From Promethearchaeota archaeon (lineage in GTDB: Archaea > Asgardarchaeota > Lokiarchaeia > Sigyniarchaeales > SOKP01), in contig JAGXNS010000006.1 in the NCBI GenBank assembly GCA_019894855.1, positions 1 through 51,129 of the forward strand: a DNA stretch of 51,129 bases. Direction: 5' to 3'. The notes under the pieces were generated by a model, which did not search any database, had not been told where the DNA came from, and worked only from the letters and a program-made list of their open reading frames with translations. A program made the position numbers and the translations under genes. Below, in pieces: positions 1 to 51,129 of the stretch; positions within the stretch are counted from its first letter, which is position 1, and each line of letters begins with the position of its first letter.

Positions 1-2
1 TA

Positions 3-98
3 TTAACATTTAGTCCACAAAAAATATTTGATTTTCAGCCTAAATTTGCTAAAGATGTTTATAATATAATTTATAAATATGTAATTTTGCTAAAATAG
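3..98 (+). CDS. 3' end of a truncated gene, unknown product
   Basis: Only this frame is open from the left edge of the window; it ends in TAG after 31 codons. The translation is mixed hydrophobic and lysine-rich (ends YKYVILLK) and looks like the C-terminus of a protein whose body lies outside the window. Nothing identifies a family. It could equally be chance open frame in AT-rich DNA, so confidence is low. Confidence 0.3.
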   Translation, partial: LTFSPQKIFDFQPKFAKDVYNIIYKYVILLK

Positions 99-212
99 TT
101 AAAATTTATAAAATCAATGTTAAATTTTTTAATTAATCTATCCTAGTTCTGTATAATTAATTGAATTAAAATTTATCCAGGTATTATTTCTCGCTTATGT
201 TTTTATATTAAT

Positions 213-848
213 CTATTTTCTTCGAATTTTACTCAGATATTTTTGTTTTTTTTGCTCCAATGGTTTCATATAACCAAGTAATTCATCAAAAACTACATTT
301 TGGTGCAATTGTGGGCGAAAAATAAACTTATAATATTTTTTTTTCCAATAGAAGCGCAGGCTATTGAGATATACTAGAATTTCTGAAATTTGTTGAGGAT
401 TTATTTCTGTATAGGAAGTTATTATATTTTCCTCTGTATTAGATTCGATATTCCTCTTTAAAAGACTACCCTCTGTTTTTAATATATAAATTGTACCGTT
501 CAGATAGGCCTTTTGATCCTCATTATAAGTCAACCCAAGGTATTGCGCATATAACTTAAAATATTGAGTAACTTTTGCACCTAGATAATTTTTTTGAATT
601 ACATCTCGATTTTTATTTTTTATTAATTTCTGTAATTCTTGGTCTTCCATCTGGCTTTTATTATCTTGGAGAAATTCATAATATTTAACCTGTAGGTTAG
701 TAAAGATTAATGTCTCTATATCCTGATAAAAATCTTGAACCTCAACTGCTAAAATCCTGTCATCTTTGATGTGGTCCCATATTATAAAGAAAAGTACTGC
801 AATTGAGACTGCTAAACTTAAATATACAAGCATATCCTGTGGATTCAT
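213..848 (-). CDS. Membrane-anchored hypothetical protein
   Basis: A 211-residue protein I do not recognise. Residues about 7-25 form one strongly hydrophobic segment (LVYLSLAVSIAVLFFIIW) followed by a charged, tyrosine- and glutamine-rich body, so it is probably a single-pass protein with the body in the cytoplasm. There is no obvious catalytic motif; the C-terminus is very basic (KKQKYLSKIRRK), which could contact nucleic acid or lipid head groups. It stands alone, facing the left edge and divergent from the mutase genes. Its length and steady amino-acid composition argue for a real gene. Confidence 0.7.
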   Translation of the reverse strand: MNPQDMLVYLSLAVSIAVLFFIIWDHIKDDRILAVEVQDFYQDIETLIFTNLQVKYYEFLQDNKSQMEDQELQKLIKNKNRDVIQKNYLGAKVTQYFKLYAQYLGLTYNEDQKAYLNGTIYILKTEGSLLKRNIESNTEENIITSYTEINPQQISEILVYLNSLRFYWKKKYYKFIFRPQLHQNVVFDELLGYMKPLEQKKQKYLSKIRRK

Positions 849-1298
849 AAGATTAAGATAATCTTTTCTATATTTTTAATGGAATTGTGGTATAATTTAG
901 TTATTTATAGATATTCATTGCTTTTAAATTAAACATTCATATTTTTTTAAGGAAAGAAATTGTCGTATTACAATTATTAATGAGGATAGAACATGAATTT
1001 AAATTTTATATATTGGATATTCTTTTTAAAAGATCAATGCAAAAATTCCTCGCTATGAAATACAACGGTGATTACACAGACGGAATAATGTCAAATCAAC
1101 CATATATAATAGTAAAATTCTGTAATGAAATTCAAAACTAAAATTTTTTCTGTTTTCTTCCTCTTTTTTAACAAATATTGAATTTAAAGAATAAATGCTT
1201 AATTTTTGAATGTTCATTATTAAAGTTTTTTAGGTTTCCTAATTTCTTTAATTTAGATTATAATAATTCAATTCAATAATATTTAGCGTGATTACGAC
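849..1298. other. Intergenic region, 450 bp, divergent promoters
   Basis: This region lies between the membrane hypothetical (minus strand) and the mutase (plus strand). It is very AT-rich and must hold promoters for both directions, but no single TATA/BRE pair stands out. It contains one 53-codon open frame, listed separately. I see no tRNA-like fold, repeat array or clear terminator hairpin. Confidence 0.5.
980..1141 (+). CDS. Possible small protein of 53 residues
   Basis: An ATG at 980 opens a 53-codon frame ending in TAA. The frame stays open for more than a dozen codons upstream of the ATG. The product is balanced rather than low-complexity (starts MRIEHEFKFYILD, contains YNGDYTDG, ends VKFCNEIQN), unlike the surrounding A/T-only spacer, and the local DNA is less AT-skewed. 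I do not recognise it. It may be a small gene or a decayed fragment of a longer one. Confidence 0.3.
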   Translation: MRIEHEFKFYILDILFKRSMQKFLAMKYNGDYTDGIMSNQPYIIVKFCNEIQN

Positions 1299-2972
1299 TT
1301 GTTTGACAAAGATTATTTAGAAAGAATAAGAATAGAAAAGGAAAAATGGGAAAAAAATTTAAAAGAATCAAAAGAGCGCGATGTCAAATTTGTAACTGAT
1401 TCTGAAATACCTATAAAAAGACTATACACTCCACTAGATGTTAAAGGAGATTATTTAGACTCAGTTAATTTTCCTGGACAAGAACCATTTACGCGAGGAG
1501 TGTACCCGAATATGTACCGAGGCCGATTATGGACGATGAGACTGTTCTCCGGACACGGAACTCCTGAAGCAACTAACCTACGATGGAAGTATTTATATGA
1601 AAATGGTGAAACTGGTTTCAGTGCTGCTGTAGATGCCCTCACATTTAATGGTATCGATCCAACGAATCCTGATGGTGCTCCAGAGGTCGGTACGTCTGGT
1701 GTACCTCTTTATTGCATCGATAGTCTTTTTGCTCTAACTGAAGATATCCCTATTGATAAAATTAGCGTAGCATTAGTCGTTGAGCCTTTTACAAGCGCTC
1801 CCGTCTGTGCAATGTATTTCAACATGGCTAAAATGCGAGGGTATGATCTAAAAAATTTGATGGGAACAACTCAAAACGATATTTTAACGATGACGGTCGG
1901 TTATATACCTTATAAAAATTCTCCACCAAATCATTTATTAAGGGTTGCTTGTGATTTTATTGAATGGACAGTAGCTCAGAAAAACGTTCCTCTTTGGCAT
2001 CCTATCAATTTTACAGGATATAATTATAGAGAGGGTGGTATTGATGCAATTCAAGAACTTGGTTTTGTATTTGCAAGCGCTTGTTCTCACATTGATAATT
2101 TAGTCGAGAGGGGATGGAAAGCCGATGATTTTGTAGGTAGACTAGCTTTTCATTTAGCTGCTCATAAAGATTTCTTTGAGGAAATAGCAAAATACCGCGC
2201 AGCTCGAAGGATTTGGTATAAGCTCATGAAGGATAAATACGAAGTAAAAAATCCCAAAAATCTTGGTTTTAGGTTTCACGTACAAACCGCCGGAAGCTCC
2301 TTAACAGCTCAATTACCGATGATTAATATCGTTCGCACAGCCATACAAGGATTAGAAGCCAACTTAGGGGGTTGCCAATCTCTTCATACTAACTCTTACG
2401 ACGAAGCTATATGCTTACCCTCAGAACAAGCAGCTCTTGTTGCTTTAAGAACTCAACAAGTGATTGCTGATGAGACTCGAATTACCAATACGATAGATCC
2501 CTTGGCTGGGAGCTATTACGTTGAATGGTTGACTGATGAAATCGAGGAAAGAGTATGGAATTACATGGATAAAATTCAAAAAGTAGGATCCATTGATAAA
2601 GCATTGTCTACCGGATGGCTCTATAAGGAAATGCGAGATGCTTTCCATAAGAGAAGAACTCGCATTGAGAAAGGGGAAGAAATCATGCTTGGTATTAATA
2701 AGTACAACGTACCTTATGATACGGTTACTGATGTTTTCAGAACATCGCAAACAGCTATTGATATCGAAATAAATAGGATTAACAAATTAAAAGCAAGAAG
2801 AGACAACGCAAAATTAGAGAAAATTTTAGACAAGTTAAGAACGGTATGCGAGAAGGAGGAGAATGTCATGCCTATAATAATGGAAGCTACAAAAGAAGGA
2901 GCAACTATTGGCGAGATCTGCGATATTTACAGAGAAATATGGGGCATATGGGAACCACCATTAGCTATTTAA
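1299..2972 (+). CDS. B12-dependent acyl-CoA mutase, large (catalytic) subunit
   Basis: Catalytic TIM-barrel subunit of the methylmalonyl-CoA mutase family, 557 residues, with the B12 domain encoded by the next gene as is usual in archaea. Family landmarks are GTTQNDIL (189-196), FHVQTAGSSLTAQ (326-338), QSLHTNSYDEA (360-370) and IDPLAGSYYVE. Aligned through these to Propionibacterium MCM, substrate residues Tyr89, Arg207 and His244 correspond to Phe83, Tyr202 and Asn242. The cofactor-region His328 and Gln330 are kept (His327, Gln329). This is therefore unlikely to be a genuine methylmalonyl-CoA mutase; its substrate is unknown. The start is TTG at 1299, because a stop lies five codons upstream in frame. 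It forms an operon with the small subunit (14-nt gap). Confidence 0.93.
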   Translation: MFDKDYLERIRIEKEKWEKNLKESKERDVKFVTDSEIPIKRLYTPLDVKGDYLDSVNFPGQEPFTRGVYPNMYRGRLWTMRLFSGHGTPEATNLRWKYLYENGETGFSAAVDALTFNGIDPTNPDGAPEVGTSGVPLYCIDSLFALTEDIPIDKISVALVVEPFTSAPVCAMYFNMAKMRGYDLKNLMGTTQNDILTMTVGYIPYKNSPPNHLLRVACDFIEWTVAQKNVPLWHPINFTGYNYREGGIDAIQELGFVFASACSHIDNLVERGWKADDFVGRLAFHLAAHKDFFEEIAKYRAARRIWYKLMKDKYEVKNPKNLGFRFHVQTAGSSLTAQLPMINIVRTAIQGLEANLGGCQSLHTNSYDEAICLPSEQAALVALRTQQVIADETRITNTIDPLAGSYYVEWLTDEIEERVWNYMDKIQKVGSIDKALSTGWLYKEMRDAFHKRRTRIEKGEEIMLGINKYNVPYDTVTDVFRTSQTAIDIEINRINKLKARRDNAKLEKILDKLRTVCEKEENVMPIIMEATKEGATIGEICDIYREIWGIWEPPLAI

Positions 2973-2986
2973 GTGAGATGTTAATT

Positions 2987-3385
2987 ATGAGTGAAAGAAA
3001 AATTAGGGTATTAATGTCAAAACCGGGTATTGATGGTCATTGGCGAGGTGGTATTGTAGTGTCCAGAGCATTAAGAGATGCGGGAATGGAACTCATATTC
3101 GGAGGATTTCAGAATGTCAATCAGATAGTTGAAGCAGCAATTCAAGAAGACATAGATGTTCTTGGCTTGTCGATACATAGTGGGGCTCATTTTGCGTATA
3201 CGAAACAAGTGATCGATTTATTAAAAGAAAAAGGCGTTTTCAACGACATTCTCATTTTAGTAGGGGGCGTTATTCCAGCACAAGACTTCCCAAAATTAAA
3301 GGAAATTGGCGTAGCTAATGTGTATGGTCCTGGGTCAATGACAAGTGATATTGTACAATTTATAAGAGATAACGTAAAGAAATAA
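2987..3385 (+). CDS. B12-dependent acyl-CoA mutase, small (cobalamin-binding) subunit
   Basis: A 132-residue Rossmann-like B12-binding domain that completes the mutase. The DxHxxG signature appears as DGHWRGG; the His is the lower axial cobalt ligand (base-off/His-on), preceded by the usual lysine in SKPG. LSIHSGAH and the loop VGGVIPAQDF are the other family segments. The frame stays open upstream into the large subunit gene, but the ATG at 2987, 10 nt after a GTGAG ribosome-binding site and just past the large-subunit stop, fits the domain start. ATG 2978 is the alternative. Cobalt and corrin ligands are intact, so the holoenzyme should be functional. Confidence 0.93.
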   Translation: MSERKIRVLMSKPGIDGHWRGGIVVSRALRDAGMELIFGGFQNVNQIVEAAIQEDIDVLGLSIHSGAHFAYTKQVIDLLKEKGVFNDILILVGGVIPAQDFPKLKEIGVANVYGPGSMTSDIVQFIRDNVKK

Positions 3386-3460
3386 TCTCAAATTTAAATT
3401 CTCTTTATTTATGCTTAAAAAATAAACCAGCATTCTATTAATAGTCTGAGCTGTAAAAAA

Positions 3461-4702
3461 ATGGTAAAATCTTTTCAAATCCCTTGGGCAGCATGGAGAG
3501 ATCCTGAGTATTTGGAATTATCCTTTCCCGATTCCTGGGATGTATCCGCTTGTAGGATGAATGGTGCTGATGGACCTGTTTTAAATGATGATGAAATCAA
3601 GCAATCGATTTTAAATCCAATTGGGGCTCCTAGGATATCGGAATTAGCAAAAGGCAAGGAAACTGTAGTTATTGTTGTTGATGATATGACAAGAACTACT
3701 CCTGTGTCAAGAATCATTCCTCACGTCCTTGAAGAATTAGATAAAGCAAGTGTACTTATTGATCAAATCACGATCTTACTGGCTTTAGGTGCCCACAAGC
3801 CAATGAACAGACAAGATTGCATTCTTAAACTCGGAAAAAATGTGGTAAATACAATTAACATAGAAAATCATCATCCTTACGAAAACTTAACAAACCTTGG
3901 GGAATCCAAGATAGGTACACCAATAGAAGTTAATTCAACTTATGTGGATTCTGATTTAAAAATTTCAATCGGAGGCGTGATTCCTCATCCCTTAGCCGGA
4001 TTTGGGGGAGGTGCTAAAAATGTATTGCCTGGGGTATGTGGAATTCGAACGCTTGAGGCCAATCATTCTGCTGGCATGCGAGGAGTTGGTGCGGGGATAG
4101 GGCGAATGACGGATATTAGAAAAGATATCGAGGATATTGCCGATAAAGTTGGATTGGACTTTTCTATCAATGCAATCTTAACCGAATCAGGAGAAATTGC
4201 AGCCATGAGCACGGGGCATTTCAGAGACGCCCATAGAAAAGCAATGGAAATAGGGAAACGGAATTACGGTACAAAAATCACTATTAACAATCAAATTTGC
4301 TTCTTCAATCTATTTCCTGAGGATTCTGAACTAAATCAATCGATTAAGGGATTCAATTTTTTAATGAACGCTCCAAATAATATGCTCGACCGAAAGGGTA
4401 GTATTGTTCTAATGTCGTCTTCATACGAAGGTCGAGGTTATCATAGTCTGATTGCCGAAACAGGAGCTAAATTATATAAAAATATTGGTGATAGCATCGT
4501 ATGGAAAGCTTTTGTTAAAAGAAGAAAAGTATATTTCTTTTCACCAAATATAAGTGAGCCTGAATTATATCATTTTTATCCAAAATCCGTGAAATTATAT
4601 CACGATTGGAACAATTTAATAGACGAATTAACCGAAGTTCACGGAAATGCTCCAAAAGCAGCGCTCTTTCCGTGTAGCATACAATTGGCTGAAAAATCTT
4701 AA
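3461..4702 (+). CDS. LarA-like nickel-pincer (NPN) 2-hydroxyacid racemase
   Basis: Member of the lactate racemase LarA family, 413 residues. LarA uses a nickel-pincer nucleotide bound to a lysine to racemise or epimerise 2-hydroxyacids by hydride transfer. Every landmark is present: DDMTRTTP (74-81, substrate Asp and Arg), His112 in GAHKP, His176 and Lys186 in HPLAGFGGGAK and His202 in EANH. The His-Lys spacing of 10 and Lys-His spacing of 16 equal those of LarA His174/Lys184/His200. It lies 75 bp after the mutase small subunit on the same strand and may be co-transcribed. LarA homologues act on many 2-hydroxyacids, so the substrate is open. Cofactor-maturation genes (larB/C/E) are not in the window. 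Confidence 0.88.
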   Translation: MVKSFQIPWAAWRDPEYLELSFPDSWDVSACRMNGADGPVLNDDEIKQSILNPIGAPRISELAKGKETVVIVVDDMTRTTPVSRIIPHVLEELDKASVLIDQITILLALGAHKPMNRQDCILKLGKNVVNTINIENHHPYENLTNLGESKIGTPIEVNSTYVDSDLKISIGGVIPHPLAGFGGGAKNVLPGVCGIRTLEANHSAGMRGVGAGIGRMTDIRKDIEDIADKVGLDFSINAILTESGEIAAMSTGHFRDAHRKAMEIGKRNYGTKITINNQICFFNLFPEDSELNQSIKGFNFLMNAPNNMLDRKGSIVLMSSSYEGRGYHSLIAETGAKLYKNIGDSIVWKAFVKRRKVYFFSPNISEPELYHFYPKSVKLYHDWNNLIDELTEVHGNAPKAALFPCSIQLAEKS

Positions 4703-4807
4703 AAAATAAAGGCGAATTTTGAATTAAAAAGAAAATAGAATAAAAAAAAAAAAAATAATAAAAAGTTATCTTACTTTTTTTGGTGTAAAACCTAATTTCG
4801 TGTTGTT
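4703..4807. terminator. Convergent terminator region of A/T runs
   Basis: Between two convergent genes there is a run of 14 A at about 4742-4755 (a T-run for the minus-strand transcript) and a T-run near 4772-4780 (for the plus-strand transcript). Oligo-T tracts are the normal intrinsic termination signal in archaea. No hairpin is needed or evident. Confidence 0.45.
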
Positions 4808-6283
4808 CTATCGCTTAACATTCAATTTGTCGTTAATTCCCGCAATGTCCTTTACAATTTTTTTTCTGGCTTCAATATCGTATTGAGATGTGATGGCAAT
4901 TTGTTCCATTACGGGGGAGCCTCCGCCATGATAACCTCCAACTTGAGATATTCCTCCCGTTGCCGAGCAAAGCATATCTCCAACAAATCTCCAGAATTGC
5001 GCTGCATTTTCAGGTGCGATCTTTGGATTTCTTGTAATGTATTTATAAAGAAGATCCTTAACTTCTGGATTCATAAAATCTCTTTCATGAGGGAAAGTCG
5101 CCGGAACACCACCTGAGATATCACATATTATTTCTGCCTCTCGATATACATTTTCTCCCGTTAAGCATCTTCCTACATTACAATAAATTGAATTTGGAAT
5201 ATAACTTCCAGGTCCATAGGGAATAAAGCCCATACCTGGCATGAATACTTCGGGTTTACCTAGATCAGAAGCGGTATATCCCGCAGCGTAGCCAAGTTCC
5301 GTAACCATAATTAATTCAGCTAATTTGTGTCTCACATGGGAAGCTCTTTGAATATTATTGTATTCTGCGGCTAAAGCAGCCGTGCCTACTATTAAATCTC
5401 CGATTGCTGGCTTACATCCTGAGTAGCTGTGTCGATGAAATAAACCAAATAACAAGGCAAGAACACCACCGTGTTGATGTTCCCCACAAAGAAAAACTCT
5501 CTCCCAAGGAACAAAAACATTGTCAAAGATAATGTAGGAATCCGTAGCTCCTGGCATGAATCCTCTCTTGAAATGTTCTCTTTCTCTTAGGTTGTGAATT
5601 GTAACAACTTGTTTTACGCCTTCATAATCACCGGGGACTGCAAATGCAACGGCATAATCTTTATCTTCTGGCCTTAGCGCTCTTGTAGGAACGACAATTA
5701 TTTCATCGGAGACTGAAGCTTCAGAAATGTGAACTTTACATCCGTTCACAATAATTCCGTCGTCTCTTTTTTCTACCACATGAACATACATATCTGGGTC
5801 TTCTTGATCGGCGGGTCGCTTTATCCGATTACCTTTAACGTCCGTTTGAGCACATGCAGCAATTAAATCTTCCTTTTGAAACCGTAACATCCATTTTTTA
5901 AAGTTTTCGTGGTAACTACTTTCTCCTTTGTTTAATTTATCCGCTTCATAGCTCACATTATATATTGCATTAGCTGCGTCACACCCCATACACCTTTGAA
6001 TGCAACCGCCAACCTTTTGACACAATCTACGGGTCATGTCTTGTTTTTTGTGAAGATCGTCCGTACTTTGGTGGATGTGCGTAAAACGATTAATTATTTC
6101 ACCGGTTAGATGGGATTTAACTTTCATTAAATCGCCGTATTCCTCAAACATATCGAAGGTTGTACCGATCGTGTTAATGCAATTCAATTGGCGTTCATCT
6201 AATCTATCAATCTTTTCGCCGTTGTAGTAAAGATTTCTTTTCATTTTACTTAGATCGTTCATATAATCTTCTTTTGTTCTCAT
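4808..6283 (-). CDS. abfD: 4-hydroxybutyryl-CoA dehydratase / vinylacetyl-CoA isomerase family
   Basis: FAD- and [4Fe-4S]-dependent dehydratase of the HpaB/4-hydroxyphenylacetate hydroxylase superfamily, 491 residues. AbfD converts 4-hydroxybutyryl-CoA to crotonyl-CoA via a ketyl radical. The four cluster ligands of the Clostridium enzyme (Cys99, Cys103, His292, Cys299) have matches with identical spacing: Cys94, Cys98, His283 and Cys290 in CIQRC and HRHSYSGC. Oxygen-dependent HpaB hydroxylases lack this set, so the dehydratase call is good. The reaction is used in 4-aminobutyrate and succinate fermentation and in the archaeal 4-hydroxybutyrate cycles; nothing here decides which. It is transcribed alone, divergent from the decarboxylase. 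Confidence 0.88.
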   Translation of the reverse strand: MRTKEDYMNDLSKMKRNLYYNGEKIDRLDERQLNCINTIGTTFDMFEEYGDLMKVKSHLTGEIINRFTHIHQSTDDLHKKQDMTRRLCQKVGGCIQRCMGCDAANAIYNVSYEADKLNKGESSYHENFKKWMLRFQKEDLIAACAQTDVKGNRIKRPADQEDPDMYVHVVEKRDDGIIVNGCKVHISEASVSDEIIVVPTRALRPEDKDYAVAFAVPGDYEGVKQVVTIHNLREREHFKRGFMPGATDSYIIFDNVFVPWERVFLCGEHQHGGVLALLFGLFHRHSYSGCKPAIGDLIVGTAALAAEYNNIQRASHVRHKLAELIMVTELGYAAGYTASDLGKPEVFMPGMGFIPYGPGSYIPNSIYCNVGRCLTGENVYREAEIICDISGGVPATFPHERDFMNPEVKDLLYKYITRNPKIAPENAAQFWRFVGDMLCSATGGISQVGGYHGGGSPVMEQIAITSQYDIEARKKIVKDIAGINDKLNVKR

Positions 6284-6572
6284 TTTTCTACCTCTTTTTA
6301 CGTTTAACTAATTTAGTTTACTTGATAAATATACATATTCCTTTTATCTATAAATAATTAATCCATATTTTATGAAAACTATAACTAAAGTAAAATTGAT
6401 AATAATAAAATTCAAATCCTTTAATCTTATTTTAAAATTAGATGTTTTAACGATAAAACCTTATATAAAAAATGAATCAAAAAGTACTTATATTTAAACT
6501 TGGCACAACACCAAGGCATATAAACCAGAAAAACAATTTTCCTATTTACATAAATAAAAAGATGATGTTTTA
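6284..6572. promoter_or_regulatory. Divergent promoter region (abfD / ThDP decarboxylase)
   Basis: A 289-bp AT-rich spacer between divergent genes. A TATA-like TTATATTTA at 6488-6496 lies 77 bp ahead of the plus-strand ATG, and a TTATATAAAA at about 6462-6471 is palindromic enough to serve either strand. These are sequence resemblances only. Confidence 0.35.
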
Positions 6573-7784
6573 ATGGATATTTACGATGAAATTTTTAAAA
6601 TGTGTTCTGAGCATGGTATAACCTTCTATTCCACTCTACCTTGCTCACATAATTTAAAATTTATACAAAAGCTTGAAGAACTTGATGGAGAAATCTTAGA
6701 AAATGCAGATAAGGCATTAATTCACATTCCCCTTGTAAGGGAAGAGAGTGGTGTGTCATTGAGCGCCGGAGCTTATCTTGGGGGTAGAAAAACCGCTATG
6801 GTAATTCAAAACCAAGGTCTAGGCAACATGATTACCCAATTGCTTTCATTAAATAGTCATCTAAATGGTTCATACAGAATTCCAAATTTATTAATAATAA
6901 GCCATCGTGGATTAGAGAATGAAAAAATCAATGCTCAAAAGCCTGTTGGCTCAAAATCAAAAGAGATTCTTGATTTAGTTGGATTTAAACATTGTTCTGT
7001 TAAATATATTTCAGATCTTAAAAAGTTTCAAGAATTATTAGGAGAATATGATAAAGGACAAAATGTTGCATTATTAGTGGAACCTGATCATTCTAAACCT
7101 CTTTATAGAATTGAAAATGAGAAAAATATAATAAGGAATTTCAAAGGAAACACAATTCCAATGAATAAAGTCCAAGCCAATATGACTAGACATAAAGCGA
7201 TCTCTGAAATTATAAATCAAATAGAAAATGAATTTGTTGTTTCTAACTTAGGTCATCCAAGTAGAGAGTTACATCGGTTAAAAGATAGAGAGAGAAATTT
7301 CTATCTTACATCGTGTCTAGGACATTCCTATACATTAGCGCTGGGACTAGCGTTAAGTACAGAGGATATAAATCAGAAGATTATATGTTTTGAAGGTGAT
7401 GGAGGGTTATTGATGAATGCTGGGTCTTTATCGATCTTAGCTCATAAAAAACCAAAGAATTTGATTGTAATACTTCTGGATAATGGAGTATGGGGATCCA
7501 CCGGAAATACTGAAACTTATGCTTTAAATGAAGTAAATCTAAGCGGTGTAGCACAAGCATAAGGATTTCCCGAATCTAATATAAAAATTATATCAAAAGA
7601 AGAACATTTAGCAGAAAACTTGAGAAATGCACTAAAAAACGATGGTCCTTTTTTATTTCACGTTATTATTACAGATAAGTATGAAAAAGTTCCTATTTTG
7701 CCACTTTCTGTTGTGGAGATTAAAGAACGATTCATGAAATCAATTGAGGATGCTAGAATATCAAATAACATTTATAATATTTAA
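6573..7784 (+). pseudogene. Sulfopyruvate-decarboxylase-like (ComDE-type) ThDP enzyme with in-frame TAA
   Basis: A fused ThDP-dependent 2-oxoacid decarboxylase resembling sulfopyruvate/phosphonopyruvate decarboxylase. The N-terminal pyrimidine-binding half (about 1-170) has the REESG and IQNQGLGN motifs. The C-terminal pyrophosphate half has the GDGG...LLDN cofactor motif (EGDGGLLMN, then VILLDNGVWGSTG). Translation stops at TAA 7560-7562 after residue 329, yet the same frame continues without any shift for 73 more sense codons (GFPESNIKII onward) to TAA 7784, giving the expected C-terminus and a total of about 400 codons. The stop interrupts the fold between VAQA and GFPE. It may be a recent nonsense mutation, a readthrough site or a consensus error. 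The next gene starts 14 nt downstream. Confidence 0.8.
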
Positions 7785-7798
7785 CTTATAAAAAGAAA

Positions 7799-9007
7799 AT
7801 GAATGAAGAAAAATCACAGGTTTACGGGTATCGTTGGATTCTTTTGTTTATCTTTATGTTAGGTAATTTATCGTTGCAGATTTTGTGGATTTCTTATGCG
7901 ACAGTAACCTTAGATGCGGCGGCATATTATAACGTAAATGAATTTGAGATACTTTTTTTATCGACGATTTTCATGATTACTTACATCCCTGTTTCATTTA
8001 TAGCGACTTGGTTTATTAATAAATTTGGCTTTAGAATGGGTGTAGGGTTAGGAGCTATAATTAATGGCGTTTTTGGCTTTTCGAGAGCTTTAGCTGGGCC
8101 AAATTATCTTTTAGTTTTATTTCTTACGATCATGATTTCTGTAAGCCAACCGTTTTTCTTAAACAGCGTTTCATTACTATCCGCTAATTGGTTTCCAGAG
8201 TCGGAACGCACTAAAGCAACTGGTCTTTCAATAATTTCTCAATTTTTAGGCATCGCCATTGGGATGGTTTTAACACCAATTTTAGTTGTAATTTACAGTT
8301 TTGAAGTGATGTTATTTATTTATGGGTTATATTCTTTAATAATCGGTATACTGTTTATTATATTAGCTCGAGATAGACCTCCTACACCACCATCAATAAA
8401 GGTTCTTAAAGAGGATGATAAATTAAAAGGAGGCCTAAAAATGCTTTTTTCTAATAAGCAGTTCTGGATACTAATGATTGTTTTCTTCGTAGGTCTGGGC
8501 GCATTTAATATGGTGACAACTTATATTGAGCTTATTGTTGTTCCCAGAGGTTTAACTTCTATCGAGGCTGGTAATCTTGGGGGGATACTGCTTTTAGGTG
8601 GTATAATAGGAGCCCAACTGATGTCAATATTAGCAGATAAATTACGGAAAAAAGCAATATTAATAAAAATCTCGCTAGTAATTACTGTTGCTTCTTTTTT
8701 TCTAATATCGTTTGCCAATACTACAATTATGTTATACGTTTCTGGATTATTATTAGGGTTCGGATTATTATCTGTTGGTCCTGTTTTAATAGAATATGCC
8801 GTTGATATTACGGCACCTGTTCCGGAAGCAAGTTCAAACGGGGTGCTTATGGTGATAGGTTCGATTAGTGGAATTATATTTATTGTAGCTTTTGAAAAGT
8901 TAACTACTCCTTCAGGAGATTATCTCCCTGCCTTGATTGTATTATCCATCCTTTCATTAGTAGCATTTCTTCTCTCCTTCTTTCTTAAAGAGACGAAAAG
9001 AGAATAA
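7799..9007 (+). CDS. MFS transporter, FLVCR-like
   Basis: A 402-residue major facilitator superfamily carrier with about 12 hydrophobic segments. The cytoplasmic loop ANWFPESERTKATG resembles the WFP..ER..AT motif of the FLVCR and oxalate/formate groups. RDRPPTPPS in the central loop is also common in FLVCR-type carriers. It starts 14 nt after the decarboxylase frame, so it is probably co-transcribed and may bring in or export that pathway's substrate. The substrate cannot be read from the sequence. Confidence 0.85.
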   Translation: MNEEKSQVYGYRWILLFIFMLGNLSLQILWISYATVTLDAAAYYNVNEFEILFLSTIFMITYIPVSFIATWFINKFGFRMGVGLGAIINGVFGFSRALAGPNYLLVLFLTIMISVSQPFFLNSVSLLSANWFPESERTKATGLSIISQFLGIAIGMVLTPILVVIYSFEVMLFIYGLYSLIIGILFIILARDRPPTPPSIKVLKEDDKLKGGLKMLFSNKQFWILMIVFFVGLGAFNMVTTYIELIVVPRGLTSIEAGNLGGILLLGGIIGAQLMSILADKLRKKAILIKISLVITVASFFLISFANTTIMLYVSGLLLGFGLLSVGPVLIEYAVDITAPVPEASSNGVLMVIGSISGIIFIVAFEKLTTPSGDYLPALIVLSILSLVAFLLSFFLKETKRE

Positions 9008-9149
9008 AATCAATTCTCATCCATATTTTCATGAAAAATATTGTGAAGCTTTTATTCGAGATTATGTCCAAAACTAAAAAACCAATCTAGTATTTTTCTA
9101 TCTAAGTAATTTGTTTACGCATCTACGAATCTGAGGAAGTCATTTTTTC

Positions 9150-10121
9150 ATGAGAAGTTATGATTTAGGAAGTTTGATAACTAAATTTAAAAATAAGGAC
9201 AAAATTGCTTTAGCAAGATTAATTACCCTTATCGAGAACGAACCTGAACGAGCACACGAGGTTTTTAAGCATTTTGAAAGTGTAAAGCACGAATCTTATA
9301 TAATTGGACTAACTGGCTCCCCTGGGGTAGGAAAAAGTACGTTAACGGGTGCCATAGCTCAAAAAATGTTGGATGAAGGAAAATCTGTAGGAATTATATC
9401 CGTAGATCCAACGAGTCCTTTTAGCGGAGGAGCATTTTTAGGGGATAGAGTTAGGATGACTAATATATCCTTACACCCTAACGTTTTTATGCGTAGTCTT
9501 GCTTCAAGAGGTTATAAAGGTGGGATATCAAGAGCAGTTTTCGACATCAGCATGCTATATGAAGCTTTTGGAATTGATATTATCATTATTGAAACGGTGG
9601 GAGTTGGACAAGCGGAGTTTGATGTCTACAATTTAGTTTACACCGTTGTAGTTATCTTAGTTCCTGGTTACGGTGATGTCATTCAGATGCAAAAAGCCGG
9701 TATTATCGAGATTGGAGATATCTACGATGTTAACAAAAAAGATTTAGGAGGAGAAGATATTGCAGTACAAATTGAAATGATGCTCGACGATTCGATATTT
9801 CAGAGTGGATACAGACCGCCAGTAGTATTAACTGACGCTATTAAAGGTGAAGGTGTAGATGATTTGCTCCAATACATTTGGGATCATAAGGAACATATTG
9901 AATTATCTGGTACTATAAAAGAAAAGCAAAAAAATCGGTTTAATTATAAGATAAAAGAACTGGTTTTCACAAAAGTCGAAAAACTAATCTCAGAAGAAGT
10001 TCTCAATAAGAATAAAATTACGGAAATAATAAATGATGCGTTGGATAATAGCAGCTTTAGAATTTATGACAAAGTTCACAATCTTTTTGAAAAACTGAAT
10101 TTTAAAATTGAAGAAGAATGA
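9150..10121 (+). CDS. meaB: MeaB/ArgK-type G-protein chaperone of B12 mutase
   Basis: P-loop GTPase of the MeaB/MMAA family, 323 residues. Residues 55-63 form the Walker A loop (GSPGVGKST). VDPTSPFSGG and LGDRVRM are diagnostic of the family, ETVGVGQAE is switch II, and NKKD supplies guanine specificity. MeaB proteins gate loading of adenosylcobalamin into acyl-CoA mutases and protect or reactivate them. The mutase subunits lie 6 kb upstream on the same strand, so they are the natural client. The N-terminal arm and C-terminal dimerisation helices are present. A GAGGAAG ribosome-binding site lies about 11 nt before the ATG. Confidence 0.92.
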   Translation: MRSYDLGSLITKFKNKDKIALARLITLIENEPERAHEVFKHFESVKHESYIIGLTGSPGVGKSTLTGAIAQKMLDEGKSVGIISVDPTSPFSGGAFLGDRVRMTNISLHPNVFMRSLASRGYKGGISRAVFDISMLYEAFGIDIIIIETVGVGQAEFDVYNLVYTVVVILVPGYGDVIQMQKAGIIEIGDIYDVNKKDLGGEDIAVQIEMMLDDSIFQSGYRPPVVLTDAIKGEGVDDLLQYIWDHKEHIELSGTIKEKQKNRFNYKIKELVFTKVEKLISEEVLNKNKITEIINDALDNSSFRIYDKVHNLFEKLNFKIEEE

Positions 10122-10260
10122 TACATCTTCCTCAATAGTCTCATTTTATTTAGAAATCGTTTAAAGTAAGGACCAGTCTAAACTACATTATTCCCTCAAG
10201 AATTAAATCACCGTCTTTAAAATTTAGAGGGTAAAACTTATAACACTTTTTTTCTAACTC

Positions 10261-11187
10261 GTGACTATGCTCCATAAAAATAAAAGAATCTCTCTCGAGG
10301 GGAAAATGGATGATTGGGGTCCCTTTGGTAAAAACGAGGGGAAATGGTTGATATTTTCAATTGGTAATCCTGTAGAAGGTCATGGATACGCACTACCAAG
10401 AAATATTGACGATCTACACTCGCAACGAGTGGCTCATCTTATCTCGTGTAAAACGGGAGGGCGATATGTTGGACATATACCATGGACAACAGATAATTTT
10501 ACTTCAGTCGCAAAAGATTGGGCACCAAAATCAATTCCAGTGGAAGAAATTGTAAAAAATATAATAGATTTCATAAAATTCCACACTGAAATTTATAAAA
10601 AAATGGATTTACCAACATCGAGGGTATTTATATATTCAGGGCACGGGGGAAACGATCCTCTTGTTAATTATACTAAAGAAATTCAGGACGCACTACACTT
10701 AGAGAGATTAATTATCTCTACAACAGAAGGAATCGCTGAAGATAATATCGATAGGATAATGGTAGAATTAGAAAAACTTTCTATAGAACTCGCAATTAAG
10801 GGTGGAAATCCGAGACAGATAAAAAGGATTTTAATTAAAATATTATTAAGTGCTGCACATGCGGGACATTTCGAACATTCACTTGGAGCAGCTTTAGGTG
10901 TTTTGGACGAAGAAAAGCTTAAGATGATGAATGAAGAATTGGAAAAAGATTTTGAATCTGCTCTTAATAAATGGCCTCCAATTGGAGGATTGGGTGGCTT
11001 TTTAATTGCTGGTGGAGAATATACAGAAGCGTTAGGGACAAAAGATAACGATAAATTTGGATTATGGAATTGTTTGAAGCGGCTTCGCACACTTGATAAC
11101 GGTAAAGTAAGAATTTTTAAAGAATTAGGGGAATTGATTATAAATTTGTTAGTAGAATATTATTCTGAAATAATTTTAAGTAATTAA
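10261..11187 (+). CDS. Creatininase-family amidohydrolase
   Basis: A 308-residue protein of the creatininase/ArfB fold, metal-dependent enzymes that open cyclic amides or deformylate. Metal motifs are Glu39 and His41 in VEGHG with Asp50 nine residues after the His, the YSGHGGND loop (usual NGHGGN), and AHAGHFEHS (usual HAGExETS). In archaea one member, ArfB, deformylates a riboflavin/F420 precursor, while others act on creatinine or mycofactocin precursors; this one is longer than ArfB, so no specific call is made. The first codon is GTG at 10261; ATG 10267 is an equally good start. It sits between meaB and a symporter. Confidence 0.8.
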   Translation: MTMLHKNKRISLEGKMDDWGPFGKNEGKWLIFSIGNPVEGHGYALPRNIDDLHSQRVAHLISCKTGGRYVGHIPWTTDNFTSVAKDWAPKSIPVEEIVKNIIDFIKFHTEIYKKMDLPTSRVFIYSGHGGNDPLVNYTKEIQDALHLERLIISTTEGIAEDNIDRIMVELEKLSIELAIKGGNPRQIKRILIKILLSAAHAGHFEHSLGAALGVLDEEKLKMMNEELEKDFESALNKWPPIGGLGGFLIAGGEYTEALGTKDNDKFGLWNCLKRLRTLDNGKVRIFKELGELIINLLVEYYSEIILSN

Positions 11188-11340
11188 TTCTTTGTTTATG
11201 AAAAAAAATCATTTTTACTGAATTTGTTTCGAATTTCTATCACATAAAATATAGCTTTATATTATATCGCAACGTAATCTCATTAATTTGAAAAATTTAA
11301 CAATAAATAAACTACTCTAATTTAAAAAAAGGTTTTGTAA

Positions 11341-12747
11341 ATGGAAAAAGAAATTGAAACGGTTGAAATTAAACACTCTAAAAAGAACATGGTTTCATAT
11401 GGTTTTGGTTGTTATATAGCCGAATTTTTTGGCATGGCCTTCGGAGCGTATGTTTTCTTTTATTATGAGACCGTGATTGAATTAAATGTTTGGTTAACTA
11501 GCATAGGATTTATTATTTTCGCAATCTGGAACGCAGTGAATGACCCTTTAATGGGTTGGCTGACGGATCGTGTCTTTAAATTTACAAAAAAATGGGGAAG
11601 ACGACTTCCATGGGTTATAATTGGAGGAATTCCTTGGATTTTTAGTTATTTACTGCTATTTACTCCTCCAGAAGTAGATCCAAATAGTGGAGCTCTCATT
11701 CTATTTGTTTGGCTCGTTGTTATGACATGTTTGTACGACACATTTGCTTCACTCTTTAGTGTGAATTTCTATTCTATCTTTCCAGATAAATTTCGCGGTG
11801 ATAGTGAACGAAGATTAGCTTCTACTTTAAGTACTCTAGTAGCAGCTCTGGGAACAGCCACAGGATCGATAATTCCAAGTCTTATTATTGTACTTGGGGA
11901 AAGAAGTACGTATACCCTACAAGCAGGAGTTGTTGTAATTGTATGTTTATTAGCATTAGTAGCTGCAATTCCTGGCAGTCGTGAAGATCAAGTGCGTATT
12001 GATTGTTACCTAGAGAAATGCGAAGAAGACATGGAAAGAACGCCGTTTTATAAAGAATTTAAAAGTATCTTAAAACACAAGAACTATATGGCTTATGTAA
12101 TATCCTTCATGTTTTACCAGTGTTTAGTGCAAACAATGATAGGATCCATTCCATACGTTGCAAAATTTGTATTAGACGTGGAAGGTATCGATATCACGAT
12201 AATAATGGCAGCTCTTCTCATAGGAATGTTTGTATCGATGCCCATTTGGAGTAAGATCGCCGATAAGACGAATAACGACAGAAAGACAATAATAATTGCA
12301 GCTACTTTCTTAACAATTGTTACCATACCGCTTTTCTTTATCGATAATTATCCCATCATGATCATCGCAATCTTGATTTGGGGAATGGGTGAAGGTGGTT
12401 ATTGGGTTATGCTTTCACCAGTTAGATCGACTGTGATAGATGAAGCTGTGGTTATGTCTGGTAGGAGAAATGAAGGAATTTACCAAGGTTTTCAAACATT
12501 TGTCAGCAGGGCAGCTTTAGTTGCTCAAGCTCTTAGCTTCTCTATAGTACACACTATAACAGGCTTTATAGAAGGCGGTGACCTTATTGATCAACCAACA
12601 TCTGCAGTGCTAGGTGTTCAAATACATTTTGCTCTACTCCCTATGGTTTTCATGTTCATAGCAACGATAGTCATATGGAGATTTTTCAAATTAACACCTG
12701 ATAGAGTTAAAGAGAACAAAGAGAAACTAAAAGAAATAGGTCTATAA
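11341..12747 (+). CDS. GPH-family (MelB-like) cation symporter
   Basis: A 468-residue MFS-fold permease of the glycoside-pentoside-hexuronide:cation symporter group. The segment NAVNDPLMGWLTDR, with its cation-site Asp, followed by RRLPWV at about residues 62-91 is the family signature. About 12 transmembrane segments can be drawn. Substrates of the family range from sugars and glucuronides to small organic acids, so the cargo here is open. It is the last plus-strand gene of the catabolic block, with an AT-rich promoter-like spacer in front. Confidence 0.86.
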   Translation: MEKEIETVEIKHSKKNMVSYGFGCYIAEFFGMAFGAYVFFYYETVIELNVWLTSIGFIIFAIWNAVNDPLMGWLTDRVFKFTKKWGRRLPWVIIGGIPWIFSYLLLFTPPEVDPNSGALILFVWLVVMTCLYDTFASLFSVNFYSIFPDKFRGDSERRLASTLSTLVAALGTATGSIIPSLIIVLGERSTYTLQAGVVVIVCLLALVAAIPGSREDQVRIDCYLEKCEEDMERTPFYKEFKSILKHKNYMAYVISFMFYQCLVQTMIGSIPYVAKFVLDVEGIDITIIMAALLIGMFVSMPIWSKIADKTNNDRKTIIIAATFLTIVTIPLFFIDNYPIMIIAILIWGMGEGGYWVMLSPVRSTVIDEAVVMSGRRNEGIYQGFQTFVSRAALVAQALSFSIVHTITGFIEGGDLIDQPTSAVLGVQIHFALLPMVFMFIATIVIWRFFKLTPDRVKENKEKLKEIGL

Positions 12748-12898
12748 TTAAACCAATCAAATATCTATTTTTTTATTTTACCATTTTTAATATTTTAATC
12801 TAGTTGTAAAAGACAATTTCCTTGATTTTCTATGAAAAAATACTTCTTTATAGTTTAGAATTATTTTGTAAACATCACAATTTTTTCAATTTTTTATT

Positions 12899-13699
12899 CT
12901 ACTCTTTTTTAAGCCATTCTTTAAGTGCTGCTTTAACAGAGCGACGCATTTCTAGGGAGTAATCCGCCCCTAATTTACCAAGATAGAGTTGTTGTCCAAT
13001 ATTTTCTGCTTCTTTTACTACGATTTTTCTCTTTTCATCCTTTAACATCTCGTTAAAATCCTTCTCGCTCAACCTTGAGTATTTGTTTGTGAACTGTATA
13101 AATTTCTGAGGAAAGCGTGTCGTGAGGGGAATTTTGTTTTTATCTCCTTTAGGATACCCAAAACATATCAAAGTTATGGGAAATACCCATTTAGGAAGGT
13201 TAAACATCTCACGGTGAATTTCATAGTTTTCCATAATGTCTCCAATATAACAGGAACCAACGCCTAACGCTTCAGCAACGATTACAGAATTTTGGGCTGC
13301 AATTAATGCATCACAACAAGCAAGAAGTAAGTCAGATTCTTGAGGTGTTTGAAACTCTTTGCTTATTTCATTGCATTTTTCCTTGACTTTGCTTACTTCA
13401 AAGTAATCCCACCAACGCTGCATGTCAGCTAAAAATAGTAACACTAACGGTGCTTTCGCGATATGTGGTTGATTATCGCATGTTTTTACTAATTTTTCTT
13501 TTAAGTTTTGGTCCTTTACTTGAATAATTGAGTACATCATTAAATTTCCTGCAGTTGGAGCTCTCATTGCCCCTTGAATGATGGCATCGGTTTCTTCTTG
13601 AGTGAGAGGTTTAGGATCATAAGCACGAATCGTTCTTCTATTTTTTATCAAGTCTAATGTGTGATTTTTTTGGTTTTTCTTATCCATAGTTAATTTCAC
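12899..13699 (-). CDS. Nitroreductase-family flavoprotein
   Basis: A 266-residue FMN-dependent nitroreductase-fold oxidoreductase. The N-terminal RRTIRAYDPKPLTQEE and APTAGNLMMYS segments bind FMN phosphate, and ALGVGSCYIGDI is the central family motif. The family moves hydride from NAD(P)H or ferredoxin to nitro compounds, quinones or enoates; the natural substrate is unknown. It is divergent from a second nitroreductase with a fused ferredoxin (153-bp gap), and the pair may share a promoter. Confidence 0.88.
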   Translation of the reverse strand: MKLTMDKKNQKNHTLDLIKNRRTIRAYDPKPLTQEETDAIIQGAMRAPTAGNLMMYSIIQVKDQNLKEKLVKTCDNQPHIAKAPLVLLFLADMQRWWDYFEVSKVKEKCNEISKEFQTPQESDLLLACCDALIAAQNSVIVAEALGVGSCYIGDIMENYEIHREMFNLPKWVFPITLICFGYPKGDKNKIPLTTRFPQKFIQFTNKYSRLSEKDFNEMLKDEKRKIVVKEAENIGQQLYLGKLGADYSLEMRRSVKAALKEWLKKE

Positions 13700-13852
13700 A
13701 TTATTTAGTATTATTCATTGTTAAAAAGTTTAGGGAACCCGTATTAGTTTGCTCTAACTGGAAGAAGTTAACTATAAAATAAAAGAAAAAAGTAGATTAA
13801 TCCTCTAAGATTTAACTTTTTACCAATTAGAATAAGAAATTAGTGTGGAACT

Positions 13853-14659
13853 ATGTCTATTTTAGGAATTGATTATGAAAAATGCAATCTTTGCAAAAAC
13901 TGCGTAAATGAATGCCCCAGTTATTTTAGTTTTGACGTAGATCAAAAAAAAATAGTTTTCAGCGATCCAGATAATCTATGTAGTCGATGCAATCGTTGTA
14001 GATGTAGATGTCCAGAGGATGCCATCCTTCATGAAAATATGGAGGATTTATTGACTTTTGAAGGGGTTCAAGATCCTAACACTTTAATTTCATATGAAAC
14101 ACTGAATAATTTCATGACGGCCAAAAGGTCGATTAGAAGGTACAAAAAGAAAAAAATACCTAGAAATGTTATGGAAAAAGTTTTGACTTCTATGACTCAT
14201 GCCCCAACAGGTGCTAATATTCGAACTTTAAGATGTAAAATAATTTCAGATGATAATACAATTAAGCAATTATCTGATTCGGTTATGGATGTACTTATTG
14301 CTTCTGGTAACGCTAAATACGGTGAAGGTGCGAAAAAAGCTAGAGAAATGGGTTTTGATACCATATTTTATCAAGCCCCTCATGTATTGATTATTCATTC
14401 AAATAATCCAGGTGACGCTATGAACGCCACCATTGCTTTAACTCGTGGAATGTTAAGTGCTCAATCTTTAGGATTAGGCTCCTGCTGGATTGGATTAGCT
14501 CATGGAGTTTTAATATCAAATAAAGAAATTAAAGAAAAAATCGCTGGCGTAAAAGGTAAAGTTTGGGGTGTAATCATTCTTGGATATCCTGCGCAGAGAT
14601 TTTACTATGCTCCGCCCCGCCCCATGATAAGAACAAAAGGATTAGATGAATTAGAATAA
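13853..14659 (+). CDS. Ferredoxin-nitroreductase fusion
   Basis: A 268-residue two-domain protein. Residues 11-21 (C11, C14, C17, C21) and 43-53 (C43, C46, C49, C53) each give CxxCxxCxxxC, a bacterial-type 2x[4Fe-4S] ferredoxin. From about residue 85 a nitroreductase domain follows (AKRSIRRYKKKKIP, HAPTGANIRTL, GLGSCWIGLA). The fused clusters should pass electrons to FMN, making this a ferredoxin-type reductase of an unknown substrate. The adjacent divergent gene encodes an unfused relative. Confidence 0.9.
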   Translation: MSILGIDYEKCNLCKNCVNECPSYFSFDVDQKKIVFSDPDNLCSRCNRCRCRCPEDAILHENMEDLLTFEGVQDPNTLISYETLNNFMTAKRSIRRYKKKKIPRNVMEKVLTSMTHAPTGANIRTLRCKIISDDNTIKQLSDSVMDVLIASGNAKYGEGAKKAREMGFDTIFYQAPHVLIIHSNNPGDAMNATIALTRGMLSAQSLGLGSCWIGLAHGVLISNKEIKEKIAGVKGKVWGVIILGYPAQRFYYAPPRPMIRTKGLDELE

Positions 14660-14786
14660 AATTCTTCTAATTTTTTATTCATTTCTTTTTACTTAATTTA
14701 TTGTTCGAAAAGTGCACCTTAAAGCTTTATAAGCGACATTTTTTCTTATTTTGTAGATACAACAATAATTTTATTGGTAAAAGTGA

Positions 14787-15380
14787 ATGAGTCGAAATTA
14801 TAATAAGTTAAAATATAAAATAAGTTCAATATCTACTAGTGTCACTTCCGTTTTAATACCATTTTACCAATATGTGCCTTGCCTATCTATATGGTTCGGT
14901 ATTATGAGTGTACCTTTAGTATCATACTTAGCTTTCTTTTTTCAGTATCCTAATATTCTCCTAATAGACATTCAATTCTTAACAAGCTCATATGGGTTCA
15001 ATTTGGTATTATTTGGCTTCATCCTTTTTATTTACACAGTTGTCTATCAATTGACACATAGAAAACAATTGATGCGGACGGGACCATATAAGTACATTAG
15101 ACACCCTCAATATCTTGCTTTCATTATTATGACTTTGGGTATGACGTTAGTAGCTTTTCAAACTGGTCCCGTATTCGATTTTCCAGTTTATAATGTTGAC
15201 GGCCACACAATTATCTTTTTAATCTGGATTGGTGAAGTACTGGCTTACATTTTTTTAGGCAAGATCGAAGAACTAGCCTTAAAAACTAAATATGGAGATG
15301 AATTCTTAGAATATGCAAACGATGTATCCTTTATGTTTCCTTTCTTAAAATTAAAAAGGAATAAAATTGAAAAAAATTAA
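14787..15380 (+). CDS. ICMT/PEMT-like membrane methyltransferase, copy 1
   Basis: A 197-residue integral membrane protein of the isoprenylcysteine carboxyl methyltransferase/phospholipid methyltransferase group. The SAM-binding signature is RTGPYKYIRHPQYLAF, and the C-terminal part is GKIEELALKTKYGDEFLEY with the conserved Glu and Tyr. About five hydrophobic segments precede and surround it. Members methylate prenylcysteines, phospholipids or small thiols at the membrane; the acceptor is not known. It is followed after 27 bp by a paralogue about 60% identical. Confidence 0.82.
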   Translation: MSRNYNKLKYKISSISTSVTSVLIPFYQYVPCLSIWFGIMSVPLVSYLAFFFQYPNILLIDIQFLTSSYGFNLVLFGFILFIYTVVYQLTHRKQLMRTGPYKYIRHPQYLAFIIMTLGMTLVAFQTGPVFDFPVYNVDGHTIIFLIWIGEVLAYIFLGKIEELALKTKYGDEFLEYANDVSFMFPFLKLKRNKIEKN

Positions 15381-15407
15381 TTCTCAATAATTCTACAGAA
15401 AGCTAAG

Positions 15408-16010
15408 ATGGATTTTCAAGGAAGTAAAATCAAAAAAAAAATTGAGGCAATTTCTACGAGAATTTCTTCAATTGTCATTCCAATTTTTCAATACGTACCT
15501 TGCTTATCCATATGGCTTGGCATAATGAGTGTTCCATTAATAACTTACTTAACCTTTTTCTTTCAAAATCCCAAAATTCTACCAACTGACTATTTTTTTT
15601 TATTTCAAAATCACGGTGTTTATTTTATTATATTTGGTTTTTTGCTTTTTGTTTATTCATTAATCTTTCAATTAACTCATAGAAAGCAGCTGATTCGATC
15701 CGGACCATATAAATATATGAGACACCCTCAATATCTAGCGTTCATTCTTATGACCTTTGGAATGACATTAATAGTTTTTCAAACAACACCTGTTGTCGAA
15801 TATAATCCCTTTCATCTTAATGGTTATACAATTATCTTGTATACTTGGGTCATTGAAGTGTTGGCATATATAATCTTAGGAAAAATTGAAGATATTGCGT
15901 TAAAAGCTAAATATGGAGATAAATTTTTAGAGTATAAGAATACTGTATCTTTTATGTTCCCAACCGTAAAATTAAAGAAAAAAGACTTTAAACATGGAAT
16001 CGAAAAATAA
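15408..16010 (+). CDS. ICMT/PEMT-like membrane methyltransferase, copy 2
   Basis: A 200-residue paralogue of the preceding gene, roughly 60% identical over its full length by eye, with the same RSGPYKYMRHPQYLAF and GKIEDIALKAKYGDKF motifs and the shared segment QYVPCLSIW. The pair is clearly a tandem duplication. Divergence is greatest in the luminal/extracellular loops around residues 55-75 and 130-145, which may alter the acceptor. Its 3' end overlaps the start of the regulator gene by 17 nt, so the three genes form an operon. Confidence 0.82.
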   Translation: MDFQGSKIKKKIEAISTRISSIVIPIFQYVPCLSIWLGIMSVPLITYLTFFFQNPKILPTDYFFLFQNHGVYFIIFGFLLFVYSLIFQLTHRKQLIRSGPYKYMRHPQYLAFILMTFGMTLIVFQTTPVVEYNPFHLNGYTIILYTWVIEVLAYIILGKIEDIALKAKYGDKFLEYKNTVSFMFPTVKLKKKDFKHGIEK

Positions 16011-16716
16011 CAAACTGATAGGAAAAGTGAATTACTTTTATATAGTAAAATCATTACTCATAATTTTTTCATTAATATTATTATTAGTTATTTTATTTCA
16101 GCTTATTGATTTATATAGAGAACCATCCTTCGGAGAAAGAGAGGTTATCGAATCAATTATCATTTCTCTTTTAATAACAGCGATTTTATTTATATCTACT
16201 CTATCTCTTCTTACATTAAAAGAATTTAGAACCTATATTATAAGAAGAAATTATCCTCAAGAAGGTAATTCTTATTTAACTCTTACAGATATCTTTGAAA
16301 ATGAAAACCGCTTAACTATAATTAATCAAATCTTGAAGAATCCTGGCATTCACCATAATGAACTGTTGCGTAACTGTGATTTACAAAAAGGACAGCTGCA
16401 GTGGCATTTAGAGGTTTTACTTAAAAATAATATTATAAAAAAAGAGAAATACGGGCAATATACTATCTATTTTCCAATCACAATTTCATTTGATGCTGAG
16501 GATTATTTAGCAAACCTACTCACAAAATCAAAAACAACATCAAAAATCTTAAGAATTATTCAAGAAAATCCAGGTATTAATCCTTCTGAAATTTCTCATA
16601 AATTAAATCTCTCTCGCAATTCCATCAAATATCATATTGATAAGTTACTAGAACAACACTATATACGATTAGAAAAAAAAGGACGGGTTAAAGAATTGTA
16701 TTTATCTTATCCCTAA
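15994..16716 (+). CDS. Membrane-anchored double winged-helix regulator
   Basis: A 240-residue protein with two hydrophobic segments (about 14-33 and 48-70) followed by two winged-helix modules. The first runs about 98-160 (LTIINQILKNPGIHHNELL, QLQWHLEVLLKN), the second about 175-237 (ILRIIQENPGINPSEIS, SIKYHIDKLLEQHYI). Archaea have many such membrane-tethered transcription regulators. It overlaps the methyltransferase gene upstream, so it probably senses a membrane signal connected to that activity. The target is unknown. Confidence 0.85.
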   Translation: MESKNNKLIGKVNYFYIVKSLLIIFSLILLLVILFQLIDLYREPSFGEREVIESIIISLLITAILFISTLSLLTLKEFRTYIIRRNYPQEGNSYLTLTDIFENENRLTIINQILKNPGIHHNELLRNCDLQKGQLQWHLEVLLKNNIIKKEKYGQYTIYFPITISFDAEDYLANLLTKSKTTSKILRIIQENPGINPSEISHKLNLSRNSIKYHIDKLLEQHYIRLEKKGRVKELYLSYP

Positions 16717-16935
16717 GATAGTAATTTTGGAAACTACTGCTTCAAAGTATAGATTTCTAAAATTACAGATAAAGTAAAATCACTTTGATAATAGAACAAC
16801 TTAAAGATCTCAAGCTTAAACGTATTATTCAATAGATATCTTTAAACCTTTAATTCCCATTTATCATTAGGCATAATCGTGGATTAATTTATGAACGAGA
16901 TAGGTATTGGAATTTTCTGGCTCTAATTTTAATTT

Positions 16936-18294
16936 CTAGTGTTTCGTTTTTTTAAAGAAAATTACAATAAAAACAGCTATAATTGTGATTAAAAACATTA
17001 TATTATAACCAGATATCACAGCGTTAGATTCGTGGTCAAGATCTTCACAAGTATTATTAAAAATAATGTTCCCGGTGCATTCAACCTCATAAATACATTT
17101 TTCAAAAGCCGATAAAAAATTTCCACAAACTGTATTGTAATCGCTGTGATTTAAATATATACCATACTCATTATCGTCGGCGGTATTGCCCGTTAAGCTG
17201 TTATTGGTGGATTCTACTAGATAAAATCCCATTTCATTATTAGTGGCATTATTACTCATCAATGTATTATTGGCAGAAAAACTAATGTAGTAACCATAAT
17301 AATTATTAGTAGCGTTATTGCCTGTCAAGATATTATTATTAGAATAATGTTGAATGTGGAATCCCGCTAACTTATTGGTAGCTGAATTGTCCATCAAGAT
17401 GTTATTGGCAGAGTTATAGAAATAGAAACCTTTATAATTATCTTTGGCAGCATTATCTGTCAAGATGTTATAGTCTGAATACCAAAGTCTAAAATCATAA
17501 AAATTATTTATAGCAGTATTGCTCTTTAGAGTATTATTATTTGAATAATGGAGATAGAAACCTACCTCATTATCAGAGACAGAATTACCCGTTAAGGTAT
17601 TATTGTTGGAATAATGGAGCGAAAATGCATCACCATCACTATTAGCGGTATTCTCCGTCAAGATATTATTGTGTGAATGCTGGAGGGAGAACCCACTACC
17701 ATATTTAGTGGCATTAATGGCGTTATTGTTGATCAAAATAATATTGTCTGAATAATTCAGGTTAAAACCTTCATCATTTTCAGTAGCGTTATTTCCCATC
17801 AAGATGGTATTAGTTGAGTTTTGGAGGTTAAAACCACAAGTATTATTATATGCATTATTGTACCTCAACTCCCCATTTGAAACATTATAAAAAAAAAATC
17901 CCTCGTTATCATAGAGCGTACCGTTAGTTATGGTCACATTTTGAATGATAAAATATACGCTAGAATTCTTAATATCAATCCCATTGTAATCCGTAACTGT
18001 ATTATTAATGATATAGTTTTCAATAATATATGGATTACTCTCCGTTCCATTTCCAAACCATCCCTCATTACCTGCTTGAGTCTTAAAATCATCATTACCG
18101 TTAATTAAAATGGGTACGTGAATTGCTGCTAACTTCGGATGTTCAGCGAAATAATCCTTATCAGTTTCCTTTCCCATATGGTACGCATCGAGTGTATAAA
18201 ATAAATATGAAGATAATATTAATGATCCGAAAATCAAGCATAGGGTTATAGATATTCCCATTAAAAATGATATCTTATTTGTTATTGTTTTCAC
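16936..18294 (-). CDS. NosD-like right-handed beta-helix surface protein
   Basis: A 452-residue extracellular protein. Residues about 8-33 are a signal/anchor helix, and residues about 429-447 a C-terminal membrane anchor followed by a short KKTKH tail. Between them, after GWFGNGTESNPYIIENY (the usual NosD entry motif), come about a dozen repeats of 23-24 residues of the form N-N-x-L-x-x-N-x-A-x-x-N-x-x-G-F/Y, each one coil of a right-handed parallel beta-helix (CASH/NosD type). Asn-rich turns and many NxT/S sequons suggest glycosylation. A ligand or adhesion role is likely, but no catalytic residues are evident. Confidence 0.88.
   Translation of the reverse strand: MKTITNKISFLMGISITLCLIFGSLILSSYLFYTLDAYHMGKETDKDYFAEHPKLAAIHVPILINGNDDFKTQAGNEGWFGNGTESNPYIIENYIINNTVTDYNGIDIKNSSVYFIIQNVTITNGTLYDNEGFFFYNVSNGELRYNNAYNNTCGFNLQNSTNTILMGNNATENDEGFNLNYSDNIILINNNAINATKYGSGFSLQHSHNNILTENTANSDGDAFSLHYSNNNTLTGNSVSDNEVGFYLHYSNNNTLKSNTAINNFYDFRLWYSDYNILTDNAAKDNYKGFYFYNSANNILMDNSATNKLAGFHIQHYSNNNILTGNNATNNYYGYYISFSANNTLMSNNATNNEMGFYLVESTNNSLTGNTADDNEYGIYLNHSDYNTVCGNFLSAFEKCIYEVECTGNIIFNNTCEDLDHESNAVISGYNIMFLITIIAVFIVIFFKKTKH
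17140..17880 (-). repeat. Tandem degenerate 69-72-bp repeats inside the beta-helix gene
   Basis: The stretch coding for the beta-helix coils repeats about every 69-72 bp on the minus strand with a recurring core AATAATACCTTA-like segment (plus strand TAA/GTATTATT). Units are diverged at DNA level but keep phase at protein level, which suggests old internal duplications. Confidence 0.6.
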
Positions 18295-18404
18295 TTTTTT
18301 TAGATTCCTATGTATGAAATGAAAAAAGCTTATATTTAAATTTAATCTCTCTAAATTTTTCGTTTCGAAGCTAAATTAATCTATTAAATAGTGGAGATAA
18401 AAAA

Positions 18405-19289
18405 TTAATTAGTTAGTAATTTTGGAAACCTCTGTTTCATTGCTAATTCTTTCTGGATGATTTCTTTCAGTAATTCTTCTCTTTCGTTACCAGATAGGAT
18501 TTCCAACTTTCTAATTTTTAATGGATCTACTTTTTCTCTCAATACATTAATCTCTTTCACTGTTGGAGGATTTGTCTCTTGAACATTCTCAGGGATGATC
18601 AAATCAAACCCGGTCGACTCTTTAACAATATCGATATCAACGCCAGGATGAATTGATGCTAACCTCATATGGTTGGTTTTTTCATCAAAGTCCATATAGG
18701 CTAAATTAGAAATCATACATTGTGGTCCTGCTCCACCACATATTGAAGGTTTACCATCAGGGAACCCCACTCCAGAAATAAAGTCTAATTTTTCGGTTGG
18801 AACAAATGTTTGGGAATCATGGCGAGGTGTATATAGAAAAGATCCTCGAGCGTAGAACATACTAAAGTCAGCTATCCCAGCACACCCCGGTAATCTTATT
18901 TTTGGTTTATTCCAGTCTCCAATACAAATATTATTCGTGTTACCATATTGATCTACTTGTGCTGGTCTAAAGAATTCAATAGTTGTAAGTTTATCTGAAG
19001 GAAGGGACTCTACCGTACATTCCCCTGAATTTTGAAAGCGGTAAGCTCTGGCTGTGTTCATTTCTAAATAAAGTAAAGAAACTTGCCGAGGTTCGAATAC
19101 AAAAGTATTCCCCATAATATAATGATATATGGCGTTTGGTGCGTGCGTCATTTTTGCTAAAGTAAATGCTGCCCATACGCAAGGAGTCGCAACTCCAACG
19201 ATCATAATGTCATCATCTTGAACTTCTCTTGCCATTAAAACTGTTATCATTTCGTCTACGGTATAATCTTTAGAAGCCTCACTCATCAC
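18405..19289 (-). CDS. CoA-transferase-fold enzyme, beta subunit, catalytic Glu absent
   Basis: A 294-residue relative of glutaconate CoA-transferase subunit B. Family landmarks are FFRPAQVDQYGNTN, IGDWNKPKIRLPG, CAGIADF and the C-terminal TGFDLIIPENV. In GctB, Glu54 in VESG forms the CoA-thioester intermediate. Ungapped alignment through the preceding HAPN segment places Ile58 of YHYIMG at that position, so the transferase nucleophile is missing. The mycobacterial IpdAB ring-cleaving hydrolase is a precedent for a CoA-transferase fold without this Glu. The presumed partner alpha subunit is 4 kb away on the same strand. The start at 19289 (ATG ATG) precedes the domain by about 8 residues; the second ATG is equally possible. 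Confidence 0.85.
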   Translation of the reverse strand: MMSEASKDYTVDEMITVLMAREVQDDDIMIVGVATPCVWAAFTLAKMTHAPNAIYHYIMGNTFVFEPRQVSLLYLEMNTARAYRFQNSGECTVESLPSDKLTTIEFFRPAQVDQYGNTNNICIGDWNKPKIRLPGCAGIADFSMFYARGSFLYTPRHDSQTFVPTEKLDFISGVGFPDGKPSICGGAGPQCMISNLAYMDFDEKTNHMRLASIHPGVDIDIVKESTGFDLIIPENVQETNPPTVKEINVLREKVDPLKIRKLEILSGNEREELLKEIIQKELAMKQRFPKLLTN

Positions 19290-19460
19290 TTTTCCACTTT
19301 TACAAGAGTATTATAAATTTTTACTTGAGAATCCAAGTGTTATATTTATTTGGTAATAAGAAAACATTTAAGATTTTCTAAGAGTCTAATCTGAAAATAA
19401 TCATAAACATGTTGAAAAAAGTAAAAATTGAAAAACTACTTGATATTTATCTTAGTAATT

Positions 19461-20072
19461 ATGTACATTGTCTGTTTTGATTTAGAAGGTGTTTTCACTC
19501 CTGAAGTATGGATAGCGGTAAGTAAAGCTACTGGAATTGATGAACTTAAATTAACCACACGAGATATTTCTGATTATGATGTTCTTATGAAAAATCGTAT
19601 TGCAATATTAAAAAAAAATAAGATCACCGTTAAAGAAATACAAGAAATTATATCGAAAATGGATCTATTACCTGGTGCGAAAGAATTTTTGGATTACATT
19701 CGTTCTGTAGCTCAAGTAGTTATTGTAACTGATAGTTTTATTGAATTTGTAATGCCGTTTATGAAAAAATTGGGTTTTCCTATGTGTTTTTGCCACAATC
19801 TCGAGATAAATGAAGAAGGTATAATTACTGATTATAAAATTCGTATTAGCGAGATGAAAAAAAAGACAGTTTTGGCTTTTAAAAAGTTAAATTACGAAGT
19901 GATTGCGGCAGGGGATTCGTACAACGATGTATCCATGTTATTAGAAGCAAAACATGGTATTCTGTTTAGACCACCAAAAAATGTGGTTGAACAATTTCAA
20001 GAATTACCGGCTGTAAATGAATACGATGAATTAAAAAATTTGATTTCTAAATATTTAGGATTTTCCAACTAG
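19461..20072 (+). CDS. thrH: ThrH: phosphoserine phosphatase / homoserine phosphotransferase
   Basis: A HAD-superfamily enzyme of 203 residues matching Pseudomonas ThrH along its whole length: MYIVCFDLEGVFTPE (motif I, DLEG), TTRDISDYDVLMK, VIVTDSF (motif II), a motif III lysine, and VIAAGDSYNDVSML (motif IV). ThrH moves phosphate from phosphoserine to homoserine, making phosphohomoserine for threonine synthase. The frame opens at a TTG at 19428, but the ATG at 19461 aligns with the family start and removes a hydrophobic leader. It is convergent with thrC (16-bp gap), and no homoserine kinase is seen nearby, so it plausibly does that job. Confidence 0.88.
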   Translation: MYIVCFDLEGVFTPEVWIAVSKATGIDELKLTTRDISDYDVLMKNRIAILKKNKITVKEIQEIISKMDLLPGAKEFLDYIRSVAQVVIVTDSFIEFVMPFMKKLGFPMCFCHNLEINEEGIITDYKIRISEMKKKTVLAFKKLNYEVIAAGDSYNDVSMLLEAKHGILFRPPKNVVEQFQELPAVNEYDELKNLISKYLGFSN

Positions 20073-20088
20073 GTTATAATAACATGCT

Positions 20089-21474
20089 CTAACTTGGAAA
20101 ATTTTCTAACAAAAATTCCTTAAAGGCTGTATACTCCCCAATTTCCTTTGAATTAGGGAATTCCGACTTATCTTGTATTATTTTTAGTGAATATGGCATT
20201 TCTGGAACGACATCAATTAATTTGATGATTTCTTCAGGAAATTTTGAAGGATCCGCAGTTTCATAAGTTATTGATTTAATATCATTATTCTTCGGATAAC
20301 TATTACGATATTGCTGGAGTGCAGCCCACCCAACAGCTCCGTGAGGTTCTATTATTTTTTTATATTTATTATAAAAACTGACGATTGCATCTTTCGTTGC
20401 TTCATCGCTAATGGAATATGAAATTATATCATTGCGAAGTTCTTCCATATTTGGTACTCTATGTATAACTCCTTTTTCATCTATTTGACCTTCATACAGA
20501 TCAAATATTCTTGCTAAATTTGAAGGGTGACCAACATTCATAGCATTAGATATACAGTTTATCGAGGGATCGACTTTATTATAAATTCCTGTTCTTAGAA
20601 ATGTTGGAAATTCGTTGTTTTCATTTACAGCTGAGATAAATCTTTTTATAGGGAGTCCCATTTTCTTGGCTATTAAACCTCCGGTAAGATTTCCGAAATT
20701 ACCTGAAGGAACAGAAAATATGACCTTTTCGTTCTTTTTACCAACAATTCTTGAATAACTCCAGAAATAATAAAGCGTTTGAGGCATCAAACGCCCAATA
20801 TTTATAGAATTCGCCGACGACAAATTTACATGGTTTAACTCCTTATCGGCGAAAGCAGTTTTTACTAACTTCTGGCAATCGTCAAATTTACCCTTTATCC
20901 CAAAAGCAATTATGTTTTCACCTAACGTAGTCATTTGTTTTCTTTGTAAATCACTAATTTCATTTTTTGGATACAAGACCACAACTTTAATTCTAGACAT
21001 TTTATAAAATGCTTGAGCGACAGCACCTCCTGTATCTCCTGAAGTTGCCGTTAATATTGTTATATTCTTGTTATCAGCTTCGAGAAAATGTTCCATTATT
21101 CTTGCTAATGTTCTTGCTCCAAAATCTTTGAAGCTACATGTAGGGCCACGATCTAAATAACATATATAATCATTATTTGCAATATTTTCTAATGATATTT
21201 CAAAATTTAAGGCTTTATTAACGATTTGCTGAAGTTTCTCTCCCGATATAATATTTCCAATGAATTTTGAAATTACAATATTAGCAATATCAATAAAATT
21301 CATGTTTTTGAATGAATCAATCGTTTCATCAGTTAGGCTTGGAATGTTATTTAGCATATATAATCCATTGTCTATAGCTTGGCCTTGTAAAACAGCAGTT
21401 TTGAAATCTACATCTAATGAATTATAATTTGTGGAGTGAAAACTCGTTTCAAAAACCTCTTCTTTTTTTGACAA
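20089..21474 (-). CDS. thrC: Threonine synthase
   Basis: PLP-dependent threonine synthase, 461 residues, of the longer E. coli/yeast type. Catalytic Lys116 lies in TCSFKDFGAR, the phosphate-binding loop is TATSGDTGGAV (about 141-151), and VPSGNFGNLTGG binds the cofactor ring region. It converts O-phosphohomoserine to threonine. The start overlaps the 3' end of hom by 26 nt, so the two are translationally coupled as the last genes of the ACT-hom-thrC operon. Confidence 0.93.
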   Translation of the reverse strand: MSKKEEVFETSFHSTNYNSLDVDFKTAVLQGQAIDNGLYMLNNIPSLTDETIDSFKNMNFIDIANIVISKFIGNIISGEKLQQIVNKALNFEISLENIANNDYICYLDRGPTCSFKDFGARTLARIMEHFLEADNKNITILTATSGDTGGAVAQAFYKMSRIKVVVLYPKNEISDLQRKQMTTLGENIIAFGIKGKFDDCQKLVKTAFADKELNHVNLSSANSINIGRLMPQTLYYFWSYSRIVGKKNEKVIFSVPSGNFGNLTGGLIAKKMGLPIKRFISAVNENNEFPTFLRTGIYNKVDPSINCISNAMNVGHPSNLARIFDLYEGQIDEKGVIHRVPNMEELRNDIISYSISDEATKDAIVSFYNKYKKIIEPHGAVGWAALQQYRNSYPKNNDIKSITYETADPSKFPEEIIKLIDVVPEMPYSLKIIQDKSEFPNSKEIGEYTAFKEFLLENFPS

Positions 21475-22471
21475 TGTTAATAAGATCGTTTAATATAGCA
21501 GATGCTGCTTCAAAACCACCAGCTCCTTTACCTATTAAAATTATGGATCCAGCGTACTTCGTTTGAAGTTCAATCAGGTTTAATGTTCCTTGAATATTTA
21601 GAGGTGAATCTCTTTTAACCAACCTTGGCTCTACAGTTAAATTATTATCTTCAGCAATAGCTAGATGTTTTATCACATAACCATCTAATTTAGCTAGTTC
21701 TAACGCATGTGGTGTGATTTTAGTAATTCCTTTAATTTTTACATCTTCAATAGATTTTGACCATCCAAGTAACTCGTTTGAAAGAATTACTAGTTTCCCA
21801 GCTGCGTCATAACCATTAATATCTAAAGTTGGATCCGTTTCTGCGTATCCTAACTCTTGTGCCTCTTTTAAAGCTACTGAAAAAGAAACTCCCTCAGCTG
21901 TCATGCGACTTAGAATGTAGTTATTTGTACCATTTAATATTGCTCTAATTCGAGAGATAGTATTTCCTATAAGACTTTCTTTAATAGATAAAGCAGGAAC
22001 GCAACTTGCTACCGTTGCTTCAAATTTCACTAAACAGTTCATCTTTTCAGCTAAATTTTGAATTTTAGCGTACTGTAAATAGAACGGTGCTTTATTTGAT
22101 GAAATTACATTGATATTATTCTTTAATGCTTCTATAATGTGTGATAATGCGGGTTCTCCAGTATTTGGATTAGTTGGTGTAGTTTCAATGCATATCTCTA
22201 TATCTAAAGTAGAAATTAAATCCTGAGCTTTCACATTACTTGTCCAATATTGATTTTTTCTTAAATTAGTGTAATCCTCCAATACACTATCTAAATCTAT
22301 TCCACCGTTATTAATCAGAGCGCCGTCGTGTTCGAAAATTGCCACTAATTTGCAATTGAAATTAAAATTAACTCTAATATAATCTTGTTTTTCTTTCAAC
22401 AATTGAAGAAAACTTGTTCCAACATTTCCCATTCCAATTAAGCAGATTTTTACTTCCATACCCTTACACAT
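21449..22471 (-). CDS. hom: Homoserine dehydrogenase
   Basis: NAD(P)-dependent homoserine dehydrogenase, 340 residues, reducing aspartate semialdehyde to homoserine. The N-terminal Rossmann loop is CLIGMGNVGTSF, ISSNKAPF and LNGTNNYIL line the active site, and AETDPTLDINGYDAAGKLVILSN is the catalytic family signature including the reactive lysine. There is no fused aspartokinase and no C-terminal ACT domain; instead a separate double-ACT protein is encoded 10 nt upstream, probably the allosteric regulator. Confidence 0.93.
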   Translation of the reverse strand: MCKGMEVKICLIGMGNVGTSFLQLLKEKQDYIRVNFNFNCKLVAIFEHDGALINNGGIDLDSVLEDYTNLRKNQYWTSNVKAQDLISTLDIEICIETTPTNPNTGEPALSHIIEALKNNINVISSNKAPFYLQYAKIQNLAEKMNCLVKFEATVASCVPALSIKESLIGNTISRIRAILNGTNNYILSRMTAEGVSFSVALKEAQELGYAETDPTLDINGYDAAGKLVILSNELLGWSKSIEDVKIKGITKITPHALELAKLDGYVIKHLAIAEDNNLTVEPRLVKRDSPLNIQGTLNLIELQTKYAGSIILIGKGAGGFEAASAILNDLINIVKKRRGF

Positions 22472-22481
22472 AACTAATTTA

Positions 22482-22973
22482 TTAAGATCGTATCAAAAAA
22501 AGATTCTTCTCTTTACATATTTTTTCAATTTCATTAGTTAATTCGAATTTTGTCATAACTTCAGGAAATTCTACTTTTATTAACACACTACTTATTTCAT
22601 CAACTTCAGTAAATTTAGCGTGTAATTCAAGAACTTTAATTTTCTTTGAATCCAACCTTTTAATTGTATTTGTTATATCTGTATCAAAAACATGCCCAGT
22701 TAATATAAAAGTTAAAATTTTATTTTTAGATCCTACTGAAATTTTAATGAGTTGTATATTTTTTTCAATTAACTCTTTTTTTATGTTTTCTAACGATATT
22801 TCGATTAATTCCTCGCTTAACTCAAACCAAATATCAACTGGAATCGTGTTATTAATTTTTTTATCGTGATGGTGTAATATACCATAGATATTTCCCCCAT
22901 TTTGGGAGATTGGTTTAATTAATTCTACTAAACTTCCCGGAATATCTGGTAATTTAACTTCTAAGTAAATCAT
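22482..22973 (-). CDS. Double ACT-domain protein, likely regulator of hom
   Basis: A 163-residue protein made of two ACT-like halves. The first (about 1-78) starts YLEVKLPDIPGSLVELIKPISQNGGNI, the ligand-binding strand-loop-helix of ACT domains; the second (about 83-163) starts KILTFILTGHVFDTDI. As the first gene of the hom-thrC operon (10-nt gap to hom), it probably gives feedback control by threonine or a related amino acid to a dehydrogenase that lacks its own ACT domain. Archaeal hom genes are often preceded by such proteins. Confidence 0.85.
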   Translation of the reverse strand: MIYLEVKLPDIPGSLVELIKPISQNGGNIYGILHHHDKKINNTIPVDIWFELSEELIEISLENIKKELIEKNIQLIKISVGSKNKILTFILTGHVFDTDITNTIKRLDSKKIKVLELHAKFTEVDEISSVLIKVEFPEVMTKFELTNEIEKICKEKNLFLIRS

Positions 22974-23169
22974 TTTTGAAATAAATCCTAATTTTTTTGA
23001 GAAATATATTCAAAGATTAATATCATAGATAAAAACCTATCTGGTTTACAAATACCGTATCAAAGGAAACTTTTTAATTTTTCTACTAATAAACTGAAAT
23101 TGAAGGGCTTGAAAAAACAATTAAGCTCTTATAAAATTATGCGAAGGAACTTAAAACCGGGCTAGGTTT
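22974..23169. promoter_or_regulatory. Promoter region of the ACT-hom-thrC operon
   Basis: A 196-bp spacer. Reading the minus strand, an ATTTTATAAG-like element at about 23129-23140 resembles a TATA box for the operon. The same spacer must also hold the 3' end of the upstream CoA-transferase alpha gene. No strong T-run hairpin is evident. Confidence 0.3.
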
Positions 23170-24045
23170 TTACAATAGAATGTTTAATATCATTTCTGCG
23201 CCACCAGCATTATCCAGATATTCGGCGTTCGATTTTACATCAATGAATTTACGCTTATATTCGTTAAAAGGCGTTTTAAGATATTCTTGAATGTGAAGCG
23301 CATCGAACGTATAACGATCATAGCACGAAGTAGGATGAGCTCCAAAAGGCAATTTTACTACAGCATTGGTTGTTTGCATTGGTAACTGTGCTTTTCCTTG
23401 CAAATATCTAATATCTTCTGTTTCAAGTAATCTCTCGCAGGTAATAATTGTTTTTTTTGCAGTCTTAGCCATATCATCATCCATCCAAACTGCTCCTGCT
23501 ATATTTCCATTACCAAATTCATCCGCATAGGGGACATGTAAAATTGCAACATCTAAGTCTATTTTTGGGATGGCCATAAGTTGAGTGCCTGAACCCAAAG
23601 GATCTTCGAACTGTTTTATATCATTCCTGACTTTAGGGAAATCAGTACCTATCATCCCTTTTAAAGGCATAAATGGAACTTTTAAATACGAGCTTTTCAA
23701 TCCTAGAGCAATTGATGCTTCGCTTTCCTCAGAAATACTTACTGAACCCGATTCAACAGCCTTTCTATAATTCGGGGCCATACCAAATATTTCCATACCA
23801 ACAAAGCAACTTTTTACTTCTGACACGCAACCCCCACCAATAAGCATATCAACATCTATCCCACCAACAAATGTACATAAAGATAAATTTTTCTTATTCT
23901 GTTTAATCATTTCTTTACAGGCACTTATTGGTTTTCTCCAAAAGGAAAGCCCTCCAATTCCAACCAAATCACCATCTTGAACATAAGTAGAAATTGCCTC
24001 ATCTAAGGTCATTAGTTTACTTTTTTGAATTTTTGATCTCCTCAC
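23170..24045 (-). CDS. CoA-transferase-fold enzyme, alpha subunit
   Basis: A 291-residue relative of glutaconate CoA-transferase subunit A: MTLDEAISTYVQDGDLVGIGG at the N-terminus, DMLIGGG, VPFMPLKGMIGTD, VDVAILH-like LDVAILHVPYADEFGN and the FGAHPTSCY signature near residue 235. It should pair with the beta subunit encoded at 18405-19289, which lacks the transferase glutamate. In IpdAB-type hydrolases the working Glu sits in the alpha subunit; Glu106, Glu107 and Glu109 in ISEESEAS are in a comparable place, but this is inference. The separation of the two subunit genes by the threonine block is unusual. Confidence 0.85.
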   Translation of the reverse strand: MRRSKIQKSKLMTLDEAISTYVQDGDLVGIGGLSFWRKPISACKEMIKQNKKNLSLCTFVGGIDVDMLIGGGCVSEVKSCFVGMEIFGMAPNYRKAVESGSVSISEESEASIALGLKSSYLKVPFMPLKGMIGTDFPKVRNDIKQFEDPLGSGTQLMAIPKIDLDVAILHVPYADEFGNGNIAGAVWMDDDMAKTAKKTIITCERLLETEDIRYLQGKAQLPMQTTNAVVKLPFGAHPTSCYDRYTFDALHIQEYLKTPFNEYKRKFIDVKSNAEYLDNAGGAEMILNILL

Positions 24046-24179
24046 GTCATAGAATATTGAAATTTAGATATTAAAACAATATTTAGAAACAATTTTTGTT
24101 ATGTTAAAAATATAATATATTACACTCATTGGAATATAGAAAAAAATGAGATAGAATTCAAAATAATTAATATAATGCC

Positions 24180-24944
24180 TTATTTTTTTGCTTTTTCTAA
24201 TTGTTTCTTTAATTTTACAAAGAATTCTGGGGTCGACATTTGATATGGTATGGGGTATCTAGTTCCTGCTCTGTGAGTTTTTTCCATACCTTCTATTATT
24301 TCGTTAATAATTCCAATAGGTATTGAGGCAATTAAATCCGTATCAGTTGCCATAGCAAAACGCCGATCACCAAGACATGGAAACGCAATTTGTAGTTCAC
24401 CAGTAAGAATGGCATTTGAAATAGTATCGGCACAAACTCCATCACAAAAAGTTGACATTGAAATCCTCCCTCCTTTTTTCCACAAAGAGCCTTGAATTAT
24501 TCTCATAATCTGAGCAGAATTACCCCAAATTAAGATCAAATCGGGTTGAAAATCAATTCGGCTTAAAGCGCCCGAAACTATCGCAGTATATTGTCCGAAT
24601 GGTAGTTGTGGCATCGAAGCTGTAGTTTTTTTAGCCGCTTCTTTTGTTTCATTGTATCGTCCCACGAAAAAAGCTCCTTCTTCGAAAAGTTTATGAGATT
24701 TTTCAAATCCAAGAGATATCTCGGCTAAAGGACATAAATTATCCTCCTTTACACACCCCATTGTCCAACCATAATACCTAGCATAACTAAATATTTGACA
24801 AAGTGCAATTTTTTTTTCTGTTTTTTTTAAAAATTTTATATCATTTAGTTCTTCTGGATTCCGTAGTAATTTTACGGCAACGGGGAAAGTAGCTAACCGA
24901 AGATATTTATTCAGTTTTTCATCTAATTCTTTGTATTTACTCAT
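24180..24944 (-). CDS. DUF169 family protein
   Basis: A 254-residue protein of the DUF169 family, common in anaerobes and archaea and of unproven function. Typical elements are FPVAVKLLR near the N-terminus, CQIFSYARYYGW, a Cys pair in CVKEDNLCPLA, and later STFCDGVCAD and FPCLGDRRFA. The conserved cysteines suggest a metal or cofactor site. The frame extends 26 codons upstream, but the ATG at 24944 (MSKYKELDEK) matches the family's start. The gene is divergent from the cobalamin adenosyltransferase. Confidence 0.78.
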   Translation of the reverse strand: MSKYKELDEKLNKYLRLATFPVAVKLLRNPEELNDIKFLKKTEKKIALCQIFSYARYYGWTMGCVKEDNLCPLAEISLGFEKSHKLFEEGAFFVGRYNETKEAAKKTTASMPQLPFGQYTAIVSGALSRIDFQPDLILIWGNSAQIMRIIQGSLWKKGGRISMSTFCDGVCADTISNAILTGELQIAFPCLGDRRFAMATDTDLIASIPIGIINEIIEGMEKTHRAGTRYPIPYQMSTPEFFVKLKKQLEKAKK

Positions 24945-25122
24945 ATATAACACTACTGATAAGTTTTCATTGTAACTTCTAATATTTATTGAACTAAACT
25001 TCTTATAAATATTAATTCTCAAATAGATTTATTATGATGGTTTTTAATTAACCAAGTATTACATCATAATATAGTAAGCTTAGAGGTAATGCATCATTAG
25101 AAAAAGATTAAAACAAGGGCTA

Positions 25123-25629
25123 GTGCAAGTTTATTTTGGTCGAGGCAAGGGTAAAACCACTGCAGCTTTAGGACAAGGTTTTCGAGCTACAGGGCATGGA
25201 TTTAAGGTATTTATGATTCAATTCATGAAAGGATATCCTCAATATGGAGAAGTTAAGGCTATAGCGAAAACTCCTAACTTCGAATTGAAACAGTTTGGCA
25301 CACCAGACTTAATAGCAACTCCTGGAGATATTGATTTCGAAGAAGGAAGGAAAGGCATGGAGTTTGCAGAGAAAATCATTATGAACGATGAATATGACAT
25401 CGTAATTCTTGATGAAATTGGGGTAGTCGTTGAGTATGGGATTGTAAAAATCGACGATGTATTAAAACTTATAGACAATAAACCAGAATTTGTCGAAATA
25501 ATTATAACAGGCGGCCCTAAGATGCATCCAAAAATCAAAGAACGAGCGGATTTGCTTACTGAAATGAGAATGATCAAACACTACTATTCTTCAAAGGGTA
25601 TTAATGCTCGGATTGGTATAGAACATTAA
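25123..25629 (+). CDS. cobA: Cob(I)alamin/corrinoid adenosyltransferase, CobA/BtuR type
   Basis: A 168-residue P-loop ATP:corrinoid adenosyltransferase that makes the Co-C bond of adenosylcobalamin. The nucleotide loop GRGKGKTTAA starts at residue 6, followed by IQFMKGYPQYGE and VILDEIGVVVEYG, all family motifs, and TGGPKMHPKIKERADLLTEM near the C-terminus. It begins with GTG at 25123; the P-loop is only five residues in, so the short N-terminal arm of CobA is missing. The product is the cofactor required by the mutase at the left of the window. A hypothetical follows after 9 bp. Confidence 0.9.
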   Translation: MQVYFGRGKGKTTAALGQGFRATGHGFKVFMIQFMKGYPQYGEVKAIAKTPNFELKQFGTPDLIATPGDIDFEEGRKGMEFAEKIIMNDEYDIVILDEIGVVVEYGIVKIDDVLKLIDNKPEFVEIIITGGPKMHPKIKERADLLTEMRMIKHYYSSKGINARIGIEH

Positions 25630-25638
25630 CGAGGTATA

Positions 25639-26817
25639 GTGAACTTAGATATGGGAATCAAGAATTATATATCTTCATTTATCTTAAGGTTCTCTAATGT
25701 AAAGTTAAAAGAAATTCTTGTAGATCACCACAAATATCTTGGTAAGCGTGAAAATCCGCTCAAAATTTATGACCGCCCCCCAAAAAACATGATTTTATCA
25801 CCTTTTAATATGATTTTTGATCCCATAGATCGATTACTTCTAGTTAATTTCGAAGAGGATCCAATTTATTACAGTATAGAGCTCCAAATTTTTCACAAAT
25901 TAGACATTGATTACCCGCTTGTTATCATGTATCGAAAGGATAACATGATGGATATCTATTATACTAATGAAATTGTTATAAAAAATAGAAAAAAAATGGT
26001 CACGGATTTGCTTACAAGTGTCTCATTCAATCAGCTTGACGATATTGAATATAAATTCCAATTTGATGAGATGGGTTTGGATGCTTACCTCTTTTTAATA
26101 GATAAGTTAGAAAAAGAAATTGAATTTAAAATTAAAGAAAGTACTCCTGAAAAAGAATTGACTTCGATTTTAACTCCAATTAGTGCTGTAAGTAAGAAAC
26201 CTGAGTACTTCCCCATCGTTTTCCTCAAAAAGTTCGGTATGGTAATCAAAAAAAACACAGAAATTTTTGTCAAAATTCATGGCTTTTTGAGAAAAACTAC
26301 TGAAATGCCTATTCAGATGAATAAAATGAGTTTTTATCTAGCTCACTATTCTTTAGAACCAATAATTTGTAATTGGAATAATATTTTTAGTGGTAACATA
26401 AATCCTATAATTCTAAATCCACCAACCCTAAATATATCAGAAGAAAATATAACTTTTATTCTTATAAGGAACTCTGATTACTACGAGATAAAAAAAATCT
26501 CTGGAAAAGACGAACAGGACTATACTGTTTCATTTGAATTTTCTCCAGCAATTCCAAATTTACTATCTCTAGGAAGTAATTTGAAAACAAAAGGTAGATT
26601 TTCCTGTATAATTGATAAAAAAAAGGGGATTTTTGCAGGGGAATATTATTTAACTCGTACTGGAGATACTATTGAGTTTAGTATTCAACCAACCAAAGGA
26701 TGGCAGCTATTTCCTGGGAAGTTGTGGCTAAAAACTTATAAATGGGTTTCAGAAATACAAATCAAAGATATCGGATATATTTTTATCAATTCTTATTGGC
26801 AAAGAATAAAAGGATGA
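25639..26817 (+). CDS. Hypothetical protein following cobA
   Basis: A 392-residue soluble protein I do not recognise. It begins with GTG at 25639, 4 nt after a GAGG ribosome-binding site and 9 bp after cobA, so the two are co-transcribed. No transmembrane helix, cysteine cluster or P-loop is visible. The composition suggests two parts: a mixed alpha/beta N-terminal half (to about 190) and a beta-rich second half (about 200-392) with alternating strands such as GRFSCIID and TIEFSIQPTKGW. A role connected with corrinoids is possible only by position. Confidence 0.7.
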   Translation: MNLDMGIKNYISSFILRFSNVKLKEILVDHHKYLGKRENPLKIYDRPPKNMILSPFNMIFDPIDRLLLVNFEEDPIYYSIELQIFHKLDIDYPLVIMYRKDNMMDIYYTNEIVIKNRKKMVTDLLTSVSFNQLDDIEYKFQFDEMGLDAYLFLIDKLEKEIEFKIKESTPEKELTSILTPISAVSKKPEYFPIVFLKKFGMVIKKNTEIFVKIHGFLRKTTEMPIQMNKMSFYLAHYSLEPIICNWNNIFSGNINPIILNPPTLNISEENITFILIRNSDYYEIKKISGKDEQDYTVSFEFSPAIPNLLSLGSNLKTKGRFSCIIDKKKGIFAGEYYLTRTGDTIEFSIQPTKGWQLFPGKLWLKTYKWVSEIQIKDIGYIFINSYWQRIKG

Positions 26818-26835
26818 TATTTTACTTGGAGTATT

Positions 26836-28083
26836 TTAAGAATACTTTCTTTCTGGAATAGTTTCTATAGTGTCTCGAATTTTATTTTTCATTTCATTAA
26901 AAATCTTTAGTGAACTAGTAAATTTATTCGATACTACATCTTTTAAATGCATATCAAGAAATGATTCCATAGATTCTAGTTTTTCAATATTTCCTTCTGT
27001 AATACAATATAAAAAGAACTGATTTTCGAGTTTTTTAAACGATAAAAAACGATATTTTTGGAAACCTGATTTTATTGAAATCCATCTTGGATAACCTTTC
27101 ATGTTTCCAAGAATTATTGCTATAATCGCTTCAATTTTTGCAGTCAAGACTGATTCTCTAAAATCATTAATTTCAATTTCTTTTTTCTCTCGTTCTTCTT
27201 TAGAAATATTGTTTTCAGAATCAAGTTCAAATTGTTTTTGCTTTCCAAATTTTAAAATATCCTCTTTATCTAACAAAAGCGAAATAACACCAACCGTTTC
27301 AGATGATATCCCAAAATAATCTAATCTGAGCCAATTATCTATATAATTAAAATTTGGTTTCTCGAATTTGACTTTTAATTCGACTGCTTCTTCTATATAA
27401 TTTAAAAATATATTTATTTTAATTGAAATCTGGCGTATATCAATTTTAGCCAATTTTTTAATATTAATTTTATCCTTATGTAACATATCATTGAAAAACC
27501 ATGAAACCTGATTGAATATCCAATCGCTATCTTTATCTGAAAAATTTCCTATGAGAATGTGTATAACTCCATTTTTCTCAAAAAAACGAGCGATTAACTT
27601 TTTTTCTTCAATTTCGTCCTCGTTTCCTAAAATTATCAACATTTTGTCAAGCGTTCCAGATAAAGTACTCATAGAAATAAAATCTAAATTATTTGTTAAC
27701 TCTAAAATATACTTAGATTTTTTATTGTTATAATATATAGGAATTCTCTCTTTTGAAACAATTCCGTAAAAAAATAGGTTCTTGGGAATCTTTTTCTTTT
27801 CTGTTCTACTAATATTTTTATTCGATATGATTTTAAGAGCTTTAGGTTCTATTTTTAGAACCTTTTTCTTTTTTGTTCTATTAATATTTTTTTTCGATTC
27901 GATTTTAAGATCTTTAGGTCCTACTTCAGTAAATAAATTGTACTTTCCGTACATAAATCGAAAAATTTTTATCGAAAAAAGATTACAATTTCTACAGATA
28001 CAATCTTTTTGATAAGGCGCTACAAAAATATATCCACAATGTTCGCATTTTAACATATTATAAATTTTATCTTCATTTTCCAT
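26836..28083 (-). CDS. Zinc-ribbon hypothetical, possibly with longin-like domains
   Basis: A 415-residue protein. Residues 13-33 hold a zinc ribbon (C13xxC16, then C28/C30 and C33). A lysine-rich linker follows (about 55-100) in which a unit of about 20 residues is repeated: KKNINRTKKKKVLKIEPK and NKNISRTEKKKIPKN. The body has two alpha/beta stretches; the second (about 315-390), with ILGNMKGYPRW, YRFLSFKKLENQFFLYCITEG and a helix, recalls longin/roadblock-type folds frequent in Asgard archaea, but I cannot prove this. It is convergent with the gene after cobA (18-bp gap). Confidence 0.7.
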   Translation of the reverse strand: MENEDKIYNMLKCEHCGYIFVAPYQKDCICRNCNLFSIKIFRFMYGKYNLFTEVGPKDLKIESKKNINRTKKKKVLKIEPKALKIISNKNISRTEKKKIPKNLFFYGIVSKERIPIYYNNKKSKYILELTNNLDFISMSTLSGTLDKMLIILGNEDEIEEKKLIARFFEKNGVIHILIGNFSDKDSDWIFNQVSWFFNDMLHKDKINIKKLAKIDIRQISIKINIFLNYIEEAVELKVKFEKPNFNYIDNWLRLDYFGISSETVGVISLLLDKEDILKFGKQKQFELDSENNISKEEREKKEIEINDFRESVLTAKIEAIIAIILGNMKGYPRWISIKSGFQKYRFLSFKKLENQFFLYCITEGNIEKLESMESFLDMHLKDVVSNKFTSSLKIFNEMKNKIRDTIETIPERKYS

Positions 28084-28220
28084 TTTCTATTCTCTTTTTT
28101 CAACCACTTTAGCTATTAATAAAATCAAATTCTACAAATATTTACTTTTGTGTTCATTCATTAAAAATAAAATATATGAAATAATCAATTAACCAAAGTA
28201 GAAAAAAAAAAGAAAAGAGA

Positions 28221-28652
28221 TTACATAAATACTATTGTACCTTCTCCCGAAGTTACAACTTCATCATTCTGATTTTTTACAATTGTTTCAGCAATGATAA
28301 ATTTTAATTTTCCATCTTTTTTAGTAAATTTTTTTTTTACTGTTCCAATAGCGGTTAATGTATCACCAAAAAACACGGGTTTTATGAACTTAACAGTTTG
28401 TCCACCATATAATATGCCCGGACCAAATAATTTAGTTCCTAAAACTGCTGAGATTAATCCTGAGCTCAAAGCTCCATGAGCAACTTGTTTTCCAAACATT
28501 TGAGTCTTTGCATATTCAGGATTTACATGAATAGGATTGAAATCCCCAGTAACTTCAGCAAATTTCATTACATCTTCTTCTGTAATAGTTTTTGTGAATT
28601 TTGCAGAGTCGCCAATCTTATAATCATCAAATTTTACAGGTTCTAAGGACAT
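28221..28652 (-). CDS. MaoC-like (R)-specific enoyl-CoA hydratase
   Basis: A 143-residue single hot-dog-fold hydratase. The hydratase-2 motif D-x4-H is Asp37 and His42 in TGDFNPIHVNPEYA, followed by HGALSSGLISAVLG, also diagnostic. It interconverts trans-2-enoyl-CoA and (R)-3-hydroxyacyl-CoA. Crotonyl-CoA, the product of the 4-hydroxybutyryl-CoA dehydratase in this window, is a typical substrate, though the gene stands alone here. Confidence 0.9.
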   Translation of the reverse strand: MSLEPVKFDDYKIGDSAKFTKTITEEDVMKFAEVTGDFNPIHVNPEYAKTQMFGKQVAHGALSSGLISAVLGTKLFGPGILYGGQTVKFIKPVFFGDTLTAIGTVKKKFTKKDGKLKFIIAETIVKNQNDEVVTSGEGTIVFM

Positions 28653-28849
28653 AAATTCAAATAATGAATGGACAGATAAAAATTTTGATGCTGGAAATAC
28701 TGGTATTTATTAAAAGTTAATATCGACCCATTTTAGGTATTTTAGAGCATCTATCTTTATCACAATTTGTTAATGAAACAGCTTAAACATAAACCAAAAC
28801 ATTCTTGAGATACAAAATATTATAGAAACTTAGTTACGGGGATTAATGA

Positions 28850-30088
28850 TTGTCTTTGAATGAATTGAGTACTTCTAAAGGAAACACAAGAGTTAAAAGT
28901 AGAAATATTTTAGCGTTATGCATCGCTAAATTAATTCATGGATTTGGAGCAAGTATGTTTAACGTTGTGTATCAACCATTTCTACTAGACCTTACAAATT
29001 CACTATTTATTACTGGAGTTTTAGTAACTTTAGGCAGTGTTATGCAATTTCTTCCCATGCCTTTAGTAGGTAAGTTATCTGATCGGATAGGGCATAAAAC
29101 AACAATTATCGCAAGTATTCCACTATACATTTTAGGATTAGTGTTAATTTTCATTTCAGATTCAAATAATATCCTTTATTTAATTTTTGGAATAGTCGTG
29201 TACTTTTTAGGATTTACCCTAAATAACATGAATGGTCAGTTCTTAGTAGCCGAAAATAGTGGGTCGTCGAAAGGATTGATGTATAGTCTTATATTTTTTT
29301 CATTCTTTATTGGAAGCATCGGTGGAAATGCTTTTGTGATTTTTAGTCAATCAATTAATACACGCGTTTTCTTTTTAATATTTATGGGAATATTAATCGT
29401 AGAAGGCTTAATATTCACATTTTTCCTATCAACTAAATGGAAAGAACAAAAAACTGACGCACTATTAAATGAGGATCTTCACAGTAAAAAAGAGAAGATT
29501 TGGCTGAAATTTTTTAAGAATCCGAGGATGAGATCGATCCTTATTTTTTTTACATTAGACATTTTTATTTATGGAATCTCTCTTTCCATTTACAACGGAG
29601 GATTAAATGACTATTACCATTTAACACCTGTGGAAATATCTTTCATAATTATTTGGATGAATATTACAAATATGTTATTCCAGATTCCTGCTGGACGTAT
29701 CACTGATAGGCTCGGTAAAAAGAAATCTTTAATTTTAAGCGCAATAACGGGTTTAATTTTTTTTATCATAAATATTATAGCCTCGATATTATGGTCTAAT
29801 GGAATGACGTTTGTTCTAATACCGTCTCTTGTCGTTGCTCATATAATCTTTGCTTTTTCAATAGTTACTTTTATTCCATCAGAGCAGATTATCCTTACAG
29901 ATTTAGGAAAAAATAAGAAGGCGGAATCGTATGGAGTTGTCACATTTATTAGGGGGGTAGCATTTATTCCAACGGGTATAATAGGGGCTCTTTTAATAGA
30001 AAATGTCCATTATTTAGCCCCCTTTATAATCACATCTATAGGGATTCTTGTTGAAATCTGGTTTCTGTTCAAATTCTTCCGCGAATAG
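28850..30088 (+). CDS. MFS transporter
   Basis: A 412-residue major facilitator with about 12 transmembrane segments. The loop between segments 2 and 3, GKLSDRIGHKTTI, and the equivalent in the second half, GRITDRLGKKKSL, are both classic MFS motif A. The start is TTG at 28850, preceded by GGGG at 28838-28841; a stop lies directly upstream in frame, and no ATG occurs before the first membrane segment. Drug-type exporters look similar; the substrate is unknown. Confidence 0.86.
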   Translation: MSLNELSTSKGNTRVKSRNILALCIAKLIHGFGASMFNVVYQPFLLDLTNSLFITGVLVTLGSVMQFLPMPLVGKLSDRIGHKTTIIASIPLYILGLVLIFISDSNNILYLIFGIVVYFLGFTLNNMNGQFLVAENSGSSKGLMYSLIFFSFFIGSIGGNAFVIFSQSINTRVFFLIFMGILIVEGLIFTFFLSTKWKEQKTDALLNEDLHSKKEKIWLKFFKNPRMRSILIFFTLDIFIYGISLSIYNGGLNDYYHLTPVEISFIIIWMNITNMLFQIPAGRITDRLGKKKSLILSAITGLIFFIINIIASILWSNGMTFVLIPSLVVAHIIFAFSIVTFIPSEQIILTDLGKNKKAESYGVVTFIRGVAFIPTGIIGALLIENVHYLAPFIITSIGILVEIWFLFKFFRE

Positions 30089-30228
30089 TGGTTCTGCTTT
30101 TTTAATTTACTTATCGTAGAAGTGTAAAAAAACTATTACGAAGAGAAAGAATAAGAAATAAAATAATTCAAAAATTCAATTTAGTAGTTTTTAAAATAAT
30201 AAATAATAATTAATTAAAGGTAGAAAAA

Positions 30229-31488
30229 ATGGGAAATTTATCAAAACGAGTTGCTATCGTAGGGGCTGGGATGTCGCAGTTTGGACGTCTATACCCCCTC
30301 AAACGGAATCCTGATCTCTGGGTAGATGCATGGGTAGATGCAGTTAAATCAGTTGACAATGGTATAGAACCAAAAGATGTAGATGCATGCTATGTTGGAA
30401 ATTATTCTTCAGATTTATTTAATCACCAGGGTCATTTGGGTCCTCAGATGGCTAATCTGGTGGGTTTAACACCAAAGCCCGCATCTAGATTTGAAGGAGC
30501 ATGTGCTAGTTCCGGAATTGCTTTACGACAGGCAGTTATTGCAGTAGCTTCCGGTATTCATGATGTTATCGCTGTCGCAGGAGTTGAATGTATGAATGAA
30601 CTTCCAACAAGTTTAGTAACAGACGCATTAGCTACGGCAAGTGATACACTTTTTGAATATCCTGCGGGAGCTACATTTCCAGGGTTATATGCTACTGTTG
30701 CAACAGCTCATTTTCACAAATATGGAACAACTTCAGAAGATTTAATGAGAATAGGAATTAAGAATCATGAAAACGGAGTTGAAAATCCATTTGCTCAAAT
30801 GCAAAGATCTATAACACAATTGATGCAAAGTAAATTAAAGAAATTGGAACAACAAGGAAAAGAACGTCCTGATTGGAAAGATGAATTTGACTATCTTAAA
30901 AGTGCTTCAAATCCGATGATTGCTTATCCTTTAAGACTTTTTGATTGTAGTTTAGTCACAGATGGAGCTGCATGCGTCTTTGTAGCTGCCGAAGAAGTTG
31001 CTAAAAAGTATACGGATACCCCAATTTGGATTGCTGGAACAGGTCAAGGAAGTGCTGCGTTATCCATTCACGATCGAGATGATTTAACGGGTTTCATAGC
31101 CACTAGAGAGGCAGCAAGGCAAGCATATGAAATGTCAGGATATGGACCAAAAGATATCCAAATAGCAGAACTTCACGATTGTTTTACTATAGCAGAACTT
31201 GTCGCTTTAGAAGATTTAGGATTTTATGAGAAGGGAAAAGCTGCTCAGGCTGTAAAAGAAGGAGAAACTAAACGAGATGGAGCAAGACCCATAAATACTT
31301 CCGGGGGATTAAAATCAAAAGGTCATCCTGTTGGTGCTACTGGGGCTGCCCAAGCTGTAGAGATCTTTAAACAAATGAGAGGGAGAGCAGAACGTAATAG
31401 ACAAGTAAAATTTGACGTCGAACGGGCATTAACACATAACTTAGGAGGTAGTGGCGCTACATGTGTTGTCACTATCTATGAAAAATAA
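30229..31488 (+). CDS. Thiolase-family acyl-CoA C-acyltransferase
   Basis: A 419-residue archaeal thiolase of the SCP2-thiolase-like group. Cys92 in FEGACASSGIA is the acyl-accepting cysteine, SKGHPVGATGAAQAVEIF carries the catalytic His, and the C-terminal NLGGSGATCVVTIY holds a Cys-x-x-x loop of the family. It normally condenses two acetyl-CoA to acetoacetyl-CoA, passing the product to a partner through a DUF35 protein, encoded 14 bp downstream. The usual third member, HMG-CoA synthase, is absent here, so a mevalonate or a degradative role are both open. Confidence 0.92.
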   Translation: MGNLSKRVAIVGAGMSQFGRLYPLKRNPDLWVDAWVDAVKSVDNGIEPKDVDACYVGNYSSDLFNHQGHLGPQMANLVGLTPKPASRFEGACASSGIALRQAVIAVASGIHDVIAVAGVECMNELPTSLVTDALATASDTLFEYPAGATFPGLYATVATAHFHKYGTTSEDLMRIGIKNHENGVENPFAQMQRSITQLMQSKLKKLEQQGKERPDWKDEFDYLKSASNPMIAYPLRLFDCSLVTDGAACVFVAAEEVAKKYTDTPIWIAGTGQGSAALSIHDRDDLTGFIATREAARQAYEMSGYGPKDIQIAELHDCFTIAELVALEDLGFYEKGKAAQAVKEGETKRDGARPINTSGGLKSKGHPVGATGAAQAVEIFKQMRGRAERNRQVKFDVERALTHNLGGSGATCVVTIYEK

Positions 31489-31502
31489 GGTGATAAGAAA
31501 AA

Positions 31503-31928
31503 ATGACTGAAACAGAAGAAAAGGAATTTACAATTCAAAACTATTTAGAATTTATTCAAAATAAGAAACTTATGGGCTCAAAATGCAAAGATTGCGGTGC
31601 TATGTATGTTCCCGTTAGAAAATTATGCATAGCATGTAATTCACTTAATATGGAATGGGTACCATTATCTGGAAAAGGCGAGCTTGCGGCATTCACTTCT
31701 ATTACAGTTGGTACGCCCTACTTTATAGAATTAGGATACGATAGAAACAGACCCTATTGTTTTTCAGTAGTTAAACTAGAAGAGGGTCCAATGGTCTCAG
31801 CTCAATTAGTTGGTGTAGATGCAAGTAACCCCGATACTATTAAAATCGGCATGCCCTTAAAGGTTAAGTTCTTAGAAAATGAACTTAAAGGTGAAACCAA
31901 AACAGATTTAGGTTTTGAACCCGCCTAA
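31503..31928 (+). CDS. DUF35 OB-fold zinc-ribbon acyl-CoA-associated protein
   Basis: A 141-residue DUF35 protein. A rubredoxin-like zinc ribbon comes first (CKDCGAMYVPVRKLCIACN, about 27-46), then an OB fold (GKGELAAFTSITVG, GPMVSAQLVG). In methanogen thiolase/HMG-CoA synthase complexes the DUF35 protein holds the phosphopantetheine arm of CoA between the active sites. The 14-bp gap to the thiolase gene and shared strand make an operon of two. Confidence 0.9.
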   Translation: MTETEEKEFTIQNYLEFIQNKKLMGSKCKDCGAMYVPVRKLCIACNSLNMEWVPLSGKGELAAFTSITVGTPYFIELGYDRNRPYCFSVVKLEEGPMVSAQLVGVDASNPDTIKIGMPLKVKFLENELKGETKTDLGFEPA

Positions 31929-31995
31929 ACACAAATTTTTTATTTTTTATTTTAATTTTGTTAGATAATATTTAGTAATTTCAAGCAACATAATA

Positions 31996-33159
31996 GTGGT
32001 GTTATTAATAAAAAAAAATTACAAACTTACTATAATCGCTTTTATTGCGTTAATGGTAGTTATTCCTATAATTATTCCAATTTTCCTTTTTTTCAATGAT
32101 AGTGAGTTCACAAACATTGATATTGAATTACGCTTCAATGGAGATACTGCCTACATTTATGTAGCTGACCAAATGAGCATAAATACCACACACTATAGAA
32201 TACCTGGTACTCAAGGGAGAGAAGATTGCGCACAATATTTTATCGATAAATTTCAACAAATTGATCCTCTAATTGACTACAATCTTCATAATTTTACTAT
32301 TCAATCAGTTGAATGTCAGAACGTACTCTTTAAGATGAACGAAAACTATAAGAATATTGTAATTTTAGGTGCTCACTACGACTCTAGAGCTAAAGCTACA
32401 AAAGATTCGACAAATCCGGATTTACCCGTCCCTGGAGCAAATGATGGCGCTAGTGGATGCGCTGTTCTTATAGAACTTGCTGAAGTTTTGTATAGCCGAA
32501 TGAATAATCTGTCTGTTCAAATATGGTTTCTATTCTTTGACGCTGAAGATCAAGGTACCGATTTAGGAGTTGGAATTTCTGGATGGGATTGGATCGAAGG
32601 TTCTAAGCAATTTGTTCTTGAAATTGACAATTTTTACAATTCGTCAAAAGAAGATTTTGACGCCATGATTCTGTTAGATATGGTTGGAGGAACAAATTTG
32701 CGTTTTATTAACGAGCAACACTCAACATCCTCATTATTGGATGAACTCTTTGAAACTGGAAGGCAACTGGGATATACAAGCGCGTTTCCTTCCGACCCAA
32801 TTGTTAGTTCCATATCCGATGATCATGTACCCTTTCTAAATTTTGGGATACCTTCTGCTGACTTGATAATTAAATTTTGGAATCAACCTGTTGAATGGCC
32901 TTATCATCATACTACTGGTGATGATATCTCTCACATTTCAAACTATAGCCTAGAAATCACAGGTAAAACTGTAGAACAATTCATCTATAATAATTATTAT
33001 GTTATATCCGATCAATATCAAGGAAATTTTCCATGGAGCGATGATTTTAACCTTCTAGATAGTGAGTTATTTATATTGCTAATGATTAGTTTGCCAATAG
33101 TAGGTATCGCTGTTGTTGTATTAGTCTTGCGTTCACGATCAAAAAAGGAAAACATTTAA
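31996..33159 (+). CDS. Membrane-anchored M28 zinc peptidase
   Basis: A 387-residue M28-family metallopeptidase exposed outside the cell. Residues 11-33 are a signal anchor, and about 352-374 a second hydrophobic segment followed by RSRSKKEN, a C-terminal anchor. The zinc-site motifs are GAHYDSR (His127, Asp129), PGANDGASG (Asp150) and FFDAEDQG (Glu184); DDHVPFLNFGIPS gives the last His. The active site resembles aminopeptidase/glutaminyl cyclotransferase relatives. It begins with two GTG codons (31996, 31999). Confidence 0.88.
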   Translation: MVLLIKKNYKLTIIAFIALMVVIPIIIPIFLFFNDSEFTNIDIELRFNGDTAYIYVADQMSINTTHYRIPGTQGREDCAQYFIDKFQQIDPLIDYNLHNFTIQSVECQNVLFKMNENYKNIVILGAHYDSRAKATKDSTNPDLPVPGANDGASGCAVLIELAEVLYSRMNNLSVQIWFLFFDAEDQGTDLGVGISGWDWIEGSKQFVLEIDNFYNSSKEDFDAMILLDMVGGTNLRFINEQHSTSSLLDELFETGRQLGYTSAFPSDPIVSSISDDHVPFLNFGIPSADLIIKFWNQPVEWPYHHTTGDDISHISNYSLEITGKTVEQFIYNNYYVISDQYQGNFPWSDDFNLLDSELFILLMISLPIVGIAVVVLVLRSRSKKENI

Positions 33160-33193
33160 ATTATAAATAGTATTTCGAGTAAAAATATTACTT

Positions 33194-33814
33194 TTAAATT
33201 TTCTGACCTAAAATTGCACGATGGTTAGTTTCATCGATATATATTTCAGATAGTTTAAAAGCGCTGAAAACTTTTTTAATTTCTGCGATTGTAAAAAAAT
33301 GGTGTGGAAGTCCCTTTTCTTGACCTGTTAATGGAACGTAAGTTCTTATTTCGACTTTCTTCATATTCTTTTTCTTAACATAAAAACTTTGACTCAAAGG
33401 AAATGTTAGAAATATGAAGCCTTCTGGTTTTAAAATGCGTTTTATTTCATTGACAGTAAATAAAATTTTCTTCATTAAATTATGGTGAATTACTTGAATT
33501 GAGATAACAGCATCAAATATACCATCTTTGTATGGAAATTCATGCTCAATTTTTTGACATGTTAATTCTGAAGATAGGTTCTCCTCAGTTAACCAATCTT
33601 TTGCGATTTTTAAACCGTTTGGAGACCCGTCAAGACCATAAACTTCGAATCCTTTTTTCAATAAAAATAAAAGATGCCGTCCAGTTCCGCAGCCTAAGTC
33701 TAAAATTCGCCGTACCCCTTTTTCACTAAATAAGTTCGCTAACCGCTCCATATCAGGGTGTGGTGTGGTAAAATATTTACCCTTTTCAGCAAAGACTTCG
33801 TCCCAGTCAGGCAT
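33194..33814 (-). CDS. Class I SAM-dependent methyltransferase
   Basis: A 206-residue small-molecule-type methyltransferase. Motif I is ILDLGCGTGRHLLFLLKKG (about 36-54) with the acidic end of strand 2 in VYGLDGSP; FDAVISIQVIHH is motif IV, and ILKPEGFIFLTFP motif V/VI. N-terminal PDWDEVFAEKGKYFTTPHPDM resembles thiopurine/tellurite (TehB-like) methyltransferases. The acceptor is unknown. It lies downstream of the lipid-kinase gene on the same strand (27-bp gap). Confidence 0.85.
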   Translation of the reverse strand: MPDWDEVFAEKGKYFTTPHPDMERLANLFSEKGVRRILDLGCGTGRHLLFLLKKGFEVYGLDGSPNGLKIAKDWLTEENLSSELTCQKIEHEFPYKDGIFDAVISIQVIHHNLMKKILFTVNEIKRILKPEGFIFLTFPLSQSFYVKKKNMKKVEIRTYVPLTGQEKGLPHHFFTIAEIKKVFSAFKLSEIYIDETNHRAILGQKI

Positions 33815-33841
33815 TATACTATTTAATTTAATACGCTCAAT

Positions 33842-34801
33842 TCAATGATCACATTCGTAAAAATAATGACCGTATTTTTCTTTAAAGGCTTCTGCGACTT
33901 CATTGGTTTTTGGACGAATAAATTCATAACCATCTTTAATTGTTTCATAGGTAACGGGCAATGGACCTAAAACTTCACCGTCAACTTGGCAAAGATAAGG
34001 ATCATCTTCCGATTTCGCCATTTCAATTCGCACATTTTTGCTCTGATACTCAAACACATCAGGGTGTGGTAATAACGAGGCACTATACATTCTTTTAAAT
34101 TGAAATAGTAATTTAAACTTACCAATATCAACAACGCTTATGTCAAATAGTCCATCTTCTACACTTGCTTTCTGACACACGTACATTCCTCCTCCGTATG
34201 CGCCTCCATTTCCTACTGCGGTTAAGTTAGCCATTCCTTCGAAAGTGTCGTTATCCATCACAACTCTTATTTTTTTGCTTTTCCATTTGAATAGTGTCTT
34301 AATAACGATAGAATTGTAGTTTTTTTCTTGGTTTTCGTTTGCCCTTTTCGCTACCTCCGCATCGAAGCCCTGTGATCCAATACCCAAAAAATATCGCTCA
34401 ACACCTTGATCCGTCTTAGCAAATCCTATGTCTGATTTACTTGAATAACCTTCTGCGATAATTTCACATGCTCTCTTTATGTCTGGGGTTATCCCGATAA
34501 CTGCCGGAATGTCATTTCCTGAACCCATAGGAATGAACCCACATAAAGCTCCAGAATTCGAACTAATGACGCCGTGCATAACTTCATTACATGTGCCATC
34601 ACCTCCCGCACCAATAACTTTATGTCCTTCTTTAGCTAATTGACTCGCTAATTCAATGGCATGTCCAGCATACTCCGTCTTGAATAATTTATAAGACAGT
34701 TTAAGATCATCTAAACATTTTTTTGCGTATTCTATATCCTGCATTGCCTGTTTAGAACCCCCAGCAATGGGATTATAAATAATCGCTAAATCTGCTTCCA
34801 T
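33842..34801 (-). CDS. Diacylglycerol-kinase-like lipid kinase (YegS/DagK family)
   Basis: A 319-residue lipid kinase. IYNPIAGGS near the N-terminus is the first nucleotide motif, GAGGDGTCNEVMHGV (about 60-74) the GGDGT catalytic loop, and PMGSGNDIPAVIG the second. The C-terminal beta-sandwich contains the VDGE motif (QVDGEVLGP). It would phosphorylate a lipid alcohol such as an archaeal diether or a polyprenyl lipid, a plausible step in membrane lipid turnover; the substrate is not decidable. Confidence 0.88.
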   Translation of the reverse strand: MEADLAIIYNPIAGGSKQAMQDIEYAKKCLDDLKLSYKLFKTEYAGHAIELASQLAKEGHKVIGAGGDGTCNEVMHGVISSNSGALCGFIPMGSGNDIPAVIGITPDIKRACEIIAEGYSSKSDIGFAKTDQGVERYFLGIGSQGFDAEVAKRANENQEKNYNSIVIKTLFKWKSKKIRVVMDNDTFEGMANLTAVGNGGAYGGGMYVCQKASVEDGLFDISVVDIGKFKLLFQFKRMYSASLLPHPDVFEYQSKNVRIEMAKSEDDPYLCQVDGEVLGPLPVTYETIKDGYEFIRPKTNEVAEAFKEKYGHYFYECDH

Positions 34802-34979
34802 AATTTAATCACGCAATTAATCCTTGATACTTTAAATTCAATAAAATAATATAATATAATTTTAAATCTATAACTATATAAAAATTATAGTTTTGATATA
34901 ATCTAAAAATCAAATAACTTTTTTTTTTAAAATCGAGAATTTACAGCAACTTATTGAGAGGATAGTTAATATTGTGATT

Positions 34980-35492
34980 TTATTTCTCTTTCCAAACGCA
35001 CGAACAGCCACTACAAATGTATTTCTTTCCATAAATCCTCGGATAGTCGCAGATGATATCATTTTTATCAATTAATTCGTGTATTTTATACCAATTTGCA
35101 TCGTCGCATATTGGACACAACCGACGACCTGAAGGTTTTGGAATTGTTAAAATTTCTTCGGATCGGCCAAAAAGACCTTCATTTTTTATAGAATTAAGTA
35201 GTGTATTTTTCTTAATGAATGTTACCTTCGGAGCTTCAGAGGATTCAGCTTCTGAAGACTTGTGAGGTGTTTCTATAATTTCTGTTCTAAATTTTTTTGT
35301 TTCGAGAGTTTTTAGGTAACTTGAAACTATCGGACTAATTTCACTCTTTTTTGGTAATCTTTCATACTCGCTAATAAAATTGTCTATAAAAAGTTCAACA
35401 TAATCTTTTTCAATGCTTAAACCTTTTTCTTCAACTTCTTTAATAATATCTCCAATGATATAATCCTTTAAAATTGGATCTTCCATAATCAT
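34980..35492 (-). CDS. Hypothetical protein with C-terminal zinc finger
   Basis: A 170-residue protein I do not recognise. The N-terminal 60 residues are helical and acidic, a Ser/Glu-rich linker follows (about 80-95), and the C-terminal 45 residues form a likely treble-clef or ribbon (CPIC at about 125, then CSGCSC at about 161). Such layouts suggest protein-protein or nucleic-acid contact. It is divergent from the signal peptidase gene. The start is ATG 35492, or ATG two codons later. Confidence 0.65.
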   Translation of the reverse strand: MIMEDPILKDYIIGDIIKEVEEKGLSIEKDYVELFIDNFISEYERLPKKSEISPIVSSYLKTLETKKFRTEIIETPHKSSEAESSEAPKVTFIKKNTLLNSIKNEGLFGRSEEILTIPKPSGRRLCPICDDANWYKIHELIDKNDIICDYPRIYGKKYICSGCSCVWKEK

Positions 35493-35739
35493 TTACGAAC
35501 ACCTCACCCTGATGACATCACAATAAATATGACGAACTCATGAAATCAGTAATTCTAGATTAAGATTTTATGATTTAAAATACTATCTCAAAAGGGACTG
35601 GCATTTAAATATCTCAACTGTAGACACCTTCTTTTATCAGAATATGCCAAATCTTTGATGGATTTAGAACAAAATTTATATTAACATCTTTATTTAATTA
35701 GACAAGGAAAAGTGGAAATGTCAAAAATATAAAAAAAAA
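35493..35739. promoter_or_regulatory. Divergent promoter region before signal peptidase
   Basis: A 247-bp spacer. AAATTTATATTAACATC at about 35676-35692 includes a TATA-box-like TTTATATTA some 60 bp ahead of the signal peptidase ATG. No other element is recognised. Confidence 0.35.
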
Positions 35740-36369
35740 ATGAAGAACACCACAGAGAAAGAAAAAAAGCCCGTTTCTCGTAAAAAGATTATAATAGCTG
35801 TTGTAATGATTAGCATTGCGTTCTTTGGATCTTTCCTAGTATATTTTATCCTTCAAGTTTCATTCAACACAGAAACCCCTATAGTAGTCGTAGTCAGTGG
35901 CTCAATGGAACCTCAAATACATAAAGGTGACTTGCTGTTTGTAATGGGACGCGAACCAGAAAATATAAGAAACGGCACAATCATAGATAAAGATGGAGAT
36001 ATAATTGTATTCAACGCTCAGGGATTGTGGCCCTCAGCTCCCATCGAACCTATAGTTCATCGTGTGATCAATAAGTACCAAATTGGCGACACATGGTATT
36101 TTAGAACTAAAGGTGACGCGAATTCTATTCTTGACGCAGCCCCAGTTCCAGAAGATCGTGTTATCGGTGTTGTAGTCGGTGGTATTCCCTACATAGGTTG
36201 GGTAAAAATATTCCTAACAGATTCTGGCTTATTAATCCCTTTATTAATCGTTATATCGGCGCTTCTTATTATCAGTATAGTGAGAGATATATATAAAGGC
36301 GATGACGATGACGATGCTCAAGATGAAAAAAATAAAGATGAGCAAGAAAATACTGAAGAAGAGCGTTAA
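35740..36369 (+). CDS. Signal peptidase I, archaeal/ER type (S26B)
   Basis: A 209-residue membrane protease that cleaves secretory signal peptides. Residues 15-39 are the N-terminal anchor. Ser55 in VSGSMEP is the nucleophile, and His107 in IVHRVI takes the place of the bacterial lysine, as in Sec11. TKGDAN (Asp126) and the following Asp132 are the acidic partners. A second helix (about 161-178) and a very acidic tail (GDDDDDAQDEKN...) end the protein. It presumably processes exported proteins such as the M28 peptidase and beta-helix protein. Confidence 0.93.
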   Translation: MKNTTEKEKKPVSRKKIIIAVVMISIAFFGSFLVYFILQVSFNTETPIVVVVSGSMEPQIHKGDLLFVMGREPENIRNGTIIDKDGDIIVFNAQGLWPSAPIEPIVHRVINKYQIGDTWYFRTKGDANSILDAAPVPEDRVIGVVVGGIPYIGWVKIFLTDSGLLIPLLIVISALLIISIVRDIYKGDDDDDAQDEKNKDEQENTEEER

Positions 36370-36525
36370 TAAATAAGGAAAGTAAAAAAGACACTCTGAT
36401 TTTTAACAAGGAATTATTAATATCTTTAAACCGAAATCTCAAATTTCTGTTTTATAAATTAAACTTTAATATTGATGCAAAGTTTATAGTAATCAACAAT
36501 AAAATATTGATATTGGATGATATAA

Positions 36526-36750
36526 ATGGCATGGACACCACCTACGAAATTTACGGTATTTTTCAGCTTTTTACTTTTAGCCGGAGGATTGTTCATATTA
36601 ATTGAACTCTTCTTTTCGCTTACTGGCATTCTACCCGTGTTAGCTTTAGGAACTTTCAGTTCCACAGAAACATGGGGTATCATTGGAATGGGATTAGTTT
36701 TTCTAGCTTGGTTTTTTATGTTTTTAGGAGTAAGAGTGAAAGGTTTATAA
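36526..36750 (+). CDS. Small two-helix membrane protein
   Basis: A 74-residue protein with two clear transmembrane segments (about 8-30 and 50-68), a short PxxK N-terminus and a basic end (RVKGL). There is no known motif. It follows the signal peptidase gene by 156 bp on the same strand and starts with ATG 36526 after an AT-rich spacer. Composition and clean helices support a real gene; the function is unknown. Confidence 0.7.
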   Translation: MAWTPPTKFTVFFSFLLLAGGLFILIELFFSLTGILPVLALGTFSSTETWGIIGMGLVFLAWFFMFLGVRVKGL

Positions 36751-37034
36751 TTAAAATCAACTTTTTTTTTAAAAAAAATTCTTTATTAACCAATGTTAGG
36801 GTTCAGCACTGGTCGTAATATTAAGACTCTGAGAATACAGTTGTTAGACGTAAGGTTGGAGATGTTATTATTCAAATGAATATATATTAATAAGATAATA
36901 AGATTTTTATGAAAAAAAATATTTTAAAAGGATATAATAAAAATTCGTAATAAAAACTTACGAGAGAACATTAATACAGTATACAAAAAATACAAAATTA
37001 AAACAATACAAAATAAAACATAGAGGTAAATAAT
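36751..37034. promoter_or_regulatory. Upstream region of the alba gene
   Basis: A 284-bp spacer. The first half (about 36797-36870) is more GC-balanced than the rest and has no open frame of note. The second half has several A/T-only elements, including TATTTTAAAAGGATATAATA at about 36921-36940, which could act as BRE/TATA. The Alba start is preceded by AGAGGT at 37021-37026, a good ribosome-binding site. Confidence 0.35.
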
Positions 37035-37349
37035 ATGCCAGAAGAAACAGATAAGCCAAAAGATAAACATCGGTCAAAAGAAGTAAATAGTGTTTTTGTC
37101 GGACGACGCCCTACCATGAATTATGTAATGGCTACAATGATGATCCTTAATACGGGTGAAGATTGTACCGTTAAGGCCAGAGGTAGAGCTATTTCCCACG
37201 CAGTTGACGTGTGTGAAATTTTAAGGAACCGATTCTTAAAGGGAACTGAATACAAAGACATCAGGCTCTCCACAGAACAATTAGAAGGAGAGAATGGACA
37301 ATCAAACAATGTTTCTAGCATTGAAATTGTACTTGCTCCACCAAAATAA
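37035..37349 (+). CDS. albA: Alba DNA/RNA-binding chromatin protein
   Basis: A 104-residue Alba protein, an abundant dimeric archaeal DNA/RNA binder. NSVFVGRRPTMNYVMATM and VKARGRAISHAVDVCEILRNRF match Sulfolobus Alba closely, with SSIEIVLAPPK as the last strand. The Sulfolobus Lys16-Lys17 pair (GKKP), where Lys16 is acetylated, reads GRRP here, so charge is kept but acetylation is not possible. A 13-residue charged N-terminal tail precedes the core. It is followed by a T-run terminator and then by a histone-fold gene. Confidence 0.95.
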   Translation: MPEETDKPKDKHRSKEVNSVFVGRRPTMNYVMATMMILNTGEDCTVKARGRAISHAVDVCEILRNRFLKGTEYKDIRLSTEQLEGENGQSNNVSSIEIVLAPPK

Positions 37350-37680
37350 ATAGTGGTTTTATAATCTAAACTCACTTCGCTAAAACAAAAAAATCTCTCT
37401 TTTTTTTATTTATTTTACATTAAATTTTTCATGTCATAATTTAATTGGTTAAAGTCATTGAATCTTATCGTCCAATAGTAATTTTAGAATATAATATAAA
37501 CTCTTGTTTTATGATTTAATGAGGTCAAAGGATAGTAGAATTTGTAGAATTATTAAGGAATGTCAAAACATTTAAAAACTTAAATGTAAATACTTTATAT
37601 TAATAAAAAATCAATTTAAATCCGATTTTTTAGGACTTTACTAAAATTTAATCAAAGTATAAGAAGAGGAAGAAAAAATA
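37350..37680. other. 331-bp spacer between alba and histone genes
   Basis: It contains the T-run terminator of alba near 37400, then AT-rich DNA. A TATA-like TTTAAAAACTT (about 37571-37581) and ACTTTATATTAATAA (about 37592-37606) are promoter candidates for the downstream gene. GAAGAGGAAG at 37664-37673 is its ribosome-binding site. No open frame or RNA gene is recognised. Confidence 0.45.
37396..37407 (+). terminator. Oligo-T terminator after alba
   Basis: A run of eight T preceded by CTC TCT, 50 bp after the alba stop, and followed by more T-rich sequence, the usual archaeal intrinsic termination pattern for a strongly expressed gene. Confidence 0.5.
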
Positions 37681-37869
37681 ATGGGAAAGGTTGACACTTT
37701 ATTTGTAAAATCTAAAGTTCGAGAGCACATAAAAGCCAATAACCTCAATACATCCTCGGGTGTGCTTGATGGTGATACGCTGAATAAGTTGATAATTGCG
37801 ATTCTTGATAATGCCTGTAGACGCTCTAAAGCCAACGGTCGTAAAACCGTAAAAGCGCGAGATTTGTAA
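37681..37869 (+). CDS. Minimal histone-fold protein (62 residues)
   Basis: A 62-residue protein that covers one histone fold. It has VKSKVREHIK (helix 1), DGDTLNKLIIAILDNACRRSKANGRK (long central helix) and ends TVKARDL, the loop-2 signature seen as GRKTIKAEDI in archaeal HMf histones. It stops right after this motif, so the third helix is almost absent, which matches the short prokaryotic histone group described as face-to-face histones rather than HMf-type nucleosomal ones. Placement beside alba points to chromatin, but DNA binding mode cannot be judged here. Confidence 0.8.
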   Translation: MGKVDTLFVKSKVREHIKANNLNTSSGVLDGDTLNKLIIAILDNACRRSKANGRKTVKARDL

Positions 37870-37947
37870 GCGAACTTATAATATAAACTATCTATCTTTT
37901 TTTTATTATTATTTATCGAATTTTCTTGAACTAAAAATAGGATTCTA

Positions 37948-40050
37948 TTAGTTCAGTAATGTTTCTATCGCTATTTTCTCCTGTTTGAATATTGCCGTGC
38001 TTATTCCTGTGGTATGATCTTTACTTACGATTATTTTATGCGTATTAATATCTGCCGGAATAGATGTGTGAGTAATCAAGAAAATCTGTGTAAAGGTTTT
38101 TGATTTTATCAGATGCTTGAGTATTCGTTCTCTTCGAGTTTCATCAAGTGCTGCTAACGGCTCATCTAAAAGAAGTATATCAATTTTAGGATTTTTTTTA
38201 GGCGAATTTTTTATGGGGCGTATTTTACTCATTAATTCGGAAATAGCTAATCGTAAGGCAATTCCCAAAGCAGTTTTATCTCCTCCAGAAAGAACTTCTA
38301 TTGACTCAAGAACACCGTTGAAATTATCCCTGATTTTTAGCGACAACCCTGTCTTTTTTGTTCCAGACAAGTCAATAGTTAAATCGCTATATTGACCTGA
38401 AGTAAAATCTTTAATATATCTGTTAGTTGTTAATGCGATATTTTTGACTAACCGCTTTACAACCATATATTCGGTGACAAACCTCCTAACTAATTCTTTA
38501 GCTTTACTGATGTGATCAATATCAATTTCGAATTCTCCGATTTCTTTCTCCAATTTCTTCATTTGGTTAACCTCACTGCGCAAATCTACAATTCTATTAA
38601 AATTTCCTTCGATTTTCTTTTGATTTTCTTTTGATTCTTTAATAATGGCAGTTAATTCCATACTGAGTTTTTTCTTCTCAATTGAAAGCATTTTTATGTT
38701 GGCAGGATTTATATTGGCAAATTTAGATTTGTGTTCTGCTAGAAAAGCAGTGGTTTCTTCCTTAGCCTTATCAAAATCCAATGTTTTTTTTTGGTAATTC
38801 TGATAATCGTTCCTTAATCCTTGAATTACAGTAATCTGTTTTTTAACGTAATCAAGTTTATTTTGTTTTCCATTTATATCTAAATCCAGATTTTCAATAA
38901 TTTTCGAAATGGATTTAACTTTTTCTTGACTTATCTCAATTTCCTTGTTAAATTTATCCACCATTTCGTTATAATGTTCTTTAGTAAGCTCATTTTGGCA
39001 AGTAGGGCATTGTGCTACTTCTGCATTATTCTCGTTCGTAGTAAACAGTAAGCTATCTTCCATTTTCTTTATTTTTTTTTTACTATCATCAATTCTTCCT
39101 TTGGTTTTCCCTAAACCTTTATAGGTTGCTTCTCTTCTTTTATCCAAAGTTTCTCTTAATGTTTTGATATCGTTTTCTTCATTAATTAAAAGCGATATTT
39201 TCTCATTAATGTTAGATAAGGGTTCAAAGTCTTTGATATTTAACTTTGTATTTTTGATTTTTCGTTGAAAATCGTTTTTGTAAGCGAGTGAATTTTCTTC
39301 AAGTATTTTTTGCTGGTCATAAAGACCTCCTAACTTAGAAATCAAGTCATCTGATGGAAAATCAGAAATTTGTTGTTCGTGTTCTTTTTGTGCCCTAATA
39401 TTATCAGTGAGTTTTTTTTCCAATTCTACATTTTCGAACTCTACGTCAGTGATATCCTTTTCGATCCGGTCTATTGGAACTCTTTTCCTTTCCAAATTTT
39501 CTTTATTAAATTTAGCATTTTTGGATTCTCTATCAAGGAAAGCGAGCGCATCATCGATTATATTGAGTCTGAAAAGATTAATTATCATTTCTCTTAGGTC
39601 AGCACCTTTTTTGTTTGCTAACTCTTCCACCTCTCCTTGTCTTACGAAGACTGTGTTTAAAGCTTGCTCTGTAGAAATTTCGAAAAAGTTTTCAATATTA
39701 AAGGTCTTAATTTCACGATAAGAAGTTTTAACCCATTCAAACAATTTCGTAGTCGTGGCTCCAGTTCTACGCCATTTACGATAAATATTATATTTTATGT
39801 TATCAATAGTAAAATAAATAGTTAGTTCGGCTTTATCTTCTCCATATGTGATAAATGAAGCTGCATTTCTTCCGCGAAATATTTTAGATCCGAAAAAAGC
39901 GAACAAAACCCCTTCTAAAATAGTAGATTTACCGTATGAGTTCTTTCCACTAATTAATATTAATCCTTTTGGAAATTCTTTCAACTTTTTTGGAAGAGTT
40001 AATTGCTTATATCCCATAAAGTTTTTAAAAATGAGCTTCGTAATATGCAT
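37948..40050 (-). CDS. rad50: Rad50 ATPase, short form
   Basis: SMC-like ATPase of the Mre11-Rad50 double-strand-break repair complex, 700 residues, clearly shorter than the about 880 of Pyrococcus Rad50. Walker A is GKNSYGKST (35-43). Q-loop FVRQGEVEE at about 135 and the zinc hook CPTC (C348, C351) sit at the tip of two reduced coiled-coil arms. The ABC signature LSGGDKTALGIALRLA and Walker B DILLLDEPLAALD are near the C-terminus. It is the last gene of herA-nurA-mre11-rad50, starting 2 nt after the mre11 stop. Confidence 0.95.
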   Translation of the reverse strand: MHITKLIFKNFMGYKQLTLPKKLKEFPKGLILISGKNSYGKSTILEGVLFAFFGSKIFRGRNAASFITYGEDKAELTIYFTIDNIKYNIYRKWRRTGATTTKLFEWVKTSYREIKTFNIENFFEISTEQALNTVFVRQGEVEELANKKGADLREMIINLFRLNIIDDALAFLDRESKNAKFNKENLERKRVPIDRIEKDITDVEFENVELEKKLTDNIRAQKEHEQQISDFPSDDLISKLGGLYDQQKILEENSLAYKNDFQRKIKNTKLNIKDFEPLSNINEKISLLINEENDIKTLRETLDKRREATYKGLGKTKGRIDDSKKKIKKMEDSLLFTTNENNAEVAQCPTCQNELTKEHYNEMVDKFNKEIEISQEKVKSISKIIENLDLDINGKQNKLDYVKKQITVIQGLRNDYQNYQKKTLDFDKAKEETTAFLAEHKSKFANINPANIKMLSIEKKKLSMELTAIIKESKENQKKIEGNFNRIVDLRSEVNQMKKLEKEIGEFEIDIDHISKAKELVRRFVTEYMVVKRLVKNIALTTNRYIKDFTSGQYSDLTIDLSGTKKTGLSLKIRDNFNGVLESIEVLSGGDKTALGIALRLAISELMSKIRPIKNSPKKNPKIDILLLDEPLAALDETRRERILKHLIKSKTFTQIFLITHTSIPADINTHKIIVSKDHTTGISTAIFKQEKIAIETLLN

Positions 40051-40052
40051 TT

Positions 40053-41363
40053 TTATACCTCTTTCTCCTTTTCCATGTATTTTAATGCATTTTTAAGAGC
40101 TCTCATCCCCAATTGGCTAAGTTTATCTACATTGAAATGGGATTTATCTTCAGTTAACTTCTCTGAAACAAAAGATTTAAATTCTTCATCCGGATGTTCT
40201 AATATATAGTCTTGAATTATACCAGCACTTATATCATCTTCAAAAGTTTCAGACATATCAACAATCTTCCAAATTATCTGCAAGATATTGAATTTATCAG
40301 GTTGAGAAAAGCAATCTCTCCGTATTCGTGACATCATTTCATTTATTTGCCAATTTCTTTCTATCGTTACTTCTCCAGTAAAATTGAATTTTAATCTCGC
40401 CGCAATTTTTGGGTTAAAACCTTCATCTGAGATAAATAACTTCAGTTCATTGTTGATTAGGTGTTCTAAATCGGATGGGGATTGATCCGGATTGGCTATT
40501 ATTTGTAAGATTTTAAAGGATCTTTGTAACAATTTATTTGTAAAGACTCGCTCTACATTTAACAATTTAGTGTCGTTATTTATGTCTACTATTAAATAAC
40601 CTTGGTTTTCATTAATTTCTTTAAAATTCATTGGAAGCAAGCTTCCTGAGTAATAATGATTTTTTGATAATTTTTTTAATCCATGTTCGTGCCCTAAAGC
40701 GACATAATCGTAATCAAAATCATTAGAATTAATCTTCCGATGTAAAGTATTATCACCAGCAGAACCATGCGCAACTGCAATATTAATATTTCCATCGTTT
40801 TCAATAGGATGTTGATTTTCTATCCAATTATCGTAAGCCGTTTCATATACTTCATAATCTTGAAATTCAAAATATGGAAATAAATAGAAGCGCACATTTT
40901 TTGCTGGAAAATCCAACTTCAATGGTTCGTTATTTTTTATCGCTGTCAATAGGTCTCTTTGTTTATAATAGTGAAGATTTGAATATCTTTCGACTTGAAT
41001 GTGTGATTCAAATGGTGTATATTCATATCCTCTGAAGATCCCATGATTTCCTTCGACATAAATGAAAGGAATTTGATTGCTTGTATTATTAAAGAAGATA
41101 TCTAAACCTTTTTTAAATGCTCTCCTCGCAGGTTCTGGTGGAGGATACGAGCTGTATTTAGAAGGATGGTGAAACATATCGCCACAATGAACAACAAAAT
41201 CTAAATTCTTGATTAGGGAGATATCTGTCATGACTTTTAAAAATAAATCGTAGATCTCTTGTTCATAAGGTTTTGAGTAGTTTTGAATAGCCCACTTGTT
41301 TATAACGCCTCTTCTCGTTCGATAACCTAAATGAGAATCTGATATTTGTACAATTTTTACCAT
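40053..41363 (-). CDS. mre11: Mre11 nuclease
   Basis: Manganese-dependent calcineurin-fold nuclease, 436 residues. Metal ligands are Asp9 and His11 in SDSHLGY, Asp62 in HCGDMFH, and Asn106/His107 in EGNHG; VAHGSAG and ALGHEHG give the remaining histidines. It partners Rad50 to trim broken DNA ends for homologous recombination. The C-terminal region (about 330-436) should carry the capping and Rad50-binding helices. Tight spacing with rad50 indicates co-translation. Confidence 0.95.
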   Translation of the reverse strand: MVKIVQISDSHLGYRTRRGVINKWAIQNYSKPYEQEIYDLFLKVMTDISLIKNLDFVVHCGDMFHHPSKYSSYPPPEPARRAFKKGLDIFFNNTSNQIPFIYVEGNHGIFRGYEYTPFESHIQVERYSNLHYYKQRDLLTAIKNNEPLKLDFPAKNVRFYLFPYFEFQDYEVYETAYDNWIENQHPIENDGNINIAVAHGSAGDNTLHRKINSNDFDYDYVALGHEHGLKKLSKNHYYSGSLLPMNFKEINENQGYLIVDINNDTKLLNVERVFTNKLLQRSFKILQIIANPDQSPSDLEHLINNELKLFISDEGFNPKIAARLKFNFTGEVTIERNWQINEMMSRIRRDCFSQPDKFNILQIIWKIVDMSETFEDDISAGIIQDYILEHPDEEFKSFVSEKLTEDKSHFNVDKLSQLGMRALKNALKYMEKEKEV

Positions 41364-41403
41364 ATGCAGTCCTTATCTTTTTTTCATGAAAAATAAATAC
41401 ACA

Positions 41404-42585
41404 TTATACCCCTAATACTTTATGTCTCCATTTTTGAGCATATTTTTTTGTGTTTTTATTATATTGTAATTCTAAGAAAGCAGCTTCTAACTTATTAAAT
41501 TCCGATGCTAATAAAGTACTTGCTTCATGAGCTCCTACTAGACAAAGGGGATAACCACGTGGGGAAAATGGAATCAGATTTTTAATTACATATAAAGCAT
41601 CCTTCGTGTCTAAATCGTCGCAAATATCAAACCTCAAAGCAGAGCTATCTTTTTGCAGTCTCGTTATGTACGCTCTACTTTTTGTGTACATTGAAAGATC
41701 TGGCATATCCACAAGAAAATTCTTGTTTTCATATATTTCTGACCAAATTGGTAGCAAAAAGTTACCCTGAGCATCTCTTAACCGGCAAGTCTTTGAGAAG
41801 CTATAGTATTTTATCTTATATAATTGAATAAATCTGTAAAAAAATTCAGTAAAAGCGGTTGGAGGAAAAATATGTTGGCGAAACATTTGAATTCCATCTC
41901 CAAGGAAGACTACATTTTCATTTTTGCCCCAGTTGCTTATTTCCTTAATTCTGATTAGTGTTTTTAGTATCTCATCAGCTGTTCTTATTCTATCTACAAC
42001 ATGTCCTAATGTTGGATAATAGAAAGCGTGAGAGGTGATGTGATCATCTATTTTTTTTTTATAAGTTGATTCGAACCATTCTTCAAGTTTATCAACTTTA
42101 TCTTTTAAACTTCCCACATAGAACTCTCGTTTAATGGTTTTTACAAAATTTTCGATTACCGTTTTGTAAATAATAAGTTTATGCTCATTATCTTCGATAT
42201 ATGTGGTAATAGGTTTGTACATTATTTTTTCTTTTTGATATTCTCCATTCTTAAAAGTGAGATGACATTCTCCAAATTTAAATGATGCAAGTTTTGCATA
42301 AGTTCCACTAAAAGTATTTGAGCTCTCATCAAAACCTATAATTTCGTAATCATCGCGTACATAATTCATAGACTCCTTCCCAACTGCGAGATGTGGCATT
42401 TCACTAAAGAGTAAATTAGTGTTTTTTAAACTTTCATCATTGTCAAATTTATCAGTCTCGAGCTCGATTTTCTCTTCTTCAGTCCACTTAGCTCTTCTTT
42501 CCTGAATATATTCTTTGAATTTTTGAACATCTTCGTCAATAGATATTTCAGGTCTTTTTTCAAATGACTTCTCTAATGAGATCAA
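41404..42585 (-). CDS. nurA: NurA 5'-3' nuclease
   Basis: NurA-domain nuclease, 393 residues. The first catalytic Asp lies in IIGFDESSNTF (about 83-93), the second in VVFLGDGIQMF (about 224-234), and the late motif GYPLCLVGAHEAS (about 347-359) ends the RNase H-like core. NurA works with HerA and Mre11-Rad50 to make the 3' overhang for RadA loading. Its operon position between herA and mre11 confirms the call. The N-terminal 60 residues are charged and helical. Confidence 0.88.
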   Translation of the reverse strand: MISLEKSFEKRPEISIDEDVQKFKEYIQERRAKWTEEEKIELETDKFDNDESLKNTNLLFSEMPHLAVGKESMNYVRDDYEIIGFDESSNTFSGTYAKLASFKFGECHLTFKNGEYQKEKIMYKPITTYIEDNEHKLIIYKTVIENFVKTIKREFYVGSLKDKVDKLEEWFESTYKKKIDDHITSHAFYYPTLGHVVDRIRTADEILKTLIRIKEISNWGKNENVVFLGDGIQMFRQHIFPPTAFTEFFYRFIQLYKIKYYSFSKTCRLRDAQGNFLLPIWSEIYENKNFLVDMPDLSMYTKSRAYITRLQKDSSALRFDICDDLDTKDALYVIKNLIPFSPRGYPLCLVGAHEASTLLASEFNKLEAAFLELQYNKNTKKYAQKWRHKVLGV

Positions 42586-42637
42586 TTCGAAATTAAAAGA
42601 AATTTTTTATCACCTTAGTTTTTTTTATCTCTTATAT

Positions 42638-44380
42638 TTATGGAAGCGAAGTAGGTGGGGGGGCTAAAGACGCGACTTTTTTTGCAAAATTTTCATAAAA
42701 TCTTTTAGAGTGTTGTTCAAAGTATTCATCATACAGAGGTATTTTTAATTTTTGAAAATTGGTAAGCCATATTCCCGAAATTAACGCTATCCCCCTAGTC
42801 CCTGTTAATGATTCTAAATCGCTACGTTTAATGCCTCCTCCTAGCATTTGGCCTGCAACAGCTTTTTCTTTTTCTGATCTTAAGGGTAAGTTAATAACGG
42901 TATTCATATTAGATAAAATGCTCTCATCTATGGGTGAATATTGCTGTGAAATCACTTCTAATCCTAGATTGAATTTTCTTCCTTGGCGCGAAATATCTTT
43001 AAAGACATTATTATGTCTCATCATTTCAGGTCGTAAAATACTTGGAGCTTCTTCGATTGTAAAGATAATAATTGGTAATTCTGATGGATCTTTAACGGTA
43101 GTTCCGGTTTTAATATAAATATTTTTCAAATTAGCTTTATAGTTTTCATAAAAGTTTCGAGGTAAATTCTGGATTAATTTTTTCTCAAGAGTAACCATAT
43201 CCGAAGATGATTTTAGCGATTTACGAATATCAAACAATGTTCTAGCCAAGATGCTATTAAAAAGGAATTGTTCTAAATCGGATATCATGGACGCATTGAA
43301 AATAATTACATTCCCTTTTTCCAACTTTAGCACGATTTCAGAAAGTTTGCTTGCGGCATTAGATTGAAACATATCAGAATACTCCAACCAGTGCATTCTT
43401 CGTCGTATCGCAGCCATAGTTTTTTCGTCATGCCCTCCGGGAGGACGATAGCCATCAGTTAGTAAATTTTCGATATAATTTTCTTGATCACTTCTATATG
43501 CTGAATAAATAGCTCCAGCTTGAAGATCATTAAAAGAACCCGTTGCAAAAAGGTCTTCTGGTGTTATCTCTTGATAATTTACTAGACAAGGAGTTGATAG
43601 GCTCTTTAATTCTGTTGGTGGTATCCCTTTATTAGGATAGAGGTAAAACCATGAACCAAATAGATCTTTGTTGTACCCTGATGTTTTACATATATCGTTA
43701 ACTCCATATTTAATACATCCCAAGGCATACTCATCATGCATATCAATAGCAAGCATGGAGATTTTAGTCCCTTTCTCTCCGAGAATTATCTGAGCGTTAT
43801 GTTGTAACAAACCGTCTATAAAAACTTGGTTTAAATTTGATTTCCCCATACCTGTAGCACCTGCAATAAAAAAGTGGTACATTAGATATTTAAAGGGAAA
43901 ATATACCTCTACTTTTTTCTCAGAAGCTAAATTACCCATAAAGAGTCCATTAGGAGGGAAAATATATCTCAAATCTTCATGGATGTTGGTTTGATCCTCT
44001 GAAATTTTCATTAAATGAGGTTGAAGTGTTTTATTTTCCATCAAATCTTCTATTAAAAAGAATACGTTGGTTACATAGTCCTTTACTTCTTTTGTAATCT
44101 TATCTTTTTCTATGCAGAGGATAGGTCGGCCTTGAATAACATACTGTAGTTCAGATTCTAATTCTGCCTTGATGTAATCTGTTATTTGAACGTTTCTTAA
44201 TTTCTGGCGTGTAAATATGTAGTCTGATATTGTTTGTTCGCTAAGGACCTGAACTATTATAGTATATAACTTATTCTTTTTATGATCTTCAGCAGACAAT
44301 TTTAAAAAACCATGAAGATGGACATAGTTCTTGTAAAAAATTTCAATTGTACTTTCAACAGAATTTATTCTAATAATCAT
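42638..44380 (-). CDS. herA: HerA hexameric DNA translocase/helicase
   Basis: A 580-residue FtsK/HerA-family motor. An N-terminal HAS-barrel-like region precedes Walker A GATGMGKSN at 174-182; LAIDMHDEY supplies a HerA-specific acidic patch, IIIFTIEEAP the Walker B with catalytic Glu, and ISRQGRKFNLGLEVISQQ sensor and arginine-finger region. It pumps DNA into the NurA nuclease during end resection. It is the first gene of the operon, 52 bp ahead of nurA. Confidence 0.94.
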   Translation of the reverse strand: MIIRINSVESTIEIFYKNYVHLHGFLKLSAEDHKKNKLYTIIVQVLSEQTISDYIFTRQKLRNVQITDYIKAELESELQYVIQGRPILCIEKDKITKEVKDYVTNVFFLIEDLMENKTLQPHLMKISEDQTNIHEDLRYIFPPNGLFMGNLASEKKVEVYFPFKYLMYHFFIAGATGMGKSNLNQVFIDGLLQHNAQIILGEKGTKISMLAIDMHDEYALGCIKYGVNDICKTSGYNKDLFGSWFYLYPNKGIPPTELKSLSTPCLVNYQEITPEDLFATGSFNDLQAGAIYSAYRSDQENYIENLLTDGYRPPGGHDEKTMAAIRRRMHWLEYSDMFQSNAASKLSEIVLKLEKGNVIIFNASMISDLEQFLFNSILARTLFDIRKSLKSSSDMVTLEKKLIQNLPRNFYENYKANLKNIYIKTGTTVKDPSELPIIIFTIEEAPSILRPEMMRHNNVFKDISRQGRKFNLGLEVISQQYSPIDESILSNMNTVINLPLRSEKEKAVAGQMLGGGIKRSDLESLTGTRGIALISGIWLTNFQKLKIPLYDEYFEQHSKRFYENFAKKVASLAPPPTSLP

Positions 44381-44573
44381 GATATTTGGCTCTTTTTTCA
44401 GTGATCACTACTTTATTTTATAGCTAAAAGATTTTTTGTTCTTTTAAAGTTAATAGTTTTTACATTTTATAAATCTCATGGACTTTAGAAATTTAATAGT
44501 TTTTAAAATAACTATTATGAGACTAATATAAAGAAAAAAAACGATAGGTTATGATTTCACTTAGTTCTGTCGA

Positions 44574-45755
44574 TTACTTTAGAAACTCCTCAATTAAGTT
44601 ATATACTTTTTCAAGTATTTTTTGTTCAGGCAAGAAGGTTAATCTCATATGTCCTTTTCCATATTCACCAAAACCTGAGCCATAGACTAAACAAACGCCT
44701 GTTTCTTTAAGTAAATCAACAACTAATTCTTTATCGTCTTTCCATTTCTTTAATTCCTCAAAATCTAATTTAGGGAAAAGATAAAAAGCACCATTAGGTT
44801 TAACGCATGTAATTCCTTCAATTTTACGCAACCTATTATATGAATAATCACGCCTTTCTTTAAGTTTTCTAACCATATCAATTGTATGGCTACTTGGAGT
44901 TCTTAAAATGTCAATTGCTGCGAATTGTGCAATCGAACTAGCAGATAGACGCGCACGAGCCATTTTAGCGATGCCGTTTTTTAATTCTTCCAGTTTATTT
45001 TCTGGATCGTGATAGTATAGGTATCCAAGCCTCCATCCTGTTACTAAGTGAGTTTTTGAGAACCCATTTAATCCGATTATCGGAACATCTTTAGCTAACG
45101 ACGCAGGACATACATATGGTTTTTCATAGGTGATTTGATCGTAAATCTCATCTGATAAAATTGGTAGGTTATACTCTCCGGCAAGATCGATTATCTCTTT
45201 GATTTTTTTTTCTCCATATAAGACACCCGTCGGATTATTAGGAGAACATATTAATATCGCTTGAGTTTTCTTAGTAATTTTTTTTCTTAAATCTTCAATA
45301 TTGGGCTCCCAATCTTGTTGTTCATCAAGCTCATATTCAACTGGCTTACCATCATAAAACTTAGTATAATTGATATATAGTGGGTAAGATGGCCCCGGTA
45401 TGAGTAATTCCTTACCGTTTTCGATAATACTCGAAATAACAAAGTTTATTCCCTCTGTAACTCCTGATGTTACAACGATTTCATCAGTACTAACATTGAG
45501 ATTTTGTCTCTTAAGGAGTTTACTTATCTCTTCTCTTAATTCAATTACTCCTAATGAATTTGCGTAAAAATTCTTACCTTTACGACTATAAGCAGATAAT
45601 GCATCTGAAATAAATTCTGGAGTCTGAAAATCGTAGGTAACTGGATCGCCTATGTTTAAATGATACACTGTCTTACCAGTTTTAGCAACTTCTTGAGCTA
45701 CAGCTGCGATCTCTCGAATCGCGTACTCTACACCTTTTACTCTATTAGTAAGCAT
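44574..45755 (-). CDS. Class I aminotransferase (alanine/aspartate type)
   Basis: PLP-dependent fold-type I aminotransferase, 393 residues. Lys234 in GFSKTHLVTGWRLGY binds PLP; CSPNNPTGVLY (about 170-180) and SDEIYDQITY are cofactor contacts, and an Arg for the substrate carboxylate lies near the C-terminus (HMRLTF). The N-terminal NIGDPVTYDFQTP resembles the archaeal/AlaA alanine aminotransferases, so pyruvate-alanine or 2-oxoglutarate-glutamate exchange is likely. It is a single gene. Confidence 0.9.
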   Translation of the reverse strand: MLTNRVKGVEYAIREIAAVAQEVAKTGKTVYHLNIGDPVTYDFQTPEFISDALSAYSRKGKNFYANSLGVIELREEISKLLKRQNLNVSTDEIVVTSGVTEGINFVISSIIENGKELLIPGPSYPLYINYTKFYDGKPVEYELDEQQDWEPNIEDLRKKITKKTQAILICSPNNPTGVLYGEKKIKEIIDLAGEYNLPILSDEIYDQITYEKPYVCPASLAKDVPIIGLNGFSKTHLVTGWRLGYLYYHDPENKLEELKNGIAKMARARLSASSIAQFAAIDILRTPSSHTIDMVRKLKERRDYSYNRLRKIEGITCVKPNGAFYLFPKLDFEELKKWKDDKELVVDLLKETGVCLVYGSGFGEYGKGHMRLTFLPEQKILEKVYNLIEEFLK

Positions 45756-45869
45756 ACTAATTATCCATTAAATTTCAAATTATAATTAATCTAATACAAT
45801 TAAGTTTATAGAACGAAAAATTAAATAGCTTATCTTTCTGTAGAATGAGAGGTACTGAAATAAAAAAAG

Positions 45870-46238
45870 TTAAAACTGGAATTCCCTATTACGTAATTTG
45901 GAAACCAGATGACCACGACTAAGGAGCTGGATCCCAAATTGGGAACTATAGTCGCGCGAGAAATCTGTGGCGATGTTACATATCATAATTCCACCTTCTA
46001 TTTCTGGGATATCAACGCAAGCTTTGTGAAGTTGTCGTAGTTGTGTTATAGAAATTTCTCTTTTCCAATCCCGAACAAAAACGCCATATTTCCCAAACTT
46101 ACCATTCTTAATAACAGCGTTAAATGTCCACGTTTTTCCAGAATCGCCCTTTAATTTTTTAGGGCCATTAATGAATTCATATTTCTCAGAAAAGACCTTT
46201 TCAGTTAATTCTGTTAACGATTTATCTCCTAATGACAT
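45870..46238 (-). CDS. Mrr-like PD-(D/E)XK-fold protein
   Basis: A 122-residue protein resembling small archaeal restriction-endonuclease-like (Mrr/type IV-type) domains. A beta-strand FGKYGVFVRDWKR carries a D-W-K that could be the (D/E)xK catalytic element, followed by helix ITQLRQLHKACVD and strand GGIMICNIATDFS, and the end IQLLSRGHLVSKLR is a segment common in this group. The usual upstream acidic residue is not certain, so activity is open. Nuclease role in repair or defence is inference. Confidence 0.55.
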   Translation of the reverse strand: MSLGDKSLTELTEKVFSEKYEFINGPKKLKGDSGKTWTFNAVIKNGKFGKYGVFVRDWKREISITQLRQLHKACVDIPEIEGGIMICNIATDFSRDYSSQFGIQLLSRGHLVSKLRNREFQF

Positions 46239-46423
46239 AAGATCACTTGTTTTTTTATATTAATATAGATTGTAAGTAATATATAAGTGTTATTTAGATA
46301 GATATAGAAACTAATCTTAAAAATAAGTAATACACAGATATTATCGCCAGAATATGTGCAAGCTTGAAGATTACTTAACTTCATATGAAGCCGACAAAAA
46401 TCTATGCTCGCACAATTTAGGTA
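46239..46423. promoter_or_regulatory. Spacer upstream of the PD-(D/E)XK-like gene
   Basis: A 185-bp spacer that should hold the minus-strand promoter. TTATATATTACTT when read on the minus strand (about 46272-46285) resembles a TATA box about 40 bp ahead of the start. Only a 31-codon open frame is present on the plus strand, which I do not call. Confidence 0.35.
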
Positions 46424-47275
46424 TTATGAATATAAAATTTTATAATTGAGTAATTTATACAGAGGATAGTGGCCCTCTACATCAGGACCCTCCATTTTTA
46501 TGTAAGTATCAAGGTTTAACTGCAAAAAATCAATGAGTTTACAGGCAATCTCATTGCAAATCTCGTTACAATTAATAAAATCATCAACGAGAAAATGACA
46601 CTTACTATTATATTTAACACAAAATTTTTTCATTTGCAAAGATAATCCTTCTGCAGAAAGAAGATCTAAATGATCCCATTGATCCTTAAATCCTCCTAAA
46701 TTTTTAGGAGCAATTCTTCTGAGTTCTTTATATAAAAATTCAATTTTTTTACTTGAGACATCATTAACTAAATTTCCTAATCGCTTTGATATTCCTTTTG
46801 ATTCCTTTTTCGCTTCAACTTGACATAGAAAGACGTACTGTTTCAAGAGGTTTTCAGCCTTTTTTGCTTTAGGATAATCGATTATATCCCACCCTGATAT
46901 CTTTTTACAACTAATTTCATTCTTGCTTGGATTTGAAAAATCAGTAGGATATATCCAACATTGAGGTGGTTTAATCCCCGAATTGTGAACTAAACATCCA
47001 TTTAAAACTTCATTGAATAAAAAACATTTACCTGTGTCTGCGTCAAACCTCAACTGAAAAGAGAAAATATTACTTCTAATAAAATCAGACTTTTCAGCAT
47101 ATCCTCTTTTAATATATTCTTCAGCCAGAACCTTTGGTACATCAATCTTAATTGAACAGCATTCACCTTTGCAAATTGATGGATCAGTACAATTAGGACC
47201 TTGTATTGCCGACTTCATTAAATTATTAAACTCTTCGACAATTTGCCAAAAGTAGCTATTTTTCTGACCTATCAA
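46424..47275 (-). CDS. YkgJ-type cysteine-cluster protein
   Basis: A 283-residue protein whose first 125 residues have the YkgJ/UPF0153 cysteine pattern: C29, C35, C39C40 in SICKGECC, then GKCFLFNEVLNGCLVHNSGIKPPQCWIYP. Such domains bind zinc or an Fe-S cluster and include the flagellin lysine methylase group. The C-terminal half adds more cysteines (CNEICNEIACK) and helices, unlike the compact bacterial proteins. The function is unknown; the start ATG 47275 suits the pattern. Confidence 0.7.
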   Translation of the reverse strand: MIGQKNSYFWQIVEEFNNLMKSAIQGPNCTDPSICKGECCSIKIDVPKVLAEEYIKRGYAEKSDFIRSNIFSFQLRFDADTGKCFLFNEVLNGCLVHNSGIKPPQCWIYPTDFSNPSKNEISCKKISGWDIIDYPKAKKAENLLKQYVFLCQVEAKKESKGISKRLGNLVNDVSSKKIEFLYKELRRIAPKNLGGFKDQWDHLDLLSAEGLSLQMKKFCVKYNSKCHFLVDDFINCNEICNEIACKLIDFLQLNLDTYIKMEGPDVEGHYPLYKLLNYKILYS

Positions 47276-47339
47276 GATTGAAAAACCTTTGTTTGTACAA
47301 CGAGATTAATGTGTAGAAAGAATTTTGTGGGAAATAGTA

Positions 47340-48524
47340 TTATTTCTTCTTGATTTTTTTTATTTCTTCTTTTATATTTTTTTGAAGAATCTTAACATCC
47401 CGCATTTGTTTACCAATTACATCTATTTCTCTCTTTAAAGGAGTAGTTTCTGATAGCTTTCCTTTCTCTAATTCCTTTCTAATTAAATTATACGACTTTA
47501 TCTGATTTATGTTATTTATGAAATACTCTGTCGCGTCATTCCTGTTTGTTTTTATTCTTTGTAGAGTATCTAAAATTATTTTAATATTATCAATAGAAGT
47601 CGTCCAATAGTTTAAATTTTCGTTCTCTCTTAAAGAATCAATCGTTTGATCAATAAATTCTAACGATATTAAAAATACATTTTCAGGGTTAATTTCATGG
47701 GTCTGACTTCTTGAAAAAGGTTCTAACCTTACTTCATCTAAAATATCAGAACTATAGTTAATTAAAACATCTTCGGTAGAGAATTGATGTTCATCTTTTG
47801 GATTGATTTCAGTGATTTCTGTCACTAATTTAAGTTCGTCCAACTCAATTTTGGTCATCAAGGGAGTGAAACGTACCTGAAGGTGCTTTTTCCCATAAAA
47901 TTCGTTTCCTATACGTATTATTTGAGTGTAGTTTTGTATAAAATTTTCACCAATGGGGGCGAACAAAACCCCATCTGAAGAATCAAGCTGAAGTAACAAT
48001 GGAATAATTCTTTCCTGCTTTATAGCACCTGTTACAAGAATTTTTTGCCAAGGTGTTAATTCAGGTAGGCCGTTTAATGGATTATCTACAATTACTTTCA
48101 CCTTATCTTGAAGATTATTTCTCTCTAAATTATCTTGCGTAATCTTGGCAATCTCTTGATTTGCTTCTAATATTACGATTTTCCCTTTGGGGGCTAACTT
48201 ATGTGCAAGTGCGGCAATATACCCACTTTTAGCCCCTAAGATAAGAAGATCGTCATCTTCTTCTAATAATAACTGTTGTAGCATAATTGAAATCATGTGC
48301 GGAGCAGATATCGTTCTAAGCGTTTCAGGGTTTTCCTTATTCAGGTAAAATAATACTGGAGCATCGGTATAAATTTTAAAATGGGAATGTAATTCTTTAG
48401 GTATAAATTTCTTTAGAGGGACGTCTAATATGGCTTTAACCAATCGGATGTCTCTCAAGTACCCATTATAAATTAGGGTAAATAGGAGCTGAATTTTTGA
48501 CCTAAATAATTTACGACTCTCCAT
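47340..48524 (-). CDS. Pcm-like methyltransferase with long C-terminal extension
   Basis: A 394-residue protein. The first 200 residues resemble protein-L-isoaspartate O-methyltransferase: VPLKKFIPKEL, the substrate-helix segment TISAPHMISIMLQQL, motif I LLILGAKSGYIAALAHKLAP with VILEANQE, and LPELTPWQKILVTGAI. The typical GxGxG is altered to GAKSGY. Residues about 215-394 are an extension ending in a lysine-rich coiled coil (LQKNIKEEIKKIKKK). It may repair proteins or methylate another target; the extension suggests a partner. Confidence 0.8.
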   Translation of the reverse strand: MESRKLFRSKIQLLFTLIYNGYLRDIRLVKAILDVPLKKFIPKELHSHFKIYTDAPVLFYLNKENPETLRTISAPHMISIMLQQLLLEEDDDLLILGAKSGYIAALAHKLAPKGKIVILEANQEIAKITQDNLERNNLQDKVKVIVDNPLNGLPELTPWQKILVTGAIKQERIIPLLLQLDSSDGVLFAPIGENFIQNYTQIIRIGNEFYGKKHLQVRFTPLMTKIELDELKLVTEITEINPKDEHQFSTEDVLINYSSDILDEVRLEPFSRSQTHEINPENVFLISLEFIDQTIDSLRENENLNYWTTSIDNIKIILDTLQRIKTNRNDATEYFINNINQIKSYNLIRKELEKGKLSETTPLKREIDVIGKQMRDVKILQKNIKEEIKKIKKK

Positions 48525-48624
48525 GTAAACAACAAGATAATGATAATATTTATAGCTATTATATCTTTTTATATTAAAATATTAAATCATCGTAATGATG
48601 ACATTACTTTAGGTTTTTACTTTT

Positions 48625-49206
48625 ATGTTTGTTTTGGATGCATCAAATATTAAGAAAGCTAGAATAACTATATTTTTGATAACTTTCAATACACTCCTTT
48701 ACCTTTTCTTCTCTTTTGGAAATTTAGAAGATCTATTTTATTTATTAGTCCAAATCAACAGTAAAGTGGTGTATGATTTAGAACTATGGCGCTTAATAAC
48801 ATCAATGTTCTTGCACGGAGATGCTCTTCACCTTTTCTCAAATATGGTTTCTCTATTAATTTTTGGATCGTATATCGAACTCAGTTTTTCAAAGTTCAAA
48901 TTTGTCCTAATATACTTCGTTTCAGGATTTCTAGGAAGTTTGTTTACTGTTTTTCTTTTACCTCTAAACACGATTAGTTTAGGAGCCTCTGGAGCAGTTT
49001 TTGGCTTAATAGGGGCTGCTCTTTCGATTCTAATAGTAGAAAGAAACAATCCATTAATTATTTTAGGATTGATTTATGTTTTTTATTTTGTATTTTCTTC
49101 GTTTTCTCCCGGAATCAATTATTTTGCACACATCTTTGGCTTATTAGGAGGTTTTGTAACAGGATTTATTCTCCGAAGAAATAAAAGTAATGAACAACTG
49201 TATTGA
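48625..49206 (+). CDS. Rhomboid intramembrane serine protease
   Basis: A 193-residue six-helix rhomboid. Nucleophile Ser122 lies in LGASGAVFGLIG and the catalytic His169 in YFAHIFGLLGGF. LWRLITSMFLHGDALHLFSNM is the L1/TM2 HxxxxHxxxN signature (His64, His69, Asn73). It cleaves membrane-spanning proteins within the bilayer. It is a single plus-strand gene convergent with the endonuclease III gene (2-bp gap). Confidence 0.92.
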   Translation: MFVLDASNIKKARITIFLITFNTLLYLFFSFGNLEDLFYLLVQINSKVVYDLELWRLITSMFLHGDALHLFSNMVSLLIFGSYIELSFSKFKFVLIYFVSGFLGSLFTVFLLPLNTISLGASGAVFGLIGAALSILIVERNNPLIILGLIYVFYFVFSSFSPGINYFAHIFGLLGGFVTGFILRRNKSNEQLY

Positions 49207-49208
49207 GC

Positions 49209-49877
49209 CTATAATTTTTTTTTCTTTTTACTTTTCCTTGCTAACTCCATTGTAAAATCTTTTGGGCATGTGGCATTTAATGGGCATGAATCACATTTAG
49301 GATGAATCGGTAAGCAAATTTCTTGACCAAATCTTACAAATAAGCGATTCACCCTAATCCATTGGCTTTTTGGTATGATTTCCTTTAACCTTGTCTCAGT
49401 TTGCTCTGGTTTAGTTGTTTTAATCCATCCTAATCTGTTTGGAATCCTATGTACATGCGTATCAACTGGGATTGCAGGAATATTAAACGCATATACCAAC
49501 ACACAATTCGCTGTTTTTGCGCCAACCCCTGGTAAAGAAATTAACTCGTTGAAATCATCTGGTACTTCTCCCAAATAATCTTCTGAGATGATCCGAGAGA
49601 CTTCTTTTATACGAGCAGCTTTAACCTTATAAAATCCTGATTTATGTACTAATTTTTCTAAGATTTCAATATTTGCGCTAGAAATTTCTTGCGGAGTTTT
49701 ATATCTGGAAAATAAATTCTTGGTAACTTCTTCGGTACTCGAATCTCTCGTTCTTGCAGAGAGAATTGTCGATATTAATATTTTAAAAGGGTCATTTCTT
49801 TTCTTTGCTAGTTGATCTAAATGCGCTTCTCCTTCGATGGATTTCTCTATTTCGTCGAGAATGTCTGCGTAATTCAT
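49209..49877 (-). CDS. nth: Endonuclease III, DNA glycosylase/AP lyase
   Basis: A 222-residue helix-hairpin-helix glycosylase that removes oxidised pyrimidines and cleaves the abasic site. Lys121 in LPGVGAKTANCV is the Schiff-base residue, and Asp139 in PVDTHVHRIPNRLG the catalytic acid. The [4Fe-4S] loop has C188, C195, C198 and C204, exactly C-x6-C-x2-C-x5-C. It is 3 bp downstream of the methyltransferase gene and is probably co-transcribed. Confidence 0.94.
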   Translation of the reverse strand: MNYADILDEIEKSIEGEAHLDQLAKKRNDPFKILISTILSARTRDSSTEEVTKNLFSRYKTPQEISSANIEILEKLVHKSGFYKVKAARIKEVSRIISEDYLGEVPDDFNELISLPGVGAKTANCVLVYAFNIPAIPVDTHVHRIPNRLGWIKTTKPEQTETRLKEIIPKSQWIRVNRLFVRFGQEICLPIHPKCDSCPLNATCPKDFTMELARKSKKKKKL

Positions 49878-49880
49878 GGT

Positions 49881-51014
49881 TTAGATTGATTCATCGATTT
49901 TTTCGAACACATAAATTTTTCTTTTGACAATTTGATTTTTTTTAGCATCAAGGATTGCTCTAACATGGCCTTGTTTAAATTGGAGTTTTCTATTTGATTT
50001 GTTTACGATTCTATTTAAATCTAGCGCTGGTATTAGTTTAAATTTGTAAAAATTAGCCATTTCTTCTATATTTAATTGTACGTCTCCTCCGTCGATAGTG
50101 CTAAAAATGGGTGCGATTATGCTAATCCTACCTTTTGGAGCTAAAACTTTGAAACTTTCCCTAAAAGTAGCTTTAAATAATGGCTCTAATTTGGATTCAA
50201 TCAAGTCAATAACTTCAGTATAATATGGTTTTTGTTTGTAAAACGGACCCAATTCCGGTTCAGTACAAATCCCGTCAAATCTTTCAGTACTAAAAACTGA
50301 GGATAGTTGATTTATATCAACTCTTTTAATTCTCTCGTTTAGCATATATGGCACTGATTCTTCAAGTTCGTTTAATAACCAGTTAACATTTCTTTCAGTC
50401 GCCGAAACTTTAGCTTCGTCAATGTCTGTTCCAAAAATTTGAAAATCTTCAATTAAAGCAAATAATAATATGGTTCCATTACCAACGAATGGATCCAGAA
50501 TTGTTTTTCTTTCTCTCTGTTCAAATAAGTTTAAAAAGTTTAACAATATGAGAGCTAATTTGGGTGAAATAGCGCTTTTAAACTCTTTAAATGGTCTTTC
50601 CTCATCAATTCGTTTTTTGAAGTTAGGATCGTCACAAGTAAGCGTTCTTGCAACGTAACAACCTTCCTCTGTGAACCCGAATATAATTTCAGCTCGATCT
50701 CTATTGAACAATCCGTATTTAATAACATGATGAGGGAAAATAGGGTTTAAATTACCAGCATCAATATTTTCTTGAGGGTATTTATAATATAAAGATTTCT
50801 TAGCTCCATTTTCTTTTAATAGGGCCATGATTTCTTTATTTAAAAACGGTAGGAAGTGTTTTATGAGCACATCAGAGTAATAATTATCATCATAGAGATT
50901 AGGATAAATTGAAACCGCAAAAAATAAACTTTCTCTTGCAATACTAGGAAAAACCTTTTTTAGAGATGAGTCGACAACTTTAAGAATCTCTTTCCTCTTA
51001 CCTAAAATTTTCAA
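49881..51014 (-). CDS. TRM11/UPF0020-like RNA methyltransferase
   Basis: A 377-residue Rossmann methyltransferase. ILDPFVGNGTILLFAL (about 170-185) is motif I, FGTDIDEAKVSATERNVNW motif II, and GICTEPELGPFY motif IV, where the common (D/N)PPY is replaced by TEPELGP. The family makes N2-methylguanosine in tRNA (TRM11, Trm14). Here the N-terminal 150 residues do not look like a clear THUMP domain, so the target-recognition part may be novel. It forms an operon with nth. Confidence 0.8.
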   Translation of the reverse strand: MKILGKRKEILKVVDSSLKKVFPSIARESLFFAVSIYPNLYDDNYYSDVLIKHFLPFLNKEIMALLKENGAKKSLYYKYPQENIDAGNLNPIFPHHVIKYGLFNRDRAEIIFGFTEEGCYVARTLTCDDPNFKKRIDEERPFKEFKSAISPKLALILLNFLNLFEQRERKTILDPFVGNGTILLFALIEDFQIFGTDIDEAKVSATERNVNWLLNELEESVPYMLNERIKRVDINQLSSVFSTERFDGICTEPELGPFYKQKPYYTEVIDLIESKLEPLFKATFRESFKVLAPKGRISIIAPIFSTIDGGDVQLNIEEMANFYKFKLIPALDLNRIVNKSNRKLQFKQGHVRAILDAKKNQIVKRKIYVFEKIDESI

Positions 51015-51057
51015 TAAACAATAATGATTAAAACAGAAAATGTCAATATTTTTTTCC

Positions 51058-51129
51058 TGTAGGAGCTTGATTCATCAAGCCCGCACTTTTTTTGACGTAA
51101 GGACTTGTTTTATTTGTAGGGGCTTGATT
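51058..51129. repeat. Palindromic REP-like repeat cut by the window edge
   Basis: The 15-mer TGTAGG(A/G)GCTTGATT occurs at 51058-51072 and again at 51115-51129, a period of 57 bp, with a single mismatch. In the first copy GCTTGAT is followed after two bases by its exact reverse complement ATCAAGC, then CCGC. The stretch is GC-richer than the local DNA. This is typical of REP/short interspersed palindromes, but only one and a half copies are visible. Confidence 0.5.

Follow-up and report, generated by a model that had tools for sequence, protein, structure and literature searches.

An in-frame TAA in an otherwise intact and conserved decarboxylase gene of a Lokiarchaeia genome: a candidate recent nonsense change

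A conserved gene for a putative thiamine diphosphate (ThDP)-dependent decarboxylase in a Lokiarchaeia genome is interrupted by a single in-frame TAA. The base difference is present in the assembly, is private to this genome among those compared and is accompanied by no decay of the surrounding sequence. The explanation that we favour, with modest confidence, is that a tyrosine codon very recently acquired a private T-to-A nonsense change, which the sequenced Lokiarchaeia population would carry either as a fixed difference or as a strain variant. The gene lies in the window analysed here, a stretch of 51,129 nucleotides (contig C137) from a metagenome-assembled genome (MAG) of 2.5 Mb in 170 contigs, with 83.65% completeness and 5.11% contamination. 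Relatives that share the gene bear the names Candidatus Lokiarchaeota or Lokiarchaeia. The features of the gene are collected in Table 1.

Table 1. Parts of the interrupted decarboxylase gene, in window coordinates.
Feature	Position	Strand	Evidence or comparison
Interrupted gene, fused (alpha+beta) ThDP-dependent 2-oxoacid decarboxylase, sulfopyruvate/phosphonopyruvate decarboxylase-like	6573..7784	+	Translation, orthologues, profile matches
Translatable part, 329 aa with invariant Glu57 and GDG...DN cofactor motif	6573..7562	+	
In-frame TAA	7560..7562	+	Orthologues: TAT (3 species), TTT (1), TAC (1), TGC (Bathyarchaeota)
Orphaned C-terminal 73 codons and ancestral TAA stop, sequence still conserved	7563..7784	+	

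Translation of the whole frame gives 329 residues up to the inner TAA and a further 73 from there to the terminal TAA at 7782-7784. There is neither a frameshift nor a second defect downstream of the inner stop. All coordinates given in a preliminary description of this DNA proved correct, and both the translation and the sister alignment agree with its account of an in-frame TAA that leaves the frame intact on both sides and needs no shift. Because 73 open codons would be improbable at the local base composition (p ~0.001) and this part can be aligned with the sister proteins, to which identity across the stop is 79-90%, these codons are, judged by sequence comparison, the genuine former C-terminus. 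Taken alone, the post-stop stretch also matches the final part (positions 127-181 of 182) of the model for the beta subunit of sulfopyruvate decarboxylase, with E 5.7e-7.

Uninterrupted orthologues were found in four congeneric species, at 90, 90, 88 and 79% identity, one of which ends with its contig at residue 382, beyond the stop site. A confamilial genome (G024) carries an orthologue at 52% identity, and a relative on a Bathyarchaeota contig reaches 57% over its best segment. With one genome compared per species, the codon at the stop site is TAT in G021, G003 and G008, TTT in G007, TAC in G024 and TGC in the Bathyarchaeota relative. The comparison with sister genomes that had been called for at the outset therefore found a sense codon at the site in all relatives, and the premature stop is missing from every orthologue, as in a nonsense pseudogene. 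The simplest event would be a single change of the third base of a Tyr codon from T to A, private to the window's own branch. The earlier proposal that the gene is intact apart from one changed base is borne out by these codons, which do not fit AAA, CAA or GAA to TAA, the changes it had offered as examples. A cysteine or selenocysteine position was also considered and rejected, as TGC appears only in the Bathyarchaeota relative and Lokiarchaeia have Tyr or Phe.

The age of the change was approached by fitting a codon model to the gene in five genomes. The dN/dS ratio was 0.114 on the window branch vs 0.119 in the background (2 delta lnL 0.01), and 0.14 on the window branch past the stop. Parsimony counts of private replacement and silent changes (13/16 in the window gene, 16/18 in G003 and 22/19 in G021) agree with the model. 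No relaxed selection is seen on the window branch, and the unchanged dN/dS permits only a very recent event. The cost in lnL of letting a fraction f of that branch evolve neutrally is 1.4 units for f=0.1, rising to 3.6 for f=0.2 and 9.8 for f=0.5; neutral evolution over more than ~0.12 of the branch (interpolated) is therefore disfavoured. Because of this limit, the stop would have to be very young, an artefact or of no consequence.

The preliminary description had listed recent gene death, an erroneous base and readthrough, and these are the right options to weigh. Unrelaxed selection is predicted equally by a wrong base in the assembly and counts against a young nonsense change. That the TAA arose as an error of the consensus or the assembly, with a normal gene in the living cells, is accordingly a serious prospect, to which we give appreciable but lesser weight. 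It is favoured by the constraint on the 73 C-terminal codons, by the fragmented state of the MAG and by the absence of any interruption in the 17 further window genes that could be set against sister contigs. Against it, the stop site lies outside any homopolymer (GCATAAGG), no clustering of other errors is seen in the window, and across a whole genome young nonsense mutations normally outnumber errors in the consensus. A generally error-rich contig was rejected, since those 17 genes are unbroken and the other in-frame stops flagged either precede a plausible start (those near window 1284 and 19313) or, at residue 491, form the normal end of an HpaB-like gene.

Translation through the stop, whether by the ribosome or by a suppressor tRNA, would restore the full 403-residue enzyme. 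Both the frame and the constraint persist beyond the stop, as this explanation expects, but it is very unlikely: no relative has a stop at the site, so the conservation typical of programmed readthrough is missing, and the ancestral gene's own terminator, 74 codons downstream, is likewise TAA. TAA also terminates 32 of the 45 window ORFs, and its reassignment was rejected on that count. A suppressor tRNA is not supported either, as no TTA anticodon occurs among the tRNAs found by ARAGORN, in a survey of an incomplete genome in which six candidate loci were left unresolved by the program. Literature reports of such readthrough in Asgard archaea were not found. It is most improbable that the source species itself reads through the TAA at the Tyr position and makes a full-length decarboxylase. 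Just as poor are the prospects that the shortened protein of 329 residues still works as an enzyme. Glu57, which is invariant, and the GDG...DN cofactor motif are both encoded ahead of the stop, but the C-terminal region is retained in all orthologues and in more distant relatives, and by the predicted model the truncated chain lacks two strands and two helices of its PP domain.

If the change is a young nonsense mutation, the third base of a Tyr codon would have gone from T to A in an otherwise intact, conserved gene. Translation would then stop at residue 329, leaving a fragment without the last part of the ThDP-binding domain that is probably inactive. A structure predicted for the G021 protein in its intact form from a shallow alignment, with a mean pLDDT of 73.9, places a strand at 337-340, a helix at 343-355, a strand at 360-365 and a helix at 380-399 past the last translated residue, and by this model the lost 74 residues form the end of the ThDP-binding (PP) domain. 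The complete PP domain is absent from the translated part and present in the sister orthologues. Because the lost residues finish this domain, the truncated product would probably not be a folded, active enzyme even though the cofactor motif remains. The earlier expectation of an inactive enzyme, argued from a loss in the ThDP-binding half, is therefore plausible from the predicted model, with the qualification that the GDG...DN motif is still translated. A search of the assembly for an intact second copy found none, and this possibility was rejected, as the sole other match is a 29%-identical paralogue. We infer that the change exists in the cells and abolishes activity.

Broken genes elsewhere in the source genome were sampled through two families, the ABC and MFS transporters. 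The 24 ABC-transporter matches contain no inner stops. Two MFS transporter loci of the source genome, G000:C12:4737-5810 and G000:C48:3057-3686, carry five and two in-frame stops, respectively, and look like older pseudogenes. Decayed genes are thus present in the source assembly, and broken genes are uncommon within the two-family sample. As these two loci are plainly decayed, gene death does occur in the lineage.

The decarboxylase gene is flanked, within window 1299-12747, by genes for methylmalonyl-CoA mutase subunits, a LarA-type racemase, an HpaB-like enzyme, MFS transporters and MeaB, a neighbourhood that is partly retained in sister genomes. In G021, the frame of the methylmalonyl-CoA mutase large-subunit gene (L044 3620-5324) is broken by an insertion of ~31 bases near L044 3881; its counterpart in the window (1299-2969) is intact. 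Further along the window, the adjacent ORFs 14787-15380 and 15408-16010 match one and the same G008 gene (63 and 54% identity) and may have arisen by tandem duplication.

The truncated protein matches PF02775 with 44.5 bits (cut-off 21.9), and the ThDP/Mg motif residues G275-D276-G277 and D303-N304 are invariant and all precede the stop. By this motif and the match to the C-terminal TPP (PP) domain, the protein can be placed in the ThDP-dependent 2-oxoacid decarboxylase superfamily. The closest solved structure by sequence is PDB 9iz3 alpha/beta, a phosphonopyruvate decarboxylase. A structure search with the predicted model returned generic ThDP enzymes, with the large rmsd that a model of two domains leads one to expect.

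A role in coenzyme M metabolism, raised in the preliminary description, found no support: scores fall below the sulfopyruvate decarboxylase cut-offs, and the expected partner genes were not found. ComA was not found in the source genome (84% complete), ComB was not found there or in any of the congeneric genomes compared, and no match to cysteate synthase exceeded the cut-off in the source genome or its congeners. A true phosphonopyruvate decarboxylase (442 bits, TIGR03297) is encoded elsewhere in the source genome, with PEP mutase on the same contig. PEP mutase was not found in the four congeners with an intact decarboxylase gene (G003, G007, G008 and G021). On the Bathyarchaeota contig (L046:3592-5416), a gene for 2-phosphosulfolactate phosphatase (ComB) stands immediately upstream of the related decarboxylase, whose identity to the G021 protein is 54%; this ComB-type neighbour is the only hint at a sulfonate substrate. 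Sister species keep this enzyme under selection without the coenzyme M and phosphonate genes tested. At most, the stop would show that a single Asgard archaeon has very recently lost one metabolic gene, and annotators gain the right full-length gene model.

Among known enzymes, the orthologues resemble ComD and ComE in their two-part architecture, here fused, and both models are covered almost completely by the full-length relatives. Archaeal fusions of ComD with ComE have been described (PMC11237513). However, all Lokiarchaeia orthologues stay below both curated cut-offs, with 110-116 bits for sulfopyruvate decarboxylase alpha (TIGR03845, cut-off 147.95) and 174-198 bits for beta (TIGR03846, cut-off 221.5). 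The single-chain phosphonopyruvate decarboxylase model TIGR03297 is likewise matched over its full length, but at 193-202 bits the intact orthologues are far under its cut-off of 312.5. By sequence, the most fitting name for them is fused ComDE/Ppd-like ThDP decarboxylases.

The accessible portions of the literature on nonsense pseudogenes in archaeal MAGs held nothing directly relevant. As in young nonsense pseudogenes of prokaryote genomes, the gene has one premature stop, an otherwise intact frame and sequence, and intact sister orthologues; it differs from them in that the presence of the stop is known from the assembly alone. With assembly error as a strong rival, the interrupted decarboxylase gene is most likely an ordinary case of its kind, a one-base nonsense difference that makes a loss-of-function allele of recent origin.
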